Assembly: GCF_001988955.1 (NCBI RefSeq)
Contig: NZ_CP014263.1
Coordinates: forward strand, 5,082,501 to 5,146,500
Length of the DNA stretch: 64,000 nucleotides
Direction of reading: 5' to 3'
From: Spirosoma montaniterrae
GTDB taxonomy: Bacteria > Bacteroidota > Bacteroidia > Cytophagales > Spirosomataceae
Both the position numbers and the translations under genes were made by a program. The notes under the pieces are model-generated. The model searched no databases. It saw only the letters and a program-made list of their open reading frames with translations, and had not been told where the DNA came from. Positions 1 through 64,000 of this stretch are shown piece by piece. Position 1 is the stretch's first letter, and the number at the start of each line of letters is the position of its first letter.

Positions 1-1
1 G

Positions 2-235
2 GCCGATTACATGCTGGCGCAAACGGTTTACAACGATTTGTCGAAGCAGTTAGAGCAGGCCCGCATCAAAGTGCAGGAAGAATCGCCCGTTTTTCAGGTT
101 CTCGAACCGGCCCGTGTGCCACTGCGTAAAAGCGGTCCCAAGCGAACAATGATTGTGCTGGGTTTTGGTATATTGGGGGCTATACTTGGCATGGCTATCT
201 TCGGCTTTAAACGATTTTTTTCCTCTGCGAAGTAG
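2..235 (+). CDS. C-terminal end of a Wzz-like chain-length determinant protein (5' partial)
   Basis: The gene begins before the window; the open frame already runs at base 2 and stops at 233-235. The visible residues are a helical stretch (NDLSKQLEQARIKVQEE), then VFQVLEPARVPLRKSGPKR and a final membrane helix (MIVLGFGILGAILGMAIFG) with a short basic cytoplasmic tail. A Pro-rich segment and a terminal membrane helix after a coiled coil is the usual C-terminus of Wzz/GNVR-type proteins, which set O-antigen or exopolysaccharide chain length at the inner membrane. The flippase and glycosyltransferase downstream fit this role. No tyrosine-kinase domain follows the last helix, so this is the stand-alone form, not a BY-kinase fusion. 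The family call rests on only about 77 residues. Confidence 0.7.
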   Translation, partial: ADYMLAQTVYNDLSKQLEQARIKVQEESPVFQVLEPARVPLRKSGPKRTMIVLGFGILGAILGMAIFGFKRFFSSAK

Positions 236-253
236 TATATAAAGCTGGCTGTC

Positions 254-1642
254 ATGAATTTAGCTCCGTCTGCTATTCGCGCTGAGTTGCAAAGGCTTCG
301 GCAACATAGCTGGCAGAGCTTTTCGGGGCGAACCCGAACGACCTGGCTAAATAGCCTGCTGGGCGTAGTGGCCCGACTCGGCGGCATTGTCAGCACACTG
401 TATGCAGTTCCCTTAACGATAGACTACCTGACGCCAGCCGTTTACGGGCTTTGGTTAACCATTGGCTCGATAACGGCTCTCCAGTTAATCACTGATTTAG
501 GCATTGCCAATGGGTTGCGCAACCGGCTGGCCGAAGCCTGGGCCGCCAACAACTGGCCCGAAGCGCGGGCGTACTTAAGCACGGCCTACGTTTATTACGG
601 TCTGGTACAATTTGCCCTGATTATAGTTTTTCTGGTGGTATACCGGTACATACCCTGGCAGCATTTGTTAACGGCCCAATACGATAACGCGACGCTGCAA
701 CGCGTTTTATTAGTGGTGGTTGTGACTACCAGCGTGCGGTCTGTCGCCGATTTGCTGAGTTGTTCCTTACTGGCCGTACAAAAGTCTGGGTTGGCGGCTT
801 TGCTGCAACTGCTCATCAGCATAAGTACGCTGACAGGTATTTGGCTGGTGGCGAAGTTCGTGCAACAGGATCGCTTGTGGGCCGTGGCTTTAGTATCTGG
901 CCTTTTGCCGGTATTGTTGCTGAGCATCGCCAGTCTTATTCTATACCGCACAACCCTGCGCAAACTTCGCCCAACGTGGCGGCTGATCGATTCTCGTCAG
1001 GCCCGTAGTCTGCTGCCGTTGAGTTCGTCGTTTTTAGTTATTCAACTTACTGTACTCGTTATTTATCATACCGATAATCTGTTAATCGCCTACTTATATG
1101 GTCCCGCAGCCGTAACGCCTTATGCTATTGCACTTCGTTGTTTCGGTGCATTGATTTTGTTGTTTTCGGTGGTGCTAACGCCCTACTGGTCAGCTTTTAC
1201 GGAAGCATACGTAAAAAAAGATACCGTCTGGATGCAGTCGGCCTACAGGCATATGCAACGACTCTGGCTCGTTTACGCATTCGGTGTGTTGCTGGTGTTC
1301 GGTTTATCGGATCAACTTTATGCCTACTGGATCAACGACCGGGTGCATGTCCCGTGGCAGCTTAGTGCTTGTATGGCTTTATTTGCCGCTATCAACGGCT
1401 GGAACACCATTACCGCGTCTATCTCAAACGGCTTGAGCAAAGTACGACTACAAGTATATTACTCGGTCATCGCTGCGGCTATTAATATACCACTCAGTTT
1501 ATTTCTGGCACGTAACTTGTCGCTTGGTAGTACGGGTATTATTTTAGCAACGGTAGGTTCACTATTTATCTGCACAGTATGTAGTACAAAGCAGGTCTAC
1601 AAACTGTTGAGTGGCACCGCCACCGGTATCTGGAATCGCTGA
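254..1642 (+). CDS. Oligosaccharide flippase family protein (Wzx-like)
   Basis: This 462-residue protein is almost wholly hydrophobic, with about 12-14 predicted membrane helices starting near residue 35 (LLGVVARLGGIVSTLYAVPL). The N-terminal pattern, with YGLWLTIGSITALQLITDLG at about 64-83 and GLRNRLAEA just after it, is typical of the polysaccharide biosynthesis/MATE-like flippases that move lipid-linked repeat units across the inner membrane. Length fits the family. It starts 18 bp after the Wzz-like gene and is followed by a methyltransferase and a glycosyltransferase on the same strand, so it probably belongs to one exopolysaccharide operon. The transported glycan cannot be deduced from the sequence. 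Confidence 0.85.
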   Translation: MNLAPSAIRAELQRLRQHSWQSFSGRTRTTWLNSLLGVVARLGGIVSTLYAVPLTIDYLTPAVYGLWLTIGSITALQLITDLGIANGLRNRLAEAWAANNWPEARAYLSTAYVYYGLVQFALIIVFLVVYRYIPWQHLLTAQYDNATLQRVLLVVVVTTSVRSVADLLSCSLLAVQKSGLAALLQLLISISTLTGIWLVAKFVQQDRLWAVALVSGLLPVLLLSIASLILYRTTLRKLRPTWRLIDSRQARSLLPLSSSFLVIQLTVLVIYHTDNLLIAYLYGPAAVTPYAIALRCFGALILLFSVVLTPYWSAFTEAYVKKDTVWMQSAYRHMQRLWLVYAFGVLLVFGLSDQLYAYWINDRVHVPWQLSACMALFAAINGWNTITASISNGLSKVRLQVYYSVIAAAINIPLSLFLARNLSLGSTGIILATVGSLFICTVCSTKQVYKLLSGTATGIWNR

Positions 1643-1699
1643 AAACAAACACTCAACGGTTTGTCGGCACCTGAATTGGGCTGATAAATAGTGCACCAT

Positions 1700-2497
1700 A
1701 TGATATGTCCCATCTGCCAATCGGTCAGCCGCCCCCATTGCACGGCCACTGTTCTCCGGCAATACCACGTGCAGTATTATCAATGCAGCCGGTGCGATTT
1801 TATTTATACCGAAACACCGTACTGGCTGGCCGAAGCGTATGACTCAGTTATTACTCGCTTAGACGTGGGCCTTGTTTATCGCAACGAACAAATGGCGGGT
1901 CTTACGCAGGCAGTTATTACTACCTGGTTCGATAAATACGCTCAATTTATTGATTACGGGGGCGGATATGGCTTGCTGGTGCGGATGATGCGCGACCGGG
2001 GGTATGATTTCTACCGACAGGATGCGTTCTGCGCAAACCTGTTCGCTGAATCGTTCGATATAACGGAGGTGGCCCCTTTTCGGGCTGAGCTTCTGACGGC
2101 TTTTGAAGTGCTCGAACACCTGCCCGATCCGGTGGCCGAAATAGAAAAGATGCTGGCACTCAGTGACACTATTCTACTATCAACCATTGTGCAGCCTGCT
2201 CCGACAGTTACGCCCAACTCGTGGTGGTATTTTATTCCCGACACAGGGCAACACGTGTCTATCTACTCGAAACGTTCGCTGCAACTCCTGGCCGAACGCT
2301 TTAACCTACGCTATTACGGCGGTATGCAGGATGTACATCTGTTGAGCCGTAAACCAATAACACACTCATTGTTTCGATTCATCACCCGCCCGCGCATCAC
2401 CCGGCTCGTCAATCAGTTTATTCCTCAACCTTCTTCAAGGCTATTGGCTGATTTCAATCAAATTGCCCGGCAGCTACCGAATCAGCAACCTCAATGA
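1700..2497 (+). CDS. Class I SAM-dependent methyltransferase with N-terminal zinc ribbon
   Basis: About 265 residues. The N-terminus carries two Cys pairs (CPIC at residues 3-6, then CSRC about 30 residues on) that look like a small zinc ribbon. The SAM-binding motif follows as FIDYGGGYGLL, with FEVLEHLPDP as the post-motif acidic loop, so this is a Rossmann-fold methyltransferase. Such proteins in exopolysaccharide loci usually methylate a sugar, or occasionally another small substrate; the substrate here is unknown. I prefer ATG at 1700; GTG at 1691 would add three residues (MHH). Its stop overlaps the start of the next gene by four bases (ATGA at 2494-2497), so the two are probably translationally coupled. 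Confidence 0.8.
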   Translation: MICPICQSVSRPHCTATVLRQYHVQYYQCSRCDFIYTETPYWLAEAYDSVITRLDVGLVYRNEQMAGLTQAVITTWFDKYAQFIDYGGGYGLLVRMMRDRGYDFYRQDAFCANLFAESFDITEVAPFRAELLTAFEVLEHLPDPVAEIEKMLALSDTILLSTIVQPAPTVTPNSWWYFIPDTGQHVSIYSKRSLQLLAERFNLRYYGGMQDVHLLSRKPITHSLFRFITRPRITRLVNQFIPQPSSRLLADFNQIARQLPNQQPQ

Positions 2498-3612
2498 CCG
2501 TTTTCTTCGACAATCAGGCGTTTTATATTCAGGAATACGGCGGTTTATCCCGGTATTTTGCCGAACTAATTGCTGGTTTGCACGACGAAACGGATATTCA
2601 GCCACTACTTTCCAATGGCTGGACAAACAATCAGCATTTACGCAATGCCAACCTAACTGACCGATCATTTTTCGCAGGTCGGTCGTTTCGGGGAAAAATA
2701 CGGTTGATGCACCGGATGAATCGCTGGCACGATGCATGGCAACTACGTCAGCAGTCTTACGATTTATTTCATGCTACGTATTACGACACCTATTTTCTGG
2801 CTCATCTGCCGAAGCAAACGCCGTTGGTGGTCACGTTCCTCGACATGATTCATGAGAAGTTTAGCAGTCGATTTCCTGAACTGGCTCAGGATAAGATGGT
2901 TATCGAAGGAAAACGCCTGCTTGCCCGCCGTGCCAACCGGCTTATCGCCATCTCTGAAAGTACCAAACGCGACGTGGTAGAACTGCTCGATGTTGACCCT
3001 GCCAAAATTGATGTTGTTCACCTCGGCAGTTCCTTTTCCAGGCCAATTAACTGTTTGCCGACAAATTCGCCCGTATCGAAGGTCCGACCTTATCTGCTTT
3101 ACGTTGGGATGCGGGCGGGGTATAAAAATTGGGCCGGGTTGGTAGAAGCAATTCACCCACTATTGAAGCAGGAGCAAATTCAACTGGTATGCGTGGGCAG
3201 TGGGCCTTTCAACTACGAAGAACAAACGCTGCTACGTGCGCTGGATGCAGAAAAGTGGGTAGTGCAGCAGGAGGCCACCGACCAGAAACTGGGCCAGCTT
3301 TATCAACATGCCGTGGCATTCTTTTTCCCGTCGTTATATGAAGGCTTTGGAATTCCTGTTCTCGAAGCGTTTGCCTGTGGATGTCCGTGCTTACTGAGCA
3401 ACAGTAGCTCATTGCCCGAAGTGGCTGGCGATGCAGCCCTGTATTTCGACCCAGATGACGCCGATAGTATACGAACCGCTTTGCAAACGGTAATCAGCGA
3501 CCAAGCCCTGCGCGCACGCCTGATTCAACAGGGTCAACAAAGAGCAACGCTGTTTACATGGTCGGCTATGCAGCGGAAAACGGCAGATATATATCGAAAA
3601 TGCGTTTCTTAA
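2494..3612 (+). CDS. Glycosyltransferase family 4 protein
   Basis: 372 residues with the two-domain GT-B layout of GT4 retaining glycosyltransferases. The N-terminal acceptor domain begins TVFFDNQAFYIQEYGGLSRY, the usual start of this subgroup. The C-terminal donor domain has LLYVGMRAGYKNW and the signature YEGFGIPVLEAFACGCP with the paired glutamates of the EX7E motif, followed by SLPEVAGDAALYFDPDD. It acts in the cytoplasm, adding a sugar from a nucleotide donor to a lipid-linked glycan. The four-base overlap with the upstream methyltransferase indicates an operon; this is the last gene of the polysaccharide cluster. Donor and acceptor sugars cannot be told from sequence. Confidence 0.9.
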   Translation: MTVFFDNQAFYIQEYGGLSRYFAELIAGLHDETDIQPLLSNGWTNNQHLRNANLTDRSFFAGRSFRGKIRLMHRMNRWHDAWQLRQQSYDLFHATYYDTYFLAHLPKQTPLVVTFLDMIHEKFSSRFPELAQDKMVIEGKRLLARRANRLIAISESTKRDVVELLDVDPAKIDVVHLGSSFSRPINCLPTNSPVSKVRPYLLYVGMRAGYKNWAGLVEAIHPLLKQEQIQLVCVGSGPFNYEEQTLLRALDAEKWVVQQEATDQKLGQLYQHAVAFFFPSLYEGFGIPVLEAFACGCPCLLSNSSSLPEVAGDAALYFDPDDADSIRTALQTVISDQALRARLIQQGQQRATLFTWSAMQRKTADIYRKCVS

Positions 3613-3627
3613 CGTGCAACGTATAAT

Positions 3628-3656
3628 ACAAAAAGCCCCGACGTATCAGGGCTTTA
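3628..3656 (-). terminator. Intrinsic terminator of tRNA-His
   Basis: On the minus strand AAAGCCC (3649-3655) pairs with GGGCTTT (3632-3638) around a 10-base loop, followed by a run of T. It lies 7 bases past the tRNA-His 3' end and also separates it from the convergent glycosyltransferase gene. On the plus strand the hairpin lacks a good T tract. Confidence 0.75.
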
Positions 3657-3662
3657 GTATAG

Positions 3663-3737
3663 GGTGGGAGACGGGGCTCGAACCCGCGACCTTCGGAACC
3701 ACAATCCGACGCTCTAACCTGCTGAGCTACAACCACC
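3663..3737 (-). tRNA. tRNA-His (anticodon GTG)
   Basis: Read on the minus strand: acceptor GTGGTTG, TA, D stem GCTC/GAGC, anticodon stem TCGGA/TCCGA closing the loop TTGTGGT (anticodon GTG), T stem GCGGG/CCCGT with loop TTCGAGC, then CTCCCAC and discriminator C. The extra 5' G (-1) expected for tRNA-His is encoded at 3737. CCA is not encoded. The D, anticodon and T arms are sound, but the acceptor stem has two adjacent mismatches (T5 opposite C68, T6 opposite T67), so the stem ends do not match fully; see findings. A promoter of the Bacteroidota type lies 15 bases upstream and a terminator downstream, which supports expression. Confidence 0.88.
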
Positions 3738-3751
3738 ATAGTTTGGGACTG

Positions 3752-3781
3752 CAAAATTAATGAAAAATGAAAAGTGAACAA
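3752..3781 (-). promoter_or_regulatory. Bacteroidota-type promoter for tRNA-His
   Basis: On the minus strand TTG (3779-3781) is followed after 19 bases by TAATTTTG (3752-3759), matching the TTG-N19-TAnnTTTG pattern of the Bacteroidota primary sigma factor. The -7 box ends 15 bases before the tRNA start. It is embedded in the left arm of the heptamer repeat array described next. Confidence 0.75.
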
Positions 3782-3860
3782 TGAAAAATGACGAAATATA
3801 TTTCAATTTGCTGTTTGTATCTCAGCAGGCCGTTTTTCATTGTTCATTTTTCACTTTTTA
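3759..3860. repeat. Inverted array of heptamer repeats (RTGAAAA family)
   Basis: The left arm (3759-3793) reads as consecutive 7-mers ATGAAAA, ATGAAAA, GTGAACA, ATGAAAA. The right arm (3833-3860) carries the reverse complements of the same units (TTTTCAT, TGTTCAT, TTTTCAC). The transcript could fold into an imperfect hairpin with a loop of about 40 bases. The right arm overlaps the stop codon of the superoxide dismutase gene and may serve as its 3' hairpin. The same 7-mer family occurs twice inside uvrA. Confidence 0.75.
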
Positions 3861-4472
3861 GGCAGCTTTGCCCTGTTGATACCGCTTCTCGGCAGCATTC
3901 CAGTCAACAACGTTGAAATAAGCCGCGATGTAGTCGGGTCGGCGGTTCTGGTATTTCAGATAATACGCATGTTCCCATACGTCGAGACCAATGATGGGGA
4001 AGCCTTTGGTTTCGGCTACGTCCATCAGCGGGTTATCCTGATTTGGCGTTGAGGTAACGGCCAGTTCGCCCGACGAGTTCACGATCAGCCAGGCCCAGCC
4101 AGAACCGAAACGGGTTGTAGCCGCTTTGGTAAACTCCTCTTTAAACGTATCGAACGAACCAAATTTCTGATTGATAGCCTCGGCCAGTTCGCCCGTAGGC
4201 TGACCACCGCCATTACCCGAAATGGTATTCCAGAACAGCGTGTGGTTATAGTGTCCACCACCATTATTACGTACTGCCACCGGCGACTGACTCACGTTGG
4301 TGAGCAGGTCTTCGATAGTTTTATTGTCGAGGTCTGTACCGGCAATCGCGTTATTGAGGTTCGTCACGTAGGCGTTGTGGTGCTTGCCGTGGTGAATCTC
4401 CATCGTTTGTTTGTCAATATTAGGTTCCAGCGAGTCGCTTGGATAGGGCAATGGGTCTAATACGAAAGCCAT
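3858..4472 (-). CDS. sodA: Superoxide dismutase, Mn-type of the Fe/Mn family
   Basis: 204 residues, the normal length, covering the whole Fe/Mn SOD fold. It dismutates superoxide to hydrogen peroxide and oxygen in the cytoplasm (no signal peptide). All four metal ligands are visible: His in [12 protein letters not shown], His in [11 protein letters not shown], and Asp plus His in [15 protein letters not shown]. Gly at the GGGHYNH position and Gln in [10 protein letters not shown] are the manganese-type (or cambialistic) pattern rather than the iron type. It lies on the same strand as tadA (56 bp upstream) and the large T9SS protein, but the mixed functions make a true operon uncertain. Its stop codon lies in a heptamer repeat arm. 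Confidence 0.95.
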
Positions 4473-4528
4473 TGGGGAATGAGTTTGAATGGAAGATGAT
4501 TCGGTTGGGTTAACAAGCTGCCGGGAAA

Positions 4529-4963
4529 TTATGTTCTTAACCGCTGGAAAAAACTTGCCAGCAAAGCCTGACTTTCATCGGCCAGTACACCAGTCTCGAT
4601 TCGGGTTTTCGGGTGAAGTATCGACGGTTCTACGCGCCGATAACCCCGTTTTGCATCGTCGGCTCCGATAACTAACCGGCTAAGCTGCGCCCAGAAAATA
4701 GCTCCCGCGCACATCACGCAGGGTTCGAGCGTGACATACAATGTGCAGTCGGTCAGGTATTTACCACCGAGGTATTGCGTAGCTGCTGTAATCGCCAGCA
4801 TTTCGGCATGGGCCGTTACGTCATTGAGATGTTCGGTCTGATTTCGCCCTTTGCCAATGATGCGATTGCGACAAACCACAACGGCTCCCACCGGTATCTC
4901 TCCGTCGTCGGCGGCTTCGGTTGCCAGTTCCAGCGCAATGCCCATGAAATAGTCGTCCGACAT
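4529..4963 (-). CDS. tadA: tRNA-specific adenosine deaminase
   Basis: 144 residues, typical of TadA, which deaminates A34 of tRNA-Arg(ACG) to inosine. The zinc/catalytic motif HAEMLAI (His and the proton-shuttling Glu) and the second motif [14 protein letters not shown] are both intact, and the cytidine-deaminase-like start [10 protein letters not shown] is present. It lies 9 bp downstream of the large T9SS gene on the same strand and 56 bp upstream of sodA. Other members of this fold act on guanine or cytosine, but FxxLR near the end and the PCxMC form favour TadA. Confidence 0.93.
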
Positions 4964-4972
4964 GATTCTGGA

Positions 4973-7900
4973 TTACAGCTTTACGACTTTTCTTACCGTT
5001 TGGCTATTACCGATCTGAATACGAAGCAGATAGAGACCATTGGGCTGACTGCTCAGGTCGATGTCGTTTCGGCGGTTACGAGTGGTTCGCTCCAGCATAA
5101 GCCGCCCGCTCATATCGGTCAGCAGCAGTATAGCGGGGTCGCGTGTCAGAGCCATATCGATGTCGACGGTTAGTATAGTGGTTGTTGGCACCGGATACGC
5201 GTTGACAAGCGGACCAAGCGGATCGTCTTCTACGCTCAGGAGCGGCAAAATTGTAATGGTTGCACTGCCCGATAATGGGCCGGAACCGCAGAAGTTCGTG
5301 ACACTTGTTAGCTGATAGGTCGTGTTTCTGGCGGGCCGTGCCTCAATAATGAGTGGGCTGGTGGCCGACGTGGCCGAGTAACTACGCAGGCTGTCGGCGT
5401 AAACCACCGTCCAGGGGCCATCGCCCCCAAACGCGAACGTCAGGTTGGCGGGCGTACCTTCGTAAATACGCTGCGTACCCGTTAATGTGGCCGAAGGTTT
5501 CGAGCGAACCGTCAGAATCGACGGGCTGTTCGTGCCGGGTACGGCTACGCCGGGATTGGTGGCTATGGCGCGAACGTAATACTGACCACTGGGCAGGCTC
5601 ACGGGCAGGTCGACCAGCACGGGCGATGCGACCGACGAAGCACTGATGGCAAACTTCTTCGACGTATCGGCCACACTGATTAATTCGGCCTGAAAGGCGT
5701 TACGCGATGTAAATGAACCCGTTGTTGTGAAAGGAACAGCAAGGGGCGTCCCGGCGCACAGTGTCGACGCCGTTAACGAACTGGTTGTTACGGTCGGCAC
5801 CCGTACATTGACCGTAGCCGTAGCCGGGTTGCCGGGCAATCCCTTCCCGCACCCGTTCGTGACCGAAACAATCTGGTAAACCGTGTTGCCGCGCGGTGTC
5901 ACCGAAATTGTGGTATCAGCCGAGCGGGTTGTGCCGCTATAGCCGCCGGTGAGGGTGTAACTATATGGCCCAACACTGGTGAACTTCAACTGGAGCGGTG
6001 TTGCCAAACCGAGGTTGACCTGCGGCACAAGAGCTTGCAGCGACAGCGTAGGCGTGGCATTGACAATAACACGAATCGATGCCCGCGCACTATGACAACC
6101 GTTGGCACCAATCTGGAAAACCTCGAACTTATCGCCCAGTGGATCAACGTTTACGTTCAGCGTGGGCGGAGTCCACTCATCACGAATAGTACCGTAAGGA
6201 TCGATCCACTGTAGCCGCCCACCCGGTGCAATCGACGCCGTTAAGGGTACTGTTACGTCGCCGATGCAATACGTCAGTACTGGTTTACCAATGGCGGGTA
6301 CTGGCGACGTATTTACCGTTACTGACAGCCGCGCCTTAGGCCCTTCACAATCCCGAACGGTTTGGGTCACTTCGTATGTAATAACACGAGCCTGATCCAG
6401 AGATGGGGTCGGTGCGTCTTTCCCAAACCGATTTCCATCGGTGTTGTACCAGGTCAGATTTTCGCCCGTTGCTTCTACTGGTGTCACGTTCTGTTTCGGC
6501 TGGTCGGGCGTTTGCTGGCAATAAGCAACGTTTTTCACACTGGGCTGGCCCGGCAGCGGTTTAATCTCCACTTTTAGTTCAGCCTTTTCGCGGCTTTCGC
6601 AGCCTTCGCCGTTCGTTTGGGTTGCTTTGTACGTCTGGAAACCAACGCGGTCGGTGGCTGGTGTGGGTATGCCATTGATCGGTCTGTCGAAATCATCGTA
6701 CCACTTCACAGAACTGCCATTGGCCGACAGTGGCCGCGACGGTCCGTTGTTACAGAACTCAATGTTCGACACGCCGGGTTGGCCGGGCGTTGCTTTCACC
6801 CGAACCGTGTACGCTCGGGTTGGGCTGGGACATCCTTCCAGTGTCTGACCTACCCGGTACGTATACGTCTGAACGTTTTCGCGCGGAGCTACCGGTGCCG
6901 ACAGCGAAGGCGTACCATCGGCATTGAACCAATTGATCGACGCGTTGAGTACGGGCGTGGCCGTAGCTACAATTGGATCATAATATTGACAAAACTCAAC
7001 ATTTTGCACACTTGGCGCGTCGGGAGTATCTTTTACCCGAACCGGAATGGCCGCCCGGTCGCTCTCACAGCCTTCGGTATTCGTTTGCGAGACGTAATAG
7101 TTGGTTGTTCGCACGAATGGGGCCGATGTATTTACCACACTGGCATTCACTGAGCCTGTGCCGCCCGTTTCGCTGGTGCCGTACCAGAGCAGGTTAACAC
7201 CCGTAGCCGAAAGCGGTCTGCCGGCTGTGCCTTCGCAAACGTCTGCCGGGGGCGTAAACGTTGGCTTGCCCGGCACGGCATTAACCGTAATGGTGGTCGT
7301 ACTCCGCGAAACGCTTTCGCAATTGCTCAATGTCTGGCTAACCGAGAACGATTGCGGCCCTGTCCGGTCTGTCGACGGCGTTGGCGCATCGGCGAGTTGA
7401 CCCGACGAACCGAACCAGGTTACGATTGCGCCTGGTGCCTGATTCGTGATCTCTAATTTACGGGAAGCGCGACCCTGACAAAAAACACCAGGGGGGGCAA
7501 TCGTTGGCGTTGCGGGCCGGGGTTTAATTTCGGCGCGGATTGGTGCCCGCGAACTTTCGCAAGTAGAGTTGTCGATCTGACTTACGTAATACGTAGCCGT
7601 GGCCGTGTTGTCTACTACCGAGACTGTTTGCCCGGTGTTGGTGCCGCCGGTGCTGTTTTTTCCCCACCAGAGCAATTTGTTGCCCTCCGAGGCCACCGCA
7701 CTCAGCGAATTGGGCGTGGCACCAACACAGGTTGGCTCGTAGGCAGAAACGCGGGGCGGTGCAGGCAGCGGAACAATAGTTACCGTAATGGTAGCCCGGC
7801 TGGCATCGGGTGTGCGACAACCATTCACAAGCTGACCAACATAGTAGGTAGTGGTTTGCTGATTGTTAACGGCAGGCGGCTGATTTGAGGGCGAATTGAT

Positions 7901-8902
7901 GGTAGTAGCATTGGCCCACCAGACCAAACTCCCTCCGCTGCCGGGGGTAGCCTGTAAAGCTGGGATGGTTGCCCCCTGACAGTAGGTTAGCGAAGACATC
8001 GAAACGCTTGGCGGGCCGGGTAAGCTGTTGACTTTAAATTCAATGGACGCACGAGCAGCACTTTCGCAGCCGCTGGCATTTACCTGACTCACGTAGTAAA
8101 ACGTGGTGCCTGTAGTGCTGGTCGGCGGCTGGGGAGCTATTTCGGAGAATGTACCACCTGTTGAAACGGTATACCAGCGTAAACGGGTGCTTCCGCCCGT
8201 AAGCATAGCCGACAATTGCCTCACCGGGTCGTTCAGGCAGGCGTTTTGGGGTGATTGAACCGAAGGGGGCGATGCAGGCCGTGGAATGACATCGACGGAG
8301 ATGGCCGCCCGGCTACTTTCACACGTACCCACGGTCTGACTCACATAATAAACCCCATCGGCTGTATTACTTACGGCACCGGGATTGTCTGTTCGGGTGC
8401 CGCCGGTTGCATCTGTACCATACCAGTTGAGTTTGCCACCCGCCGAAGCCGTCGCCGACAACGTTGGTGCGGTTGTGCCTGCGCAAAAAGGGCTGGGGTT
8501 GGTAACGCCGGGGCTTGTCGGTCGAACAACGGTCAGGGTAGCTAAACTGATGCCGCTTTCTCTGATGGGTGCGCTCGACCGAACCCGGAACCGATAACCT
8601 GCTCCAGCGATTGTGCTGGCCGGAATGGTGGCATTAACTGTATACGTACCTGCTGTGCCTGACCGGGTGGCGGTCACGGTTGGAAACGAGGTGCCCGAAC
8701 CATCTGATAAAAGAATGGTAAATTGATTCGTGGCACTAAAACTGCCTGTAGCCGTAAACGTAACGGCCACAACACCGGGGCAGGCCGACACCGAGTTAGG
8801 GCTAAATGTAGGTGCGCCAACGTTCTGTGCAAACGTTGCAGATAGTAGACCTACAAGACTAAAGCAGACAGTAAAAATGAGGTAAAAAATCCGTCCCTTC
8901 AT
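4973..8902 (-). CDS. Giant Ig-like repeat protein with T9SS type A sorting domain
   Basis: About 1309 residues. A signal peptide (MKGRIFYLIFTVCFSLVGLL, cleaved near TFAQ) is followed by an N-terminal domain and roughly ten tandem Ig-like modules of about 85-90 residues. Each begins near a conserved Cys (FCAG, YCQG, TCVG, FCQG, VCEG, YCIG), followed by a PLSA-like strand and a Trp of LxWY type, with a second Cys in a CES/CEG motif. Two further modules and a C-terminal sorting domain (NAYPVPTTTILTVDI, then GLYLLRIQIG and KVVKL) follow, so it should be exported by the type IX system and anchored or released at the surface. I chose ATG at 8902 because a TAATTTTG box at 8937-8944 would leave the 8926 start almost without a leader. 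The ligand is unknown; adhesion or a matrix role is inference. Confidence 0.85.
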   Translation of the reverse strand: MKGRIFYLIFTVCFSLVGLLSATFAQNVGAPTFSPNSVSACPGVVAVTFTATGSFSATNQFTILLSDGSGTSFPTVTATRSGTAGTYTVNATIPASTIAGAGYRFRVRSSAPIRESGISLATLTVVRPTSPGVTNPSPFCAGTTAPTLSATASAGGKLNWYGTDATGGTRTDNPGAVSNTADGVYYVSQTVGTCESSRAAISVDVIPRPASPPSVQSPQNACLNDPVRQLSAMLTGGSTRLRWYTVSTGGTFSEIAPQPPTSTTGTTFYYVSQVNASGCESAARASIEFKVNSLPGPPSVSMSSLTYCQGATIPALQATPGSGGSLVWWANATTINSPSNQPPAVNNQQTTTYYVGQLVNGCRTPDASRATITVTIVPLPAPPRVSAYEPTCVGATPNSLSAVASEGNKLLWWGKNSTGGTNTGQTVSVVDNTATATYYVSQIDNSTCESSRAPIRAEIKPRPATPTIAPPGVFCQGRASRKLEITNQAPGAIVTWFGSSGQLADAPTPSTDRTGPQSFSVSQTLSNCESVSRSTTTITVNAVPGKPTFTPPADVCEGTAGRPLSATGVNLLWYGTSETGGTGSVNASVVNTSAPFVRTTNYYVSQTNTEGCESDRAAIPVRVKDTPDAPSVQNVEFCQYYDPIVATATPVLNASINWFNADGTPSLSAPVAPRENVQTYTYRVGQTLEGCPSPTRAYTVRVKATPGQPGVSNIEFCNNGPSRPLSANGSSVKWYDDFDRPINGIPTPATDRVGFQTYKATQTNGEGCESREKAELKVEIKPLPGQPSVKNVAYCQQTPDQPKQNVTPVEATGENLTWYNTDGNRFGKDAPTPSLDQARVITYEVTQTVRDCEGPKARLSVTVNTSPVPAIGKPVLTYCIGDVTVPLTASIAPGGRLQWIDPYGTIRDEWTPPTLNVNVDPLGDKFEVFQIGANGCHSARASIRVIVNATPTLSLQALVPQVNLGLATPLQLKFTSVGPYSYTLTGGYSGTTRSADTTISVTPRGNTVYQIVSVTNGCGKGLPGNPATATVNVRVPTVTTSSLTASTLCAGTPLAVPFTTTGSFTSRNAFQAELISVADTSKKFAISASSVASPVLVDLPVSLPSGQYYVRAIATNPGVAVPGTNSPSILTVRSKPSATLTGTQRIYEGTPANLTFAFGGDGPWTVVYADSLRSYSATSATSPLIIEARPARNTTYQLTSVTNFCGSGPLSGSATITILPLLSVEDDPLGPLVNAYPVPTTTILTVDIDMALTRDPAILLLTDMSGRLMLERTTRNRRNDIDLSSQPNGLYLLRIQIGNSQTVRKVVKL

Positions 8903-8936
8903 ACCAGAAAAATGAAATCCAATCACTTATTACCGA

Positions 8937-8944
8937 CAAAATTA
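8937..8944 (-). promoter_or_regulatory. Candidate -7 box upstream of the Ig-repeat gene
   Basis: TAATTTTG on the minus strand fits TAnnTTTG. I see no clear TTG at the right distance upstream, so only half of the promoter is supported. The expected transcription start near 8931 favours translation from 8902. Confidence 0.4.
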
Positions 8945-9107
8945 ATTGTTTACTGATGATAGTTGGTCACTATCTGTTTGCTCAGTAGAGAAGTCGTTGC
9001 GGTGGGAATACACTGGTTGTTCGTAAGCTACTGAATAGGCGTATTTCTGCTTTTTTTAAGCCCGACTATTTTACTACTACGACGAGGTCGTAAAAAACAT
9101 GAGCAAG

Positions 9108-9134
9108 AAAAATGCCACTCTTCAAAAAGTGGCA
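9108..9134 (-). terminator. Intrinsic terminator of the GH3/beta-lactamase fusion gene
   Basis: On the minus strand TGCCACT (9128-9134) pairs with AGTGGCA (9113-9119) around an 8-base T-rich loop, followed by five T. It starts about 30 bases after the stop codon of the 9165-12236 gene. Confidence 0.75.
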
Positions 9135-9164
9135 CCTCGCTAATAAAAGAAAATGTTGTTTTGT

Positions 9165-12100
9165 TCATTGGATCGCGCTGTACACCAGTTCGTGGATTCG
9201 TCGGCGCAACTTTGTCGTATTGATAGACGTATTGCCCGCCGTGGGGTATATACGGTTCGAGAGAAATACAAAAATCAGTTCCTCATCGGGGTCAACCCAA
9301 ACCACGTTGCCCGTGAAGCCCGTATGCCCGAACGACCGGGCCGACGCCTGCGAAGCCAGATAAACGCTGCTTTGGCTTTCTGCGTTGGGTTTGTCCCAGC
9401 CTAATGCACGATGGCTGCGGTTGCTGAGCGTTTGGCTGAAGTAGGGAACTGTCAGCGGATTAAAAATGCGCTGGTCGCCATACGTGCCTTTTTGCAGATT
9501 CATTTGCAGTAGCGTGGCAATCTCGCGGGCATTACCAAACAAACCCGCATGGCCCGATATGCCCCCCTGAACAGCCGCCATCTGATCGTGAACCGTACCT
9601 GTCAATAACTGATTCCGATAGTACGTGTCCTGCTCCGTTGGCGCACAAACCGGATTCAGCAACCGCTGCAAAGGCGTGAAACCAAGCTGATGCAGTCCCA
9701 GCGGTTTATACACGTTGTCGGTTACAAACCTGTCCAGCGGTTGCTTGCTAACCCGCTCCACAATTTTTTGCAGGAACAAAAAATTCAGGTCGCTGTAGAC
9801 GAAAGCGGGCTGACCGCTCGTATCGGTCTTGCGCGACATAGGCGACTGAATGACCCATTTCCAGACTGAGTCGCGCAGGGCCGGAACGCCCCAGAGCGTA
9901 GGCGCAATCTGAAGCGTATGCAGGCTGTCGCGGGTTGCGCTGTAGTATTCGGTTTTCAGCCCTCCGCCCGCCGTGCGCGTGCGGTCCCAGGTAGTCGGAT
10001 AAAACGACACCATACCCGACTGATGCCAGAGCAAATCCTGGAGCGTAATGTTTTGTTTGTTGGTGCCGCGCAGTTCGGTCAGATAGGCCGAAGCTTTTTG
10101 CGTCAGGTCGATCTGTTTGCGGTCGTGCAAAACCATTACCGCCTGCAAGGTTGCCAGCACCTTCGTCAATGAAGCCAGATCATAGAGCGTTTCATCGGTT
10201 ACTTTGGGCGCACCGGGCGCGTAAGTCAGTGCCCCGAAGTTTTTGCTATAGACAATTTTGCCTTTGCGGGCCACCAGAATCTCGCAACCGGGCACCACCC
10301 GGTCGCGCACGGCAGCCTGTGCCATCGCGTCAATTTTGCTCAGCACCGCCGTTCGCATCCCCACGCTCTCTGCCGAGCCTGCCGACAGCCGACCTTCAGG
10401 GTTAAGCAGCTCGCCCAGACCCACTTTCAGCGTACCGATCGAAATGGGTAACATGCCGCGCGCGCCCAGGCCGCCAAACAGCACCTGTGGCACCACGCGT
10501 TGCATCTCGTCAAATTCCTGATAAGCGCACACGAGCGCGTCGGCACCGGCAAATTGCGGCAGGCTATAAGGCGACCCAAAGGCTGTGACAATCACTTTTG
10601 TGCCGCGCTGTTTCAGCCGCGTAATCAGATCGAGCGACACTTTCGTGATGCCGTACTTGCGGGTTGCCGATTCGCTCATGCGGTGATAACTGACTACCAC
10701 CGTATTGGCATCGCCTACGCGCAGCATAATATTTTGCAGATCAACGTCCGACAGCGGTTTGTCGGGGATGGCGACGGTGGTGAAAGGCGCGTATTGATTC
10801 AACGTTTTCTGGAACACATTGCCCGGATCGGCACCAATTGCCACCGACGCCAGCCGCAGCGTGTCGAGCTGGCGCAGGGGAAGCAGGCTAACAGGATTGC
10901 TTACCACCGTAACCGCCTGTTCGCAAAGTTCCTGTTTCAGCAGTTGTGCCTCGGGCGAGTTTAAATCTGCCGACAGTCCGGCAAGATCGATAGGTTTATA
11001 TTGATGCAGCCCCGCCCAGTATTTGGCCCGCAAAATTTTCTTCACTTTTTCATCGACAAACTCCTGCGAAATCACGCCCTGCTGAATAGCACTCAGAATG
11101 GTCAGTGTGGCCTCACGTACATTTTCGGGATACAGCAGAATGTCGTTGCCTGCAATTAGTGCCCGCAGGTTCACGTCCATCGCCTTCGACGACCGGCTGA
11201 TGCCGCCCATATTCAGCGCGTCGGTGAAGACTAACCCTCTGAAACCCAACTCTTTCTTTAGTAACTCGGTTACTATTTTTTCCGACAGCGTGGCCGCCAT
11301 TGCTGGTGTATTGTCGATGACTGGCACGTGCAGATGCCCCGTTACGACTCCCATCAGGCTGTCGGCAATGAGTTTGCGGAACGGATACAGATCAATGTCG
11401 CGCATCTCCTCCGGCGACCGGCTCACGGTGGGCAAGGTATGGTGAGAATCGACGTTGGTATCGCCATGACCAGGAAAATGCTTGGCGGTGGCAATCACCC
11501 GCGTTTGCTGGAGCCCGCGCATGTAAGCCGAGGCTTTCAGGGCTACGTTTTCTTTCGATTCGCCGAACGAGCGAACACCAATGACCGGGTTGGCCGGGTT
11601 GCTGTTGATGTCGGAAACGGGCGCGAAGTTGATATGGATACCGAGCCGCTGACATTGCCGACCAATTTCGGCTCCCATGCGGTAGATTACGTCGTTGTCA
11701 CGAATGGCTCCCAACGCCATTTGCTTCGGGAAATCCATCGCGCTGTCCAAGCGCATACCCAAGCCCCATTCGCCATCGATGCCGATGAGTAAGGGTACTT
11801 TCGAAGCCGCCTGATAACGATTGGTCAGCACGGCCTGCCGATAAGGACCGCCCTGGAAGAAAATTAGTCCGCCAATATGCTGATTATGAATGAGATGCTC
11901 GATGTACTGATAATGATTTTCATGGCGGTTGGAGAACGTTGCTACCATGAAAAATTGCCCCACTTTCTGTTCGGGGGTCAGGGTTTTAAAGACGCTATCG
12001 ACCCACTGACGACCGCTATCAGACATCGTAAAAACCTCTACAGGCCGGGCTGGAAGGCCAGGTTTGTAGAGGTTGGGCGCAGCTATCGCAGCCCGCCGAA

Positions 12101-12236
12101 CGGGCGCGACCTTTGCCGGTTTATATACAATCCGATGCCAGGCCCGACGGCCCGGCTTGGTTAAGCCAAATGCAGTCAATAAACTGACGGACAGCAGACC
12201 GATCAGCACTATTGGTCGGATAACGTTGTTCCGCAT
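9165..12236 (-). CDS. Fusion of GH3 beta-N-acetylglucosaminidase-like and serine beta-lactamase-like domains
   Basis: 1023 residues in three parts. An N-terminal hydrophobic segment (PIVLIGLLSVSLLTAFGL) marks export or anchoring. Residues about 75-420 are a GH3 catalytic domain with the NagZ signature KHFPGHGDTNVDSHH and the nucleophile loop FTDALNMGG; a GH3 C-terminal-like domain follows to about 620. From about 640 to the end lies a class C beta-lactamase/penicillin-binding-like domain with SxxK (SLTK), YSDLN as the YxN-type motif and HTGFTG as the KTG equivalent. The fusion is common in Bacteroidota and is thought to act on periplasmic peptidoglycan, removing GlcNAc and cleaving peptide or ester bonds; the serine domain need not be a drug-hydrolysing enzyme. 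Monocistronic, with its own terminator. Confidence 0.9.
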   Translation of the reverse strand: MRNNVIRPIVLIGLLSVSLLTAFGLTKPGRRAWHRIVYKPAKVAPVRRAAIAAPNLYKPGLPARPVEVFTMSDSGRQWVDSVFKTLTPEQKVGQFFMVATFSNRHENHYQYIEHLIHNQHIGGLIFFQGGPYRQAVLTNRYQAASKVPLLIGIDGEWGLGMRLDSAMDFPKQMALGAIRDNDVIYRMGAEIGRQCQRLGIHINFAPVSDINSNPANPVIGVRSFGESKENVALKASAYMRGLQQTRVIATAKHFPGHGDTNVDSHHTLPTVSRSPEEMRDIDLYPFRKLIADSLMGVVTGHLHVPVIDNTPAMAATLSEKIVTELLKKELGFRGLVFTDALNMGGISRSSKAMDVNLRALIAGNDILLYPENVREATLTILSAIQQGVISQEFVDEKVKKILRAKYWAGLHQYKPIDLAGLSADLNSPEAQLLKQELCEQAVTVVSNPVSLLPLRQLDTLRLASVAIGADPGNVFQKTLNQYAPFTTVAIPDKPLSDVDLQNIMLRVGDANTVVVSYHRMSESATRKYGITKVSLDLITRLKQRGTKVIVTAFGSPYSLPQFAGADALVCAYQEFDEMQRVVPQVLFGGLGARGMLPISIGTLKVGLGELLNPEGRLSAGSAESVGMRTAVLSKIDAMAQAAVRDRVVPGCEILVARKGKIVYSKNFGALTYAPGAPKVTDETLYDLASLTKVLATLQAVMVLHDRKQIDLTQKASAYLTELRGTNKQNITLQDLLWHQSGMVSFYPTTWDRTRTAGGGLKTEYYSATRDSLHTLQIAPTLWGVPALRDSVWKWVIQSPMSRKTDTSGQPAFVYSDLNFLFLQKIVERVSKQPLDRFVTDNVYKPLGLHQLGFTPLQRLLNPVCAPTEQDTYYRNQLLTGTVHDQMAAVQGGISGHAGLFGNAREIATLLQMNLQKGTYGDQRIFNPLTVPYFSQTLSNRSHRALGWDKPNAESQSSVYLASQASARSFGHTGFTGNVVWVDPDEELIFVFLSNRIYPTAGNTSINTTKLRRRIHELVYSAIQ

Positions 12237-12416
12237 GGATACTCAACTCAGTAGGTAAAAAAATAAGTACAATCAACTCACGGCGGTTTAGTGCGAAACC
12301 ATAAAAGTAGTTAACAACCGCCGAAAACCATAACTCAATGCCAAATTGTCTGCCTTTTTAACGCAATTTTACGGTATATTAGATAGGTTAGCTGCCCGAA
12401 ATGTTTAGAGCAACCG

Positions 12417-12926
12417 ATGAAATTGACGAAAAAAATAAAGATTTTAATGCTTGCCGTTAGTTGTGCAAGCCTGACCGGTATGGCGCAAACATCCTCAAAG
12501 ACTTACGGAACCATGCTGGATGCACTCTATAAAAAGACGGTGCCTTTAGTGACGGTGGCCGAACTGAAGAAAATGCCCAACACTATATTGCTCGACACGC
12601 GTGCCCGTGCCGAATACGACGTGAGCCATTTGCCCAATGCGCGTTGGGTAGGCTACGATGATTTTGACCTGAAACGAGTGCAGGATATTTCGAAAGATGC
12701 CAACGTAGTGCTTTATTGCTCAGTAGGTTACAGAAGCGAGCGCGTTGGCGAGAAGCTATTGGCGGCTGGCTATCGGCATGTACACAACCTGCACGGAAGC
12801 CTCTTCGAGTGGGTTAATCAGGGCAACCCGGTAGTAGATAATCAGGGGAAAACCACGCAGCGCGTTCATGCATACTCGCGGCTGTGGGGCGTTTGGCTGA
12901 AACGCGGAGAGAAAGTATATGACTGA
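12417..12926 (+). CDS. Secreted rhodanese-like domain protein
   Basis: 169 residues. A basic N-terminus and hydrophobic stretch (IKILMLAVSCASLTGMAQ) form a signal peptide, so the protein is probably periplasmic. One rhodanese domain follows: TILLDTRARAEYDVSHLPNA and the active-site loop CSVGYRSERVG, in which Cys is the sulfur-accepting residue. The last 25 residues (NPVVDNQGKTTQRVHAYSR) are a family-typical tail. Rhodaneses transfer sulfane sulfur; the physiological partner is not suggested by the neighbours. It converges on a small secreted protein whose stop abuts this gene without spacing. Confidence 0.88.
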   Translation: MKLTKKIKILMLAVSCASLTGMAQTSSKTYGTMLDALYKKTVPLVTVAELKKMPNTILLDTRARAEYDVSHLPNARWVGYDDFDLKRVQDISKDANVVLYCSVGYRSERVGEKLLAAGYRHVHNLHGSLFEWVNQGNPVVDNQGKTTQRVHAYSRLWGVWLKRGEKVYD

Positions 12927-13172
12927 TTAAAACGCCTGGCTGGGCCGCATCTGCGAGAGGGCCGACAACAGCCGCTTGCTGAACGCAGCTTTATCCACAG
13001 CAGGTTGCCAGCACGATACGCCCGGCGACTGAACCCGCGTTTTGCGAACCGCTGCCGATGCCTTCGCCCGCATTTGCTTACGAGCCGCAAATAAATTGTG
13101 CGGATGCCCCATACCGATGGCCTGCCCGCTTACTCCCAGCAACACAATCCCGACAATCAGCAACGTTTTCAT
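12927..13172 (-). CDS. Small secreted protein of unknown function
   Basis: 81 residues with a clear signal peptide (MKTLLIVGIVLLGVSGQAIG) and a short basic mature part with a single Cys. I recognise no domain. The open frame ends exactly at the stop of the convergent rhodanese gene, and the signal peptide is well formed, so I believe it is real. Function not assigned. Confidence 0.55.
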   Translation of the reverse strand: MKTLLIVGIVLLGVSGQAIGMGHPHNLFAARKQMRAKASAAVRKTRVQSPGVSCWQPAVDKAAFSKRLLSALSQMRPSQAF

Positions 13173-13274
13173 GACCTTGATTTTCTATGACAGCACAAAG
13201 ATATAGGTTTTATTTAGTATCTTGCAATACATAGTACTAAATTTTTTTAGCCGGACGATCAGCCCGGCTAAAAA

Positions 13275-14072
13275 TTACTCGACTACAATGCGCTTTACCG
13301 CCCCGTCTTCATTCTGAGTAACGGTTACGAAGTAAGTTCCCTTGGGGTTGCGGCCCAGATCGATTTGCCCGACAAACTCACCCGAAAAGTCGCGAAGGTC
13401 ACGTTTTGCCACTTCTTTACCTTTTGGGTTCGTTACCACAATACTCACGTCGCCTTTGGCCGGGGCCGTAAACCGAACATTTAGCTGGTTGCGGTCAGGA
13501 TTATTAGGAAATGCTTCCAGCCCGCGAATGGTTGAGGGTTTGCCGCCTACGTTACGCGCCCAGTCTTCAAACGGTCGGGCAAGTTGCCGGTCCCAGTCAC
13601 GCGGGAACTGAAACTCGAACCGCTTGAAACGGTCGGCCAACGAATCGGCATTACGTCGATACTCAAACGTTCGGTAATCGCGTCCGTTACGGGGAGCGCG
13701 GTTGCGGAATGTATAGGCGTCGCCCTGCATCCGGTTGCGATCAGTCCGATTTCGTTCGCGGATAACCTCGCGGTCGGCGTTTTCTTCTACAATAATGGTC
13801 AATTGCCGCTGCCGACCATCTTTACGGGCCGCTTTCAGCGAATCGACAAGCTTCGTAACCATTGCATCGCGTTGCGGATCGGTCATGCCGTCGATACGGT
13901 ACGTGCGTTCGGTTTCGCGCACGTCGTTGCCGTTCCGTTCGATAATCTTAACGGTTACTTCATCTTTCTGGGGTTGGGCTTTCGGTGATTCGGCTTGCTG
14001 TGCCGTTGCCAGCCCACCTGCCAGCGTGAACGCCAGCGCGAACCGGCATCCGATAAAAACTGTTTTTTTCAT
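13275..14072 (-). CDS. Secreted basic protein with T9SS type A sorting domain
   Basis: About 265 residues from the ATG at 14072, which gives a canonical signal peptide (MKKTVFIGCRFALAFTLAGG, TAQQAE). The frame is open upstream to 14120, but those residues spoil the signal. The middle is rich in Arg, Asn and Asp (RERNRTDRNRMQG, RNRAPRNGRDYR) and looks low-complexity. The last 75 residues (LEAFPNNPDRNQLNVRFTAP, GTYFVTVTQNEDGAVKRIVVE) are a type A sorting domain, so it should be carried over the outer membrane by the type IX system. No enzymatic domain seen. Confidence 0.75.
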   Translation of the reverse strand: MKKTVFIGCRFALAFTLAGGLATAQQAESPKAQPQKDEVTVKIIERNGNDVRETERTYRIDGMTDPQRDAMVTKLVDSLKAARKDGRQRQLTIIVEENADREVIRERNRTDRNRMQGDAYTFRNRAPRNGRDYRTFEYRRNADSLADRFKRFEFQFPRDWDRQLARPFEDWARNVGGKPSTIRGLEAFPNNPDRNQLNVRFTAPAKGDVSIVVTNPKGKEVAKRDLRDFSGEFVGQIDLGRNPKGTYFVTVTQNEDGAVKRIVVE

Positions 14073-14190
14073 GTGTACTATGGTTGTTTGATGAAAACGC
14101 AATCGCGAAACGTATGGCATCCAACCGACTGTTAAAGTTTGTTAAGCCGCCAATTGGTTGCCGCCCGCCGTCGTATTTTTACAATAATTC

Positions 14191-14284
14191 CGAAGTATAA
14201 AGTTGCGATAGTGTATAGTTCAACGTTGATGGGGCATAATCTCGACCCGACACTTTATAACTCTACAACTCTATAACTTCTTCT
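14191..14284. repeat. Inverted array of octamer repeats upstream of the sensor kinase
   Basis: The right arm reads ACTTTATA, ACTCTACA, ACTCTATA, ACTTCTTC in consecutive 8-mers (14251-14284). The left arm (14193-14228) carries imperfect reverse complements (AGTATAAA, GTTGCGAT, AGTGTATA, GTTCAACG). The unit type (GTTRTARA) matches the array between the response regulator and hemB. It lies in the 5' region of the kinase gene and could form a leader hairpin. Confidence 0.6.
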
Positions 14285-14329
14285 GAATAGATGCAAAAGC
14301 AACAAAAACGTTGCATGGGTTCGTAAAAA

Positions 14330-16158
14330 ATGTCGAGACAACGCATACGCTGGATTGTGATGCTGATGGCCGTAGGGTTGCTGGGCTTAGTAGGTCTGCA
14401 ACTCTATTGGATTGGCAGTGCGCTCCAGTTGCAGAAAGAACAGTTTGCCTATAAAGTAACCGACGCGTTGCAGGAAGTGGTGCGGACACTCGAACGGCAG
14501 GAGATTGTGTACCTGACGCGGCAGCGCGTACATGCCCGCGAGCAGCAGAATCGGCTCATGGCAATTGCCAAGCCAACGCCAAAACCTGCTTTGCCGAAAG
14601 CAAAATCAAAAATACCGTCCGTATCCGAACGGTCGGTTGCTGCTGACCCCGCCGTTACCGACCGGCCTTCAACCGTAGCCGGGTTGCCAACGGGGGGGCA
14701 GTGGTTGTGCAATCAGACGTATTACACCCTACTGTGCGGCCTTTATCGGCTGAGCAAATGGTGGTGGTTGAAGAGTTTTTTCGGCAACAGGATGAACTGA
14801 TGGCTGTGGGCGACTGGCAAACACAATTGCTTCAGCAGCAGCAGTTTGATCGGTGGGTTGAGACAATTATGACCGACGAGTTGAACCGAATCAATGCGCA
14901 GGTTGCCGAAAATGCGCGACAGCAGGAGAAACTGAAGCAGGCCGCCGAACGGCGAACCCAGCAGCAGACCCGGAAACTGGCGCAGGCAGAAAAGCCCACC
15001 AGTTTGAGCCAGAATCGGGCTAATGAGCAGTCGGCTATGATTAAAGACGTGCTGAAAGGGCTGCTCATGTCCGACCGGCCTATCGAAGACCGCGTAAACC
15101 GGCTGGCCTTGGATACGCTGCTTCGGCAGGCACTGACCGAGCGCGGCATCAGCATTCCGTTTGCTTATGGCGTCAGAACCCGTCAGAAACCGGCGTTTTT
15201 ATTTACCTCGCTCGGAACGCAACCGAAGCAGTTCGATGAAAACGGCTATAAAGCAATCTTGTTTCCGAACAATCTGCTCGATACGGGCAATTTTGTGTAC
15301 GTGTATTTTCCAACCCAGCAGGCGTTCATTCTGAGCCGATTATGGTTCACGTTTGCTGCCTCGGCGGTGCTGATTCTGGTAATTCTGGCCTGTTTTTACA
15401 TTGCAATCAGCACCATTGTTCGCCAGAAAAAACTGGCAGACATTAAAAATGATTTTATCAACAACATGACTCACGAGTTTAAAACGCCTATTTCCACTAT
15501 TTCGCTGGCAGTTGAAATGGCTGAAAACGTGGGGTTGGTCGGGGGTAACGACGATGCGCAGTCGCGGTTGAGCCGGTACATGGGCATTATCCGCGACGAA
15601 ACCCGGCGGCTGGGGTCGCACGTAGAGAAGGTACTGCAAATGGCCCTGCTCGACCGGGGCGAAATCAGGCTTAAACTCTCGTCGGTGAACGTACACGACG
15701 TTATCGAAAAGGTGCTGAATAATATCGGTTTGCAAATCGAACAGCGCGAGGGCGAACTGGAACTTGAGTTTGAGGCCGAACACGAAATTATTGAAGCCGA
15801 CGAGGTTCATATTACCAACGTGCTGTATAACCTGATCGACAACGCCATCAAATACTCGCCCGAACGCCCACACATCACCATCCGAACGCGAAATACACCT
15901 GCCGAATCGTCAGTCACGGGTATCAGTATTACGGTTACGGATCAGGGCTTAGGTATGACCAAAGACCAATTAAGCCGTATTTTTGAGAAATTTTATCGCG
16001 TACCAACCGGAAACCGTCACGACGTAAAAGGATTCGGGCTGGGACTCAGCTATGTGAAAAAAATGATTGACGAACATCACGGCCTGATCAACGTTGAGAG
16101 CCAGCCGGGCCGGGGCAGTTCGTTTGAAATAGTTTTACCATATAGAATGATTGACTGA
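14330..16158 (+). pseudogene. Sensor histidine kinase, full-length gene interrupted by a frameshift at a G7 tract
   Basis: The first frame starts at ATG 14330 with a membrane helix (IVMLMAVGLLGLVGLQLYWI) and the start of a periplasmic domain. It stays open to 14800 but loses its sense near 14698. From there the reading continues one frame over (14701-16158), giving the rest of the sensor region, a second membrane helix and the kinase core. The switch lies at seven consecutive G (14692-14698). Eight G would join the frames as ACG GGG GGG GCA GTG, giving a normal two-helix sensor kinase of about 609 residues. As written the gene is broken. A sequencing error, a phase-variable tract and a true mutation are all possible. 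It precedes an OmpR-type regulator. Confidence 0.75.
14701..16158 (+). CDS. Sensor histidine kinase, C-terminal portion with complete kinase core
   Basis: This frame holds the kinase half of the interrupted gene. Residues about 1-205 are a Gln-rich coiled-coil sensor region, then comes a membrane helix (FTFAASAVLILVILACFYI). The dimerisation/phosphoacceptor motif is FINNMTHEFKTPISTISLA, with His as the phosphorylated residue. The ATPase domain has the N box (NVLYNLIDNAIKYS), G1 (VTDQGLGM), the F box (FEKFYRVPTGNRH) and G2 (GFGLGLSYVKKM). Without the upstream frame it lacks its first membrane helix, so its topology would be abnormal if translated from the GTG at 14701. The cognate regulator is almost certainly the gene at 16230. 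Confidence 0.85.
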   Translation: MVVQSDVLHPTVRPLSAEQMVVVEEFFRQQDELMAVGDWQTQLLQQQQFDRWVETIMTDELNRINAQVAENARQQEKLKQAAERRTQQQTRKLAQAEKPTSLSQNRANEQSAMIKDVLKGLLMSDRPIEDRVNRLALDTLLRQALTERGISIPFAYGVRTRQKPAFLFTSLGTQPKQFDENGYKAILFPNNLLDTGNFVYVYFPTQQAFILSRLWFTFAASAVLILVILACFYIAISTIVRQKKLADIKNDFINNMTHEFKTPISTISLAVEMAENVGLVGGNDDAQSRLSRYMGIIRDETRRLGSHVEKVLQMALLDRGEIRLKLSSVNVHDVIEKVLNNIGLQIEQREGELELEFEAEHEIIEADEVHITNVLYNLIDNAIKYSPERPHITIRTRNTPAESSVTGISITVTDQGLGMTKDQLSRIFEKFYRVPTGNRHDVKGFGLGLSYVKKMIDEHHGLINVESQPGRGSSFEIVLPYRMID

Positions 16159-16226
16159 TTGAGTGGTTGAATGAGTTCTTGTGCGCTTCATTCAATCATT
16201 CGACCATTCATTTATTCAACCATTTA
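16145..16226. repeat. Inverted array of octamer repeats between kinase and regulator
   Basis: The left arm reads AATGATTG, ACTGATTG, AGTGGTTG, AATGAGTT. The right arm (16188-16226), reverse complemented, reads AATGGTTG, AATAAATG, AATGGTCG, AATGATTG. Both arms keep the 8-base period. The left arm overlaps the last kinase codons and stop. The same octamer family recurs at 50709-50807 before the aspartate kinase gene. Confidence 0.8.
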
Positions 16227-16229
16227 GTT

Positions 16230-16910
16230 ATGCCATCTATTCTCCTCGTTGAAGACGACCCGAACCTGGGCCTGCTGGTGCAGGAATATTTAGTGCTGAA
16301 GGGCTATACCGCCGACCGGGTTACAGATGGTAATCAGGGTCTCCAACAGTTCATGGCAAATCCCTATGACCTGTGCATTTTCGACGTGATGATGCCTAAA
16401 AAAGATGGCTTCACATTGGCGAAGGAAGTGCGCATGGCAAACCGCGACGTACCAATTATCTTCCTGACAGCCAAATCGATGCAGGAAGATACCATTCAGG
16501 GGTTTCGGATTGGGGCCGATGATTATATTACCAAGCCGTTTAGCATGGAGGAGTTATTGCTTCGGATTCAGGCCATTCTACGCCGGTATCAGCGCACGAC
16601 CGATCTTCCCGAAACGACTACCTTTCAAATTGGCTCGTTTGCGTTCGATTACCCGCATCAGTTGCTAACGCAAAATGGCGTTGCCCAGAAACTAACCAGC
16701 AAAGAATCGGAGTTATTAAAATTGCTGGCACAAAACCTGAATCAGCCCGTAAGCCGTAGCTTCGCGCTCAAGATGGTCTGGGGTGATGATTCATATTTCA
16801 ACGCCCGCAGCATGGACGTGTACGTGACCAAACTCCGCAAGTACCTTAAAGCCGACGAGTCGGTGCAGTTGGTCAACGTTCACGGCGAAGGCTTCAAACT
16901 GATTGTTTAA
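16230..16910 (+). CDS. Response regulator, OmpR/PhoB family
   Basis: 226 residues from ATG 16230 (MPSILLVEDDPNLGLLVQEY). The frame is open from 16167, but those 21 residues only translate the octamer repeat, so I reject the longer start. The receiver domain has the acidic pair in VEDD, the phosphoacceptor Asp in LCIFDVMMPKKDGF, a Thr in FLTAKS and Lys in YITKPFSMEELL. The C-terminal winged helix carries LTSKESELLKLLAQN and RSMDVYVTKLRKYLKAD. It should bind DNA after phosphorylation by the kinase encoded upstream. Target genes are unknown. The repeat arrays on both sides may shape its mRNA. Confidence 0.95.
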   Translation: MPSILLVEDDPNLGLLVQEYLVLKGYTADRVTDGNQGLQQFMANPYDLCIFDVMMPKKDGFTLAKEVRMANRDVPIIFLTAKSMQEDTIQGFRIGADDYITKPFSMEELLLRIQAILRRYQRTTDLPETTTFQIGSFAFDYPHQLLTQNGVAQKLTSKESELLKLLAQNLNQPVSRSFALKMVWGDDSYFNARSMDVYVTKLRKYLKADESVQLVNVHGEGFKLIV

Positions 16911-17011
16911 GTTGTAAAGTTATAGGGTTATAAGGTTGTAAGGTTGCTGACGCACTTATAGCTCCGCCTGGCAAACTCTACAACTTTATGACGTTACAAC
17001 CTTACAACTTT
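16909..17011. repeat. Inverted array of octamer repeats between regulator and hemB
   Basis: The left arm reads GTTGTAAA, GTTATAGG, GTTATAAG, GTTGTAAG, GTTGCTGA (16911-16950). The right arm (16975-17011), reverse complemented, reads TTCATAAA, GTTGTAAG, GTTGTAAC, GTCATAAA, GTTGTAGA. The strict 8-base period and the two complementary arms are visible by eye. It fills the whole gap and ends right at the hemB start codon. Confidence 0.85.
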
Positions 17012-17992
17012 ATGAATATCGTTCGTCGTCCGCGCCGGAATCGCCAATCGGCGGCCATACGCGACATGGTGCAGGAAACGCTCCTGTCGGTTACAGATTT
17101 TATTTTCCCACTGTTTGTGCTGGAAGGCCAGAACATACGTAGCGAAGTAGCGTCGATGCCGGGCATCTACCGCTACTCGACCGATTTGTTGCTGAACGAA
17201 ATTCAGGCGTGTGTCGATCTGGGGCTACAGTCTTTCGCATTGTTTCCAAACTTACCGGAGAGCAAAAAAGACAAATACGCGACCGAAAGTCATAATCCCG
17301 ACGGCCTGTATCTGCAAACTGTTCGGTCCATAAAAGACCGCTTCCCCGACGTAGTGGTGATGACCGACGTGGCAATGGACCCGTATAGTTCCGACGGACA
17401 TGATGGCATCGTTGAAAACGGCAAAATCGTAAACGACCCAACCCTTGATGTGCTGGGCCACATGGCCGTAGCCCAGGCACAGGCCGGAGCCGACATTGTG
17501 GGGCCGTCGGATATGATGGATGGGCGCGTGGGCTACATTCGCCAGATGCTTGACGTTCATGGTTTTCAGGACGTAGCAATCATGGCTTATACGGCCAAAT
17601 ACGCCAGTGCATTCTACGGTCCTTTCCGCGACGCGCTCGACTCGGCCCCCAAGTTTGGCGATAAGAAAACATACCAGATGAATCCCGCCAACAGCCGCGA
17701 AGCACTCATCGAAGCCGAACTCGACAAGGTAGAAGGAGCTGATTTTCTGATGGTAAAGCCTGCACTCGCTTACTTGGATATCATCAAACTACTTCGCGAT
17801 AATTTCGATTTGCCCATTGCGGCCTACAACGTCAGTGGAGAATATGCGATGGTGAAAGCTGCCGCCCGCAACGGCTGGCTCGACGGCGACCGGGCCATGC
17901 TCGAATCGCTGATGGCAATCAAACGCGCCGGAGCCAACGTAATTCTAACCTATTTTGCTAAAGAAGCCGCAGCACTGCTTGCCTACCGCTAA
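17012..17992 (+). CDS. hemB: Delta-aminolevulinic acid dehydratase (porphobilinogen synthase)
   Basis: 326 residues. It joins two 5-aminolevulinate molecules into porphobilinogen, the second committed step of tetrapyrrole synthesis, in the cytoplasm. The active-site lysines lie in FGDKKTYQMNP (about residue 195-205) and FLMVKPALAYLDII (about 247), the latter forming the Schiff base. The metal loop reads VAMDPYSSDGHDG, with Asp where zinc enzymes have Cys, so this is the non-zinc, Mg-stimulated type. I start at ATG 17012 (MNIVRRPRRNRQS); the upstream ATG at 16988 lies in the repeat array. Well separated from other haem genes. Confidence 0.95.
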   Translation: MNIVRRPRRNRQSAAIRDMVQETLLSVTDFIFPLFVLEGQNIRSEVASMPGIYRYSTDLLLNEIQACVDLGLQSFALFPNLPESKKDKYATESHNPDGLYLQTVRSIKDRFPDVVVMTDVAMDPYSSDGHDGIVENGKIVNDPTLDVLGHMAVAQAQAGADIVGPSDMMDGRVGYIRQMLDVHGFQDVAIMAYTAKYASAFYGPFRDALDSAPKFGDKKTYQMNPANSREALIEAELDKVEGADFLMVKPALAYLDIIKLLRDNFDLPIAAYNVSGEYAMVKAAARNGWLDGDRAMLESLMAIKRAGANVILTYFAKEAAALLAYR

Positions 17993-18107
17993 CGAAATAT
18001 TGAAGGATTTTCTACTGAGTCTATAGGTATTTATACGGTAACGTTGCGTAATTTTACGAAGGCGATAATCGACGTAGGTTGAGCCAGTTATCGCCTTCTC
18101 TCTACAA

Positions 18108-18806
18108 ATGCGGAACTTGTATATGTGCCTTTTGCTGGCCGTGTTATCGGCGTGCCAGAAATCTACGTTTATCGATCCACAGCCAGCGCAGCCTTTTACG
18201 CCTGTCAAAGAAGTAGCCCAATCGCCATTAGTTGTGATTCTGGGTTCATCAACGGCCTCTGGAGCGGGTGCATCTGATTATAAGCATGCCTGGGCGGGGT
18301 TGTTCAGCAGTTATCTAAACAAGGGAAAAATCATTAATCTGGCAAGGGGGGGCTACACCACCTACCATATACTACCCGACGGGCAGGAAGGTCTGGTAGC
18401 TAAACGCCCCTCTGCCGACACGCTCCGAAACATTACGGCAGCACTTAAATTGCACCCTACTTTAATGATTATCAGCATGACTACCAACGACGTAGCCAAC
18501 GGCTATAGCGTTGATGAGGTCATGTATAACCTACAAACAATTCGGCGGATTGCGCTCGACAATGGGGTAAAGCGCATCCTGATCACAACCAGTATGCCGC
18601 GCAAACTAAACGCGCAGGCTACGGCCCGGTGGCTACAACAGCGCGACCGAACTATGCGTGCCTATGAGCAGGACGCCGTTAATTTTTTCGATCCGCTGGC
18701 CGATGCTGACAATCTTTTCCAGGCTAACCTAACGCCCGATGGTATTCATCCGAACGACGACGGGCATCGGCTTCTTTTCAAGCAATTAGTAAGTCGGTTA
18801 GAGTAA
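18108..18806 (+). CDS. GDSL/SGNH-family hydrolase lipoprotein
   Basis: 232 residues. The N-terminus (MRNLYMCLLLAVLSACQKS) is a lipoprotein signal with the lipobox LSAC, so the mature protein should be membrane-anchored. The SGNH fold is shown by block I VILGSSTASGAG (catalytic Ser after Gly; GSS replaces GDS), TTNDVANG with the oxyanion Asn, and DGIHPNDDGHRLL with the Asp/His of the triad. These enzymes cleave esters on glycans, lipids or small molecules; the substrate is unknown. It converges with a membrane O-acyltransferase whose stop lies one base away, a suggestive but unproven pairing of acetylase and deacetylase. Confidence 0.85.
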   Translation: MRNLYMCLLLAVLSACQKSTFIDPQPAQPFTPVKEVAQSPLVVILGSSTASGAGASDYKHAWAGLFSSYLNKGKIINLARGGYTTYHILPDGQEGLVAKRPSADTLRNITAALKLHPTLMIISMTTNDVANGYSVDEVMYNLQTIRRIALDNGVKRILITTSMPRKLNAQATARWLQQRDRTMRAYEQDAVNFFDPLADADNLFQANLTPDGIHPNDDGHRLLFKQLVSRLE

Positions 18807-18807
18807 A

Positions 18808-19986
18808 CTACCGGGTGTTAACACCCATCACCCAGCTAAATCGACTGGCTACCACAGCCTTCACAAACAAAAGTGTGAGGATGTAGGAAAGTATGCCCCA
18901 AAAAAGCGAGATGCCAATTAACGTTAGCCCAGTGTAGTGGGGCTGATACATTAACGCATTGAGAGGTTTCCATCCATTTGCCAGACGAATTAGCCCGTTC
19001 ACCGCGAACATGTGGTATAAATAAATACCAAATGACTCCTGCCGGGGCTTCATAAACGGTAAATACCGCAGCAGATTTGTACGCGCCAACAGAAAAAAAA
19101 GACTGATGGCGAACAACTGGTTGGTTATACGGATCGAGTTCAACGGGTCGCCAGCCTGTTTGTTCATCAACAATAACCCCTCAACCACCGCCCCTGCGAA
19201 ACAGAATACCGTAATACCAGCCAAAACCGGATACGACACCATCTGTATACTCCGGGAAATGGCTTTGGTGCGGGCAATAGTGTAGCCCAGCCACAAAAAA
19301 AACACAAAACCCAGAACGGCGAGATTGTGCCGGGATGCTACCAGATTAAGATGGACATTGATTCCATAGAGAATATTAATGCCGATAAGCAGAGCCGCAA
19401 ACCATGTTTTATGCAAGTGAGCACGACATAGTAGCAGGATCGCCAACGACAAAAAGTAGTTGGGCACGAACCAAAATGGCGAGTGGAACAACGTAAACAC
19501 CAGCTTCTCACCCACGTAAGCAATAAGTGTGTCTAAACTTTCGGCTGGATAAGTATACCTATGAAAGGCTATTGATTTGAAGCAGAAAATAAGAAAAGCG
19601 ACCGAAAAAGGTAGCAGAATAGTAGATAGGCGTCTCCTATAATAATGCGCAGGAGGATAATTGGTCAAATTGCGACCCAACAGGTAGCCCGATACAATGA
19701 AGAAGTGTATGGAGCCAAATCGCAAAAACTGGCTGTAGATAAGCATGGCTGTAGCCTGCCCCTCAGTCATTAAATTAAATATGGGATAGTTGATGGCTTC
19801 ATGAACGGTTACGGAATCAGGCAATGGCGGAAAGGCAACGCAATGGACAACCACAATGGAAAACATGGCAATCATCCGAATCCAGCTAATAGCAGAGTGA
19901 TCATGATTTGGGTGTAGCGATGACGTAACCGGGATGGGAGGTTGAGTAGCGGCTTGCATTATAAAATCGAAAGTTGGATAAGGCAC
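18808..19986 (-). CDS. Membrane acyltransferase, OafA/Acyl_transf_3 family
   Basis: Up to 392 residues with about ten membrane helices. The family start is visible as ISWIRMIAMFSIVVVHCVA (Arg and His of the RxxA...H pattern), followed by FFIVSGYLLGRNL. Such enzymes move acetyl or other acyl groups from the cytoplasm onto glycans or lipids outside the inner membrane. The start is uncertain: 19986, or ATG at 19959 (MQAATQPPIPV), which removes nine residues. It faces the GDSL lipoprotein gene tail to tail. Substrate unknown. Confidence 0.85.
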   Translation of the reverse strand: MPYPTFDFIMQAATQPPIPVTSSLHPNHDHSAISWIRMIAMFSIVVVHCVAFPPLPDSVTVHEAINYPIFNLMTEGQATAMLIYSQFLRFGSIHFFIVSGYLLGRNLTNYPPAHYYRRRLSTILLPFSVAFLIFCFKSIAFHRYTYPAESLDTLIAYVGEKLVFTLFHSPFWFVPNYFLSLAILLLCRAHLHKTWFAALLIGINILYGINVHLNLVASRHNLAVLGFVFFLWLGYTIARTKAISRSIQMVSYPVLAGITVFCFAGAVVEGLLLMNKQAGDPLNSIRITNQLFAISLFFLLARTNLLRYLPFMKPRQESFGIYLYHMFAVNGLIRLANGWKPLNALMYQPHYTGLTLIGISLFWGILSYILTLLFVKAVVASRFSWVMGVNTR

Positions 19987-20101
19987 TTAACTTTGCAAAG
20001 ATTGTGCAACGACAGTCGACCGTATCTGTCGATAACGTAAGTTTTCAGATCGTATTATTCGATAATTTGAAATCTTTCTGTAGGCCCCAATTGTTCACTA
20101 T

Positions 20102-21439
20102 ATGAATCGCTTATTGTTATTAAATTGTAAAATCGTCAATGAGAACCAAGTTCGTGTTGCTGACGTATTAGTAGAAAATGGGCTTATTGCTCAAATCGGC
20201 CCCACCTTATCCGCTCAGCCCGGCACGCAGGTTATCGACGCCAGGGGCCAATATCTGCTGCCCGGCATCATCGACGATCAGGTGCATTTTCGTGAGCCGG
20301 GCCTGACCCATAAAGCCACCATCGGCTCCGAAGCGCGGGCGGCAGTGGCCGGGGGCGTTACGAGTTTTATGGAAATGCCCAACACTGTGCCGAACGCGCT
20401 GACGCAGCAACTGCTGGCCGATAAATACGCCATTGCGGCCCGCACTTCGCTGGCAAACTACTCGTTTTTCATGGGCGTCTCGAACCACAATCTGGACGAA
20501 GTATTGCGAACCGATCCGCGCACGGTCTGCGGTATCAAGGTGTTTATGGGGTCATCGACGGGTGACATGCTGGTTGACGATGAGCACGTATTGAACGAAC
20601 TGTTTCGCGACAGCCCCATGCTGATTGCTACTCACTGCGAAGACGAAGCCACCGTTCGGGCCAACGCCGAACGTTACCGGGCCGAATACGGCAACGACAC
20701 ACCTGCCCGGATTCATCCATTAGTGCGGAACGAAGAAGCCTGCCTGCGGTCGTCGTCGCTGGCGGTTGAACTGGCCCGGCGGCACAACACGCGGCTGCAT
20801 ATTCTGCACCTGACCACGGCTGACGAACTGCACTTGTTCGATAACACGATTCCGCTCACCGACAAGCGCATTACGTCAGAAGTGTGTGTGCATCATCTGT
20901 GGTTTGATAGCCGCGATTACGAGCGGTTAGGTAATCAGATCAAATGCAACCCGGCTATAAAAGACGCTCATCACAAAGAAGCTCTGCTGGCGGCATTGCT
21001 CGATGATCGGTTAGACATTATTGCCACCGACCACGCTCCGCATACCTGGACTGAAAAAAGTCAGCCGTATTGGCAGGCACCGTCGGGTTTGCCGTTGGTG
21101 CAACATCCACTGCTGATGATGCTGGAATTTGTGCGGCAGGGCAAACTCACGCTCGAAACCGTAGTGCGCAAGATGTGCCACGCCCCCGCCGACTGCTTCC
21201 AGATCGACCGGCGTGGCTATATTCGCGAAGGGTACTGGGCCGACCTCGTGCTGGTAGACCCAGACACGCCTACAACCGTATCGAAGCAAAACATTCTGTA
21301 TCAGTGTGGTTGGTCGCCGTTGGAGGGGCATACGTTCAGTAACACCATTACGCACACGATTGTATCGGGAACGTTGGCGTATCAGAATGGGCAGTTTATG
21401 ACCGATCAGCCGGGGCAGCGAATGCTGTTTAACCGCTGA
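20102..21439 (+). CDS. pyrC: Dihydroorotase
   Basis: 445 residues, the class I length. It interconverts carbamoyl aspartate and dihydroorotate in pyrimidine synthesis. Metal ligands and catalytic residues are in DQVHFREPGLTHKATI (HxH-type motif with the substrate Arg), GIKVFMGSSTG (carboxylated Lys), ATHCEDE, HILHLTTADE and IIATDHAPHT (catalytic Asp). The C-terminal WADLVLVDPD stretch is typical of the amidohydrolase family. Allantoinase is a near relative, but the EPGLTHKATI form and the Bacteroidota setting favour dihydroorotase. It stands alone, with tRNA-Leu downstream. Confidence 0.93.
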   Translation: MNRLLLLNCKIVNENQVRVADVLVENGLIAQIGPTLSAQPGTQVIDARGQYLLPGIIDDQVHFREPGLTHKATIGSEARAAVAGGVTSFMEMPNTVPNALTQQLLADKYAIAARTSLANYSFFMGVSNHNLDEVLRTDPRTVCGIKVFMGSSTGDMLVDDEHVLNELFRDSPMLIATHCEDEATVRANAERYRAEYGNDTPARIHPLVRNEEACLRSSSLAVELARRHNTRLHILHLTTADELHLFDNTIPLTDKRITSEVCVHHLWFDSRDYERLGNQIKCNPAIKDAHHKEALLAALLDDRLDIIATDHAPHTWTEKSQPYWQAPSGLPLVQHPLLMMLEFVRQGKLTLETVVRKMCHAPADCFQIDRRGYIREGYWADLVLVDPDTPTTVSKQNILYQCGWSPLEGHTFSNTITHTIVSGTLAYQNGQFMTDQPGQRMLFNR

Positions 21440-21466
21440 ATCAGCAAAATTTTTCGGGGAAAATAG

Positions 21467-21498
21467 TTGCAGAAAACGCAAATAACCCCGTATCTTTG
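21467..21498 (+). promoter_or_regulatory. Bacteroidota-type promoter for tRNA-Leu
   Basis: TTG at 21467-21469 is followed after 21 bases by TATCTTTG (21491-21498), matching the TTG/TAnnTTTG pattern. It lies 26 bases before the tRNA. Confidence 0.75.
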
Positions 21499-21524
21499 CA
21501 ATCCCAATTCACGGGAAACCTTCT

Positions 21525-21608
21525 GCCGAAGTGGTGAAATTGGTAGACACGCACGTTTCAGGGGCGTGTGTCTTTACGGACATGCGAGTTCGAGTCTCGC
21601 CTTCGGCA
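21525..21608 (+). tRNA. tRNA-Leu (anticodon CAG)
   Basis: The acceptor GCCGAAG pairs perfectly with CTTCGGC, discriminator A at 21608. The anticodon stem CACGT/GCGTG closes the loop TTCAGGG, giving anticodon CAG. A long variable arm (TGTC...GACA) as expected for a class II tRNA, then T arm GCGAG/CTCGC with loop TTCGAGT. CCA is not encoded. A promoter and a terminator flank it. Confidence 0.96.
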
Positions 21609-21614
21609 CGTTTC

Positions 21615-21648
21615 AAAAGCCCATTAGCGCATTGCTGATGGGCTTTTT
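21615..21648 (+). terminator. Intrinsic terminator of tRNA-Leu
   Basis: AAAAGCCCAT (21615-21624) pairs with ATGGGCTTTT (21638-21647) around a 13-base loop, ending in a T run. Confidence 0.85.
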
Positions 21649-21684
21649 GCTTATACTTGCTTTATCTTTTCTGGTAGTACGCTT

Positions 21685-22791
21685 ATGCAACAACAACTCG
21701 ACACCTGGATACGCGCCCTTGTACGCTGGTTTGGTTATGTTCCGAACCGTGATTTGTCGGGATGGATCTTGCTCATTACAGCGGTCTTGCTCGGGGTGGT
21801 GGTTAATGTGGTTGTTACGCAGGTTGTGCGGTTTATTGTGCGTCGGCGACCGTTTCAAACGCTGGCCTATCTAAAAGCGCATGCACGCTGGGCATTCTGG
21901 TTTTTCATTCCATCACTGTTCTTCCTGCTGGCTACCAATATGCAGTCGGCGCGGTTTCTTCGGCGGCACCCGGTAGCTGACAAAACCGCTGAAGTGCTTT
22001 TTATTCTGGCGTCGACGTGGTTGGTGGTCAAACTGCTGAAGGTGGGTGAACTGCTGCTGATTCGCCAATATGACACCACGCAGGACATAAACTTAGGCCA
22101 TCGAAAGTTTGTGACGCGTATCCGCTTTGCCCGCCGGATGGTGGCAATTATGATATTCATTATTGGCGGATCGCTGCTGCTAATTTCGTTTCAGGGCAGT
22201 CGCAAAGTGGGCCTGAGCGTACTGACGTCGGCGGGTGTTGTGTCGGTGCTGATTGGTTTTGCGGCTCAGAAAACGTTGGCAAACCTGCTGGCAGGCATTC
22301 AGATTGCCTTTAACCAGCAAATTCGATTAGACGATGCCGTGGTGGTCGAAAAGGAGTGGGGCCGTATCGAAGAAATTAATCTGACAAGCGTGATTGTGCG
22401 CCTGTGGGACCGCCGACGACTGATTCTGCCGATTACCTATTTCGTAGAAAACCCGTTCGAGAACTGGACCCGCCATGAAGCTTCGATTACAGGGTCTGTA
22501 TTTTTGTATTTAGATTACGACGTGCCGGTTGACAAGATTCGCGAAAAAGCCCGCGAGCTGGTCGAAGCCGACCCGCTCTGGAATGGCGACGTATTTGCCG
22601 TACAAGTGACCGACACGCAACCAACCTGCATTGTAGTGCGGGTGCTGGTGTCATCAGCCGACGCACCCTCCGCATTTGACCTACGTTGCCACATCCGCGA
22701 ACAACTCATCGCCTACATTCGCGACGAATACCCGCAGGGGTTGCCCCAAACTCGGCTGTTATTGCCGGGCATGGATGGGCGAGGGGAGTAA
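21685..22791 (+). CDS. Mechanosensitive ion channel family protein (MscS type)
   Basis: 368 residues. Four or five N-terminal membrane helices lead into the MscS pore helix and beta domain: LSVLTSAGVVSVLIGFAAQK, TLANLLAGIQIAFNQQIRLD and DAVVVEKEWGRIEEINLTS, with LPITYFVENPFENWT following. These channels open on osmotic downshock and release solutes from the cytoplasm. Length fits the medium-size MscS relatives that have extra N-terminal helices. The start at 21685 follows the tRNA-Leu terminator by 36 bases. It converges with the DUF2442 gene. Confidence 0.92.
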   Translation: MQQQLDTWIRALVRWFGYVPNRDLSGWILLITAVLLGVVVNVVVTQVVRFIVRRRPFQTLAYLKAHARWAFWFFIPSLFFLLATNMQSARFLRRHPVADKTAEVLFILASTWLVVKLLKVGELLLIRQYDTTQDINLGHRKFVTRIRFARRMVAIMIFIIGGSLLLISFQGSRKVGLSVLTSAGVVSVLIGFAAQKTLANLLAGIQIAFNQQIRLDDAVVVEKEWGRIEEINLTSVIVRLWDRRRLILPITYFVENPFENWTRHEASITGSVFLYLDYDVPVDKIREKARELVEADPLWNGDVFAVQVTDTQPTCIVVRVLVSSADAPSAFDLRCHIREQLIAYIRDEYPQGLPQTRLLLPGMDGRGE

Positions 22792-22816
22792 GCACGAACC
22801 TGAAGCGGCTTAACGT

Positions 22817-23206
22817 TTAGGCCGCTAACCGACTGTTCTCTGCTCGTAAACCCATAACAGCATCTTCCATTAAGAAGCCTCGCAAACTAAGGTCTACGTC
22901 AAGCAGAGGCCAATGAATACCACTATCCGAAATTGTGTAGTTCGTCAGTTGTATGTCGGTGGCTGATACCAAAGAAGGATAGGCCGAAAGAGGTCGGCTG
23001 ATGATCCGGCGATTTGACAAAATAAGCAAAAACACATCCACATCCCGGAAGAAAGCAAACCGGGCAATCCGCAATCCCTTCGAACCAATTAGTTGATCAA
23101 ACTCATCTTGTTGAGCCATCGAAGCTTCATCAGCATTATCCGATAAGTAATTCAATAACCGTTTGCTAACCGAAGGTTGTGCGCCAGGCGTCGATGAGGG
23201 CTGCAT
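22817..23206 (-). CDS. DUF2442 domain-containing protein
   Basis: 129 residues from ATG 23206; an inner start at 23119 (MAQQDEFDQ) would avoid most of the overlap with the DUF4160 gene and leave 100 residues. The DUF2442 core is visible: VDVFLLILSNRRIISRPLSA, then YPSLVSATDIQLTNYTIS and the closing GIHWPLLDVDLSLRGFL. DUF2442 genes very often follow DUF4160 genes, as here, and the pair has been viewed as toxin-antitoxin-like; no biochemical function is certain. The upstream partner appears frameshifted. Confidence 0.8.
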   Translation of the reverse strand: MQPSSTPGAQPSVSKRLLNYLSDNADEASMAQQDEFDQLIGSKGLRIARFAFFRDVDVFLLILSNRRIISRPLSAYPSLVSATDIQLTNYTISDSGIHWPLLDVDLSLRGFLMEDAVMGLRAENSRLAA

Positions 23207-23370
23207 AATGTTCTGAAATAAGCGTTACAATGTCTCGAATTTCGCTCTTTTTTAAAACCTCTATTATAGGTCATATCGATTTCTGGAACCAGCACAAACC
23301 GGGCTTCATTACTCGCCTTCATAACGTGAATATGAAACCGATAACCACGAATAAATAGAACGGTAGGCAT
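23166..23370 (-). pseudogene. DUF4160 domain-containing protein, frameshifted at an A6 tract
   Basis: The gene starts at 23370 (MPTVLFIRGYRFHIHVMKAS) and reads well to DMTYNRGFKK. After a run of six A on the coding strand (T6 at 23248-23253 on the plus strand) the frame as written gives nonsense (ERNSRHCNAYF). Shifted by one base, it gives SEIRDIVTLISEHYAALIDA and ends WRTTFG at TAG 23166-23168, exactly the expected DUF4160 C-terminus. Five A in place of six would restore it. Either a real one-base insertion, a switchable tract or a sequencing error. It overlaps DUF2442, its usual partner. Confidence 0.75.
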
Positions 23371-23378
23371 ATGGCAAG

Positions 23379-26300
23379 TTACACCTTTCCCCTTAGAAAG
23401 TCAGCCGTATAGTTTTGCCCTTCGGATAGTTTTACCATATCTTCGGGCGTACCCGTGAACGTGATGTAGCCACCAGTTTCGCCACCTTCGGGGCCGAGGT
23501 CGATAATGTGGTCGGCGCATTTGATGACCTCCATGTTGTGTTCGATAATCAGTACCGAATCGCCCTGATCGACGAGTGCGTTGATGGCTTTCAACAACTT
23601 ACGAATGTCGTGGAAGTGCAGCCCGGTGGTCGGTTCATCGAAAATGAACAGCGTACCGCCTTTGTTCGGGTTGCCTTTACCCAGAAACGACGCCAGCTTA
23701 ACCCGCTGTGCCTCGCCCCCCGACAGCGTATTGGCCGACTGACCCAGCCCGATATAACCCAGCCCGACCTCCTGCAATGGCAGCAGCTTATCGGCCATTT
23801 TTGGCTCGGCATCACGGAAAAACTCGATGGCTTCGTCAACGGTCATGTCCAGAATGTCCGACACGTTTTTGTCGCGTAGCGTAACTTCCAGCACCTCCTG
23901 TTTGAAGCGTTTACCGCCACAGCCTTCACATTTGAGGTAAATGTCGGCCATGAACTGCATTTCGATTTTCACCTCGCCCTCGCCCTGACAAACCTCGCAG
24001 CGGCCCCCATCGACGTTGAACGAAAAATGGCTCGGTTTATACCCCCGCGACTTCGATACACCCTGCTCGGCCATCACCTGCCGCAGATAGTCGTAGGCTT
24101 TGATGTATGTGACCGGGTTCGACCGGCTCGACTTGCCGATAGGGTTCTGATCGATCATTTCGATGGCCGAGATGCGGTCGACTGAGCCGGTTAGTTCGGT
24201 GTATTTGCCTGCTTCTTCGGCAGCATCGCCTTTTTGCCGCATCAAAGCCGGGTATAACACCTTCCGAATCAGCGTACTCTTCCCCGATCCCGACACACCC
24301 GTCACGACCGTGAGCGTATTGAGCGGAATCCTGACATCAACGTCTTTCAGGTTATTTTCCCGTGCACCTTTTAACTCGATAAAATTTGTAGACTTGCGCC
24401 GGAACGATGGCACCGGCACCGTTTCGCGGCCCGTCAGAAAGTCGAGCGTGTGGCTTTTTAGTGATGAGTGATGAGTGATGAGTGATGAGTTGGCATCATC
24501 TGATAACTTTTCACTTTTCACTTTTAACTCATCACTAATCCTCCCCTGAAACACCAGATGTCCACCCAGCGTACCGGCGTCGGGGCCAATGTCGATGAGT
24601 TGGTCGGCAGCCCGCATTACCTCTTCTTCGTGTTCTACCACAATCACGGTGTTGCCCATATCGCGCAGCGATTCGAGTACGCTAACGAGTCGTTTGGTAT
24701 CGCGCGGGTGTAGGCCAATGCTGGGTTCATCCAGAATATACATCGATCCGACCAGTGCCGAGCCGAGCGAAGTTGCCAGTTTGATACGCTGATACTCACC
24801 GCCCGATAAGCTGTTAGTCAGACGGTTGAGCGTGAGGTAGCCCAGCCCTACGCGCTCCATGTAATCGAGCCGATTCCGAATCTCAATCAGAATGCGGTTA
24901 GCTACCTGTTGCTGATGGGCAGGCAGTTCGATAGTGCGAAAGAAAGCTGCCGTTTGCGTAATTGGCATCAAAACCAGGTCGGTAATGGAAACCCCACCCG
25001 CGTCCCCTCCCCGTTCAGGGAGGGGTGAGCCATCCGGGTCTTTTTGGCCCCTCCCTAATGGGGAGGGGTTGGGGTGGGGTAACTTCACATAACTCGCATC
25101 TTTCCGTAGCCGCGACCCCCGGCATTCGGGGCAGGTGGTTTTGCCCCGATAACGCGACAGCATGACGCGATACTGTACTTTAAACGTCTGACTTTCAACA
25201 AACTGGAAAAAAGAGTTCAGACCGCTGAAATAGTGGTTGCCGGTCCAGAGCAGTTCCTGTTCGTTGGGTGAGAGTTCTTTATAAGGCCGGTGAATCGGGA
25301 AGTCGAACCGGATGCCGTTGCGAAGAAGTGGTTTCAGGAATTCTTCGCTCATTTTTTCACTACGCCACGGCATAATGGCTCCCTCGAATACCGACAGATT
25401 TTTGTCGGGAATAACCAAATCGGGGTCGATGCCCAGCACTTTGCCGAAACCATCGCACCGGCGGCAGGCACCGTAGGGATTGTTGAACGTGAACAGGTTT
25501 ACGCTCGGCTCCTCGAACGCGATGCCGTCTAACTCAAATTTGTCGGAGAATGTCCGCGATTCTTTACCAACCACGTCGACCCGGCACATGCAGTCGCCTT
25601 CGTTGAAAGCCGTTTGTACCGAATCAGAGAAACGGTATTGCGTATCTTCGTCGGGCTGACCCTCTTCGTCTACAACGACTGTTCCACGGTCGATCAGGAT
25701 TTCAAGTGATAAGTGATGAGCGAAAAGCGTATTGCTGCCAATCTCGTTCAGCATTAACGCTTCATTTTTCACTGTTAATTTTTCACTTGCCAGAACGTCT
25801 TCAATCTGCAACACCTCATCGTCGACCACGATGCGCGTGTAGCCTTTTTGCAGCAAAATTTTCAGCTCGTACTCAAGCGAACGCCCCTCGTGAATAAGCA
25901 AGGGCGTCATAATCATGACCCGCTGCCCGGCCTCAAACGAGAAAATATAATTGACCACGTCGGTCACGGTATCGCGCTTAACTTCGCGGCCCGAAACGGG
26001 CGAGTAGGTAACGCCTGCCCGTGCAAAAAGCAGTTTCAGGTAATCGTAGATTTCGGTGCTGGTGCCAACCGTTGAGCGTGGGTTTCGGGTCGAAACTTTC
26101 TGCTCGATGGCAATGGCTGGCGAAACGCCTTTGATGTACTCGACCTCGGGTTTTTCCATGCGGCCCAGAAACTGCCGGGCGTAGCTGCTCAGGCTTTCGA
26201 CGTACATCCGTTGCCCTTCGGCAAACAGCGTATCGAACGCGAGCGACGACTTGCCCGACCCCGACAGGCCCGTTAATACCACCAGTTTATTGCGTGGAAT

Positions 26301-26429
26301 AGCAACGTCAATTCCTTTCAGATTGTGTACTTTCGCCCCTTTGATGATAATAAACTGTTTGGGGTCGAGCTGGTCAACCGAACGCGGCTGACTGGCCGTC
26401 GGGCGTTCAGTTTCCTTGAGTGAAGTCAT
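23379..26429 (-). CDS. uvrA: Excinuclease ABC subunit A, enlarged by three in-frame repeat insertions
   Basis: 1016 residues; UvrA is usually about 930-950. UvrA with UvrB finds bulky DNA lesions for nucleotide excision repair. First Walker [16 protein letters not shown] at about 54, signature [15 protein letters not shown], Walker [14 protein letters not shown]; second Walker [14 protein letters not shown], zinc module CEVC...[19 protein letters not shown] and [13 protein letters not shown]. Three stretches have no counterpart in the family: residues about 214-242 ([19 protein letters not shown] region), 451-480 ([20 protein letters not shown]) and 631-657 ([20 protein letters not shown]). 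Each translates a palindromic repeat of 87, 90 and 81 bp. All are multiples of three, so the frame is kept and all catalytic motifs survive. Confidence 0.96.
24458..24538. repeat. 81-bp heptamer-repeat palindrome inserted in frame in uvrA
   Basis: Perfect 12-bp inverted ends TTAGTGATGAGT (24458-24469) and ACTCATCACTAA (24527-24538). The left arm repeats TGAGTGA four times; the right arm is built of CTTTTCA heptamers. The unit belongs to the same RTGAAAA/GTGATGA family as the array at 3759-3860. Length 81 bp, 27 codons, keeping the uvrA frame. Confidence 0.8.
24991..25080. mobile_element. 90-bp paired-hairpin element inserted in frame in uvrA (gene-less relative of the DUF559 element)
   Basis: The ends ACCCCACCC (24991-24999) and GGGTGGGGT (25072-25080) are inverted copies. 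Just inside each lies a GC-rich hairpin: CCCCTCCCC/GGGAGGGG and CCCCTCCC/GGGGAGGGG. They are separated by 22 bases (TGAGCCATCCGGGTCTTTTT region). The right end, reverse complemented, starts TTACCCCACCCCAACCCC and agrees over 23 bases with the left end of the DUF559 element at 62046-62068. At 30 codons it leaves uvrA in frame and is translated as [12 protein letters not shown]...PERGGDAGG. Confidence 0.8.
25703..25789. repeat. 87-bp heptamer-repeat palindrome inserted in frame in uvrA
   Basis: Inverted ends CAAGTGA (25703-25709) and TCACTTG (25783-25789). Heptamers AGTGATA, AGTGATG, AGCGAAA on the left; CATTTTT, CACTGTT, AATTTTT, CACTTGC on the right. An inner AAGCGT/ACGCTT pair closes the loop. 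Length 29 codons, in frame with uvrA. Confidence 0.75.
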
Positions 26430-26557
26430 TCGCTGTCAATGAGGATAAACTCTATCTAAGTTTTAACGGTTTTAGGCTCAGTTAGGTTCTTTAAAAATGA
26501 AGAATGGTCAATGGATAAAGGCATTGCACATTCTTCGCTGCACATGGTTGATGCACT

Positions 26558-27187
26558 ATGCAATTTGCACAGGAAGATTTTATTCAGTTGGTAGCTGCGC
26601 TGATTATTGGCGGGGCAGTTGGGGCTGAGCGCGAATATCACGGTAAAGCAGCCGGGTTCCGCACCATGATTATGATTTGTGTTGGGTCGGCACTCTTTAC
26701 AATGGTGTCAACTCGCATCGGTGGCTCTACCGACCGCATCGCGGCCAACATTGTGCAGGGCGTTGGTTTTCTGGGTGCAGGTATCATTTTCCGGGAAGAG
26801 AACCGGGTAAAAGGGCTAACCACGGCAGCCTCGGTCTGGGCGGTGTCGGCTCTGGGCATGTGTGTTGGCAGTGGCAATTACGACATTGCGCTTGTGGGCT
26901 TCTCGTTTATTATTGGCTCATTACTATTGCTCACAAACGTTTCCAAACGCATCGGTCGGGCGAATCAAACCCGCGATTACAAGATTGTGACGCTATTTCG
27001 GAATAAGACGCTGAACCAGTACGAGAAATTTTTTGAGGAGTGCGGTCTGTCGCCTACCCGACGGCAACAGCAGCGTATAGGAACGGAAATTATCGGTCAC
27101 TGGCGAGTTGATGGTTCGCAGAAAAATCATGAAAAATGTATCAAGCGTTTACTGAACGACCCTGAGGTGAAAGAAGTTACGTTTTAA
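26558..27187 (+). CDS. MgtC/SapB family membrane protein
   Basis: 209 residues. Four to five membrane helices with the family core: LIIGGAVGAEREYHGKAAGF, RTMIMICVGSALFTMVS, RIAANIVQGVGFLGAGIIF, VKGLTTAASVWAVSALGMCV. MgtC proteins are inner-membrane factors linked to growth at low magnesium and to ATP synthase control; this longer form has a C-terminal soluble part (about 150-209) of ACT-like appearance. It is divergent from uvrA, with a 128-bp gap containing weak heptamer-like sequence (AATGAAG, AATGGTC, AATGGAT at 26497-26517). No Mg-sensing leader was recognised. Confidence 0.9.
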   Translation: MQFAQEDFIQLVAALIIGGAVGAEREYHGKAAGFRTMIMICVGSALFTMVSTRIGGSTDRIAANIVQGVGFLGAGIIFREENRVKGLTTAASVWAVSALGMCVGSGNYDIALVGFSFIIGSLLLLTNVSKRIGRANQTRDYKIVTLFRNKTLNQYEKFFEECGLSPTRRQQQRIGTEIIGHWRVDGSQKNHEKCIKRLLNDPEVKEVTF

Positions 27188-27310
27188 CCAAACCATTCGG
27201 CATGGTCGCGGGTCTATCAAACGAATGCAACAAGCAGGGCCATATCAGCGTACTATCGAACGGGCCGATTTCGTTACTATTCCGTGTCGAAGGGCACTAT
27301 TTCACGAACT

Positions 27311-27955
27311 ATGAATCACTTACGAAAACTACTCGTTATCACGGCTTTGCTCAGCAGCACCGTGTCGTTTGCCCAATTGACCGATGACCCCGAAGACCGG
27401 CGCGAAGAAGGCCGCGAACCACTCCGAACCCAGACAGTTGACGGCCAACCACTTCCGCTAATGCAGCGGCTCCGGTTTGGGGGAGGCATTAGTGCGTTGC
27501 AATTCGGAAATCCTAATGCTGGTATTCCCTTCATCATCGGCGTATCGCCGGTGGTTGCTTATCAGGCCGCCGAACGTCTGGTACTTGGCGTAGGCGTCGA
27601 TTATCAATATGCACGGCTGCGGGCGTTCGATACGTCGGGGCAGCGCGTAAACCTGACCGCCAACCAGTATGGCGGGCGCGGCTTTGCTATGTATGAACTG
27701 ATTCCCAATATTGTACCGGGTCTTTACGCCCACGGCGAAGTAGCCTCGACCAGCATTCAGAATGGCTATACTATTCCCGGTCGGCCCCGGCCCGGTCGGT
27801 TCAACGTAACGGCACCGTTGCTGGGGGTTACTTACTCACAGCGTATTGGCCGGTTGGCGGGTATAAATGTGTCGGTGTTGTATAATCTGAATTTTACCGC
27901 GCAGGCCCGTTATTTATATAATAGCCCATTCGTATTTCGGATTCTGTTCTTCTGA
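27311..27955 (+). CDS. Outer-membrane beta-barrel-like secreted protein
   Basis: 214 residues from ATG 27311 (MNHLRKLLVITALLSSTVSF), a clear signal peptide ending FAQ. The frame is open from 27284, but those residues precede the signal. The mature protein alternates short hydrophobic strands and Gly-rich turns (LRFGGGISALQFG, LVLGVGVDYQYARLRAFD) and ends in aromatic residues (SPFVFRILFF), typical of a small outer-membrane barrel. No specific family recognised. A strong terminator follows directly. Confidence 0.65.
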   Translation: MNHLRKLLVITALLSSTVSFAQLTDDPEDRREEGREPLRTQTVDGQPLPLMQRLRFGGGISALQFGNPNAGIPFIIGVSPVVAYQAAERLVLGVGVDYQYARLRAFDTSGQRVNLTANQYGGRGFAMYELIPNIVPGLYAHGEVASTSIQNGYTIPGRPRPGRFNVTAPLLGVTYSQRIGRLAGINVSVLYNLNFTAQARYLYNSPFVFRILFF

Positions 27956-27960
27956 GAACT

Positions 27961-27987
27961 CCCCGGCCAGACAGCCGGGGTTTTTTT
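27961..27987 (+). terminator. Intrinsic terminator
   Basis: CCCCGGC (27961-27967) pairs with GCCGGGG (27974-27980), six-base loop, followed by seven T. It ends the barrel-protein gene and separates it from the convergent GH43 gene. Confidence 0.9.
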
Positions 27988-28981
27988 ATAACCGCCGGGC
28001 CGGAACACCCTCGACTGTAATTTTAACGGGCCTGATACGTCCCTGCTCGTCAAACTCCATGCGGTCGATGCAGGTTTCGCGATGATTACCGTCGGTTTCG
28101 GTAAGTGGTCGGCGGTGGTAGACGATATACCACTCATCGGTGCCGGGTAGCTGAATCACCGAATGGTGGCCCGCGCCTGTTGCTACTGTTGGGTCCTGCT
28201 GTAAGATTTTGCCTACACGCTCAAACGGGCCAAAGGGTGAATTGGCTACGGCATAAGCGACCGAATAGTTTGGACCAGTCCAGCCGCCTTCCGACCACAT
28301 GAAATAATATTTCCCCTTTCGCTGAAACATAATCGGCCCCTCCACGTAGTTTTTGGGTGTAATTTCACGAAAGATTTTGCCATCCTCAAACGGCAGAAAC
28401 CCCGTAAAGTCGGGTTTGAGCCGGGCCATATTACAATGGCTCCATCCGCCGTAGATGAGGTAATACTGCCCGTCGGTATCCCGAAAAACAAACTGATCGA
28501 TGGGCTGCGCACCATTGTGAATCTCTCCTACCAGCGGCTTGCCAAGATAATCACGAAACGGCCCGGCAGGGTTATCGGCCACGGCCACACCGATGCCACC
28601 TATTTCGCCCTGATGCACATCGTTCGCGCCAAAAAACAAGAAATAGCGGCCATCTTTTTCGATAGTTGCCGGTGCCCACATGGCCCGTTTAGCCCAGCGG
28701 ACGGCAGTAGTGTCGAGAATGCGGGCGTGTTTGGTCCACGTTTTAAGGTCGGGTGATGAGAACGCATCGAAAAAAACCTGCTGCTCGAAAGGGGCAGAAT
28801 AAGTCGGATAAATCCAGTACTGCTTCCCGAAAATAACAGCTTCCGGGTCGGCGTACCATCCCGGAAACACCGGGTTTCCCGCCTGAGTAGGCTGAGGTGA
28901 CTGACCCCACAAGGATTGAGACAGGCCGACTACTGATACGGATAGTATGAGCCAATTTTTTACAAAGGTGCGTATTGCCAT
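27986..28981 (-). CDS. Secreted glycoside hydrolase family 43-type protein
   Basis: 331 residues with an N-terminal signal (MAIRTFVKNWLILSVSVVGL, cleaved after LWGQ). The five-bladed propeller of GH43 is indicated by GWYADPEAVIFGKQYWIY (catalytic base Asp in ADPE), RAMWAPATIEKDGRYFLFFG, and YVEGPIMFQRKGKYYFMWS (acid Glu in VEGP). The end has AGHHSVIQLPGTDEWYIVYH. Such enzymes release arabinose, xylose or galactose from plant polysaccharides in the periplasm or outside the cell; the exact sugar is not resolved. It is not part of a SusCD cluster. Confidence 0.9.
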   Translation of the reverse strand: MAIRTFVKNWLILSVSVVGLSQSLWGQSPQPTQAGNPVFPGWYADPEAVIFGKQYWIYPTYSAPFEQQVFFDAFSSPDLKTWTKHARILDTTAVRWAKRAMWAPATIEKDGRYFLFFGANDVHQGEIGGIGVAVADNPAGPFRDYLGKPLVGEIHNGAQPIDQFVFRDTDGQYYLIYGGWSHCNMARLKPDFTGFLPFEDGKIFREITPKNYVEGPIMFQRKGKYYFMWSEGGWTGPNYSVAYAVANSPFGPFERVGKILQQDPTVATGAGHHSVIQLPGTDEWYIVYHRRPLTETDGNHRETCIDRMEFDEQGRIRPVKITVEGVPARRL

Positions 28982-29311
28982 TTCACTACCAGATAAGGTA
29001 CGTACTACTACTTACTATCCTGTGCCTTAGTTCTACCTGCATACCCAGCCAATTGCGGAGCGGGTACTTTCAGCAATGCCTAATGCGATTCTTACCGAGC
29101 AATCAGGTGCCTATACGGCATTTTTAAAAGCCGGACTTTCACGCTGTTCTTACAAACTCCAGGCCGCCAACTTTGTAACGTTCTTGAACCAGACAAATCT
29201 CTGTTGATCAACAGTTTGTTGCTCCACGATGCCAGGTGCTTTTTAAACGAAAAAGCAACCGTCAGAAACCTGTTAACCTTGTTACAATCAATCATTCACT
29301 ACCCAATTTAC
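28982..29311. other. Intergenic region, 330 bp, no gene supported
   Basis: It separates the divergent GH43 and 29312 genes. The 29204-29311 part is open in the frame of the downstream gene but reads as an unlikely N-terminus. I see no tRNA, terminator or convincing TTG/TAnnTTTG promoter here. Confidence 0.5.
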
Positions 29312-29719
29312 ATGGCAACCATAACCAACGTCCAATTGTCAATCGACAATGTTTCAGGACAGAAACGTCGGAAAGTAACGGTAAAGTACCAATTGCGCTT
29401 CAACCCGCGTGAAGAAGCCGCAGGAACCGTTTTCGACGAAAAAGTCGTTTTGCGTGGCGACGACCCCATTTTTGACGACGAGCGGGCGATTATCGCATCA
29501 ACGTTTGTGAAGGCGCAACCGGGCGTAGTATCGCGCTCATTCTCGAAAATGGTGTCGCAAAATCGCTTGGACGAAGACGGCGATACAATCATCTTTGGTG
29601 TACCCGTGCTTGTTTTGCGCGATGAGTTGTATGCTCGCGTTACACTCACGCCTTTTGAACCACGAGGTGCCCGCGCCGACTCGAACGTAGTGACCGGGCA
29701 GTTCGGTCCCGGCGCTTAG
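29312..29719 (+). CDS. Conserved hypothetical protein
   Basis: 135 residues from ATG 29312 (MATITNVQLSIDNVSGQKRR). The frame is open from 29204, but the extra 36 residues lack a sensible start. It has no signal peptide or membrane helix. The pattern of short beta-prone strands (KVTVKYQLRFNPREEAAGTV, YARVTLTPFEPRG) and the opening motif suggest a compact beta-sandwich domain, perhaps a C2-like or secreted effector-type fold. I cannot name a family. A 14-bp-arm hairpin follows. Confidence 0.6.
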   Translation: MATITNVQLSIDNVSGQKRRKVTVKYQLRFNPREEAAGTVFDEKVVLRGDDPIFDDERAIIASTFVKAQPGVVSRSFSKMVSQNRLDEDGDTIIFGVPVLVLRDELYARVTLTPFEPRGARADSNVVTGQFGPGA

Positions 29720-29732
29720 CCGAATCAACGCA

Positions 29733-29789
29733 CAATCGGGTGGCTCCGTATGGCGGGTTATTGCCGGCTTGTATCGAGCCACCCGATTG
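29733..29789. terminator. Large hairpin between convergent genes, possible bidirectional terminator
   Basis: CAATCGGGTGGCTC (29733-29746) and GAGCCACCCGATTG (29776-29789) are perfect inverted 14-mers around a 29-base loop that can itself pair (GCGGG/GCCGGC). There is no T run on either side, so factor-independent termination is uncertain. It sits exactly between the ends of the 29312 gene and the GMC oxidoreductase gene. Confidence 0.5.
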
Positions 29790-29790
29790 C

Positions 29791-31449
29791 CTATGCTATG
29801 GCCTGTATGTTGCTGGATTTTCGAGGTTTCAACCCTAACACTAAATCAGCACCCTTTTCGGCAATCATAATGACAGGTGCATTGGTATTTCCCGATACAA
29901 TTGTGGGCATAACCGACGCATCGATTACCCGCAGGCCGTCGATACCACGTACCCGCAGATCGGCATCAACCACGGCCATCTCGTCGGCATCAGTACCCAT
30001 TTTGCAAGTGCCAACGGGGTGATACACGGTTTCGAGCTGCTGTAAGATATGCTGCCAGATCATGTCGTCGCTGCTGTAATCGGGCGGTGTTTGCACCCGG
30101 TGCCGATATGGCCCGAACCCATCGGCATTAGCCACGTCCAATGCCTGCCGAACGCCCCGAATCAAGACGCGCCGGTCGTCTTCGTGAGTCAGGTAGTTGG
30201 GCTGAATCAGGGGCGCGTCGAGCGGATTTGCCGACCGCAACCCCACGTAACCAACGCTTTTGGGCTTTAACAGGGTGGGCAGAATAATGTATCCATCGGT
30301 GGTGGGCCAGGTGTCAAGATCGTACATATCAACCGTGTAATCATCACCCATATGCGCCGGGGCGAAGTGTAACTGCATGTTCGGGCGGTCTTGTTCGGTC
30401 TCGGTTTTGATGAATGCCACGGCTTCGAGCGGGCTGATAGTCATCGGCCCTTTTTTCGACAGTAGCCAACTTCCCAACGCCTTCAACTGATTGATCGGTT
30501 TCAGATGAAAATTTGAGGAAATACCCCGCTGCGAACAGAGCGAACTGACACCCGTAAACAGATGATCCTGCAAATTCTGTCCCACGCCGGGTGCATCTTT
30601 TTTCACGACAACGCCTGCCCGATGAAGCGTATCTGACGGGCCAATACCCGACAGCATCAATAACTGGGGAGACTGAAACGCGCCTGCCGATAAAATCACC
30701 TCGCGCCGGGCCGTGGCGGTCTGGGTTTGATTTTTGCCCGTCACAAACTCAATGCCTGTAGCCCGGTCGTTTTGCAGCAACACCTGTTTGGTATGAGCAC
30801 GCGTAAGTACGGTCAGGTTTGGGCGATTTATGATTGGCTTCAAAAAGGCTGTGGCTGCGCTATGACGTTTACCGTCTTTGATTGTGAACTGAAACAGACC
30901 CGCGCCCTCCTGTTCGGCCCCGTTATAATCTTTATTCTCACGAATACCCGTTTGACGGCACGATTGCAAAAAGGCCCCGGCCAGCGGAGTCTGGTAATGA
31001 GTAGCAAAGGTTACGTTGAGGGGGCCGCTTTTTCCATGATAGAGGGCATCCAACTGATCGAACTGCTCATTGTGTTCGGACCGGATGAAGTAGGGCAGCA
31101 CATCGTCGTAACCCCAGCCTGGGTTGCCCAGCGCGGCCCAGTCGTCGTAATCGAGCCGGTGGCCGCGCACGTAGGCCATCGCGTTGGTCGAGGAGCAGCC
31201 ACCCAGTGTTTTGCCGCGCGGCTGATACATGCGCCGATTATTGAGGGCAGATTGGGGTTCAGTCCAGAAGCCCCAGTCAACGGCAGTTTTGTTCAGTTTT
31301 GAATAAGCCGCCGGAATCTGTAGTTCAAACCTGGTATCAGGGCCGCCTGCTTCCACTAACAGCACCGAAATCGCTGGGTCTGCCGATAACCGATTAGCTA
31401 ATACACATCCTGCCGAACCGGCTCCTACAATGATATAATCGAAGGTCAT
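29791..31449 (-). CDS. GMC family FAD-dependent oxidoreductase (choline dehydrogenase-like)
   Basis: 552 residues, full GMC length. The FAD-binding N-terminus is DYIIVGAGSAGCVLANRLSA followed by LLVEAGG; GGCSSTNAMAYVRG is the first GMC signature and GAFQSPQLLMLSGIGP the second. The C-terminal catalytic region has YHPVGTCKMGTD (active-site His) and NTNAPVIMIAEKGADLVL. These enzymes oxidise alcohols such as choline, polyethylene glycol or sugars; similarity to choline dehydrogenase does not prove that substrate, and no betaine-aldehyde dehydrogenase is nearby. It is cytoplasmic by sequence (no signal). The downstream neighbour is convergent. Confidence 0.9.
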   Translation of the reverse strand: MTFDYIIVGAGSAGCVLANRLSADPAISVLLVEAGGPDTRFELQIPAAYSKLNKTAVDWGFWTEPQSALNNRRMYQPRGKTLGGCSSTNAMAYVRGHRLDYDDWAALGNPGWGYDDVLPYFIRSEHNEQFDQLDALYHGKSGPLNVTFATHYQTPLAGAFLQSCRQTGIRENKDYNGAEQEGAGLFQFTIKDGKRHSAATAFLKPIINRPNLTVLTRAHTKQVLLQNDRATGIEFVTGKNQTQTATARREVILSAGAFQSPQLLMLSGIGPSDTLHRAGVVVKKDAPGVGQNLQDHLFTGVSSLCSQRGISSNFHLKPINQLKALGSWLLSKKGPMTISPLEAVAFIKTETEQDRPNMQLHFAPAHMGDDYTVDMYDLDTWPTTDGYIILPTLLKPKSVGYVGLRSANPLDAPLIQPNYLTHEDDRRVLIRGVRQALDVANADGFGPYRHRVQTPPDYSSDDMIWQHILQQLETVYHPVGTCKMGTDADEMAVVDADLRVRGIDGLRVIDASVMPTIVSGNTNAPVIMIAEKGADLVLGLKPRKSSNIQAIA

Positions 31450-31670
31450 GGCTTACAATTTTGGTGTGATGAAGGTACAATTGTTTCATCATAAAATTAT
31501 AAAGTAACAGCTAATCCCATGTAATTCTATTTTAATGCACTCGTTTCTAAACAAAAAGTCAGGAAGCTTATTGTATAAATATGTGCTACGCTGATTTCAT
31601 AATTTGTTTATAGGTAAGTTCAAACGGCACTTTTTTTGATAGTATTTAAGCTGACTCAACGTGATAAGTT

Positions 31671-32477
31671 ATGAACGAGGTGTATGTGTTGTCAGCAGGA
31701 TTACGCTTTCCCGAAGGCCCAGCGTTCGACGCATCGAATCGCTTGTGGTGTGTTGAGCAGGAAGGTGAAAGCTTATACTGTCGGGATGCTGACGGTACAG
31801 AAAAACGAATAAAAACGGGCGGGCGTCCCAACGGAGCCGTAGCGCAGGGCGATTATATCTGGTTTTGCGATTCGGGCCAAAATGCAATCCGGCGCATTCA
31901 TTGCCAGACAGAACAGCTTGAGACGATGGTTACTGCTGTGAATGGGAAACCGCTGGACATGCCCAATGATTTATGTTTCGACCGCTGGGGCAACCTGCTC
32001 TTCACCTGCCCCGGCCCGTCTGACACAAAACACGCGGGCTATGTAGCCGTTTGTACACCAGAAGGTTTTGTCGACATAGTTGCCGACAATTTGCTGTATC
32101 CCAATGGGTTAACATTTCTGCCAGACGGTAGAACGCTGCTTATCGCTGAAACCCATCAGCAGCGTATCTGGCAGGGCTACTGGGACGAAGAATCTCTTAG
32201 CTGGGAAAATATTCGCGTCTGGACAACCGTAATCGACGCCCCCGCCGATGCTACCACTCCCGGACCCGATGGCATGACCATCGACGCAGACGGTTGTTTG
32301 TATGTGGCTGTATTTGGCGCAGGTATTATTCGGGTGTTTACGGGCGAGGGTGAATTCTCGCGTGACATTAAGCTGCCGGGACAAAATCCAACCAATTGCA
32401 TATTCGATCCATCGGGCCGTTTGGGATTAATTGTCACCGAAGCCGAGCGGGGCGAATTGCTATCCATTCGTCTCTGA
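31671..32477 (+). CDS. SMP-30/gluconolactonase/LRE family protein
   Basis: 268 residues, a six-bladed propeller. Metal-site residues are visible in RFPEGPAFD (Glu), LDMPNDLCFDRWG (Asn), LLYPNGLTFLPDG (Asn) and GPDGMTIDADG (Asp). Members hydrolyse sugar lactones or act as luciferin-regenerating-like enzymes, calcium or zinc dependent. No signal peptide, so cytoplasmic. It stands alone, divergent from the GMC oxidoreductase; an oxidase-lactonase pathway is possible but is only inference. It converges on the phosphatidylserine decarboxylase gene, three bases apart. Confidence 0.9.
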   Translation: MNEVYVLSAGLRFPEGPAFDASNRLWCVEQEGESLYCRDADGTEKRIKTGGRPNGAVAQGDYIWFCDSGQNAIRRIHCQTEQLETMVTAVNGKPLDMPNDLCFDRWGNLLFTCPGPSDTKHAGYVAVCTPEGFVDIVADNLLYPNGLTFLPDGRTLLIAETHQQRIWQGYWDEESLSWENIRVWTTVIDAPADATTPGPDGMTIDADGCLYVAVFGAGIIRVFTGEGEFSRDIKLPGQNPTNCIFDPSGRLGLIVTEAERGELLSIRL

Positions 32478-32480
32478 TTA

Positions 32481-33143
32481 TCAAGGCAATTCGGCCAGCA
32501 CCGTGACCCCGCCTTTCATACGGTCGCCGATGTTAACTTTCACTTCGGCGTCTAATGGTATAAAGACATCGACGCGGGAGCCAAATTTGATGAACCCCAT
32601 TTCCTGTCCCTGTTCAACAGGCTGATTTTCTTTAACATACCAGCGAATTCGCCGGGCTACGGCTCCGGCAATTTGCCGGAACAGCACTTCCACGCCGTTC
32701 GCCGTTTCGATAACTACGGTTGTCCGCTCGTTTTCGGTGCTCGATTTCGGATGCCAGGCCACTAAGTACTTGCCAGGGTAATATTTAAAGTACCGGACAA
32801 TGCCTGACACCGGATTTCGGTTAACGTGTACGTTGAGGGGCGACATAAAAATAGAAATCTGCCGCCGACGTGCTTTGAAATACTCGCTTTCGTCGGTTTC
32901 TTCAATCACTACAACCGTACCGTCGGCGGGGGCAATTACCTGCCGGTCGCTCAGGGTCAACTGCCGGTTAGGCACCCGAAAAAACTGCACAATCAACCCG
33001 AATAGTACTAAACTGGCTGCTGCTAACAGGCTGATAGCAATTGAGTTATCGGAAAATAGGTAAAAATAAGCCAGCAAATTCAGAGCTAGTAGTACCAGCC
33101 CTGTTGTCAGCATAATGGTGTATCCTTCGCGATGTAAACGCAT
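32481..33143 (-). CDS. psd: Phosphatidylserine decarboxylase, short type
   Basis: 220 residues, the size of the short archaetidylserine-type decarboxylases common in Bacteroidota. Two N-terminal membrane helices (LLALNLLAYFYLFSDN, AISLLAAASLVLFGLIV) are followed by the catalytic domain: APADGTVVVIEE, FMSPLNVHVNRNPVSG and the self-cleavage motif FGSRVDVFIP, whose Ser becomes the pyruvoyl group of the small subunit. It makes phosphatidylethanolamine at the inner membrane. No phosphatidylserine synthase gene is adjacent. A heptamer repeat array lies directly upstream. Confidence 0.92.
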   Translation of the reverse strand: MRLHREGYTIMLTTGLVLLALNLLAYFYLFSDNSIAISLLAAASLVLFGLIVQFFRVPNRQLTLSDRQVIAPADGTVVVIEETDESEYFKARRRQISIFMSPLNVHVNRNPVSGIVRYFKYYPGKYLVAWHPKSSTENERTTVVIETANGVEVLFRQIAGAVARRIRWYVKENQPVEQGQEMGFIKFGSRVDVFIPLDAEVKVNIGDRMKGGVTVLAELP

Positions 33144-33154
33144 GAATTGATTTA

Positions 33155-33240
33155 TGGATTACGATTTACGATCTACGATTTCCTTAATCGCATAGATTTA
33201 CCGACAAAAATCGTAAATCGTAACCCGTAAATCAAAAATC
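33155..33240. repeat. Inverted array of heptamer repeats between gdh and psd
   Basis: The left arm reads GATTACG, ATTTACG, ATCTACG, ATTTCCT (33158-33185). The right arm, reverse complemented, reads GATTTTT, GATTTAC, GGGTTAC, GATTTAC, GATTTTT (33206-33240). Both arms keep a 7-base period. It fills the gap between two same-strand genes and could form a transcript hairpin. Confidence 0.8.
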
Positions 33241-33242
33241 TA

Positions 33243-34517
33243 TCAATATCCACCCCGAAACTTATAGGTGCTGGCTACTTTGTCGATGGCAACCATATAA
33301 GCGGCCAAACGCATCGGCACCTGATATTTCTGCGACGTCTCGAAAACGCGGTCGAAAGCATCTTTCATAACACGGTCGGCCCGGCGGTTGATGCGGTCGA
33401 GTGTCCATTTATAACCGATGCGATTCTGCACCCACTCGAAATAGGATACCGTTACCCCGCCAGCATTTGCCAGAATATCGGGTACAACCAGAATACCTTT
33501 ACTGTTGATAATCTCGTCTGCCGAAGCCGAAGTAGGGCCATTGGCTCCTTCAACAATCATTTTAGCCTGAATCTGATCGGCATTGTCGTCGGTAATTACG
33601 TCTTCCTTAGCAGCAGGCACCAACACGTCAACGGCCAGCGAGAGCAGTTCCTCGTTCGATATTTTTTCGGCACCCGTGAAGCCTTCCAGTGTTCCTTTGT
33701 TAGCGTTTCGATAAGCAATGGCCGCGTCGATATCGATGCCTTTGTCGTTATAATAACCGCCCGAAATATCGCTGACTGCTTTTACCGTAACACCACGCTC
33801 CTGCAATAACTCAGCAGCAAATGAGCCTACGTTACCGAACCCCTGAATAGCGGCTGTAGTACGATAGGGATTCATCCGCAACTTGTCCATAGCAGCCAGC
33901 GCGGCCACCGTAACGCCCCGGCCCGTGGCCTCGGTGCGTCCCAGCGACCCACCCAGCACGAGCGGCTTGCCTGTAACTACCGCATTGACTGTCATGCCTT
34001 TAGCTTTCGAGTACTCGTCAACGATCCAGGCCATTTCGCGTGGGCCGGTGCCCATGTCGGGAGCCGGAATGTCGCGGTCGGGGCCAAATACGTCGAGCAT
34101 CTGAACGGTATAGGCGCGGATCAGCCGTTCAATTTCGCCGGGCGACATCTCGCGGGGGTTGCAGGCGATACCGCCTTTGGCTCCACCATACGGGATATCG
34201 ACAACGGCGCATTTCCAGGTCATCCAGGCGGCTAATGCGCGAACTTCATCAAGATGAACGCCCGGATCGAGCCGGATGCCGCCTTTGGCTGGGCCAAGAA
34301 TATTGGAGTGAATAACCCGATAGCCTTCAAATACCCGAATGCTGCCGTTATCCATCGTAACGGGCAACCCAACAATCACCTGCCGGGCGGGCACTTTCAA
34401 TATATCGTACATTTCGTCTGAAATACCCAGAAGGCGGGCTGCCGCATCGAAGCGCGACATCATTGACTCAAGCGGATTCTCTTTGTCTTTTATTGGTGCT
34501 GGTTCTATATAGCCCAT
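33243..34517 (-). CDS. gdhA: Glu/Leu/Phe/Val dehydrogenase (glutamate dehydrogenase)
   Basis: 424 residues, the hexameric GDH length. It interconverts glutamate and 2-oxoglutarate plus ammonia. The catalytic Lys lies in VDIPYGGAKGGIACNP, and the substrate-binding Lys in GPAKGGIRLDPGVH. PAPDMGTGPREM and the nucleotide-binding IQGFGNVGSFAAELL are intact, as is VVPDILANAGGVTVSYFEW. The family includes leucine and phenylalanine dehydrogenases, but the length and PDMGTG region favour glutamate. A well-matched promoter lies 53 bases upstream. Confidence 0.94.
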   Translation of the reverse strand: MGYIEPAPIKDKENPLESMMSRFDAAARLLGISDEMYDILKVPARQVIVGLPVTMDNGSIRVFEGYRVIHSNILGPAKGGIRLDPGVHLDEVRALAAWMTWKCAVVDIPYGGAKGGIACNPREMSPGEIERLIRAYTVQMLDVFGPDRDIPAPDMGTGPREMAWIVDEYSKAKGMTVNAVVTGKPLVLGGSLGRTEATGRGVTVAALAAMDKLRMNPYRTTAAIQGFGNVGSFAAELLQERGVTVKAVSDISGGYYNDKGIDIDAAIAYRNANKGTLEGFTGAEKISNEELLSLAVDVLVPAAKEDVITDDNADQIQAKMIVEGANGPTSASADEIINSKGILVVPDILANAGGVTVSYFEWVQNRIGYKWTLDRINRRADRVMKDAFDRVFETSQKYQVPMRLAAYMVAIDKVASTYKFRGGY

Positions 34518-34569
34518 AGCGATGTGAAAACTTGCCTAATAATAACCGGTTTGCTGGCGAAGTCTTATG

Positions 34570-34601
34570 CAAACTTACTAAATCAAGGATTACATTATCA
34601 A
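34570..34601 (-). promoter_or_regulatory. Bacteroidota-type promoter for gdhA
   Basis: On the minus strand TTG (34599-34601) is followed after 21 bases by TAAGTTTG (34570-34577). The expected start near 34564 gives a leader of about 45 bases. Confidence 0.7.
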
Positions 34602-34779
34602 AAGTATATTTTTTCTACGATTAATCTAAATAAGCAATCCCGTATAATCGTTTATATCCAGAGCAACTACCAAAATCGTGTTTGAAAAAACCCGGCTGAT
34701 ACCGAAGAATCTTGGGTGAAATGTAAACTTTACAATTTGATAATTTTAGAGAAAAAAAGTATCTGTTGTATCTACTTGA

Positions 34780-34810
34780 TTGACAACCCCGTTATTATTC
34801 TTTAATTTTG
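34780..34810 (+). promoter_or_regulatory. Bacteroidota-type promoter for the DksA-like gene
   Basis: TTG (34780-34782, within TTGACA) is followed after 20 bases by TAATTTTG (34803-34810). The leader to ATG 34854 would be about 35 bases. The intervening gap 34518-34853 holds this and the divergent gdhA promoter and nothing else that I can see. Confidence 0.75.
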
Positions 34811-34853
34811 CGGTTAAATTTTTGGCACACCCATCTAAGAGTCCCACGTACCC

Positions 34854-35240
34854 ATGGTTCAAGAAGAGAAGAAACGGTATTCGGAAGAAGAGCTAAAAGA
34901 GTTTGCGGAACTGATCGGCCAAAAACTTGATGCCACCCGCAGTGAACTGAACTACATCAAGGAAACACTCAGTAAGCGCAACGATAGCGGTACAGATAAC
35001 ACCTCGGGAAACTCGAAGCTTCTCGAAGATGGTGCCGATACCAGCGAACGAGAGAACTTGAGTCAGTTAGCGGCCCGGCTGCAAAAATTTATTCAGCAGT
35101 TAGATGCAGCAATGGTTCGGATTAAGAACGGCACTTACGGCGTTTGTAAAGATACAGGAAAGCTGATTCCTAAAGAGCGTCTTCGGGCTGTGCCTCACAC
35201 CCAACAGACTATTGAGGCAAAACTGCGGCAATCGAATTAA
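34854..35240 (+). CDS. TraR/DksA-family protein with degenerate zinc finger
   Basis: 128 residues. An N-terminal coiled coil (about 5-85; EEELKEFAELIGQKLDATRS) leads to the DksA-type C-terminal module YGVCKDTGKLIPKERLRAVP. Only one Cys of the usual four remains, so zinc binding is doubtful; this Cys-poor form is frequent in Bacteroidota. DksA-like proteins bind in the RNA polymerase secondary channel and help the (p)ppGpp response. The conserved acidic tip residues cannot be assigned with certainty. It has its own promoter and a strong terminator, so it is a single-gene unit. Confidence 0.85.
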   Translation: MVQEEKKRYSEEELKEFAELIGQKLDATRSELNYIKETLSKRNDSGTDNTSGNSKLLEDGADTSERENLSQLAARLQKFIQQLDAAMVRIKNGTYGVCKDTGKLIPKERLRAVPHTQQTIEAKLRQSN

Positions 35241-35257
35241 GTAGCTATTGCCGCGCA

Positions 35258-35317
35258 GCAGACGGTCATATTTCCCAGCCTGTTCATGGATTGGGAGGTA
35301 TGACCGTCTGCTTTTTT
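35258..35317 (+). terminator. Intrinsic terminator of the DksA-like gene
   Basis: GCAGACGGTCATA (35258-35270) pairs perfectly with TATGACCGTCTGC (35299-35311), with a smaller CCCA/TGGG stem in the loop, followed by six T. Confidence 0.9.
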
Positions 35318-35566
35318 CGTACCGAATATTTAAAAAGGAGTGGCGTTTTTTCCACAATCCTGTGCCAAATATCCGCCAGAACAGCAATACAGTCCCAACG
35401 AATTAGCTATAGGCAAGTGGCTTTTTAATCAATTATCGTCTAAACAGTCTGACGCTCTATTCATTCACTGCTTTTTCTACGAAGAGCAAGGCTATACGGT
35501 CAATTTTTGAACAAATTGGACGGGATTTTGTAAATACGGCAGGTACAGAACTTTTTGATTACCATT

Positions 35567-35998
35567 ATGCTCGAACGTCTGGAAGAAATCAGAGAAAATA
35601 TATTCCACTACCTCGAAGCCCGCATCGAGCTGTTTACGCTCGAAACGCGTGGCAAGCTGGAGGAAGGCGTGGTGGTGGGTATTCACAGCATTGTGCTGGC
35701 ATTGCTCGGTACAATGACAACCATCTTTTTGTTTAGTTTGCTGGCGGCTTATTTAAATGAAGTTACTGACAGCCGCTACCTCGGCTTTCTGATAGTAGCC
35801 GGGTTTTTCCTGATTCTGACGTTAATCTGGTTGTTTGCCAAAGACTTCTTCTCCAGTAAAATCCGGGTAGCAGCGTATAACGCGCTCAGGAAAAGCCAGG
35901 AGAAAAAGAAAGAGGAAAAATCGAACGCCGTAGAAGAATTGATGGCGAAAACCCGGTCGGACATGAGTCAGCAGCCGACTAACCGGACTATCGATTAA
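35567..35998 (+). CDS. Phage-holin-like (PF07332-type) membrane protein
   Basis: 143 residues from ATG 35567 (MLERLEEIRENIFHYLEAR). An amphipathic N-terminus is followed by two membrane helices (VVVGIHSIVLALLGTMTTIF, YLGFLIVAGFFLILTLIWLF) and a charged Lys/Glu-rich tail. This fits the small holin-like/YqjD-like membrane proteins found in many bacteria. There is no phage context, so lysis is not implied. It is followed by a second small membrane protein gene at 36041, and the pair looks like an envelope-stress unit; that is inference. Confidence 0.7.
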   Translation: MLERLEEIRENIFHYLEARIELFTLETRGKLEEGVVVGIHSIVLALLGTMTTIFLFSLLAAYLNEVTDSRYLGFLIVAGFFLILTLIWLFAKDFFSSKIRVAAYNALRKSQEKKKEEKSNAVEELMAKTRSDMSQQPTNRTID

Positions 35999-36040
35999 TT
36001 AACCGCGAATCAACGTGTTTCTTTACTAATATAACCGATT

Positions 36041-36565
36041 ATGGAAGATCCAAAAGTACCCTTTGCTGATACTACGGCCCGCCGGGCGCAATTGATGGCA
36101 GCAACAGAACGCTTCAAAACGTCAATCTCCAATAGTGTCGATTCGATAAAAGACGACGCCAGCGAGGCTGGTAAAACGGCCCTATTTGTTGCAGGTGCCG
36201 CTTTAGCCGTATATTTGGTTGTTAATGCCGTGTTGCCCAAGTCCGACGAGTACCGATATGCCGAAAAGTACGGCGAATCAGAAGCGTATGACGAAGACGA
36301 TTACAGCGAGGAAGCGTATGACGATGAGCCTGCTCAGCCAACTACGCAAAAAGCTGTTAAGCAACAGGCGAAAAAAACTCAGAAAGCAGCGGCTGCCAGC
36401 GGTCTGATTGGTGGTTTGATTACTTCAGTGCTGACCAACATCGCCCGCGAACAGTTAATGGGCTTTATAAGCCGTATCCGTCAGAATAATGCCATCAATC
36501 CAACTGCCGACCCAACGAAATACCACGAAAAGGCCACAACACAGCCTGTTAACTACACTCCGTAA
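36041..36565 (+). CDS. Hypothetical membrane protein
   Basis: 174 residues. A helical N-terminus (ARRAQLMAATERFKTSIS) precedes one membrane helix (ALFVAGAALAVYLVVNAVL at about 47-65). A strongly acidic low-complexity stretch (YDEDDYSEEAYDDEP) and an Ala/Lys-rich stretch follow, then a hydrophobic Gly-rich helix (SGLIGGLITSVLTNIA). No family recognised. Its last 77 bases overlap the start of the next gene in another frame. Confidence 0.65.
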   Translation: MEDPKVPFADTTARRAQLMAATERFKTSISNSVDSIKDDASEAGKTALFVAGAALAVYLVVNAVLPKSDEYRYAEKYGESEAYDEDDYSEEAYDDEPAQPTTQKAVKQQAKKTQKAAAASGLIGGLITSVLTNIAREQLMGFISRIRQNNAINPTADPTKYHEKATTQPVNYTP

Positions 36566-37298
36566 TCATAAACTGGCGGGGTATAAAACCTGTGCCATTC
36601 TGCTCGACCCTGATAAGGTTGAGCAGAATGCACTGATCGACCTGTTGTCGCAAACGCAGCGGCATCCGGTCGATTTCTTTTTGGTAGGTGGCAGCTTGGT
36701 AACCAACTACGCGCACAAGGAAGTAATTGCTACGATTCGCCAGTATTCAACCACTCCAGTGGTTTTGTTTCCGGGCAATCCGTTACACATCGAACCGACA
36801 GCCGATGCCATTCTGTTTTTGTCGCTGATTTCGGGCCGTAATCCTGAATTCCTGATTGGGCAGCATGTTATTGCGGCTCCACTACTGAAACAAAGTGGTC
36901 TGGAGATATTGCCAACGGGTTATATGGTAGTCGATAGTGGTGCGCCAACCACGGTATCTTACGTAAGCGGCACCATGCCGTTGCCCTACGATAAGCCCGC
37001 TGTGGCAGCCTGCACGGCGATGGCGGGTGAAATGCTTGGGCTGCAATTGATGTATTTAGATGCAGGCAGCGGTGCCCGCAGACCCGTATCGGCTGAGATG
37101 ATTACTGCCGTTCGGGCCGCCGTCGATACGCCAATAGTGGTTGGCGGAGGTATCAATTCGGGGGAGAAAGCTTATCATGCCCTCAAAGCCGGTGCTGATT
37201 TAGTCGTCGTAGGCAATGGTGTCGAGCAGAATCCCGATCTACTACCGGAGTTGTCGACGGTTGTTCGCGAATTCAATCAATCCGCCGTTCGTGCTTAA
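36489..37298 (+). CDS. Geranylgeranylglyceryl/heptaprenylglyceryl phosphate synthase family protein
   Basis: 269 residues from ATG 36489, overlapping the previous gene by 77 bases. No other usual start exists before the conserved core, which begins at CAILLDPDKVEQ. It has a TIM-barrel with VDFFLVGGSLVTN, VVLFPGNPLHIEPTADAILF, LEILPTGYMVVDSG, LMYLDAGSGA, and phosphate-binding VVGGGINSGEKAY and VVVGNGVEQNP. The enzyme joins a polyprenyl diphosphate to sn-glycerol-1-phosphate, giving archaeal-type ether precursors; Bacteroidota commonly encode it, although its product in these bacteria is little studied. The TonB-like gene follows three bases later. Confidence 0.92.
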   Translation: MPSIQLPTQRNTTKRPQHSLLTTLRNHKLAGYKTCAILLDPDKVEQNALIDLLSQTQRHPVDFFLVGGSLVTNYAHKEVIATIRQYSTTPVVLFPGNPLHIEPTADAILFLSLISGRNPEFLIGQHVIAAPLLKQSGLEILPTGYMVVDSGAPTTVSYVSGTMPLPYDKPAVAACTAMAGEMLGLQLMYLDAGSGARRPVSAEMITAVRAAVDTPIVVGGGINSGEKAYHALKAGADLVVVGNGVEQNPDLLPELSTVVREFNQSAVRA

Positions 37299-37301
37299 TT
37301 C

Positions 37302-37736
37302 ATGAAAACATACAACAAATGGCTGACAATGACCGTGCTGATTGCCGGTCTGCTCGGCACCGCATCGGTCGACACAATGGCCCAGTCGCGGTTAACGAAG
37401 GTGTACACCGTGCCAGAACGCGAACCGGAATTTCCGGGCGGTAAAGCTGCCCTCAGCCGCTATTTGGCCGCTACCATCAAAGTTCCTGGCTCGTTGACGC
37501 GCAATTCATACAACACCGGCCCCATATCGGCGCGGTTCATTGTTGATGCTGATGGCTCGGTGCGCGACGTGCGCATACTGACCAAAACGCTCGACAATAA
37601 AACCAAAAAAAGTTTACAGGGCTTTATGGCGTCGATTATTACGTCGGTCGAACAGATGCCCCGCTGGCGACCGGGCGAAGTTGACGGACGACCTGTACCT
37701 GTGTTCTACACGCTACCTATAGAAGTAACGTTATAA
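37302..37736 (+). CDS. Secreted TonB C-terminal-like domain protein
   Basis: 144 residues with a signal peptide (WLTMTVLIAGLLGTASVDTM, cleaved near AQS). The rest resembles the TonB C-terminal fold of Bacteroidota energy transducers: EREPEFPGGKAALSRYLA, ISARFIVDADGSVRDVRILT and MPRWRPGEVDGRPVPVFYTL. There is no membrane anchor or Pro-rich linker, so it is not a full TonB; such short periplasmic forms have no settled role. It starts three bases after the GGGP synthase gene and probably shares its transcript, ended by the terminator at 37738. Confidence 0.82.
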   Translation: MKTYNKWLTMTVLIAGLLGTASVDTMAQSRLTKVYTVPEREPEFPGGKAALSRYLAATIKVPGSLTRNSYNTGPISARFIVDADGSVRDVRILTKTLDNKTKKSLQGFMASIITSVEQMPRWRPGEVDGRPVPVFYTLPIEVTL

Positions 37737-37737
37737 C

Positions 37738-37770
37738 AAAAACCCCCGACCAGATTGGCCGGGGGTTTTT
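37738..37770. terminator. Bidirectional intrinsic terminator
   Basis: AAAAACCCCCG (37738-37748) pairs with CGGGGGTTTTT (37760-37770), giving T runs on both strands. It serves the TonB-like gene and the convergent AraC gene. Confidence 0.93.
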
Positions 37771-37771
37771 G

Positions 37772-38698
37772 TTAAACGTTCATCAGCGATTCGCGACGGC
37801 GCATCTTGCCCGCCGGAATACCGAACATCATCTTGAACCGGCGGCAGAAATAGGCAGTGTCTTTGTAGCCCACCTCCGAACCGATGGCCCGAATGCTTTT
37901 CTTGCTTGTGCGCAGCAGGCCAACGGCAGCTTCCATACGCTGGTATTCGATGTAATCCTGTGGGTTAATGCCCGTCAGCATTTTGAAGTACTGCCCAACG
38001 TAATCTTCCGATACGTTGGCAACGTTTGCCAGCACCTTGTTCGACAGGTCGCCACCGAGGTTGTCTTTGATATAGGCAAAGATATCGATCAGGCGCGGGT
38101 CTTTGAAATACGTGCTGTTCGTTACCAACTGCTCGACAAACAGGCGGTTCTTCAGGATGTACCGAATGACATCGATGACAATCTCTTCGGTTTTGATCTT
38201 GATAATCCGCCCTTTACCCGCCAGATCGGTCATTTCTTCGGCCAGAATCTGATTAATGGCAATCGCCAGCGATTCTTCGCGCTTGATAATGAACGGCGGC
38301 ACGTCGAGCGAATTGAAGAAATTGACCGAATCGAATACTTTAGCTTCAAACGACACATAGCCGAACGAGTTGGGTAAGTGCCCAATCAGCTTAGGATCGT
38401 TGTTGCCCTCCCAGTACGACTCGCGGTGAGTCATAAAATCTTCATTCGAGACCGTTTTCGGGTTCGATGAATCGCCATAAGTGACCGTTACGTGCTTACC
38501 GCCCGGAATGAACAGCATGTCGCCCACGTCAACTTTTATTCTATCATCGCCAATCGAGACTTCGCCATTGTATAGAATCAACAGCGTGTTTTCGACGTCG
38601 TAAAAATTCTTTATCGTGATCGGTTGTAAAATCCGAATGTTGCGGGCTTTTATGAATTTGACGCCCAGCGATTCGATAATCTTATTATAATCTTCCAT
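37772..38698 (-). CDS. AraC family transcriptional regulator
   Basis: 308 residues. The N-terminal half is a cupin-like ligand domain (LLILYNGEVSIGDDRIKVDV, MLFIPGGKHVTVTYGD). The C-terminal half has two helix-turn-helix units: NKVLANVANVSEDYVGQYFK and IRAIGSEVGYKDTAYFCRRF, ending KMMFGIPAGKMRRRE. The first half resembles the RmlC-like sensing domain, with a possible small-molecule ligand. A tandem 18-bp direct repeat overlaps its promoter and is a good candidate for self-binding. The targets beyond that are not evident; the neighbouring acyl-CoA dehydrogenase is a same-strand gene upstream. Confidence 0.92.
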   Translation of the reverse strand: MEDYNKIIESLGVKFIKARNIRILQPITIKNFYDVENTLLILYNGEVSIGDDRIKVDVGDMLFIPGGKHVTVTYGDSSNPKTVSNEDFMTHRESYWEGNNDPKLIGHLPNSFGYVSFEAKVFDSVNFFNSLDVPPFIIKREESLAIAINQILAEEMTDLAGKGRIIKIKTEEIVIDVIRYILKNRLFVEQLVTNSTYFKDPRLIDIFAYIKDNLGGDLSNKVLANVANVSEDYVGQYFKMLTGINPQDYIEYQRMEAAVGLLRTSKKSIRAIGSEVGYKDTAYFCRRFKMMFGIPAGKMRRRESLMNV

Positions 38699-38735
38699 AG
38701 CGGATGGGGTGTATAGTCTGAGTGTCTGCGCTCAA

Positions 38736-38771
38736 ATTTGCACAAAACTAATAATTTGTACAAAACTAATA
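38736..38771 (-). promoter_or_regulatory. Tandem 18-bp direct repeats over the araC-type promoter
   Basis: Two adjacent 18-mers (38736-38753 and 38754-38771) differ by one base; on the minus strand they read TATTAGTTTTGTACAAAT and TATTAGTTTTGTGCAAAT. A TAGTTTTG -7 box (38743-38750) lies in the gene-proximal copy, and TTG at 38772-38774 is 21 bases upstream. AraC proteins usually bind tandem half-sites, so autoregulation is likely. Confidence 0.6.
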
Positions 38772-38795
38772 CAAGTATAAAAGTTTCCAGAAGAT

Positions 38796-38829
38796 AAAAA
38801 AAACGCGCGAATCCATGAAGGATTCGCGC
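38796..38829 (-). terminator. Intrinsic terminator of the acyl-CoA dehydrogenase gene
   Basis: On the minus strand GCGCGAATCC (38820-38829) pairs perfectly with GGATTCGCGC (38805-38814) around a five-base loop, followed by eight T after one G. Confidence 0.92.
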
Positions 38830-38867
38830 TCAGACTACGGAATAATACTATTTGTGTTAAAAAAAAC

Positions 38868-40037
38868 TTATCGAACGAGCTCGCGGGCAATCACTAATTT
38901 TTGTATTTCAGACGTACCCTCGTATATCTGAGTGATTTTTGCGTCGCGCATGAACCGTTCAACGTGAAACTCTTTTACATACCCATAGCCGCCATGAATC
39001 TGCACGGCTTCGGTGGTGGCCCACATGGCTACGTCTGAAGCAAATAGTTTTGCCATCGCAGCAGCCTGTACGTAATCTTTGTGTTCATCTTTGAGCCGGG
39101 CGGCTTTGTAAACCAGCAGCCGGGCAGCTTCTATCTTAGTTGCCATTTCGGCCAGTTTAAACTGAATGGCCTGATGGTCAAAGATTTGTTTGCCAAACGC
39201 TTTGCGCTCCTGACTGTACTTCAACGCCAGTTCATAAGCTCCGGCAGCAATCCCCAACGCCTGAGCGGCAATGCCAATGCGCCCCCCGTTGAGCGTCGAC
39301 ATGGCGAACTTGAAGCCAAAACCGTCGTCGCCGATACGGTCTTCTTTTGGCACTTTCACGTCGGTAAACAGCAGCGAGTGCGTGTCTGACGCCCGAATAC
39401 CCATTTTGTCTTCTTTTTTGCCGACTACAAAACCGGGTGCCCCTTTTTCCACAACTAAGCAGTTGATGCCCCGGTGCCGTTTTTCGCGGTCGGTTTGGGC
39501 AATTACCAAGCAAATGCCCGACGTGTTGCCGTTGGTGATCCAGTTTTTAGTGCCGTTCAGCAGGTAGTGGTCGCCTTTGTCTTCGGCGGTCGTAGCCTGC
39601 GAAGTAGCGTCGGAACCGGCTTCGGGTTCTGATAGGCAGAAGGCGCCTATGGTTTCGCCCGTAGCCAGCCGGGTCAGGTACTTTTGTTTCTGCTCTTCGG
39701 TGCCATAGGCTTCTAAACCATAGCAAACCAATGAGTTATTCACAGATACGATTACAGAGGCCGACGCATCGACTTTGGAGAGTTCTTCCATCGCCAATAC
39801 ATACGATACCGTATCCATGCCGCCCCCACCATAGTCGGGCGAGACCATCATACCCATAAATCCCAGCTCACCCATTCGCCGAATCAGTTCGGTCGGGAAT
39901 TTCTGTTCGTTGTCACGCTCGATCACGCCCGGCAGCAGCTCGCTTTGCGCAAAGTCGCGGGCGGCTTCCTGCACGGCCCGGTGTTCTTCCGTCAAGTTGA
40001 AATTTAATCCCTGTAACTCCAGCGTTGCCGTTGCCAT
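38868..40037 (-). CDS. Acyl-CoA dehydrogenase
   Basis: 389 residues from ATG 40037 (MATATLELQGLNFNLTEEHR), the usual length. The frame is open to 40109, but the extra residues translate leader sequence. It oxidises acyl-CoA to trans-2-enoyl-CoA with FAD, passing electrons to ETF. Signature 1 is FCLSEPEAGSDATSQ; YVKEFHVERFMRDAKI and the catalytic-Glu motif ITQIYEGTSEIQKLVIAREL are intact. This resembles the short-chain/butyryl type, but chain length cannot be fixed from motifs. A TATCTTTG box at 40078-40085 (minus strand) may be its -7 element. The MaoC hydratase gene lies upstream across a repeat region. Confidence 0.94.
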   Translation of the reverse strand: MATATLELQGLNFNLTEEHRAVQEAARDFAQSELLPGVIERDNEQKFPTELIRRMGELGFMGMMVSPDYGGGGMDTVSYVLAMEELSKVDASASVIVSVNNSLVCYGLEAYGTEEQKQKYLTRLATGETIGAFCLSEPEAGSDATSQATTAEDKGDHYLLNGTKNWITNGNTSGICLVIAQTDREKRHRGINCLVVEKGAPGFVVGKKEDKMGIRASDTHSLLFTDVKVPKEDRIGDDGFGFKFAMSTLNGGRIGIAAQALGIAAGAYELALKYSQERKAFGKQIFDHQAIQFKLAEMATKIEAARLLVYKAARLKDEHKDYVQAAAMAKLFASDVAMWATTEAVQIHGGYGYVKEFHVERFMRDAKITQIYEGTSEIQKLVIARELVR

Positions 40038-40102
40038 AGGTTGCAAGTGGTTTTGGTTTGTTGTAAAATGAATGGTACAAAGATAACCTGAACCAGGAGT
40101 CT

Positions 40103-40270
40103 GAACCATGATTAGCCATGATTTTCAGGATTACTACAAGATTCTATGCACTGCTCATTTGATTCTGTAAAACAAACACACCGCATAAATCCCGTTTAAC
40201 CTTGTCAATCCCGGCTAATCCTGGTCAGACATCCCATTTAATCCTGTCAATCCTGGCTAATCCTGGTTCC
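40103..40270. repeat. Inverted GATT-repeat array with 10/9/11-base spacing
   Basis: Left arm: GATTAGCCAT, GATTTTCAG, GATTACTACAA from 40111. The right arm, reverse complemented, holds two copies of a similar unit, AGGATTAGCC, AGGATTGAC, AGGATTAAATG and AGGATTAGCC, GGGATTGAC, AAGGTTAAACG (40186-40270). The spacing pattern 10, 9, 11 is the same on both arms. It lies between the MaoC and acyl-CoA dehydrogenase genes and reaches the MaoC stop codon. Confidence 0.7.
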
Positions 40271-40740
40271 TATTCAAACAGCAATGTAATCAACTCGGCT
40301 ACGCAGGCTGGTTTTGTTTCGCCTTCTACCTCAAACGCGCATTCAACAATGGCCCGCACTCCCCGGCTACCCTCGTTTGCATGTTGCGGTTCGGCATGAT
40401 GAAGCCAGGCTTTCATGCGCAAACGGCTACCTACCGGAACGGCGTTGGTAAACCGGATTTTATTAGCCCCGTAATTGATGCCCATTTTCACCGATTCAAC
40501 GCGGTAAATCTCAGCCATGAGTTTGGGAGCCAGCGAAAGGGTAAGAAATCCGTGAGCAATTGGCGTTCGATAAGGCGATTCGCGGGCCGCTCGTTCGGGG
40601 TCGGTATGAATCCACTGATGATCGCCGGTAGCCTGAGCGAATAAATTGACCATCTCCTGTGTAATGGTCATGTAGTCTGTTTCGCCGAGTGGCTGACCCG
40701 CGTGGGCGGCAAATTCATCGAGGTTGGCAAAGGTTTGCAT
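40270..40740 (-). CDS. MaoC family dehydratase
   Basis: 156 residues from ATG 40740 (MQTFANLDEFAAHAGQPLGE); the frame is open to 40941, but that overlaps the divergent hydrolase and is implausible. The hot-dog fold signature is FAQATGDHQWIHTDPERA, with the catalytic Asp and His of R-specific enoyl-CoA hydratases, then PIAHGFLTLSLAPKL. Members hydrate enoyl-CoA or act in similar thioester chemistry. Its position near an acyl-CoA dehydrogenase on the same strand suggests linked fatty-acid metabolism. Single-domain form, resembling NodN. Confidence 0.9.
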   Translation of the reverse strand: MQTFANLDEFAAHAGQPLGETDYMTITQEMVNLFAQATGDHQWIHTDPERAARESPYRTPIAHGFLTLSLAPKLMAEIYRVESVKMGINYGANKIRFTNAVPVGSRLRMKAWLHHAEPQHANEGSRGVRAIVECAFEVEGETKPACVAELITLLFE

Positions 40741-40808
40741 AGAGGGCAAAGAGAAATGAATAATGTAAGCTGAATACCTGTTATTCAGCCGTGCAATATC
40801 TTTACCGG

Positions 40809-41597
40809 ATGAACACGGTTGGTAGTACTCAGTTTTTTTCCTTCGAGCAGAGCCAAATTGCTTACCGTGTGTTTGGTAACGGCCCAACGGCATTGCTGGC
40901 GTTTCACGGTTTCGGGCAGAACGGAGCCGTGTTTGAGCCATTAGCCGCTACTCGGTTTACAGTTTATGCCATCGATTTGTATTATCACGGCAGCACGTTC
41001 GTCGGTAATGACCTACTAACTAAATCAGACTGGCAACGGTTTATTGATGCTTTTCTACAGGCGCACCGCATTGATCGATTTTCGCTCATCGGTTTCAGCC
41101 TCGGTGGTCGGTTTGCCCTGACGCTGGTCGAAGCCTTTGCCGGGCAGCTCGATCAACTGCTGCTCATTGCGCCCGATGGCATCACGCGGAGTTTCTGGTA
41201 CGAACTTGCCACCAGCACAGCCGCCGGGCGGGCATTGTTTCGGTACGTGTTGCGGCATCTGCCTTTGCTGAGCTACTTCGGCCACAGGCTGGTGCGGCTG
41301 GGTTTGCTCAACCGAACGGTCATGCGCTTCGCCGAAATCTCGCTCGCCACGCCCGAACAGCGAACGCTCGTGTACCAGACCTGGACGCAGTTTCGGCACA
41401 TCCGGCCTGATTTGGAAATTGTTTCTACTCAATTGATTGCCAATCCGGTACGTGTCCGGTTTTTCACGGGCGAATTTGATCGTATCGTGCCGGGAAATTA
41501 TATTTTGCCGCTCACCAAACGGCTTCGGCACTATGAAGTAACCGTTTTGAAAACGGGTCATAACCGGCTGATTGAGTTGGTGGCAGAAAAAGTCTGA
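40809..41597 (+). CDS. Alpha/beta hydrolase
   Basis: 262 residues from ATG 40809 (MNTVGSTQFF); GTG at 40791 is the alternative. Oxyanion region LLAFHGFGQNGAVFEPLA, nucleophile elbow LIGFSLGGRFALTL (Ser), acid FFTGEFDRIVP (Asp) and TGHNRLIELV (His). The triad is complete. The substrate is unknown; the fold includes esterases, haloalkane dehalogenases and C-C hydrolases. It is divergent from MaoC, with overlapping leader regions, and converges on the TVP38 gene. Confidence 0.87.
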   Translation: MNTVGSTQFFSFEQSQIAYRVFGNGPTALLAFHGFGQNGAVFEPLAATRFTVYAIDLYYHGSTFVGNDLLTKSDWQRFIDAFLQAHRIDRFSLIGFSLGGRFALTLVEAFAGQLDQLLLIAPDGITRSFWYELATSTAAGRALFRYVLRHLPLLSYFGHRLVRLGLLNRTVMRFAEISLATPEQRTLVYQTWTQFRHIRPDLEIVSTQLIANPVRVRFFTGEFDRIVPGNYILPLTKRLRHYEVTVLKTGHNRLIELVAEKV

Positions 41598-41603
41598 TCT
41601 TAC

Positions 41604-42275
41604 TCAGCGCAACGCCCGCTGAATTACGCGCCACAGACCGGCAATAGACACCAGAATCAGCCCGGCAATGATGATTTCGCCCCAGATGCTTTGGTTCGGG
41701 TCTTCGAGCAGGGTTCTGATTTCGCGGGCTTCGTGGCCCGACCAAACCGCCAGCAACGTGCGCGGTGTCATGCCCAGAAAACCGCCAAGCAGAATGTTTT
41801 TCAGTTTCGCCCCCGACAGCGCAAATAATAAATTGGTGAGACCGAAGGGTAGAATAGGGGAGAGTTTGGCGAAAAAAATGACTTCGAGTTCTTTGTTTAA
41901 GATACGGTCGAGTACCGACTGTGCTTTCGGATTGCGTCGCAGAAACCGTATGAATCGGTCGTGGTCGAGCCAGTGAACGAGTTGATTGATAAAGAGAATG
42001 CCCCCGAAGTTGATAACAAAAATGGGTAAAACCGCTCCCCAGCCCAGAAAGTAGCCAAACAGAAGAGCCAGCATGGTGGGGGGCGTCAGTGCGGCAGACG
42101 TTATGGCACAGACCAGCGTAACAACGGCCCATTGCCCGCCTGAAAAACCAGCGATGGCCGCTTCATGGACAACGGCATAGTACGACAGCACCGACGTGAA
42201 GACAATGGGCGTGACAGACATCAGCACACCCGCAACGGCTGGACCGGTAAGTTTTTGGCGAATAGATTGTTCCAC
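41604..42275 (-). CDS. TVP38/TMEM64 family (VTT domain) membrane protein
   Basis: 223 residues with about six membrane helices. The VTT/SNARE-associated core is LTPPTMLALLFGYFLGWGAV, FVINFGGILFINQLVHWLDH, and FFAKLSPILPFGLTNLLFAL. The second half has LGGFLGMTPRTLLAVWSG. Such proteins are related to DedA and are proposed to move lipids or act in membrane homeostasis; no specific cargo can be assigned. Divergent from the cystathionine gamma-synthase gene. Confidence 0.85.
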   Translation of the reverse strand: MEQSIRQKLTGPAVAGVLMSVTPIVFTSVLSYYAVVHEAAIAGFSGGQWAVVTLVCAITSAALTPPTMLALLFGYFLGWGAVLPIFVINFGGILFINQLVHWLDHDRFIRFLRRNPKAQSVLDRILNKELEVIFFAKLSPILPFGLTNLLFALSGAKLKNILLGGFLGMTPRTLLAVWSGHEAREIRTLLEDPNQSIWGEIIIAGLILVSIAGLWRVIQRALR

Positions 42276-42319
42276 TGAATAGCTAAACCGTGAGCGAAGC
42301 GGTTTCGTTACCTTTGCAT

Positions 42320-43459
42320 ATGAACTTCGGAACCAAAGCCATCCATGCCGGTATTGAGCCGGACCCTACAACGGGCGCAATTATGACGCCCATATACCAG
42401 ACGTCGACGTATGTGCAGGAGTCGCCGGGTAAGCACAAGGGCTACGAATACGCCCGCACGCAGAACCCTACCCGAACGGTGTTGCAAAATAACCTCGCAG
42501 CTCTCGAAAACGGCAGGCATGGCATTTGCTATTCGTCGGGGCTTGGCGCAACCGACGCTATACTGAAACTGTTCCGGCCCGGCGATGAGATTATTGCCAG
42601 CAACGACCTCTATGGCGGCACGTATCGGATTATGGTACGCGTATTTCAGGAATTCGGGCTGAAATTTTCGTTCGTGAACCTGGCCGACCCGTCGCTGCTG
42701 GAAGCGGCTATAACGCCCGCCACCAAGATGGTCTGGATCGAAACGCCTACCAATCCGCTGCTGCGGCTGGTTGATATTACGGCTATTGCGGCTATTACTA
42801 AATCGCGCGGCATCCAACTCGTAGTCGATAATACGTTCGCGTCGCCCTACCTGCAAAACCCGCTCGATCTGGGAGCCGACATTGTGGTGCATTCTGTCAC
42901 GAAATATCTGGGCGGTCACTCCGATACGGTAATGGGGGCAATTGTATTGAACGACGACGAAACGGCGCAGCGACTGGCCTTTATTCAGAATGCCTGTGGA
43001 GCCGTGCCAGGGCCGCAGGATTGTTTTTTGGTGCTTCGTGGTATCAAAACCCTGCACGTCAGGATGCAGCGGCACTGCGAAAACGCCCAGAAAGTAGCCG
43101 AGTTTCTGCAACAGCACCCGAAGGTGAGCCACGTGTACTATCCCGGTTTGCCCACCCACCCCGGCCACGAATTAGCCAAACAACAAATGCGCGGCTTTGG
43201 CGGAATGCTTTCGTTTGAGCTGGCAGGCGACCGCATGGACGAAGCCGTGCGCGTGATGGAAAGTTTCAGCGTATTCTCGCTGGGCGAGTCGCTGGGTGGG
43301 GTTGAGTCGTTGTGTACGCACCCGGCCAGCATGACCCACGCCAGCATTCCGAAAGAAGAACGCGAGAAAAATGGCCTGAAAGATACCCTTATCCGACTGA
43401 GCGTTGGCATCGAAGACGTAGACGATCTGATTCAGGATTTAACGCAGGCAATACAGTAG
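42320..43459 (+). CDS. metB: Cystathionine gamma-synthase/lyase, PLP-dependent
   Basis: 379 residues from ATG 42320 (MNFGTKAIHAGIEPDPTTG); GTG at 42290 is a weaker alternative. PLP enzyme of the transsulfuration family: phosphate-binding YSSGLGATDAILKLF, DNTFASPYLQNPLDLGAD, the PLP lysine in SVTKYLGGHSD, and the C-terminal SLGGVESLCTHPASMTHA with the substrate Arg in LIRLSVGIED. Synthase, gamma-lyase and beta-lyase variants are hard to separate by motif; the SxxK region and context fit cystathionine gamma-synthase, but the lyase is possible. Confidence 0.88.
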   Translation: MNFGTKAIHAGIEPDPTTGAIMTPIYQTSTYVQESPGKHKGYEYARTQNPTRTVLQNNLAALENGRHGICYSSGLGATDAILKLFRPGDEIIASNDLYGGTYRIMVRVFQEFGLKFSFVNLADPSLLEAAITPATKMVWIETPTNPLLRLVDITAIAAITKSRGIQLVVDNTFASPYLQNPLDLGADIVVHSVTKYLGGHSDTVMGAIVLNDDETAQRLAFIQNACGAVPGPQDCFLVLRGIKTLHVRMQRHCENAQKVAEFLQQHPKVSHVYYPGLPTHPGHELAKQQMRGFGGMLSFELAGDRMDEAVRVMESFSVFSLGESLGGVESLCTHPASMTHASIPKEEREKNGLKDTLIRLSVGIEDVDDLIQDLTQAIQ

Positions 43460-43563
43460 CTGTTACTTTATTGGCCTTTGTCTGTCTATTAAGTAGAAGA
43501 TTGGCGGGTGGATTGCGAATTTTTTGAGAAAACGGCTAACTATACGTCCACCGCACGGCTACT

Positions 43564-46233
43564 ATGCGCTCTATTTATCTATTCGTTTTGCTTGGTTGCG
43601 CTCTATTGTCACAGGCGCAGGTGCCAGCCGGTTTTGTACAACGTCAGATTGCCCGGAACCTGAATCCAACGACACTGACCTTCTCGCCCGATGGCCGGTT
43701 GTTCGTGGTTGAAAAAGACGGTGACGTGCGCGAAATCATCGACGACGTGCTGGCTCCTGACCCGTTTCTAACCGTTGGCAATGTTGACGTCAGCAACGAA
43801 CGCGGGCTGTCGGGCTTGTGTTTCCACCCCGATTTTCCCCGGACGCCCTACCTCTACGCATACTATACCGTGAAAGGCCGCAATGCCAACCGGCTTAGCC
43901 GATTCACGGTATCGGGCAGCACGGCAAATCCGCAAAGCGAAACGGTGCTGATGGAATTTGATCAACTGGTTGGCTCCATCCACAACGCCGGAGCCATGCG
44001 GTTCGGCAATGACCGTAAACTGTACGTAACTATTGGCGATGGCGGTAGCCCCGGATCGGCGCAAAGTATGACGTCGCTGCTGGGCAAAATCCTGCGGCTC
44101 AACGACGATGGAAGTATTCCTGCCGACAACCCGTTTTATAACCAGGTTAGCGGGCAATTGAGGGCCATTTACGCGCTCGGTTTTCGCAATCCGTTTTCAA
44201 TGGACATTGACCGGGCATCGGGCCGTATTTTCGTCGGCGACGTTGGTGGATCTAATTTTGAAGAGGTTAATGAGGTGTTGGCTGGGCGGAATTACGGCTG
44301 GCCGATTATCGAAGGACGCCGGAATGGGCAAACCGCACCCGCCAATTATCAGGATCCAATGTATAGTTACGACCACAATACGGGTTGCGCCGTAACGGGC
44401 GTTGCGTTTTATAACCCAGCTACGGTTCGTTTTCCAGCCGCGTACCAGGGTAAGTTTTTCTTTGCCGACTATTGCCGGGGTACTATTCAGATGCTCGACC
44501 CACAAACCGGTCGGCTCATCAGCGATTTCGTAACGGGAATCGACCGGCCCGTAGCAATTGTTGTCAGCCCCGACGGATACCTGTACTATGCGGCCCGCGC
44601 CGGGCTGGGTGGTGGCTCATCGCAGGATAACACGTCGACCTGGAACGGCGCAGTGCATAAGGTGTCCTACTTTGATTCGGGAAAACCGTACATCACCAAC
44701 CAATCGACTAACGTGCTGGTGCCGGTTGGTGAAGCCACTACGTTCACGGTTGAAGCGGTAGGCCAGAAACCCATGACCTACCGCTGGTTTCGGAACGACC
44801 GGCTCATTAGCGAAACAAATCAGAATACGTTCACGATCAGCAGCCCGGCACTTGGTGACAACGGCGCGGTCTTTCGCTGCGTGGTGGTAAACGCGCTCGG
44901 AACCGACGAATCGACACCCATGACGTTGCGCGTGGTGCAGGGGCAGCGGCCCGTAGCCCGGATCAGGCAACCCGCTACCAACGCGACGTATCGGGCCGGT
45001 GGTGTTATCAACTTTGCGGGCGATGCGCTCGATGCCAGCCAAAAGCCGCTATCCGGGGCCAAACTGACGTGGTGGATCAACTTTCACCACGATGACCATA
45101 CGCACCCGGCTCTTAGCCCAACCACCGGCTCCGTCTCCACAGGAAGTTATACCATACCCCGTTCGGGCGAAACATCGACCAACGTCTGGTATCGGGTGCA
45201 TTTGCGGGCTACCGATGTGTCGGGCCTGTTTTCAGAAACGCATGTTGACGTAAAGCCCGAACTGGCCTTAGTGACGGTCGCCAGTAATCCGTCGCTGGCT
45301 GATTTGTATCTGGATGGCGAACCCCATCAGGCAGGTTTCACGTTTGAGTCGGTCGTTGGCACAATCCGCACGCTCGAAACCCGGCCCTACCGGGCTACGG
45401 CAGATGGTTTTGCGAAGTTTCTGGGCTGGAACAGTCAACTGAAAACGAGCCGCGTCGATTACGAAATACCGGCCCAGAACGCCACGCTGACAATGACCTA
45501 CGAAATGCTGCCCTCGTCGGGCGGGAATGGCTTGTGGGCCGAATACTATGCAAGTACAGACGAGTTTAAGGAATTACCCACGCTGGTGCGAATTGACCCA
45601 ACTGTTAACTTTGACTGGGGAGACAAGGGGCCAAGAGGTGTGGGCGATGATAAATTTGTGGCACGCTGGACCGGGAAAGTGCTTGCACCGTTCACCGATA
45701 CGTATACATTCTACGTACAATCCGACGATGGTGTCAGGCTGTGGGTCGATGACAAACTATTGATCGATAAATGGATTTTTCAGCCCGAAACGGAGTGGTC
45801 GGCGCGAATCGATTTAGTAGCGGGGCGGCAGTACAACATCCGAATGGAGTACTTAGAAAATCAGGGCGCGGCTGTTTCCCGGTTGTTATGGAGTACATTG
45901 ACACAGTTCGACAAAGCTATTGTAAGCAAAGGACAATTGTTTGCCGTACAGGTCATCACCGCTACCGAGCCAGTTGCTGAGGCCAGTCTGACGGTGTTCC
46001 CCGTACCTGCCCGCGAACAGGCAACCGTGCGCTACGAAGCTACCGCTGCCAGCCCAGCCCAACTTGATGTAATCGATCTGCTGGGGCGGGCGGTTTTCTC
46101 GCGTTCGGTACGCGTATTGCCCGGAACAAATGAATACGTAATACCCGTTTCCGAGTGGCCGACTGGTTTATACACTGTTGCGCTGAAAACCGAAAACGGT
46201 AAGGTTGTCAACAGGCGGTTGTTGGTGCGGTAG
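43564..46233 (+). CDS. PQQ-dependent sugar dehydrogenase-like protein with Ig, PA14 and T9SS domains
   Basis: 889 residues. Signal peptide (MRSIYLFVLLGCALLSQAQ). Residues about 25-360 form a six-bladed glucose/sorbosone dehydrogenase propeller: LTFSPDGRLFVVEKDGDVRE, SGLCFHPDFP, GAMRFGNDRKLYVTIGDGG, YALGFRNPFSMDIDRASG and NYGWPIIEG. Then an Ig-like domain (GEATTFTVEAVGQKPMTYRW), a second beta module, and a PA14 domain (GLWAEYYASTDEFKELPTL, TYTFYVQSDDGVRLWVDDK) that probably binds carbohydrate. The end (LTVFPVPAREQATVRYEAT, GLYTVALKTENGKVVNRRLL) is a type IX sorting domain. It is thus a secreted sugar-binding oxidase candidate; the substrate is unknown and PQQ binding is inferred from the family. 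Confidence 0.9.
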   Translation: MRSIYLFVLLGCALLSQAQVPAGFVQRQIARNLNPTTLTFSPDGRLFVVEKDGDVREIIDDVLAPDPFLTVGNVDVSNERGLSGLCFHPDFPRTPYLYAYYTVKGRNANRLSRFTVSGSTANPQSETVLMEFDQLVGSIHNAGAMRFGNDRKLYVTIGDGGSPGSAQSMTSLLGKILRLNDDGSIPADNPFYNQVSGQLRAIYALGFRNPFSMDIDRASGRIFVGDVGGSNFEEVNEVLAGRNYGWPIIEGRRNGQTAPANYQDPMYSYDHNTGCAVTGVAFYNPATVRFPAAYQGKFFFADYCRGTIQMLDPQTGRLISDFVTGIDRPVAIVVSPDGYLYYAARAGLGGGSSQDNTSTWNGAVHKVSYFDSGKPYITNQSTNVLVPVGEATTFTVEAVGQKPMTYRWFRNDRLISETNQNTFTISSPALGDNGAVFRCVVVNALGTDESTPMTLRVVQGQRPVARIRQPATNATYRAGGVINFAGDALDASQKPLSGAKLTWWINFHHDDHTHPALSPTTGSVSTGSYTIPRSGETSTNVWYRVHLRATDVSGLFSETHVDVKPELALVTVASNPSLADLYLDGEPHQAGFTFESVVGTIRTLETRPYRATADGFAKFLGWNSQLKTSRVDYEIPAQNATLTMTYEMLPSSGGNGLWAEYYASTDEFKELPTLVRIDPTVNFDWGDKGPRGVGDDKFVARWTGKVLAPFTDTYTFYVQSDDGVRLWVDDKLLIDKWIFQPETEWSARIDLVAGRQYNIRMEYLENQGAAVSRLLWSTLTQFDKAIVSKGQLFAVQVITATEPVAEASLTVFPVPAREQATVRYEATAASPAQLDVIDLLGRAVFSRSVRVLPGTNEYVIPVSEWPTGLYTVALKTENGKVVNRRLLVR

Positions 46234-46242
46234 ATGCTATTT

Positions 46243-46294
46243 TTCCCTGTTCTGCAAGCCCCCGAATTAATTCGGGGGCTTGCAGAACAGGGAA
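46243..46294. terminator. 52-bp perfect palindrome between convergent genes
   Basis: The arms 46243-46268 and 46269-46294 are exact reverse complements (TTCCCTGTTCTGCAAGCCCC outer part, GAATTAATTC at the centre), with no loop. It lies between the convergent sugar dehydrogenase and TonB receptor genes, 10 bases from each stop, and probably ends both transcripts, although T runs are short (four T at 46241-46244). Confidence 0.75.
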
Positions 46295-46304
46295 GCAGTG
46301 GGAA

Positions 46305-48683
46305 TTAAAACCGCATCCGAATGCCGGCCAGAAAGTTTCGTCCGGCTTGTGGGTAGAAATAATTGTCGGCGATGAGTCGACCCTCCGAGATATAAGCGTA
46401 GGTGTAGCCGTTCGACTCGTACAACTCGTTCAGCACGTTATTGAGCAGGAGCGTAAACGAAATTTCCTGAGCAAACGATGGCTTTATTGTGTAAATAACC
46501 CGAATGTCGTTCGTGAAATAGGGGTCGAGTCTTCTGCTGGCGTTCGAGGTATTGTCTAAATATTGCTGCCCCACATACTTTGATAATAAGCTCAATTCCA
46601 GCTTGTTGGCTGGGGTAAATAGCAACTGAGACCCGGCAATTACGTTTGGCGAGAACGAAATATCGGTTTCGCGGTAGGTGCGGCTTTCCTGTTCGCCCGT
46701 GTCGAAATTGTCTATGAATTCAGTAAAGTTGCGAATTCGGTTGCGGCTGAATGTAGCATTTACGTTCCAGCGGAGTTTTTGCGCCAGTTTCGCCCCCGCT
46801 TCCAACTCCAGCCCGGCCCGGTAACTGACCGGAATATTGACGCGGTTATAGGCTCCAACGTCGTTGATCTGCCCCGATAACACCAACTGATTCCGGTAAT
46901 TCATGTAATACGCATTGGCCGTAAACGCCAGTCGCTGCGTTTGCCATTTCCAGCCCGCTTCGTAGTCGATTAATCGCTCGGCTTTGGGGCGGCTTGCGGG
47001 TGTCGATTGGGTGAAATTGTCGCGGTTGGGTTCGCGATGGCCCACGCCCACCGATGTATACAGCGTGTTGCGGTCGTTCAGCACGTAGGTCAGGCCCGCT
47101 TTCGGGTTGAAGAACGTCAGGTTGGCGGTTTGCTGCACATTCCGAAGTTGCCCGTCGAAGCCCAGAAACGAATAGCCCACCGTCCGTACCTGTAAATCGG
47201 CAAAGGCGTTCAGGTTGGGCGTAAACTGGTAAAACGCTTTGGCATACAGATTGGCGTCGGTTTTGGTAGCGTCGTTGTCGTAATAACGGTCGCGGATATT
47301 GGTATTCCCGGCGATGCGTGCCCAAATGATTTCGCCGAAATGTTTGCCCTGATATTGATTCCAGCCACCACCAATGTTGGCCGTTAGCTTGCCGAAACTG
47401 TTGTAATCGAACGAAAACACGGTGCCGTAAAAATGATTGTCTAACCACCGTCGGCGGATAAAATCGGTCTGCCTAATCGTAGAATCGCCAATCATCACAT
47501 TCGGCAGGCCATAGTCGCTGTAAGGTTCGTCGGGACGGAACTGCTCGAAATAACCCCGGCCCCGCGTGTAGAAAAACGACACGTTCGACCGCCATTTTCG
47601 GCTCAGTTCATGCGACGTAATCAACTGATACTGATCCTGCTGGTAGTTGTCTGTTTCGTTGTCATACGTGTAGGGGTTGAATGTCCGGTTGGTTTTCAGC
47701 AGATTCTCCGGCACCCCGCCCCACGATTGGTAGGTTTGTTCCTGGCCCGAAAAAATGTTGAGCCGGATAAAACTTTTGCCCGTATAATAGCCACCGGATA
47801 CATAGAACGACCGCAAATCGGAGAATGCCCGGTCGATGAACCCGTCAGAATAAATCCGCGATAGCCGTGCATCCACCACAAAATGGTTATTCAGCAGCCC
47901 AGTTCCGGCCATAACCGTAGCCCGACGCGTACCAAACGACCCGCCCGACAGGTTGGCCTCAGCATAGGGTTTTTTCTCCAGCGAATTGGTTTGAATATTC
48001 ACCGACGCCCCAAACGCACCCGCGCCGTTGGTCGACGTGCCTATGCCGCGCTGAATCTGAATGCTGCTTACCGACGACGCAAAATCGGGCATGTTCACAA
48101 AGAACGTCCCCTGCGATTCGGCATCGTTGTAAGGAATACCGTTGAGCGTCACGTTTACCCGCGTGGCGTCGGAGCCGCGTATCCGAATGCCAGTGTAGCC
48201 AACGCCTGCACCCGCGTCGGAGGTGGTCACAATAGAGGGCGTGAAATTGAGCAGTTGCGGAATGTCCTGACCCAGATTGAGTTTGGTTAAATCCCGACGC
48301 GTCACGTCGGTATAGGCAATAGCCGATTTCTGATTGGCCCGCGTTGCGCTCACCACCACTTCATCGACGGCAATGGCCGTTTTCTGTAGTGTGATCGATA
48401 CGGTTTTCATCTGAGCCGGGTCGATGGTCTGCGTTTGTGCTTCGTAGCCCAGCAGCGAAGCCCGCAGCGTTATAAGGCCGGGTTTAAGATTCGACAGCCG
48501 GAATACGCCGTTCGCATCGGCAAACGTGCCAATGTACGTACCTTCAACAGTGATGGCTGCACCGGGCAGCGGATCGTCGGTGTCGCGCACGGTGCCGGAA
48601 ATGGAGAGTTGTGCCCAAACAGGCACGACCAACAGCCACAGCAGGGCCGTCGATAGAGAAAAGTAGGTCGTCTGTTTTTTCAT
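46305..48683 (-). CDS. TonB-dependent receptor under TPP riboswitch control (predicted thiamine uptake)
   Basis: 792 residues. Signal peptide (FSLSTALLWLLVVPVWAQ), then a carboxypeptidase-regulatory-like domain (SISGTVRDTDDPLPGAAITV), the plug (DIPQLLNFTPSIVTTSDAGA, GIRIRGSDATRVNVTLNGIP) and a 22-strand barrel ending NFLAGIRMRF, with the terminal Phe expected for outer-membrane assembly. It imports a substrate through the outer membrane with TonB energy. A TPP riboswitch lies 80 bases upstream on the same strand, so thiamine or a precursor is the predicted cargo. In other Bacteroidota such receptors sit next to pnuT and a thiamine pyrophosphokinase gene; neither is adjacent here. Confidence 0.93.
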   Translation of the reverse strand: MKKQTTYFSLSTALLWLLVVPVWAQLSISGTVRDTDDPLPGAAITVEGTYIGTFADANGVFRLSNLKPGLITLRASLLGYEAQTQTIDPAQMKTVSITLQKTAIAVDEVVVSATRANQKSAIAYTDVTRRDLTKLNLGQDIPQLLNFTPSIVTTSDAGAGVGYTGIRIRGSDATRVNVTLNGIPYNDAESQGTFFVNMPDFASSVSSIQIQRGIGTSTNGAGAFGASVNIQTNSLEKKPYAEANLSGGSFGTRRATVMAGTGLLNNHFVVDARLSRIYSDGFIDRAFSDLRSFYVSGGYYTGKSFIRLNIFSGQEQTYQSWGGVPENLLKTNRTFNPYTYDNETDNYQQDQYQLITSHELSRKWRSNVSFFYTRGRGYFEQFRPDEPYSDYGLPNVMIGDSTIRQTDFIRRRWLDNHFYGTVFSFDYNSFGKLTANIGGGWNQYQGKHFGEIIWARIAGNTNIRDRYYDNDATKTDANLYAKAFYQFTPNLNAFADLQVRTVGYSFLGFDGQLRNVQQTANLTFFNPKAGLTYVLNDRNTLYTSVGVGHREPNRDNFTQSTPASRPKAERLIDYEAGWKWQTQRLAFTANAYYMNYRNQLVLSGQINDVGAYNRVNIPVSYRAGLELEAGAKLAQKLRWNVNATFSRNRIRNFTEFIDNFDTGEQESRTYRETDISFSPNVIAGSQLLFTPANKLELSLLSKYVGQQYLDNTSNASRRLDPYFTNDIRVIYTIKPSFAQEISFTLLLNNVLNELYESNGYTYAYISEGRLIADNYFYPQAGRNFLAGIRMRF

Positions 48684-48746
48684 GACGAAAAAGCGACGAT
48701 AGGCAAAGGGGCCGGACCTACCTTTGGTTTGATGGTTTGTGTATCC

Positions 48747-48767
48747 GGGCGAACAACCCGTTCGCCC
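48747..48767 (-). promoter_or_regulatory. Hairpin following the TPP aptamer, candidate expression platform
   Basis: On the minus strand GGGCGAAC (48760-48767) pairs with GTTCGCCC (48747-48754), loop of five bases, just downstream of the aptamer. No T run follows, so control of translation rather than an intrinsic terminator is more likely. Confidence 0.5.
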
Positions 48768-48770
48768 TAC

Positions 48771-48846
48771 ATTTCCCTTCGCAGCATTACCTGTGCAGGT
48801 TCAATGGGTATAATCTCAGCCCGTTATATTGGGGCACCCCTTAGAA
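48771..48846 (-). promoter_or_regulatory. TPP riboswitch (THI element)
   Basis: On the minus strand the aptamer carries all conserved blocks in order: GGGGTGCCC (P1/P2 side), GGGCTGAGATTATACCC (the thiamine-box core GCTGAGA), TTGAACCTG and CAGGTAATGCTGCGAAGG. It is 76 bases long, the common size. It should bind thiamine pyrophosphate and switch off the downstream TonB receptor gene. A Bacteroidota-type promoter lies just upstream. Confidence 0.95.
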
Positions 48847-48857
48847 GATTAGCACGG

Positions 48858-48885
48858 CAAATATAAAGTAATTTTAATATAACAA
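48858..48885 (-). promoter_or_regulatory. Bacteroidota-type promoter for the riboswitch-controlled receptor
   Basis: On the minus strand TTG (48883-48885) is followed after 17 bases by TATATTTG (48858-48865). The predicted start near 48852 is immediately before the TPP aptamer. Confidence 0.7.
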
Positions 48886-48980
48886 GGTTACTGAGCGGAC
48901 GTTATGCTATCTGAGTAACCTTATTCTCCAATTTGAGTTTATTGTAGACACCACGTTTGACGTAGACCTCAGGCCCTCTT

Positions 48981-49223
48981 ATGAATGAATTTGATTTAGT
49001 TGTTCTGAATGAAAACATACCGGCCAAACGCCTGAAAGCAGGTGATGTCGGCACCATCTTAACCGTTTACAGTGAAGGCAAAGCATTTGAGGTTGAATTT
49101 GTCACGTTGACGGGCGAAGCCGTGGCGATTGAAACCTTATTGGCGCATCAAATTCGGGCGGTTCGGGCGTCAGAAATCATGAGTGTACGCGATACGGCTG
49201 TTCTGGAAACGGCAAATCCGTAA
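48981..49223 (+). CDS. DUF4926 domain-containing protein
   Basis: 80 residues. The DUF4926 pattern is plain: DLVVLNENIPAKRLKAGDVG, TILTVYSEGKAFEVEFVTL and TGEAVAIETLLAHQIRAV. The fold is a small beta barrel of unknown function. DUF4926 genes often sit beside DUF6883 or other small genes and have been suspected of antitoxin-like roles, but here no partner is adjacent. It is followed by the TPR gene at 49291, 67 bp away on the same strand. Confidence 0.8.
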   Translation: MNEFDLVVLNENIPAKRLKAGDVGTILTVYSEGKAFEVEFVTLTGEAVAIETLLAHQIRAVRASEIMSVRDTAVLETANP

Positions 49224-49290
49224 ACTTTTGAGCATTATGCTTTTCCGTAACGCAGATTCCTTCTAATTTTGCAATCCAAATTGCAAAAGC

Positions 49291-49986
49291 ATGAGCAAAA
49301 AGAATCCCGGATTAGAGTTTTTAGAAGACCCGGACGCATTAGAAGGCAAATTAGAGGAAGTTGGTGACTTCTTCCAGCAAAACCAAAAGCTGGTACTGGG
49401 AGTTGTTGGGGGTATTCTGGCCTTGATCGTCGGTTTCTTTGGTTACAGATATTACATCAGTACGCAGGACGAAACGGCGCAGGCTGAATTATTTCCGTCC
49501 GTCTATCAACTCGAAGCCGACTCAACCAGCAAAGCAATCAACGGCAACGGCAGAACGCCCGGTCTGCGGGCCGTGGCTGATAACTACGGCTCAACCGATG
49601 CCGGTAATCAGGCCAAGTTGCTGACAGGCGTTGCTTTCATGAAGCAGGGTAAGTACGATGAAGCGATAGACTATCTGAAAGGTTTCTCAGCATCGGATTT
49701 GCTGTTGCAACCCCGTGCCTACGCGCTCATCGGCGACGCCTACATGGAAAAGAAAAGCTACGATGAAGCGGCTGAGTATTACAGTAAAGCGGCTGATTAT
49801 AAGCCGAATAAGTACTTTACGCCCGGTTATCTGCTGAAACTGGCGATTGCCCAGGAGCAGGCCAAACAGAACGACAAGGCTATCGAAACGTACAACGACA
49901 TCATCAATACCTACGCGCAATCGACCGAGGCTGTTCTGGCTAAGAAGTACAAATCCGTGCTCGAAGCAACAGTTGGCGAGTCGTAA
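49291..49986 (+). CDS. Membrane-anchored tetratricopeptide repeat protein (YfgM-like)
   Basis: 231 residues. An acidic N-terminus (PGLEFLEDPDALEGKLEEVG) precedes one membrane helix (LVLGVVGGILALIVGFFGY at about 35-53); the rest is helical, with TPR units (AKLLTGVAFMKQGKYDEAID, ALIGDAYMEKKSYDEAAEYY, KLAIAQEQAKQNDKAIETYN). This is the layout of YfgM/CcmI-type ancillary factors of the Sec translocon or other periplasmic scaffolds. A TAATTTTG box at 49264-49271 may be a -7 element but lacks a clear TTG. It ends with a good terminator. Confidence 0.85.
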   Translation: MSKKNPGLEFLEDPDALEGKLEEVGDFFQQNQKLVLGVVGGILALIVGFFGYRYYISTQDETAQAELFPSVYQLEADSTSKAINGNGRTPGLRAVADNYGSTDAGNQAKLLTGVAFMKQGKYDEAIDYLKGFSASDLLLQPRAYALIGDAYMEKKSYDEAAEYYSKAADYKPNKYFTPGYLLKLAIAQEQAKQNDKAIETYNDIINTYAQSTEAVLAKKYKSVLEATVGES

Positions 49987-50012
49987 GCGTATCTGAACAA
50001 ATCAATACAGCG

Positions 50013-50049
50013 AAGGGACAAAGCCAACCGAGGTTTTGTCCCTTTTTTT
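50013..50049 (+). terminator. Intrinsic terminator of the TPR gene
   Basis: AAGGGACAAA (50013-50022) pairs with TTTGTCCCTT (50035-50044), followed by a T run through 50049. Confidence 0.85.
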
Positions 50050-50051
50050 GA

Positions 50052-50198
50052 CCTGTGATTCGTCAGATTTTTTTGATTAATCAGATTCATTTTTCGCTCG
50101 CCCTGAGCCGAAAATCAGTACACATAGCAATCAACAATAGTTGATAAATTGCAAGTTAAATCAATCAGCGAAATCAGGTCAATCCGACGAATCACAGT
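50052..50198. repeat. Inverted array of about 11-base repeats before ribH
   Basis: The left arm reads CTGTGATTCGT, CAGATTTTTTT, GATTAATCAGA from 50052. The right arm, reverse complemented, reads CTGTGATTCGT, CGGATTGACCT, GATTTCGCTGA, TTGATTTAACT (50155-50198). The period is 11 on both arms; the outermost 12 bases are an exact inverted match. Confidence 0.75.
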
Positions 50199-50204
50199 TC
50201 TGAC

Positions 50205-50711
50205 ATGTCATCAGCCCACAAAAACCTTAGCGTCTTCGCTACCGACGACCTGCCCGATGTGAGCCATCGGCGGTTTGCTATTCTGGTTGCCGAATGGAAT
50301 ACCGAAGTGACCGAAGCCCTGTTCAACGGGGCCTATGAAACCCTGCTGGCCTATGGCGCAAAGGCGGAAAACATTATTCGTGGCAATGTGCCGGGCAGCT
50401 ATGAGTTGACGCTGGGGGCGCAATGGTTCGCTCAGCGCGATGACATTGATGCGGTAATTGCGCTCGGCTGCGTGATTCAGGGCGAAACCAAACACAACGA
50501 TTACATCAACCACGCCGTAGCCCAGGGCCTGACCAACGTAAGCCTGAAAACCGGCAAGCCCGTGATTTTCGGCGTATTAACGCCTAACGACCAGCAACAG
50601 GCCCTCGACCGGGCGGGCGGCAAACATGGCAACAAAGGCGATGAAGCCGCTATGACAGCCATCAAAATGCTCGGATTACAGAAACTGGTTTATTCGTACC
50701 AATTTAACTAA
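50205..50711 (+). CDS. ribH: 6,7-dimethyl-8-ribityllumazine synthase
   Basis: 168 residues, the normal size. It condenses 5-amino-6-ribitylaminouracil with dihydroxybutanone phosphate in riboflavin synthesis and assembles as a 60-mer or pentamer. Motifs: FAILVAEWNTEVTEALFNGA (substrate Trp), NVPGSYELTLGAQWFA, GCVIQGETKHNDYI (catalytic His; this family often has GETxHF) and PVIFGVLTPNDQQQALDRAG. It is alone among the rib genes. A repeat array lies before it and another after it. Confidence 0.95.
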   Translation: MSSAHKNLSVFATDDLPDVSHRRFAILVAEWNTEVTEALFNGAYETLLAYGAKAENIIRGNVPGSYELTLGAQWFAQRDDIDAVIALGCVIQGETKHNDYINHAVAQGLTNVSLKTGKPVIFGVLTPNDQQQALDRAGGKHGNKGDEAAMTAIKMLGLQKLVYSYQFN

Positions 50712-50807
50712 TGAATGATGGAATGATTGAGTGATTGAATGAGCCGCCAAACCACGTCGGGTTTATTCAGTCATTCAATCACTCTACCATTCAGTCATTC
50801 AACCACT
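50709..50807. repeat. Inverted array of octamer repeats between ribH and lysC
   Basis: The left arm reads ATGAATGA, TGGAATGA, TTGAGTGA, TTGAATGA (50711-50742). The right arm, reverse complemented, reads AGTGGTTG, AATGACTG, AATGGTAG, AGTGATTG, AATGACTG (50766-50806). Same octamer family and same spacing as the array at 16145-16226. It ends one base before the lysC start codon. Confidence 0.82.
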
Positions 50808-52133
50808 ATGCACGTCTGGAAATTTGGCGGTACATCGGTCGGGAAGCCCGAACGGATGCAGTCGATTCGCCACCTGATTACCGCCGACGATACCCGTAAA
50901 ATCGTCGTGCTGTCGGCCCTGTCGGGGTCGACCAACGCCCTGTTAGCTATTGGCGAGGCTTTGAAAAATAATAATGATGCCGAAGCCAACGCGCAAATCG
51001 ACAAACTCAACGCGCATTACGATGCGTTTGTGAGCGAACTCTACAAAACCGATGCGGGCCGGGCGGCTGGTCGGCAGGTGGTTGATGCCGAGTTTTCGTT
51101 CATCCGGTCGCTAACCCGCATCAAGCCGTTTACGCTCAAGCAGGAGAAAGAACTCGTGGCCGAGGGCGAACTGCTCAGCACGCAGCTATTTCATGCGTTT
51201 CTGGCCGAAGAAGGTGTTTCGTCAACGCTGTTGCCCGCGTTGGAGTTTATGCGTATCGACGCTGATAATGAGCCGGAAATTCAATTTACAGAAGAAAAAC
51301 TGGCTGAAATATTGCCTGCTCATGCCGATAAGCAAATTATTGTGACGCAGGGTTTTATCTGCCGGAATCCGCGTGGCGAGGTCGATAACCTGAAGCGGGG
51401 CGGCTCCGATTATACAGCCTCGCTGATTGGCGGAGCTATCCGGGCCGAGGAAATTCAAATCTGGACCGACATCGACGGGATGCACAACAACGACCCGCGC
51501 ATCGTGAAAAATACGTTTCCCGTTCGTGAACTGACATTCGATGAAGCGGCTGAATTAGCCTATTTTGGTGCGAAGATTCTGCATCCGTCTACCATTACGC
51601 CCGCCCGCATGTTTGGCGTACCGGTGCGTCTGAAAAACACGATGGACCCCACTGCGCCCGGTACGCTCATCGCCGACCGCACAAGCGATCAGGTATTCAA
51701 AGCCGTAGCGGCTAAAGATGGTATCACGGCTCTGTATATTCACTCGACCCGGATGCTGAACGCTTACGGTTTCCTGCGCCGGATTTTCGAGATTTTCGAG
51801 AAGTACAAAACACCGGTCGATATGATTACGACGTCGGAAGTGTCGGTATCGGTCACGATTGATAATACCGAACGCATTCAGGAAATTACCGACGAACTCA
51901 GCACATTCTGTACGCTCGAAGAACCCGACTACGACCAAACGATTATTTGCATTGTTGGTAATTTTAGTGCTGATAACGAGGGGGTTGCCGTGCGTGTGTT
52001 CAACGCGATGAAGAACATCCCCATTCGGATGGTATCGTATGGCGGCACCGAAAGTAACCTCTCGCTGCTTGTTCACGGCAAGTATAAAGCCGACGCGCTG
52101 AATGCCCTGAATGAAGGGCTATTTTCGCTGTAA
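50808..52133 (+). CDS. lysC: Aspartate kinase
   Basis: 441 residues from ATG 50808 (MHVWKFGGTSVGKPERMQSI); the frame is open from 50739, but that stretch translates the repeat array. It phosphorylates aspartate, the first step to lysine, threonine and methionine. The kinase domain has KFGGTSVG and KRGGSDYTASLIGGAI with FDEAAELAYFGAKILHPST; two ACT domains follow at about 300-441 (YIHSTRMLNAYGFLRRIFEI, ICIVGNFSADNEGVAVRVFN), giving feedback control. It is the monofunctional type, with no homoserine dehydrogenase domain. The stop (52131-52133) overlaps TAACTTTG, a possible -7 box of the following toxin-antitoxin-like pair. Confidence 0.94.
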   Translation: MHVWKFGGTSVGKPERMQSIRHLITADDTRKIVVLSALSGSTNALLAIGEALKNNNDAEANAQIDKLNAHYDAFVSELYKTDAGRAAGRQVVDAEFSFIRSLTRIKPFTLKQEKELVAEGELLSTQLFHAFLAEEGVSSTLLPALEFMRIDADNEPEIQFTEEKLAEILPAHADKQIIVTQGFICRNPRGEVDNLKRGGSDYTASLIGGAIRAEEIQIWTDIDGMHNNDPRIVKNTFPVRELTFDEAAELAYFGAKILHPSTITPARMFGVPVRLKNTMDPTAPGTLIADRTSDQVFKAVAAKDGITALYIHSTRMLNAYGFLRRIFEIFEKYKTPVDMITTSEVSVSVTIDNTERIQEITDELSTFCTLEEPDYDQTIICIVGNFSADNEGVAVRVFNAMKNIPIRMVSYGGTESNLSLLVHGKYKADALNALNEGLFSL

Positions 52134-52152
52134 CTTTGCATTCCCAACTGCC

Positions 52153-52461
52153 ATGACCGACGCCGAATTCTTACAGGCCGTAAAACGCTCCGTGCTGGAA
52201 ATCGATCCGCAGGCCGAGGTGTGGCTATTTGGTTCGCGGGCAAGGGGCGACGCACGACCCGACTCGGACTGGGATTTTTTGGTGCTGACTGAGAGGCCCG
52301 TTAATCGACAGTTTAAGTATTTTGTCTGGGATCATTTATACGGTCTGGAACTGACATCCGGGCAGTTGATTAGCACTCTTATTCACCAAAAAGAGGAGTG
52401 GGAGGATTTAGAGGTCACAGACCTCTACCAGAACGTTAAAGATGAGGGCAGGCGGCTATGA
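52153..52461 (+). CDS. MNT-type nucleotidyltransferase, putative antitoxin
   Basis: 102 residues from ATG 52153 (MTDAEFLQAVKRSVLEIDPQ). The nucleotidyltransferase fingerprint GSRARGDARPDSDWDFLV has the two Asp of the metal site. Such minimal nucleotidyltransferases pair with HEPN proteins as toxin-antitoxin modules, in which MNT AMPylates the HEPN RNase. The next gene is a HEPN protein, overlapping by four bases (ATGA at 52458), the classic layout. The ORF could start at 52111, within the lysC end, but the ATG at 52153 gives the natural N-terminus. Confidence 0.85.
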   Translation: MTDAEFLQAVKRSVLEIDPQAEVWLFGSRARGDARPDSDWDFLVLTERPVNRQFKYFVWDHLYGLELTSGQLISTLIHQKEEWEDLEVTDLYQNVKDEGRRL

Positions 52462-52850
52462 AGAAAACCAAAGAAGATGTAGTTGCCTATCGTTTACAGA
52501 AAGCGGTCACCGATTTGGATACGGCAAAAGCTATGGCTGCGATTCAACAGTGGGACGGCGCGATTAACCGGCTTTACTACGCAGCCTTTCATGCCCTAAC
52601 AGCCATCATGCTTGAGGAAGACATACGGGTAAAATCGCACAAAGGCGTTATGATGATGCTGGGCGATCAATACATAAAAACCAATCGCATCGATGGGCAG
52701 TGGGGAAAGTTTTATAGTCACTTATTTAAAAGTCGCAACGACAGCGATTACGAAGATTTCGCCGTTTTCACCGCCGATGACGTGCTGCCTTTGTTGACCC
52801 AAACCGAAGAATTCATTACCGTTATCAAACGGCTGATTATAACGAACTAA
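52458..52850 (+). CDS. HEPN domain protein (UPF0332 type), putative toxin
   Basis: 130 residues, all-helical. The HEPN/UPF0332 pattern is visible: RLQKAVTDLDTAKAMAAIQQ, WDGAINRLYYAAFHALTAIM, and HLFKSRNDSDYEDFAVFT. The usual RNase motif R-x4-6-H appears as RNDSDY, with Tyr at the His place, as in the UPF0332 branch; RNase activity is therefore uncertain. It overlaps the MNT gene by four bases and shares one base (TAATG) with serS, so all three may be translationally coupled. Confidence 0.82.
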   Translation: MKKTKEDVVAYRLQKAVTDLDTAKAMAAIQQWDGAINRLYYAAFHALTAIMLEEDIRVKSHKGVMMMLGDQYIKTNRIDGQWGKFYSHLFKSRNDSDYEDFAVFTADDVLPLLTQTEEFITVIKRLIITN

Positions 52851-54121
52851 TGCTTCAACTTCCCTTCATTCGCGAAAATAAAGACACCGTGCTGGCGGGC
52901 CTGCGTAAGCGGCACTTTGCCAACGCCGATGCCATTATTGAACAGGTTCTGACGCTCGATCAGCAACGGCGCGATACGCAACGCGATCTGGACGATACGC
53001 TGGCGCAGTCGAACGCTAAAGCCAAAGAAATTGGTGCGCTCATGAAAGCGGGTAACAAAGCAGCCGCCGAATCCGCGAAAGCTGAAACCGCCGACCTGAA
53101 AGTACGCTCTAAAAATTTAGACGACGCGCTAAAAACCGCCGAACAGCAGTTGCAGGACTTGCTTGTAACCATTCCGAATATTCCCCACAGCAGCGTACCC
53201 GAAGGCCGCACCGCCGATGATAACGAAGTGGTACTGGAACACGGCGACATACCGACACTCCACGCCGATGCTCAGCCGCATTGGGACCTCATCAAGAAGT
53301 ACGACATTATCGACTTTGAACTCGGCGTCAAAATTTCGGGCGCGGGCTTTCCGGTCTACAAGGGAAAGGGTGCTCGGATTCAGCGGGCTTTGATCAATTT
53401 CTTCTTGGACGAAGCACTCGCGGCTGGCTACGTAGAAGTGCAGCCGCCCATTGTGGTCAACGAAGAGTCGGGCTTCGGGACGGGACAACTGCCTGATAAA
53501 GAAGGGCAGATGTATTATGTTACAGAAGATAAACTGTACCTGATTCCGACCGCCGAAGTACCCATCACGAACCTGTACCGCGACGTAATTGTAGCCGAAA
53601 GTCAGTTGCCCATTTGCAACGTGGGGTATACGCCCTGTTTCCGGCGCGAAGCGGGGTCGTGGGGGGCGCACGTGCGCGGGCTAAACCGGCTGCATCAGTT
53701 CGATAAGGTTGAAATCGTGCGTATTGAGCGGCCCGAAAACTCGTATGCCGCCCTCGAAGGCATGAGCCTGCACGTGCAGTCGCTGCTGCAAAAACTTGAA
53801 CTGCCGTACCGGGTGCTTCGGCTCTGCGGGGGCGATATGGGCTTTACCTCGGCCCTGACCTACGACATGGAAGTATGGTCGGCGGCACAGGGACGTTGGC
53901 TCGAAGTTAGCTCGGTATCGAACTTTGAAACGTATCAGGCCAACCGGCTGAAGCTGCGGGCTAAAATCGAGGGAAAAACCCAGTTGCTGCATACGCTCAA
54001 CGGCTCGGCACTGGCCCTGCCGCGCATTCTGGCGTCGATTCTGGAAAATAATCAAACACCCGATGGTATACGTATCCCGAAGGTGCTGGTGCCGTACTGC
54101 GGCTTCGATGTGATTAACTAA
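52850..54121 (+). CDS. serS: Serine--tRNA ligase
   Basis: 423 residues, the standard length. It attaches serine to tRNA-Ser. The N-terminal coiled-coil arm covers about residues 28-105 (EQVLTLDQQRRDTQRDLDDT). The class II core has TAEVPITNLYRDVI, motif 2 CFRREAGSWGAHVRGLNRLH, and motif 3 near GSALALPRILASILENNQ with VSSVSNFETYQANRLKLR. All substrate-binding residues appear intact. It starts on the last base of the HEPN stop codon, an odd neighbour for an essential gene. Confidence 0.96.
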   Translation: MLQLPFIRENKDTVLAGLRKRHFANADAIIEQVLTLDQQRRDTQRDLDDTLAQSNAKAKEIGALMKAGNKAAAESAKAETADLKVRSKNLDDALKTAEQQLQDLLVTIPNIPHSSVPEGRTADDNEVVLEHGDIPTLHADAQPHWDLIKKYDIIDFELGVKISGAGFPVYKGKGARIQRALINFFLDEALAAGYVEVQPPIVVNEESGFGTGQLPDKEGQMYYVTEDKLYLIPTAEVPITNLYRDVIVAESQLPICNVGYTPCFRREAGSWGAHVRGLNRLHQFDKVEIVRIERPENSYAALEGMSLHVQSLLQKLELPYRVLRLCGGDMGFTSALTYDMEVWSAAQGRWLEVSSVSNFETYQANRLKLRAKIEGKTQLLHTLNGSALALPRILASILENNQTPDGIRIPKVLVPYCGFDVIN

Positions 54122-54147
54122 CAGGCATTTGCACTCCTTCCTTGTCC

Positions 54148-56541
54148 ATGCCATCGTTCCTGAAATGGGCCGTCTTGTTGTTAAACTGGCCTGCGTTCGT
54201 TTTCGCGCAGCTTCAAATTACGCACCCAATGCCCCGGCTGGTAGTGCAGCGCGGAACCGATGGAACGGGGCGGCTTTACATTACGGGTCGGCTGGCGGGC
54301 GCGGCTGACCGGGTTGAAGCGCAGCTTACGCCCGTTTCGGCAGGGCAGGGGAGTGCGACGCCCTGGCAAACGGTGCAGACTAACCCGGCAAACGGCCTCT
54401 TTCTGGGCTACATAACCGGGCCGGGCGGCTGGTACGTGCTGACAGTACGCACGATTGTCAACAACACGATTACTGAATTCGCTACCGTACAGCCGGTAGG
54501 CATTGGCGAGGTGTTCATCACCGCCGGACAGTCGAACTCGCGCGGGTTGGGTTTTGGCGACAACGACCTCGGCACGGCAACGGGCCGGGTTGTGGCTATC
54601 GATTCTACCAACGACACCTACCCACCGGGAGCCGTTTACGCCGTATCGTCAGGCGATCCATTTCCAGTCCCGGTTTTTAAGACGCTCACGGCGGGTAGGC
54701 GCATTTATCCAAGAGCCGAAAGTTCGTGGGGCTGGGGCGAACTGGGCGACTATATTGTGAATCGTTACAACGTGCCGGTCGCTTTTTACGTAGCAGGCTG
54801 GGACGGTTCGACTGCTGAAAACTGGCACCGAACTGCCAACGGCCTGCCCACCTGCAACCGCTACTGGTGCGACGCCGACTGGCCGTATCTGCAACCCTAT
54901 ACCAATCTGAAGCACTCATTACAGTATTATGCATCGGTATCGGGCGTTCGGGCGGTGCTTTGGCATCAGGGCGAGGCCGAATACGACTATGGCAACGGAA
55001 GCAGCAGTGTGCCACAGTATTACGACCGGCTGGTGGGCATCGTTCAGAAATCGAGACAGGACTTTAATGGGCGAAACCTGCCGTGGGTGGTAGCAAGAGC
55101 CTCGCGCAATAACGATAATCCGCCCACATTGCCCCAACTGATTGCTGAACAGCAGCGTGTAATCGACACGCCCGGCCTGAATGTATTTCAAGGGCCCTAC
55201 AACGATACCATCGTCAATCGAAATGCAGGCGATATAGACGTTCATTTCCGCAATGCGTTTCGGCCAACGCCCCATCCGCAGTACTACCTGAATCCGAACA
55301 GCATACCGGCGAATATGGGGCTGTCGCGGTTTGCCCGCAACTGGAACGCCAGCCTGAACAATGCTTTTTTCCAGAACGCCCAGCCGTCGGTGCCCAGCGT
55401 GTTTGCGGCCACCGGCTCCGTTGCCAGCTATGTACTCCCCGGCGACAGTCTCTTTGTGCCGTTCGTAACGTCGGGTACGTTCAACGCGGGTAACGTCTGG
55501 CAAGTGCAACTGCTTGATTCGTTAGGGCGATATATCAGCACGCTGGGGAGCGGCCCAGCCAGTCCGGTGCGGGTAAAACTGCCCGGCAGTTACCAATCGG
55601 GGCGGTATCAGGTGCGCGTAGTGGCGAGTTCGCCCGCGCTGCCTGCCGTACCGTCGAATCTGTTTCGCATCACCACCAACATACCGCTGGCCGATGTAAG
55701 TTTGTCGATGCAATCCGGGGCGCGTACACTGGGGCAAAGTGGGCCGGTAGGTATAACTCTGCTCGTTCATAATGCCGGGCCGGGCGCGGTTGGTAGCGTA
55801 ACCGTGCGCGACCGTTTGCCCGCTAACCTCACCGTGCTGAACGCGCCGGGCCTGTCGGTCAGCAACGGCGTTCTGACGGGTACGCTCACCAACGTAGCCG
55901 CCGGGGCTACGGTGCCGCTGAGTTTCACCGTTCAACCCACGGCGGTAGGGCAATACCGCAATGCTGCCGAAATCAGCCAGTCGTCTATGCCCGATCCCGA
56001 CAGCCAGCCTAACTCGGGTACTGGCGACGGTCAGGACGACGCGGCCATTATCGATTTCCGTACCACACAATCGGGCGGTGGCATATATGTGTCGCCCAAC
56101 CCCGATCAGGTGCCGCTGCCAGCCGTGCAGTCCAACCAACCCGCGCCCAGCCCGACCAAAGCTGATATTAGCCTTAGCCTGACCGTGAGCAACCGCAGCC
56201 CACGCCTGAACGACGTAGTTTCGTATAGCCTGACGCTCACCAATGTGGGTGGGCAACCGGCTACAAACCTGAACGTGGCGGCCTATCTGCCCGCCAGCCA
56301 AACATTTGTGCCGGGCGATAATCTGATTGTGTACGGAGCCAGTTTAGTAGGAAGCCTGAACAGTTTAGACGCCGGTAGCAGCTATACGTTTATGTTCCGG
56401 GCGCGGGCTACGGCCATCGGGCGCGGTATCTGCGCGGCCCAACTCACCTCAGCCACCCCCGCCGACCCCGACAGCACCCCTAACAACGGCACCACCAACG
56501 GCGAAGACGACACCGCACAACTCGACGTGCGGGTACGGTGA
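54148..56541 (+). CDS. Secreted sialate O-acetylesterase-like protein with DUF11 domains
   Basis: 797 residues from ATG 54148 (MPSFLKWAVLLLNWPAFVF), a signal peptide cleaved after FAQ. Residues about 120-420 form an SGNH esterase domain of the sialate O-acetylesterase type: GEVFITAGQSNSRGLGFGDN (Ser and oxyanion residues), VLWHQGEAEYDYG and the Asp/His pair in DIDVHFRNAF. It is followed by a linker, one beta module, and two DUF11 repeats (ADVSLSMQSGARTLGQSGPV, ADISLSLTVSNRSPRLNDVV) with the DxxPN-type loop MPDPDSQPNSGTGDGQDDAA. There is no clear T9SS domain at the end, so its localisation is outside the inner membrane but otherwise open. Substrate unknown. Confidence 0.82.
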   Translation: MPSFLKWAVLLLNWPAFVFAQLQITHPMPRLVVQRGTDGTGRLYITGRLAGAADRVEAQLTPVSAGQGSATPWQTVQTNPANGLFLGYITGPGGWYVLTVRTIVNNTITEFATVQPVGIGEVFITAGQSNSRGLGFGDNDLGTATGRVVAIDSTNDTYPPGAVYAVSSGDPFPVPVFKTLTAGRRIYPRAESSWGWGELGDYIVNRYNVPVAFYVAGWDGSTAENWHRTANGLPTCNRYWCDADWPYLQPYTNLKHSLQYYASVSGVRAVLWHQGEAEYDYGNGSSSVPQYYDRLVGIVQKSRQDFNGRNLPWVVARASRNNDNPPTLPQLIAEQQRVIDTPGLNVFQGPYNDTIVNRNAGDIDVHFRNAFRPTPHPQYYLNPNSIPANMGLSRFARNWNASLNNAFFQNAQPSVPSVFAATGSVASYVLPGDSLFVPFVTSGTFNAGNVWQVQLLDSLGRYISTLGSGPASPVRVKLPGSYQSGRYQVRVVASSPALPAVPSNLFRITTNIPLADVSLSMQSGARTLGQSGPVGITLLVHNAGPGAVGSVTVRDRLPANLTVLNAPGLSVSNGVLTGTLTNVAAGATVPLSFTVQPTAVGQYRNAAEISQSSMPDPDSQPNSGTGDGQDDAAIIDFRTTQSGGGIYVSPNPDQVPLPAVQSNQPAPSPTKADISLSLTVSNRSPRLNDVVSYSLTLTNVGGQPATNLNVAAYLPASQTFVPGDNLIVYGASLVGSLNSLDAGSSYTFMFRARATAIGRGICAAQLTSATPADPDSTPNNGTTNGEDDTAQLDVRVR

Positions 56542-56577
56542 ACGGGGCTAAACAGTGCAGCGTTGGTAGCAGGAATA

Positions 56578-57447
56578 TTATCTGTTGCTGGCGAGCTTAT
56601 GAACAAAATCTTCACTCACCTCAACAGTTTGGGCTATCTGACTAACGGTTAAAATGCCCAAACTCAAGAGGTTTTTAACGGTCTCTGTCTTTACTGATAA
56701 ATTCTCAGCTTCTTTAGCTTCTTTAATTCGTTGCTTTTCAGCCTTCACGGCCTCTGCGTTGGCGGCTGTTACACGAGCGAAATAGGCCCGCTCTTCCGGG
56801 GTCATCTTTCGGGTGTCCAACTCCTCAATGGCACGGCGGAGCCACTCCTCATTCCAGAATGCCGGGTATTGAGTCGGTTCGGTTGTATGAAGCGTCTTCA
56901 TCGTGTAAATAAGTTTATCTAAATCGGTTTCTACCTCAGCTATTGATTTGGTGAATTTAGCTAACTCTACAATGATAAATGTCATTTGTGAGTCAATAGT
57001 TTCGCCCTGTTCGCTTCGCAGATTGGCAACCGTATGAAAACGGGTTGTTGGTAATATATTCTTCACTAAAATGGCAATAGCGTAGATTCGGGGCAGGTTA
57101 GCATAGTCAAATTCGCCCCGCTCCACTACGGTATTGAATTTGTGCAAGGCGTAGAATTTCATGCGTTGTACAAAGTGAGGGGCCAGTCCTAACTGCATTT
57201 CGACAATGAACTGTGTACCGTTTTCGTCGGTACAGGCTAAATCAAAAATGCCGCTCCGACTGTCTATGGTCAACGCTTCGAAAGCATTTTTGTCGAAACG
57301 CACGTCACGAATTGGCGTCTCTGATTTAATCAGTGCCTGCAAAGCTACCCGCAAAAACAGGCTATCTGCTTCATTGCCGAAGGTTGCCTTAAAACCGTAA
57401 TCAGAAAGGATTGAGATAAACCGTCTGTCTTCACTGTACAAGTCCAT
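56578..57447 (-). CDS. Rpn family PD-(D/E)XK nuclease, putative transposase-like recombination nuclease
   Basis: 289 residues. The N-terminus SILSDYGFKATFGNEADS and the metal site IFDLACTDENGTQFIVEMQ (Asp, then Glu-x-Gln) are the Rpn/PDDEXK_2 signature; FVQRMKFYALHKFN and IYAIAILVKNILP follow. C-terminally a Lys/Glu-rich coiled coil (about 215-255) leads to a helix-turn-helix-like segment (LSLGILTVSQIAQTVEVS). Rpn proteins promote RecA-independent recombination in Escherichia coli and occur in multiple copies. There are no terminal repeats or target duplications visible around it. It opens the accessory region at the right end of the window. Confidence 0.9.
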   Translation of the reverse strand: MDLYSEDRRFISILSDYGFKATFGNEADSLFLRVALQALIKSETPIRDVRFDKNAFEALTIDSRSGIFDLACTDENGTQFIVEMQLGLAPHFVQRMKFYALHKFNTVVERGEFDYANLPRIYAIAILVKNILPTTRFHTVANLRSEQGETIDSQMTFIIVELAKFTKSIAEVETDLDKLIYTMKTLHTTEPTQYPAFWNEEWLRRAIEELDTRKMTPEERAYFARVTAANAEAVKAEKQRIKEAKEAENLSVKTETVKNLLSLGILTVSQIAQTVEVSEDFVHKLASNR

Positions 57448-57630
57448 ACAGTACAGACGCGAAAACGACGGGAAGTATCGGTGCGGAGGAATAAGTAACG
57501 GGCGCGGGGGTTGGTGTTGGGCGACTGATTACACGTTCCTAAACCTTTACACAACCGTTTATTTAAGCTAAAAATCGTCTTCAGTGGGCGTGCGTTCTGT
57601 CACAGAGACAGCCGACCGCGCGAAGCGCAA

Positions 57631-58095
57631 TCAACTACACTTTGATACTAACCAGCCGAAAAACAACACAATCAGAATCAAGAAAATGATTTGGATGATT
57701 GTCGTTACCTTATCGTTATTTTTAAGATGTCTGTACGCTCCATCCAAATCTCCATTTCTTATTAGATGCGGTGACTCACTTGTAACAATTTCTGTTGCTC
57801 GCTCTTGATTACCATTTTCATATGCTTTGTAGAAATTTTTTTTCCAACTACTCTCATGTGCAGCTTTTTTAGCCATAAGGACCTGCTTTTCTTGGGTTGC
57901 CCGTTTAGCTGGATTCCATTTAGTACCGCATGACAAACAGTAAACATCAATGTTACTACTGCCGTGAAAACCTGCGAGCACTCCAACTCCGCCAGTCACT
58001 ATAGCACCTGCTACAGCTTTTCCACCACTAAAGCCCCTTTTTTGGGCTGAAATTTGCGTTGATTTACACTTTGGACACTGTACAGATTCGCTCAT
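57631..58095 (-). CDS. Zinc-ribbon membrane protein, paralogue A
   Basis: 154 residues. N-terminal zinc ribbon with CPKC (residues 7-10) and CLSC/CGTKW (about 53-57), separated by a Gly-rich hydrophobic insert (FSGGKAVAGAIVTGGVGVLA). A charged helical middle follows and a C-terminal membrane helix (TTIIQIIFLILIVLFFGWLV). A clear paralogue lies 280 bp upstream (58376-58828), in the same order and orientation. Function unknown; a membrane-tethered nucleic-acid or protein binder is conceivable. The codon use looks more AT-rich than the neighbouring housekeeping genes. Confidence 0.75.
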   Translation of the reverse strand: MSESVQCPKCKSTQISAQKRGFSGGKAVAGAIVTGGVGVLAGFHGSSNIDVYCLSCGTKWNPAKRATQEKQVLMAKKAAHESSWKKNFYKAYENGNQERATEIVTSESPHLIRNGDLDGAYRHLKNNDKVTTIIQIIFLILIVLFFGWLVSKCS

Positions 58096-58375
58096 GTCTT
58101 ATTTCAAACCATATAATGTTGATTGTAACAAAACTATCCTTTTGTGACAGTTAGCTTATAAGACGGACGCCGACCTCTAAGCCTACATTTGTATTACTCA
58201 GACATTTAATTTATCAGCCCAAAAGCGGAAATAGAAGCCCAAGTATTGCCCTTTGCGACGTACTTCTGTCGGCGGGAAGCCAGTTCTTACAGAACGGACA
58301 ATAAAGAACAAATAGATTTTAGACTAAAATTTCACTAACCTGATCGGTTGGCCTATCGGACAAGACCTGCTGAAT

Positions 58376-58828
58376 TCATCCTATACAAGATGCTACCCAG
58401 CCAACTACTCCAACAACTAATCCCATAAGAATTAGCATAATAAGCTTGGAATTCCTGTCTTCTTTTTTCAGGTCTTTGTAAATCTCTGGCAGAGTGGAAG
58501 CCTCTAACATGTAAGGCCGTTGGTCAAGAATAATCTCCTCCGCTTTGTACAAGTAACTGTTTTCAAACGCATGATAGAAATTAGCCTTCCAACGTTTTTC
58601 ATCTAAAACTTGGGCTTGTCGCTGCTCTGTCAACCGGCGTGCTGGCGACCAAGTATGACCACATTTTAGGCAATGTACGTCTACATTGCCACTGCCATGA
58701 AAGCCCGTAAGTACGCCAACACCACCTATAACTACAGCACCAGCAACGGCTTTGCCACTACTGAAACCACGTTTTTGGGCTGAAATTTGATTTGAATTGC
58801 ACTTAGGACAATGTATAGAGTCACTCAT
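58376..58828 (-). CDS. Zinc-ribbon membrane protein, paralogue B
   Basis: 150 residues from ATG 58828 (MSDSIHCPKCNSNQISAQKR). The frame is open to 58954, but that part has no homology to the paralogue. Same build as the gene at 57631: CPKC, Gly-rich insert (FSSGKAVAGAVVIGGVGVLT), CLKCGHTW, a helical middle and a C-terminal membrane helix (LIMLILMGLVVGVVGWVA). The two are closely alike in the first 70 residues and diverge later, so a tandem duplication is likely. Function unknown. Confidence 0.75.
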   Translation of the reverse strand: MSDSIHCPKCNSNQISAQKRGFSSGKAVAGAVVIGGVGVLTGFHGSGNVDVHCLKCGHTWSPARRLTEQRQAQVLDEKRWKANFYHAFENSYLYKAEEIILDQRPYMLEASTLPEIYKDLKKEDRNSKLIMLILMGLVVGVVGWVASCIG

Positions 58829-59301
58829 AAAGACTCGAAATTTGATTGTGATGAGTATTACAAACCTGCCAAACCGGGGCGTTCCTGGGTCGTCAGAAAC
58901 TTGAATATAAAAACCAAAGCCGCTTAAACGGGGTGTTTGGCCCGACAGCCGCAATCCAGAAACAGAATCCTATATCTGACTTTGCTTACAACGACAATCA
59001 GTTTGAAGGATACAGGCTATCAATGCAACAACTGCATCACAGTCATTGCGCTGCCTATATGCTGAAACTGTACAACAATAATAAGTTGTCAAATACTACT
59101 TTATATATAAATTTATTGAATGGTAAATTTAAAGTTTACCTTATTTGAAGAAAAGTACTTATGCTCCACTCATCCCCCTCTTCCTGAACGCTTTACGCTG
59201 ACTTCTCGTTAAATTCAGACCCGCCGATGCTTTCTTTATAGGTAAAACCGTTGATCGATTCGTTTATACAACTGAGTCGGGTTTTCGTTTGTCTGAATCG
59301 T
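58829..59301. other. Intergenic region, 473 bp, AT-rich, no gene supported
   Basis: It separates divergent genes. I see an inverted pair GCCAAAC/GTTTGGC (58869-58942 region) and a small hairpin GGTAAA...TTTACC at 59122-59140, but no tRNA or convincing gene. The open frame at 58933-59148 has no family resemblance and no neighbours that support it. Confidence 0.5.
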
Positions 59302-62043
59302 ATGAAAACGCAATGGATGGTGTTGGGCGCGGTGGGCGGTGCGGTGGCACTGACGCTGTCGTCGTTTTTGGGGGTGTTTGAGAAGCGCGTTGACTATAAC
59401 ACGCAGATTAAGCCTATTCTCAACAAAAACTGCATTGCCTGTCACGGGGGCGTTAAGAAGGCGTCGGGCTTTTCGCTGCTCTTCAAACATGAAGCACTGG
59501 CCCCGGCCAAGTCGGGCAAACCGGCCATTATTCCCGGCGACGCCGACAATAGCGAACTCATCCGGCGGCTTACACTCACCGACCCCGACGAGCGGATGCC
59601 GCTCGATCACCCGCCCCTGAAACCCGACGAAATTGACCTGCTCACCAAATGGATCGATCAGGGTGCCGAATGGGGCGATCATTGGGCCTATCAGCGCGTG
59701 GAACGGCCCGACGTGCCGGAAGTTGGCACGTTCTGGAGTCGCCTTGGTTTGGCCGAAAGCGACGAAACAAAATGGGTTAAAAACGAAATAGATCATTTTA
59801 TTCTGCGCGAGTTAGAGACGCAAAATCTTACGTCGTTACGTTCGCCCGAGGCTGACCGGGCTACGCTCATCCGGCGCGTGTCGCTCGACCTCACGGGGTT
59901 GCCACCCACCGAGCGGGAAGTGGCTGACTTTGTGAACGATAAATCGCCGGACGCGTATGAAAAAGTGGTTGACCGGCTGTTGGCGTCGCCCGCTTACGGC
60001 GAACGCTGGACGGGCATGTGGCTCGATTTGGCCCGCTACGCCGATACCAAAGGCTACGAGCGCGACCCTGGTCGGAAAATCTGGCGATACCGCGACTGGC
60101 TCATCAAAGCCTTCAACAGCGACATGCCGTTCGACCGGTTCACGACTGAGCAACTGGCGGGCGATTTGTTACCCACACCTACCGACGATCAATTGGTCGC
60201 AACGGGCTTTCATCGCAATACCATGACCAACGACGAAGGCGGCACGCAGGACGAAGAGTTCCGGGTGGCGGCTGTCATGGACCGGGTTAATACTACGTGG
60301 GACGTATTCCAGGGTACGACCTTCGCCTGTATTCAGTGCCACAGTCACCCCTACGACCCCTTTACGCACGATGAGTATTACAAGTATCTCGCCTTCTTCA
60401 ACAACGCCCGCGACGAGGACGTAACAACCGATACACCCACGCTGCGATTCTACAGGGACAAAGATTCGGTAGAGGCTTTGGCCCTGAAACACTGGATGCT
60501 GAAGAACGTTTCGGCACGGGGCGAATCGGCGCATGAGCGGTTTTTGCGGACGATGGAGCCGAAGTATAACTCGCACAGCATCAAACAGGTAGCTAATGCG
60601 TCGCTGCTCGATGCCAAGTTTTTCGGGGCGCAGCACAATGGATTGGGGCAATTGGATGGCGTTGACATGACCGGCAAAAACCGGCTGTTGCTCGCCTGGG
60701 GTACGAAGGACGCTGGAGCCAGCCTTGTTGTTCGGCAGGATAAACCCGACGGGCCGGTGTTGCTTACGCAGCCCGTACCGAAGACCGGCAATCAATGGAA
60801 CGATACCATTCAGGCATTTTCGATACCGGCGGTGGCTGGGCGGCATACGCTGTTTTTCTCGTTCAGTAACCCCAAAAATCCCAAAAACTGGACAATGATT
60901 AAGTGGGTGGCCTTGCAACAGGCTCTGCCCGATGCCGCGCAGGAGAAACGCTATCTAACCCTGCTCAACAAAGAAGTCGACCAAACGCCGATTATGCTCG
61001 ACGGTACGGGCGATCTGGCCCGAACTACGCATATTTTCGAGCGGGGTAACTGGCTGGTGAAAGGCAAGCGCGTATCGCCCGACGTGCCGAAGATTTTTCC
61101 GGCAATGGACGCTAAACTGCCCAAAAACAGGCTCGGTCTGGCCCGCTGGATGACCAGCCGCGACCACCCGCTCACGGCCCGCGTAGCCGTAAACCGATTC
61201 TGGGAACAACTCTTCGGCGCGGGTATTGTCGAAACGGTCGAAGACATGGGTACGCAGGGCATTCCGCCCACGCACCGCGAACTGCTCGATTATTTAGCAG
61301 TCGAATTTATGGAAACCGACCGCTGGAGCGTAAAGAAACTGCTGAAACGTCTGGTACTGTCGGCTACGTACCGGCAGCGGTCGGAAGCCTCGCCTGAACT
61401 GTTGGCAAAAGACCCGTTCAACAAACTGCTGGCGCGGGGGCCGCGCGTCCGGCTTTCTGCCGAGGCCGTGCGCGATCAGGCGTTGGCCGTGAGCGGGTTG
61501 CTGAGCCAGAAAATGTACGGTCCAAGTGTAATGCCGGTGCAACCCGATGGCATCTGGCAGTCGCCCTACGACGGCGAAAGCTGGAAGCAAAGCGAGGGCG
61601 AAGACCTGCACCGGCGGGCATTGTACACCTACTGGAAACGCACGGCCCCGTATCCATCGATGGTGACGTTCGACAGCCCCAGCCGCGAGTTTTGCCAGTT
61701 GCGCCGACTTCGTACCAACACCCCGTTGCAGGCTTTGGTCACGCTTAACGACCCGGTCTATGTTGAAGCTGCCCAGCACTTAGCCGAGTATATGCGACAG
61801 CACGGCAAAACGCCCGAACAGCAGATTCAGGCCGGTTTCCGGCGCGTGATGCTCCGCGATCTGGCTCCGAAGAAGCTGACTGTTTTACTGCAACTGTACC
61901 GAAATACGGAAGCGCACTATCAGCAAAAACCCGACGAAGTGAAAAAACTGATGGCCTGCACAGACGCAACGCCCCAATTGGCCGCGCTGACCGTTACGGC
62001 AAATACGATGTTGAATCTGGACGAGGTGATAACGAAAGAGTGA
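59302..62043 (+). CDS. PSD1-type protein: cytochrome c-like, DUF1549 and DUF1553 domains
   Basis: 913 residues from ATG 59302 (MKTQWMVLGAVGGAVALTLS), a signal or anchor helix; the frame is open from 59251. A PSCyt1 haem motif comes first (KPILNKNCIACHGG, at about 40). Then DUF1549 (TGLPPTEREVADFVN, RYADTKGYERDPGRKIWRY, FDRFTTEQLAGDLLPTP), a middle beta domain, and DUF1553 (HPLTARVAVNRFWEQLFGAG, LDYLAVEFMETDRWSVKKL, SPSREFCQLRRLRTNTPLQA). The family is best known from Planctomycetes, where it pairs with DUF1501 proteins. The partner gene here is downstream, but a DUF559 element separates them. Confidence 0.92.
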   Translation: MKTQWMVLGAVGGAVALTLSSFLGVFEKRVDYNTQIKPILNKNCIACHGGVKKASGFSLLFKHEALAPAKSGKPAIIPGDADNSELIRRLTLTDPDERMPLDHPPLKPDEIDLLTKWIDQGAEWGDHWAYQRVERPDVPEVGTFWSRLGLAESDETKWVKNEIDHFILRELETQNLTSLRSPEADRATLIRRVSLDLTGLPPTEREVADFVNDKSPDAYEKVVDRLLASPAYGERWTGMWLDLARYADTKGYERDPGRKIWRYRDWLIKAFNSDMPFDRFTTEQLAGDLLPTPTDDQLVATGFHRNTMTNDEGGTQDEEFRVAAVMDRVNTTWDVFQGTTFACIQCHSHPYDPFTHDEYYKYLAFFNNARDEDVTTDTPTLRFYRDKDSVEALALKHWMLKNVSARGESAHERFLRTMEPKYNSHSIKQVANASLLDAKFFGAQHNGLGQLDGVDMTGKNRLLLAWGTKDAGASLVVRQDKPDGPVLLTQPVPKTGNQWNDTIQAFSIPAVAGRHTLFFSFSNPKNPKNWTMIKWVALQQALPDAAQEKRYLTLLNKEVDQTPIMLDGTGDLARTTHIFERGNWLVKGKRVSPDVPKIFPAMDAKLPKNRLGLARWMTSRDHPLTARVAVNRFWEQLFGAGIVETVEDMGTQGIPPTHRELLDYLAVEFMETDRWSVKKLLKRLVLSATYRQRSEASPELLAKDPFNKLLARGPRVRLSAEAVRDQALAVSGLLSQKMYGPSVMPVQPDGIWQSPYDGESWKQSEGEDLHRRALYTYWKRTAPYPSMVTFDSPSREFCQLRRLRTNTPLQALVTLNDPVYVEAAQHLAEYMRQHGKTPEQQIQAGFRRVMLRDLAPKKLTVLLQLYRNTEAHYQQKPDEVKKLMACTDATPQLAALTVTANTMLNLDEVITKE

Positions 62044-62059
62044 CTTTACCCCACCCCAA

Positions 62060-62085
62060 CCCCTCCCCTGAAAACAGGGGAGGGG
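62060..62085. repeat. Left GC-rich hairpin of the DUF559 element
   Basis: Eleven-base stem CCCCTCCCCTG/CAGGGGAGGGG with AAAA loop. In transcript form it would also act as a strong hairpin right after the PSD1 gene. Confidence 0.85.
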
Positions 62086-62100
62086 CTTAGCTGGATACCA

Positions 62101-62472
62101 ATGGGACAGATTTTACACAATAGAAAGAATATGGAAGAACTGCGTCGGGAACTGCGAAAACAGCTTACCGATGCCGAAGCTATACTTTGGAGCTATCTGA
62201 GAAGCAATCAGTTAGGTGGGCGAAAGTTTAGGCGACAACACAGCGTTGGTAGTTACGTACTTGATTTTTACTGCACTGCCGAACGGTTGGCGATTGAAGT
62301 CGATGGCTCTGTACACCAACAGCCAGAAAACCTTCTGCACGATCAGGAACGGGATGACGCGCTGGCGAATCTTGGTATCAGAACGATACGCATTAAAAAC
62401 GATGAGGTCGAAGCAGACATAAGCAGCGTTTTGCAACGAATTAGTGAACAGTTCGTAAACAATTCACATTGA
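62101..62472 (+). CDS. DUF559 domain protein, Vsr-like endonuclease fold
   Basis: 123 residues. DUF559 proteins belong to the restriction-endonuclease-like clan near the very-short-patch repair nucleases. The core is complete: ELRKQLTDAEAILWSYLRSN, RKFRRQHSVGSYVLDFYCTA, LAIEVDGSVHQQPENLLHDQ and LGIRTIRIKNDEVEADISSV; the Asp in VLDFYC and Glu/Asp in IEVDGS are candidate metal ligands. The start may be 62101 or ATG 62131 (MEELRRELRKQ). It is enclosed by inverted hairpins (element 62045-62520). Family activity on DNA is inferred from the fold; a role in spreading the repeats is a hypothesis. Confidence 0.88.
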   Translation: MGQILHNRKNMEELRRELRKQLTDAEAILWSYLRSNQLGGRKFRRQHSVGSYVLDFYCTAERLAIEVDGSVHQQPENLLHDQERDDALANLGIRTIRIKNDEVEADISSVLQRISEQFVNNSH

Positions 62473-62478
62473 GCTTCC

Positions 62479-62504
62479 CCCCTCCCCTGAAAACAGGGGA
62501 GGGG
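62479..62504. repeat. Right GC-rich hairpin of the DUF559 element
   Basis: Same stem and AAAA loop as the left copy, but placed so that the outer flank (CCGGGGGTGGGGTAAA) is inverted relative to the left one. It ends about 20 bases before the DUF1501 start. Confidence 0.85.
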
Positions 62505-62526
62505 CCGGGGGTGGGGTAAAAACACT

Positions 62527-64000
62527 ATGAACAACCTGCTCAAAGAACTTCAACAAGCCGCTGCCGAGCGCGAAACCCGGCGGCATTTTCTGCATACCTG
62601 CTCAACTGGGCTGGGCGCGATGGCCCTTAGCTCTATTCTGGGCGGCTGTGGTTTCTTCGGAAAAGAGAACGGCACGGCTGCCGTAGGTGGCCCGTCGCCC
62701 ATTACTGACAACCCTTCTCTGCCGCAGCCATCGCAATTTGTGCCGAAGGCGAAGCGGGTAATCTACATTCACATGGCCGGGTCGCCGAGCCAGTTGGAAC
62801 TGTTCGATTACAAGCCCGAATTGATCAAGTACAACGGCAAAGACTGCCCGCAGGAACTGCTCGAAGGAAAGAAATTTGCCTTCATTCGGGGCGTTCCGAA
62901 AATGCTGGGGCCGCAGGGTAAATTCGCCCAGCACGGACAGTCGGGTGCGTGGGTGTCTGACTATCTGCCGCATTTACAGGGCGTTGTCGATGAAATCTCG
63001 TTCCTCAAAGCCATGCATACCGACCAGTTCAACCATGCACCCGCACAGTTGCTGATGCATACGGGTAATGCCCGGCTGGGTCGGCCCAGCATTGGCTCGT
63101 GGGTGACGTATGGGCTGGGTACTGAAAACGATAACCTGCCGGGCTTTGTGGTGCTGGCATCGGGTGGCAAACAACCCGACGCGGGCAAGTCGGTTTGGGG
63201 AAGTGGCTTTCTGCCGACGGTGTATCAGGGCGTGCAGTGCCGCACCGACGGCGACCCGGTTTTGTATGCGTCTGACCCGGCGGGCATCAGCCGCGACGTG
63301 CGCAAACAAACCATCGACGCCATCAGTCAGATTAATCAGCAACAGTACGACGACGTGAAAGACCCCGAAATTCTGACCCGTATTGCCCAGTACGAACTGG
63401 CCTTTCGGATGCAGATGTCGGTGCCCGACGCGATGGACATCAAGAGCGAACCGCAGTATATTCTCGACAGTTACGGCGTTGACCCGGCCAAAGGCTCATT
63501 TGCCCGGAACTGTTTGTTGTCCAGAAGGTTGGTTGAGCGTGGCGTTCGCTTCGTGCAGTTGTTCGACTGGGGTTGGGATACACACGGCACGAGTGCCGAC
63601 GGGGCCATTGAAATCGGGTTGAAAAACAAGTGCCGCGAGTCGGACCAGGCGGTGGCGGCTCTGCTGAACGACCTCAAACAGCGCGGGCTGCTCGATGAAA
63701 CGCTGGTCGTATGGGGCGGTGAGTTTGGCCGCACGCCCATGCAGGAAAACCGCGACGGGCAGGTGCTGCCGTTCATGGGCCGCGACCACCACCTCGAAGC
63801 CTTCACGGTCTGGATGGCGGGCGGGGGGGTTAAACGCGGCTTCAGCTACGGCGAAACCGACGATATTGGCTACTATGGCGTGAAAGACAAAACCCACGTC
63901 CACGACCTCCAAGCCACGATTCTGCACCTGCTCGGCTTCGACCATGCCAAATTGACCTATCAGTTTCAGGGTCGCCCGTTCCGCCTGACCGACGTGGCCG
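62527..64000 (+). CDS. DUF1501 domain-containing protein (3' end outside the window)
   Basis: At least 491 residues; the frame is open to the window edge, and the last visible residues FQGRPFRLTDVA suggest only a few dozen bases are missing. The N-terminus has a twin-arginine-like signal (ETRRHFLHTCSTGLGAMALS), so export in a folded state is possible. The DUF1501 core is seen in VIYIHMAGSPSQLELFDYKP, HTGNARLGRPSIGSWVTYGL, RFVQLFDWGWDTHG and LVVWGGEFGRTPMQENRDGQ, then GRDHHLEAFTVWMAGGGVKR. The family resembles sulfatase/phosphatase folds and pairs with PSD1 proteins. The function of the pair is not established. Confidence 0.92.
   Translation, partial: MNNLLKELQQAAAERETRRHFLHTCSTGLGAMALSSILGGCGFFGKENGTAAVGGPSPITDNPSLPQPSQFVPKAKRVIYIHMAGSPSQLELFDYKPELIKYNGKDCPQELLEGKKFAFIRGVPKMLGPQGKFAQHGQSGAWVSDYLPHLQGVVDEISFLKAMHTDQFNHAPAQLLMHTGNARLGRPSIGSWVTYGLGTENDNLPGFVVLASGGKQPDAGKSVWGSGFLPTVYQGVQCRTDGDPVLYASDPAGISRDVRKQTIDAISQINQQQYDDVKDPEILTRIAQYELAFRMQMSVPDAMDIKSEPQYILDSYGVDPAKGSFARNCLLSRRLVERGVRFVQLFDWGWDTHGTSADGAIEIGLKNKCRESDQAVAALLNDLKQRGLLDETLVVWGGEFGRTPMQENRDGQVLPFMGRDHHLEAFTVWMAGGGVKRGFSYGETDDIGYYGVKDKTHVHDLQATILHLLGFDHAKLTYQFQGRPFRLTDVA

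Follow-up and report, generated by a model that had tools for sequence, protein, structure and literature searches.

Several described systems share parts of the arrangement reported here. REPtrons and BIMEs (RAYT, TnpA-REP) place one gene between two inverted palindromes and are accompanied by dispersed gene-less palindromes, often paired and some of them intragenic; the accessible text of one study gives uvrA genes as an example of where intragenic REP copies lie (PMC3733652). Rickettsia palindromic elements (RPEs) are, according to the available portion of a second paper, small palindromic elements lying in frame in protein genes (PMC10969869), and the CGTC REPs, RPEs included, apparently have no dedicated transposase in the account that is accessible (PMC3733652). 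Classical insertion sequences and MITEs have terminal inverted repeats and dispersed gene-less copies. The EDxHD homing endonucleases (I-Bth0305I, 3r3p) have a catalytic domain homologous to that of DUF559 and likewise cluster by insertion site; a Thermosynechococcus DUF559 gene is already called a member of this family in the accessible part of a further paper (PMC9403480). DUF559 proteins are often named very-short-patch-repair or 'endonuclease domain-containing' proteins.

The element that we describe lies in the window, by which we mean the whole 64-kb stretch of the Spirosoma montaniterrae genome analysed here. In layout it is close to the REPtrons, but it encodes a PD-(D/E)XK/Vsr-type nuclease and no HUH Y1 transposase (PF01797), it has no GTAG tag by the hairpin (its ends are, by inspection, ACCCCACCCC(AA)-hairpin), and the DUF559 gene-bearing copy can itself lie in frame within host genes. 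In-frame insertion into protein genes is shared with the RPEs, but by inspection the ends here are ACCCC...GGGGT, with no CGTC end tag. Unlike the EDxHD homing endonucleases, the DUF559 element has inverted palindromic ends and gene-less derivatives, no intron or intein was seen around DUF559, and no extended DNA-binding part was found in its 123 aa; unlike the Vsr very-short-patch repair endonuclease, the DUF559 gene is carried by a palindrome-ended element. Two components had been described independently of each other: in-frame palindromic insertions, for RPEs and for GTAG and CGTC REPs, and membership of the EDxHD homing endonucleases, for a DUF559 gene. What appears to be new is the combination, its breadth and its protein-embedded life. 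Searches of an open-access library turned up no description of palindromes flanking DUF559 or of in-frame DUF559 elements.

The first-pass annotation of this DNA had proposed a palindrome-ended unit with a DUF559 gene, sitting in the gap between a PSD1 and a DUF1501 gene. Both parts of this description are borne out (Table 1): the outer ends are C-rich and exactly inverted, the two hairpins are identical, and the reading frame between them matches the DUF559 profile PF04480 with an E value of 8.9e-32 (it also matches PF18741, below that profile's cut-off). With up to three mismatches allowed, the CCCCTCCCCTGAAAACAGGGGAGGGG hairpin occurs at two places in the 64 kb, which are the two ends of the element, and at none in 100 shuffles of the window. 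When both are folded as DNA, none of 200 shuffles equals the left hairpin (z -4.4), and 5 of 200 equal the weaker right one (z -2.3). The DUF559 fold matches the homing endonuclease I-Bth0305I (3r3p) and Vsr. Residues E26, D55, E66 and H72 are invariant, and the 123-aa protein yielded no further Pfam domain, such as a NUMOD-like DNA-binding one, in a search that small motifs could escape. That first annotation saw neither this homing-endonuclease link nor the most striking feature of the family, in-frame insertion into conserved genes.

Table 1. Features of the element, its flanking genes and the uvrA copy, in window coordinates
Feature	Coordinates	Strand	Remarks
Whole element (ACCCCACCCC ... 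GGGGTGGGGT), 470 bp	62048..62517	+	62045-62520 including the matching TTT/AAA
Left outer arm TTTACCCCACCCC	62045..62057	+	
Right outer arm GGGGTGGGGTAAA	62508..62520	+	exact inverse of TTTACCCCACCCC
Left end hairpin CCCCTCCCCTGAAAACAGGGGAGGGG	62060..62085	+	11-bp stem, AAAA loop
Right end hairpin CCCCTCCCCTGAAAACAGGGGAGGGG	62479..62504	+	same sequence as left
DUF559 (PF04480) nuclease gene, 123 aa	62101..62472	+	EDxHD/Vsr-type fold
PSD1/PSCyt gene, flanking	59251..62043	+	
DUF1501 gene, flanking	62527..63999	+	continues past window edge
Gene-less hairpin-pair (MITE-like) copy, in frame in uvrA	24991..25080	-	hairpins 25004-25025, 25048-25068
uvrA ORF, 1016 aa, hosts gene-less copy	23379..26429	-	Pfam UvrA_inter and UvrA_DNA-bind

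PF04480 occurs three times in the window genome. The two further copies lie within metH (methionine synthase) and in the linker of scpA (methylmalonyl-CoA mutase), both in frame with the host and with the same kind of inverted hairpins at both ends. The metH frame is also broken downstream of DUF559, at a six-G run in the cobalamin-domain linker (L004 near 785), which may be a real mutation or a sequence error; the metH copy is therefore no proof of a functional host enzyme.

Gene-less copies far outnumber these three. The pattern CCCCTCCCN{2,16}GGGAGGGG has 127 occurrences in the genome against one for the reversed control, and many of these short-type hairpins form gene-less (MITE-like) pairs, the usual two-hairpin copy being ACCCCACCCCAA-hairpin-~20 nt-hairpin-TTGGGGTGGGGT, about 90 bp long. 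The loops of the metH copy (GTTA) and the scpA copy (AGAA) are also found in gene-less pairs. Among 40 hairpin loci of the window genome that we read, with pairs given priority, an open frame of at least 100 codons per side passes through the copy in 10; in three others both sides are open with no read-through (L425 and L437, same register with an internal stop; L440, different strands). Pfam scans of nine of these ten ORFs showed host domains in every one: an MFS transporter, a radical-SAM/TRAM protein, a leucyl-tRNA synthetase, two ABC transporters, an amylase, a MeaB/mutase fusion, a PMT_2 protein and a TsaD-family protein. The gene-less copy crossed by the MeaB/methylmalonyl-CoA-mutase fusion frame (L444, 1879832-1881272 of the window genome) has the same kind of host as the DUF559 elements of L225 and L227. 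Among L415-L454 the spacer between arm and hairpin is AA at 5 of 13 counted ends of in-frame loci versus 36 of 48 in the others, and CGG, CAG or CGT is commoner in the in-frame pairs.

One gene-less copy lies in the window itself. The 'uvrA copy' mentioned in the first-pass annotation proved to be a hairpin pair inside an ORF with UvrA domains, translated as a 37-residue stretch of the host protein. The uvrA comparison found a match in 35 of 36 genomes and gave 30 loci, and the site is empty in all 29 other genus loci read. The empty site reads VK(V/I)xxxSITD, 27 nt where the window genome has 108 nt, so that the insertion added a net 27 codons and replaced about 12 nt (some four codons) of target. 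No target-site duplication was seen here, nor by eye in other copies, base-level comparison being possible at few sites. A small target deletion with no duplication fits break repair better than classical transposition. Judged from these loci, the uvrA copy is an in-frame insertion specific to one lineage.

Sites holding the gene vary within Spirosoma as well. Across 30 PSD1-DUF1501 junctions of the genus (one locus per genome, a few of which may be paralogous, e.g. G015), a gene-bearing element is present in 8 and neither gene nor hairpin in 21, which supports the insertion that had been proposed for this gap. Hairpins at the junction without the gene, taken beforehand as a sign against an element, were seen once, as a remnant in G019. 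G021 is a ninth genome with an occupied gap. Mapped on a tree of the hosts built from PSD1, with 29 rows of which 8 are occupied and G021 left out, occupancy needs at least five changes, and G010 is occupied while its nearest relatives, G027 and G007, are without the element. The DUF559 tree at this gap broadly matches that of the hosts; inheritance with losses is thus part of the history and may explain much of the site. At the scpA linker, 30 loci include a gene-bearing copy in G000 and in-frame hairpin pairs in G012 and G006, the remaining linkers being short or decayed. At the first metH site the element is found only in G000 among the 29 readable of 30 loci. Damage to a host gene by an element was seen in the scpA of G008 (L114), where an out-of-frame hairpin in the linker accompanies a broken frame.

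PF04480 is present in 222 of 392 Bacteroidota genomes, and the first-pass annotation had expected flanking palindromes at DUF559 genes elsewhere. As a test independent of any hairpin pattern, we scored the 230 nt left of the domain against the reverse complement of the 230 nt to its right at 107 Bacteroidota DUF559 loci, taking a score of at least 14 as a pass. Matching inverted flanks were found at 69 loci, against 0 of 104 when control flanks were taken another 700 nt away; among mismatched left-right pairs 8.6% pass. The 69 divide into 24 of 27 loci from the genus, 28 of 48 that are embedded in long frames and 17 of 32 that stand alone. The expectation thus holds for these 69 and fails for the other 38, which have no clear inverted flanks and include three recG and some leuS loci. 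We then scored 80 further loci, the best of at least 594 matched stretches. Of the 34 labelled Bacteroidota 16 passed, and of the other 46 (a group that includes one Kryptoniota) 36 did, with 0 of 62 controls; 34 of the 80 lie within frames of at least 300 aa. The passing others come from Cyanobacteria, Chloroflexi, Proteobacteria, Nitrospirae, Patescibacteria, Verrucomicrobia, Kiritimatiellae, Brocadiaceae and more, with the reservation that many of these loci are from MAGs and single taxon assignments may be wrong. A Methanophagales archaeon has the same layout with a score below threshold.

Nine fused proteins scanned with Pfam each carry PF04480 together with host domains on one or both sides. 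Their hosts are metH (two sites), leuS, uvrC, recG, hsdR, two methylmalonyl-CoA-mutase types and hisF, and in five of them (metH linker L206, scpA, leuS L204, recG, hsdR) PF04480 lies between annotated domains. No protein-splicing (Hint) domain was found in the nine at E <= 0.001. A protein search with one metH copy returned 1509 related clusters (E <= 1e-10) among 1612 length-limited candidates; the 120 clusters listed are mainly methionine synthases and methionyl-tRNA synthetases, with leuS, ileS and urocanate hydratase also present. Two of the methionine synthases, P0001 and P0021, are 1702 and 1642 aa long, which suggests, for P0001 also from the score, that each carries more than one DUF559 copy. 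One leuS site (GRAEGWSY ... YPYELSTMPGWAGSSWYW) holds a gene-less pair in the window genome and DUF559 elements in other families.

The sequences show the architecture, the dispersal, the empty sites, in-frame insertion, purifying selection on DUF559, its clustering by insertion site across distant hosts, and related copies in more than one place of a genome. In the reading that we prefer, these are probably mobile elements of a REP/MITE-like family, here called the DUF559 palindrome element, with a minimal relative of the EDxHD/Vsr-type homing endonucleases as mobility nuclease and with in-frame inserts that are tolerated. A gene-bearing copy has one minimal Vsr/EDxHD-type nuclease gene between inverted end palindromes (here outer arm ACCCCACCCC plus hairpin), and the pairs of about 90 bp that share these ends but have no gene would be its non-autonomous form. 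Both lie between genes, or in protein genes where their length preserves the frame, often in linkers, and are there read as host protein. The nuclease would cut or nick DNA, either in the palindromes or in the target; repair would then copy the element into the cut, which would amount to homing where two genomes share the site and, now and then, to insertion at a new one; and the ends would serve in trans, so that gene-less copies spread. The mobility proposed in the first-pass annotation is well supported by the empty sites and dispersed pairs. That the DUF559 nuclease is the mover we infer from its association with the hairpins; on the other side stand hairpin-bearing genomes where DUF559 was not found and the 38 of 107 loci lacking clear flanks. 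We put at about even chances the wider proposal that DUF559 marks a trans-phylum class of mobile element, in which a lone Vsr/EDxHD nuclease acts on inverted palindromes in cis and in trans, homes, occasionally inserts anew, and persists as a translated, unspliced domain in conserved enzymes.

An unlinked enzyme might instead mobilise the palindrome pairs, DUF559 being a passenger captured between two ends. The excess of gene-less over gene-bearing copies in the window genome would fit this, as would the precedent of classical MITEs, which are moved by enzymes encoded elsewhere. So would two genomes, G012 with 11 hairpins and G024 with 12, in which DUF559 was not found, G024 being 84% complete. 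With an element's own ends counted, type-A (strict) hairpins are present in 9 of 9 genomes with DUF559 in the PSD1 gap versus 5 of 27 others, and the loose pattern in 9 of 9 versus 13 of 27. With own ends set aside, G014 and G021 keep no hairpins; the strict type then stands at 7 of 9 versus 5 of 27 (Fisher p 0.002, among genomes that are related), and the loose pattern at 7 of 9 versus 13 of 27, with no significant tracking of DUF559 (p 0.24). A strict dependence of hairpins on DUF559 is not supported by these counts. The sole alternative enzyme family that we compared, Y1_Tnp/RAYT, was rejected as the mobilising enzyme: the C-rich hairpin types are found at 0 of 28 genus Y1_Tnp loci (of 30; two were too short), a comparison that tests exclusivity only, since the patterns were derived from DUF559 loci (24 of 27 match). 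The first-pass likeness to REP/RAYT systems holds good for the layout. Nine of the 28 have inverted flanks of other sequence scoring at least 19.5, so that such flanks are not in themselves peculiar to DUF559. Against the passenger reading we set these Y1 loci with their other palindromes, and the many lineages in which DUF559 lies between unlike palindrome types, since repeated capture of one gene family seems unlikely; we consider the reading itself unlikely.

Somewhat more doubtful still is a plain homing endonuclease gene, which would cut the empty allele of one site and spread only by recombination of the host-gene flanks, the palindromes being neutral and unrecognised. Homology to I-Bth0305I agrees with it, and so does the phylogeny. 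A tree of 107 DUF559 domains needs 28 changes among 18 labels against a shuffle mean of 69.9, with 0 of 200 shuffles as low, where the labels are insertion sites plus three catch-all classes and the tree rests on few columns, with many weak forks. DUF559 phylogeny, as read from this tree, tends to group copies by insertion site even between distant families. Several families are represented in the metH-linker set, and the Spirosoma copy from G029 is 67% identical to another family's same-site copy and no more than 49% to any of the 26 further genus loci compared, its host metH being 87% identical to that of the window genome over the stretch compared. For same-site hsdR copies (Chloroflexi, an archaeon, Brocadiaceae, Kryptoniota and Acaryochloris) identity is 57-78%, the background median being 48%; this evidence is weaker because hsdR itself may travel. 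Same-site retention across hosts may partly reflect vertical inheritance or host-gene transfer. Other copies cluster by genome (metH and scpA in G000; four copies in G201), so site-retaining transfer and spread to new sites both seem to occur. A plain homing gene leaves these related copies at different sites of one genome unexplained, as it does the inverted palindromes and the dispersed gene-less pairs with the same ends. The DUF559 ORF is under purifying selection: dN/dS could be estimated for 9 of 16 pairs, several of them with saturated dS, and was 0.05-0.30.

It is very improbable that DUF559 is a host Vsr-like very-short-patch repair gene lying by chance between terminator-like hairpins with no mobility: the Caulobacter DUF559 protein VsrA is linked to cytosine methylation in the accessible text of one report (PMC12907096), but empty sites, in-frame insertions in unrelated genes and dispersed matching pairs speak against it, and the uvrA empty-site comparison contradicts it as regards the palindromes, the scpA and metH copies as regards the gene.

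Mobile elements normally break genes or splice themselves out; the DUF559 element, it appears, stays in place and is translated within metH, leuS, scpA, recG, uvrC and other hosts in several phyla. If the homing-related mobile family that we favour is real, a large uncharacterised nuclease family, DUF559, would be explained, a kind of small palindromic repeat would gain an enzyme, and the spread of a hairpin-ended element by a lone PD-(D/E)XK nuclease would become testable. Under the wider trans-phylum proposal, in-frame palindromic elements would have a nuclease, and many 'DUF559 fusion' proteins would be colonised hosts and not new architectures. Annotation calls for care here, as databases name some host enzymes with the domain 'DUF559 domain-containing protein' (P0020, P0043).

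Further observations concern other small elements and genes. Some RAYT-like genes of the genus (L169-L198) have inverted palindromes of their own, e.g. GTCGC[A/G]TAGCGAC, that differ from the C-rich family. In certain copies (L044, L069, L023, L032 at left ends, L048, L111, L429) very short GC-rich palindromic inserts interrupt the end repeats (e.g. GGCAGCGGCCGACCGTC, GTCGGACCG-type, CTAACGGTTCGCCATAGCGTC-type); these may be mobile palindromes of an even smaller kind in the genus. Elsewhere in the window, two similar small ORFs stand in tandem on the minus strand (57631-58095 and 58376-58954), each with a CPKC zinc-ribbon-like start and, by eye, a hydrophobic C-terminal stretch, and a minus-strand ORF at 56578-57447 presumably resembles Rpn/PDDEXK_2 transposase-type nucleases.
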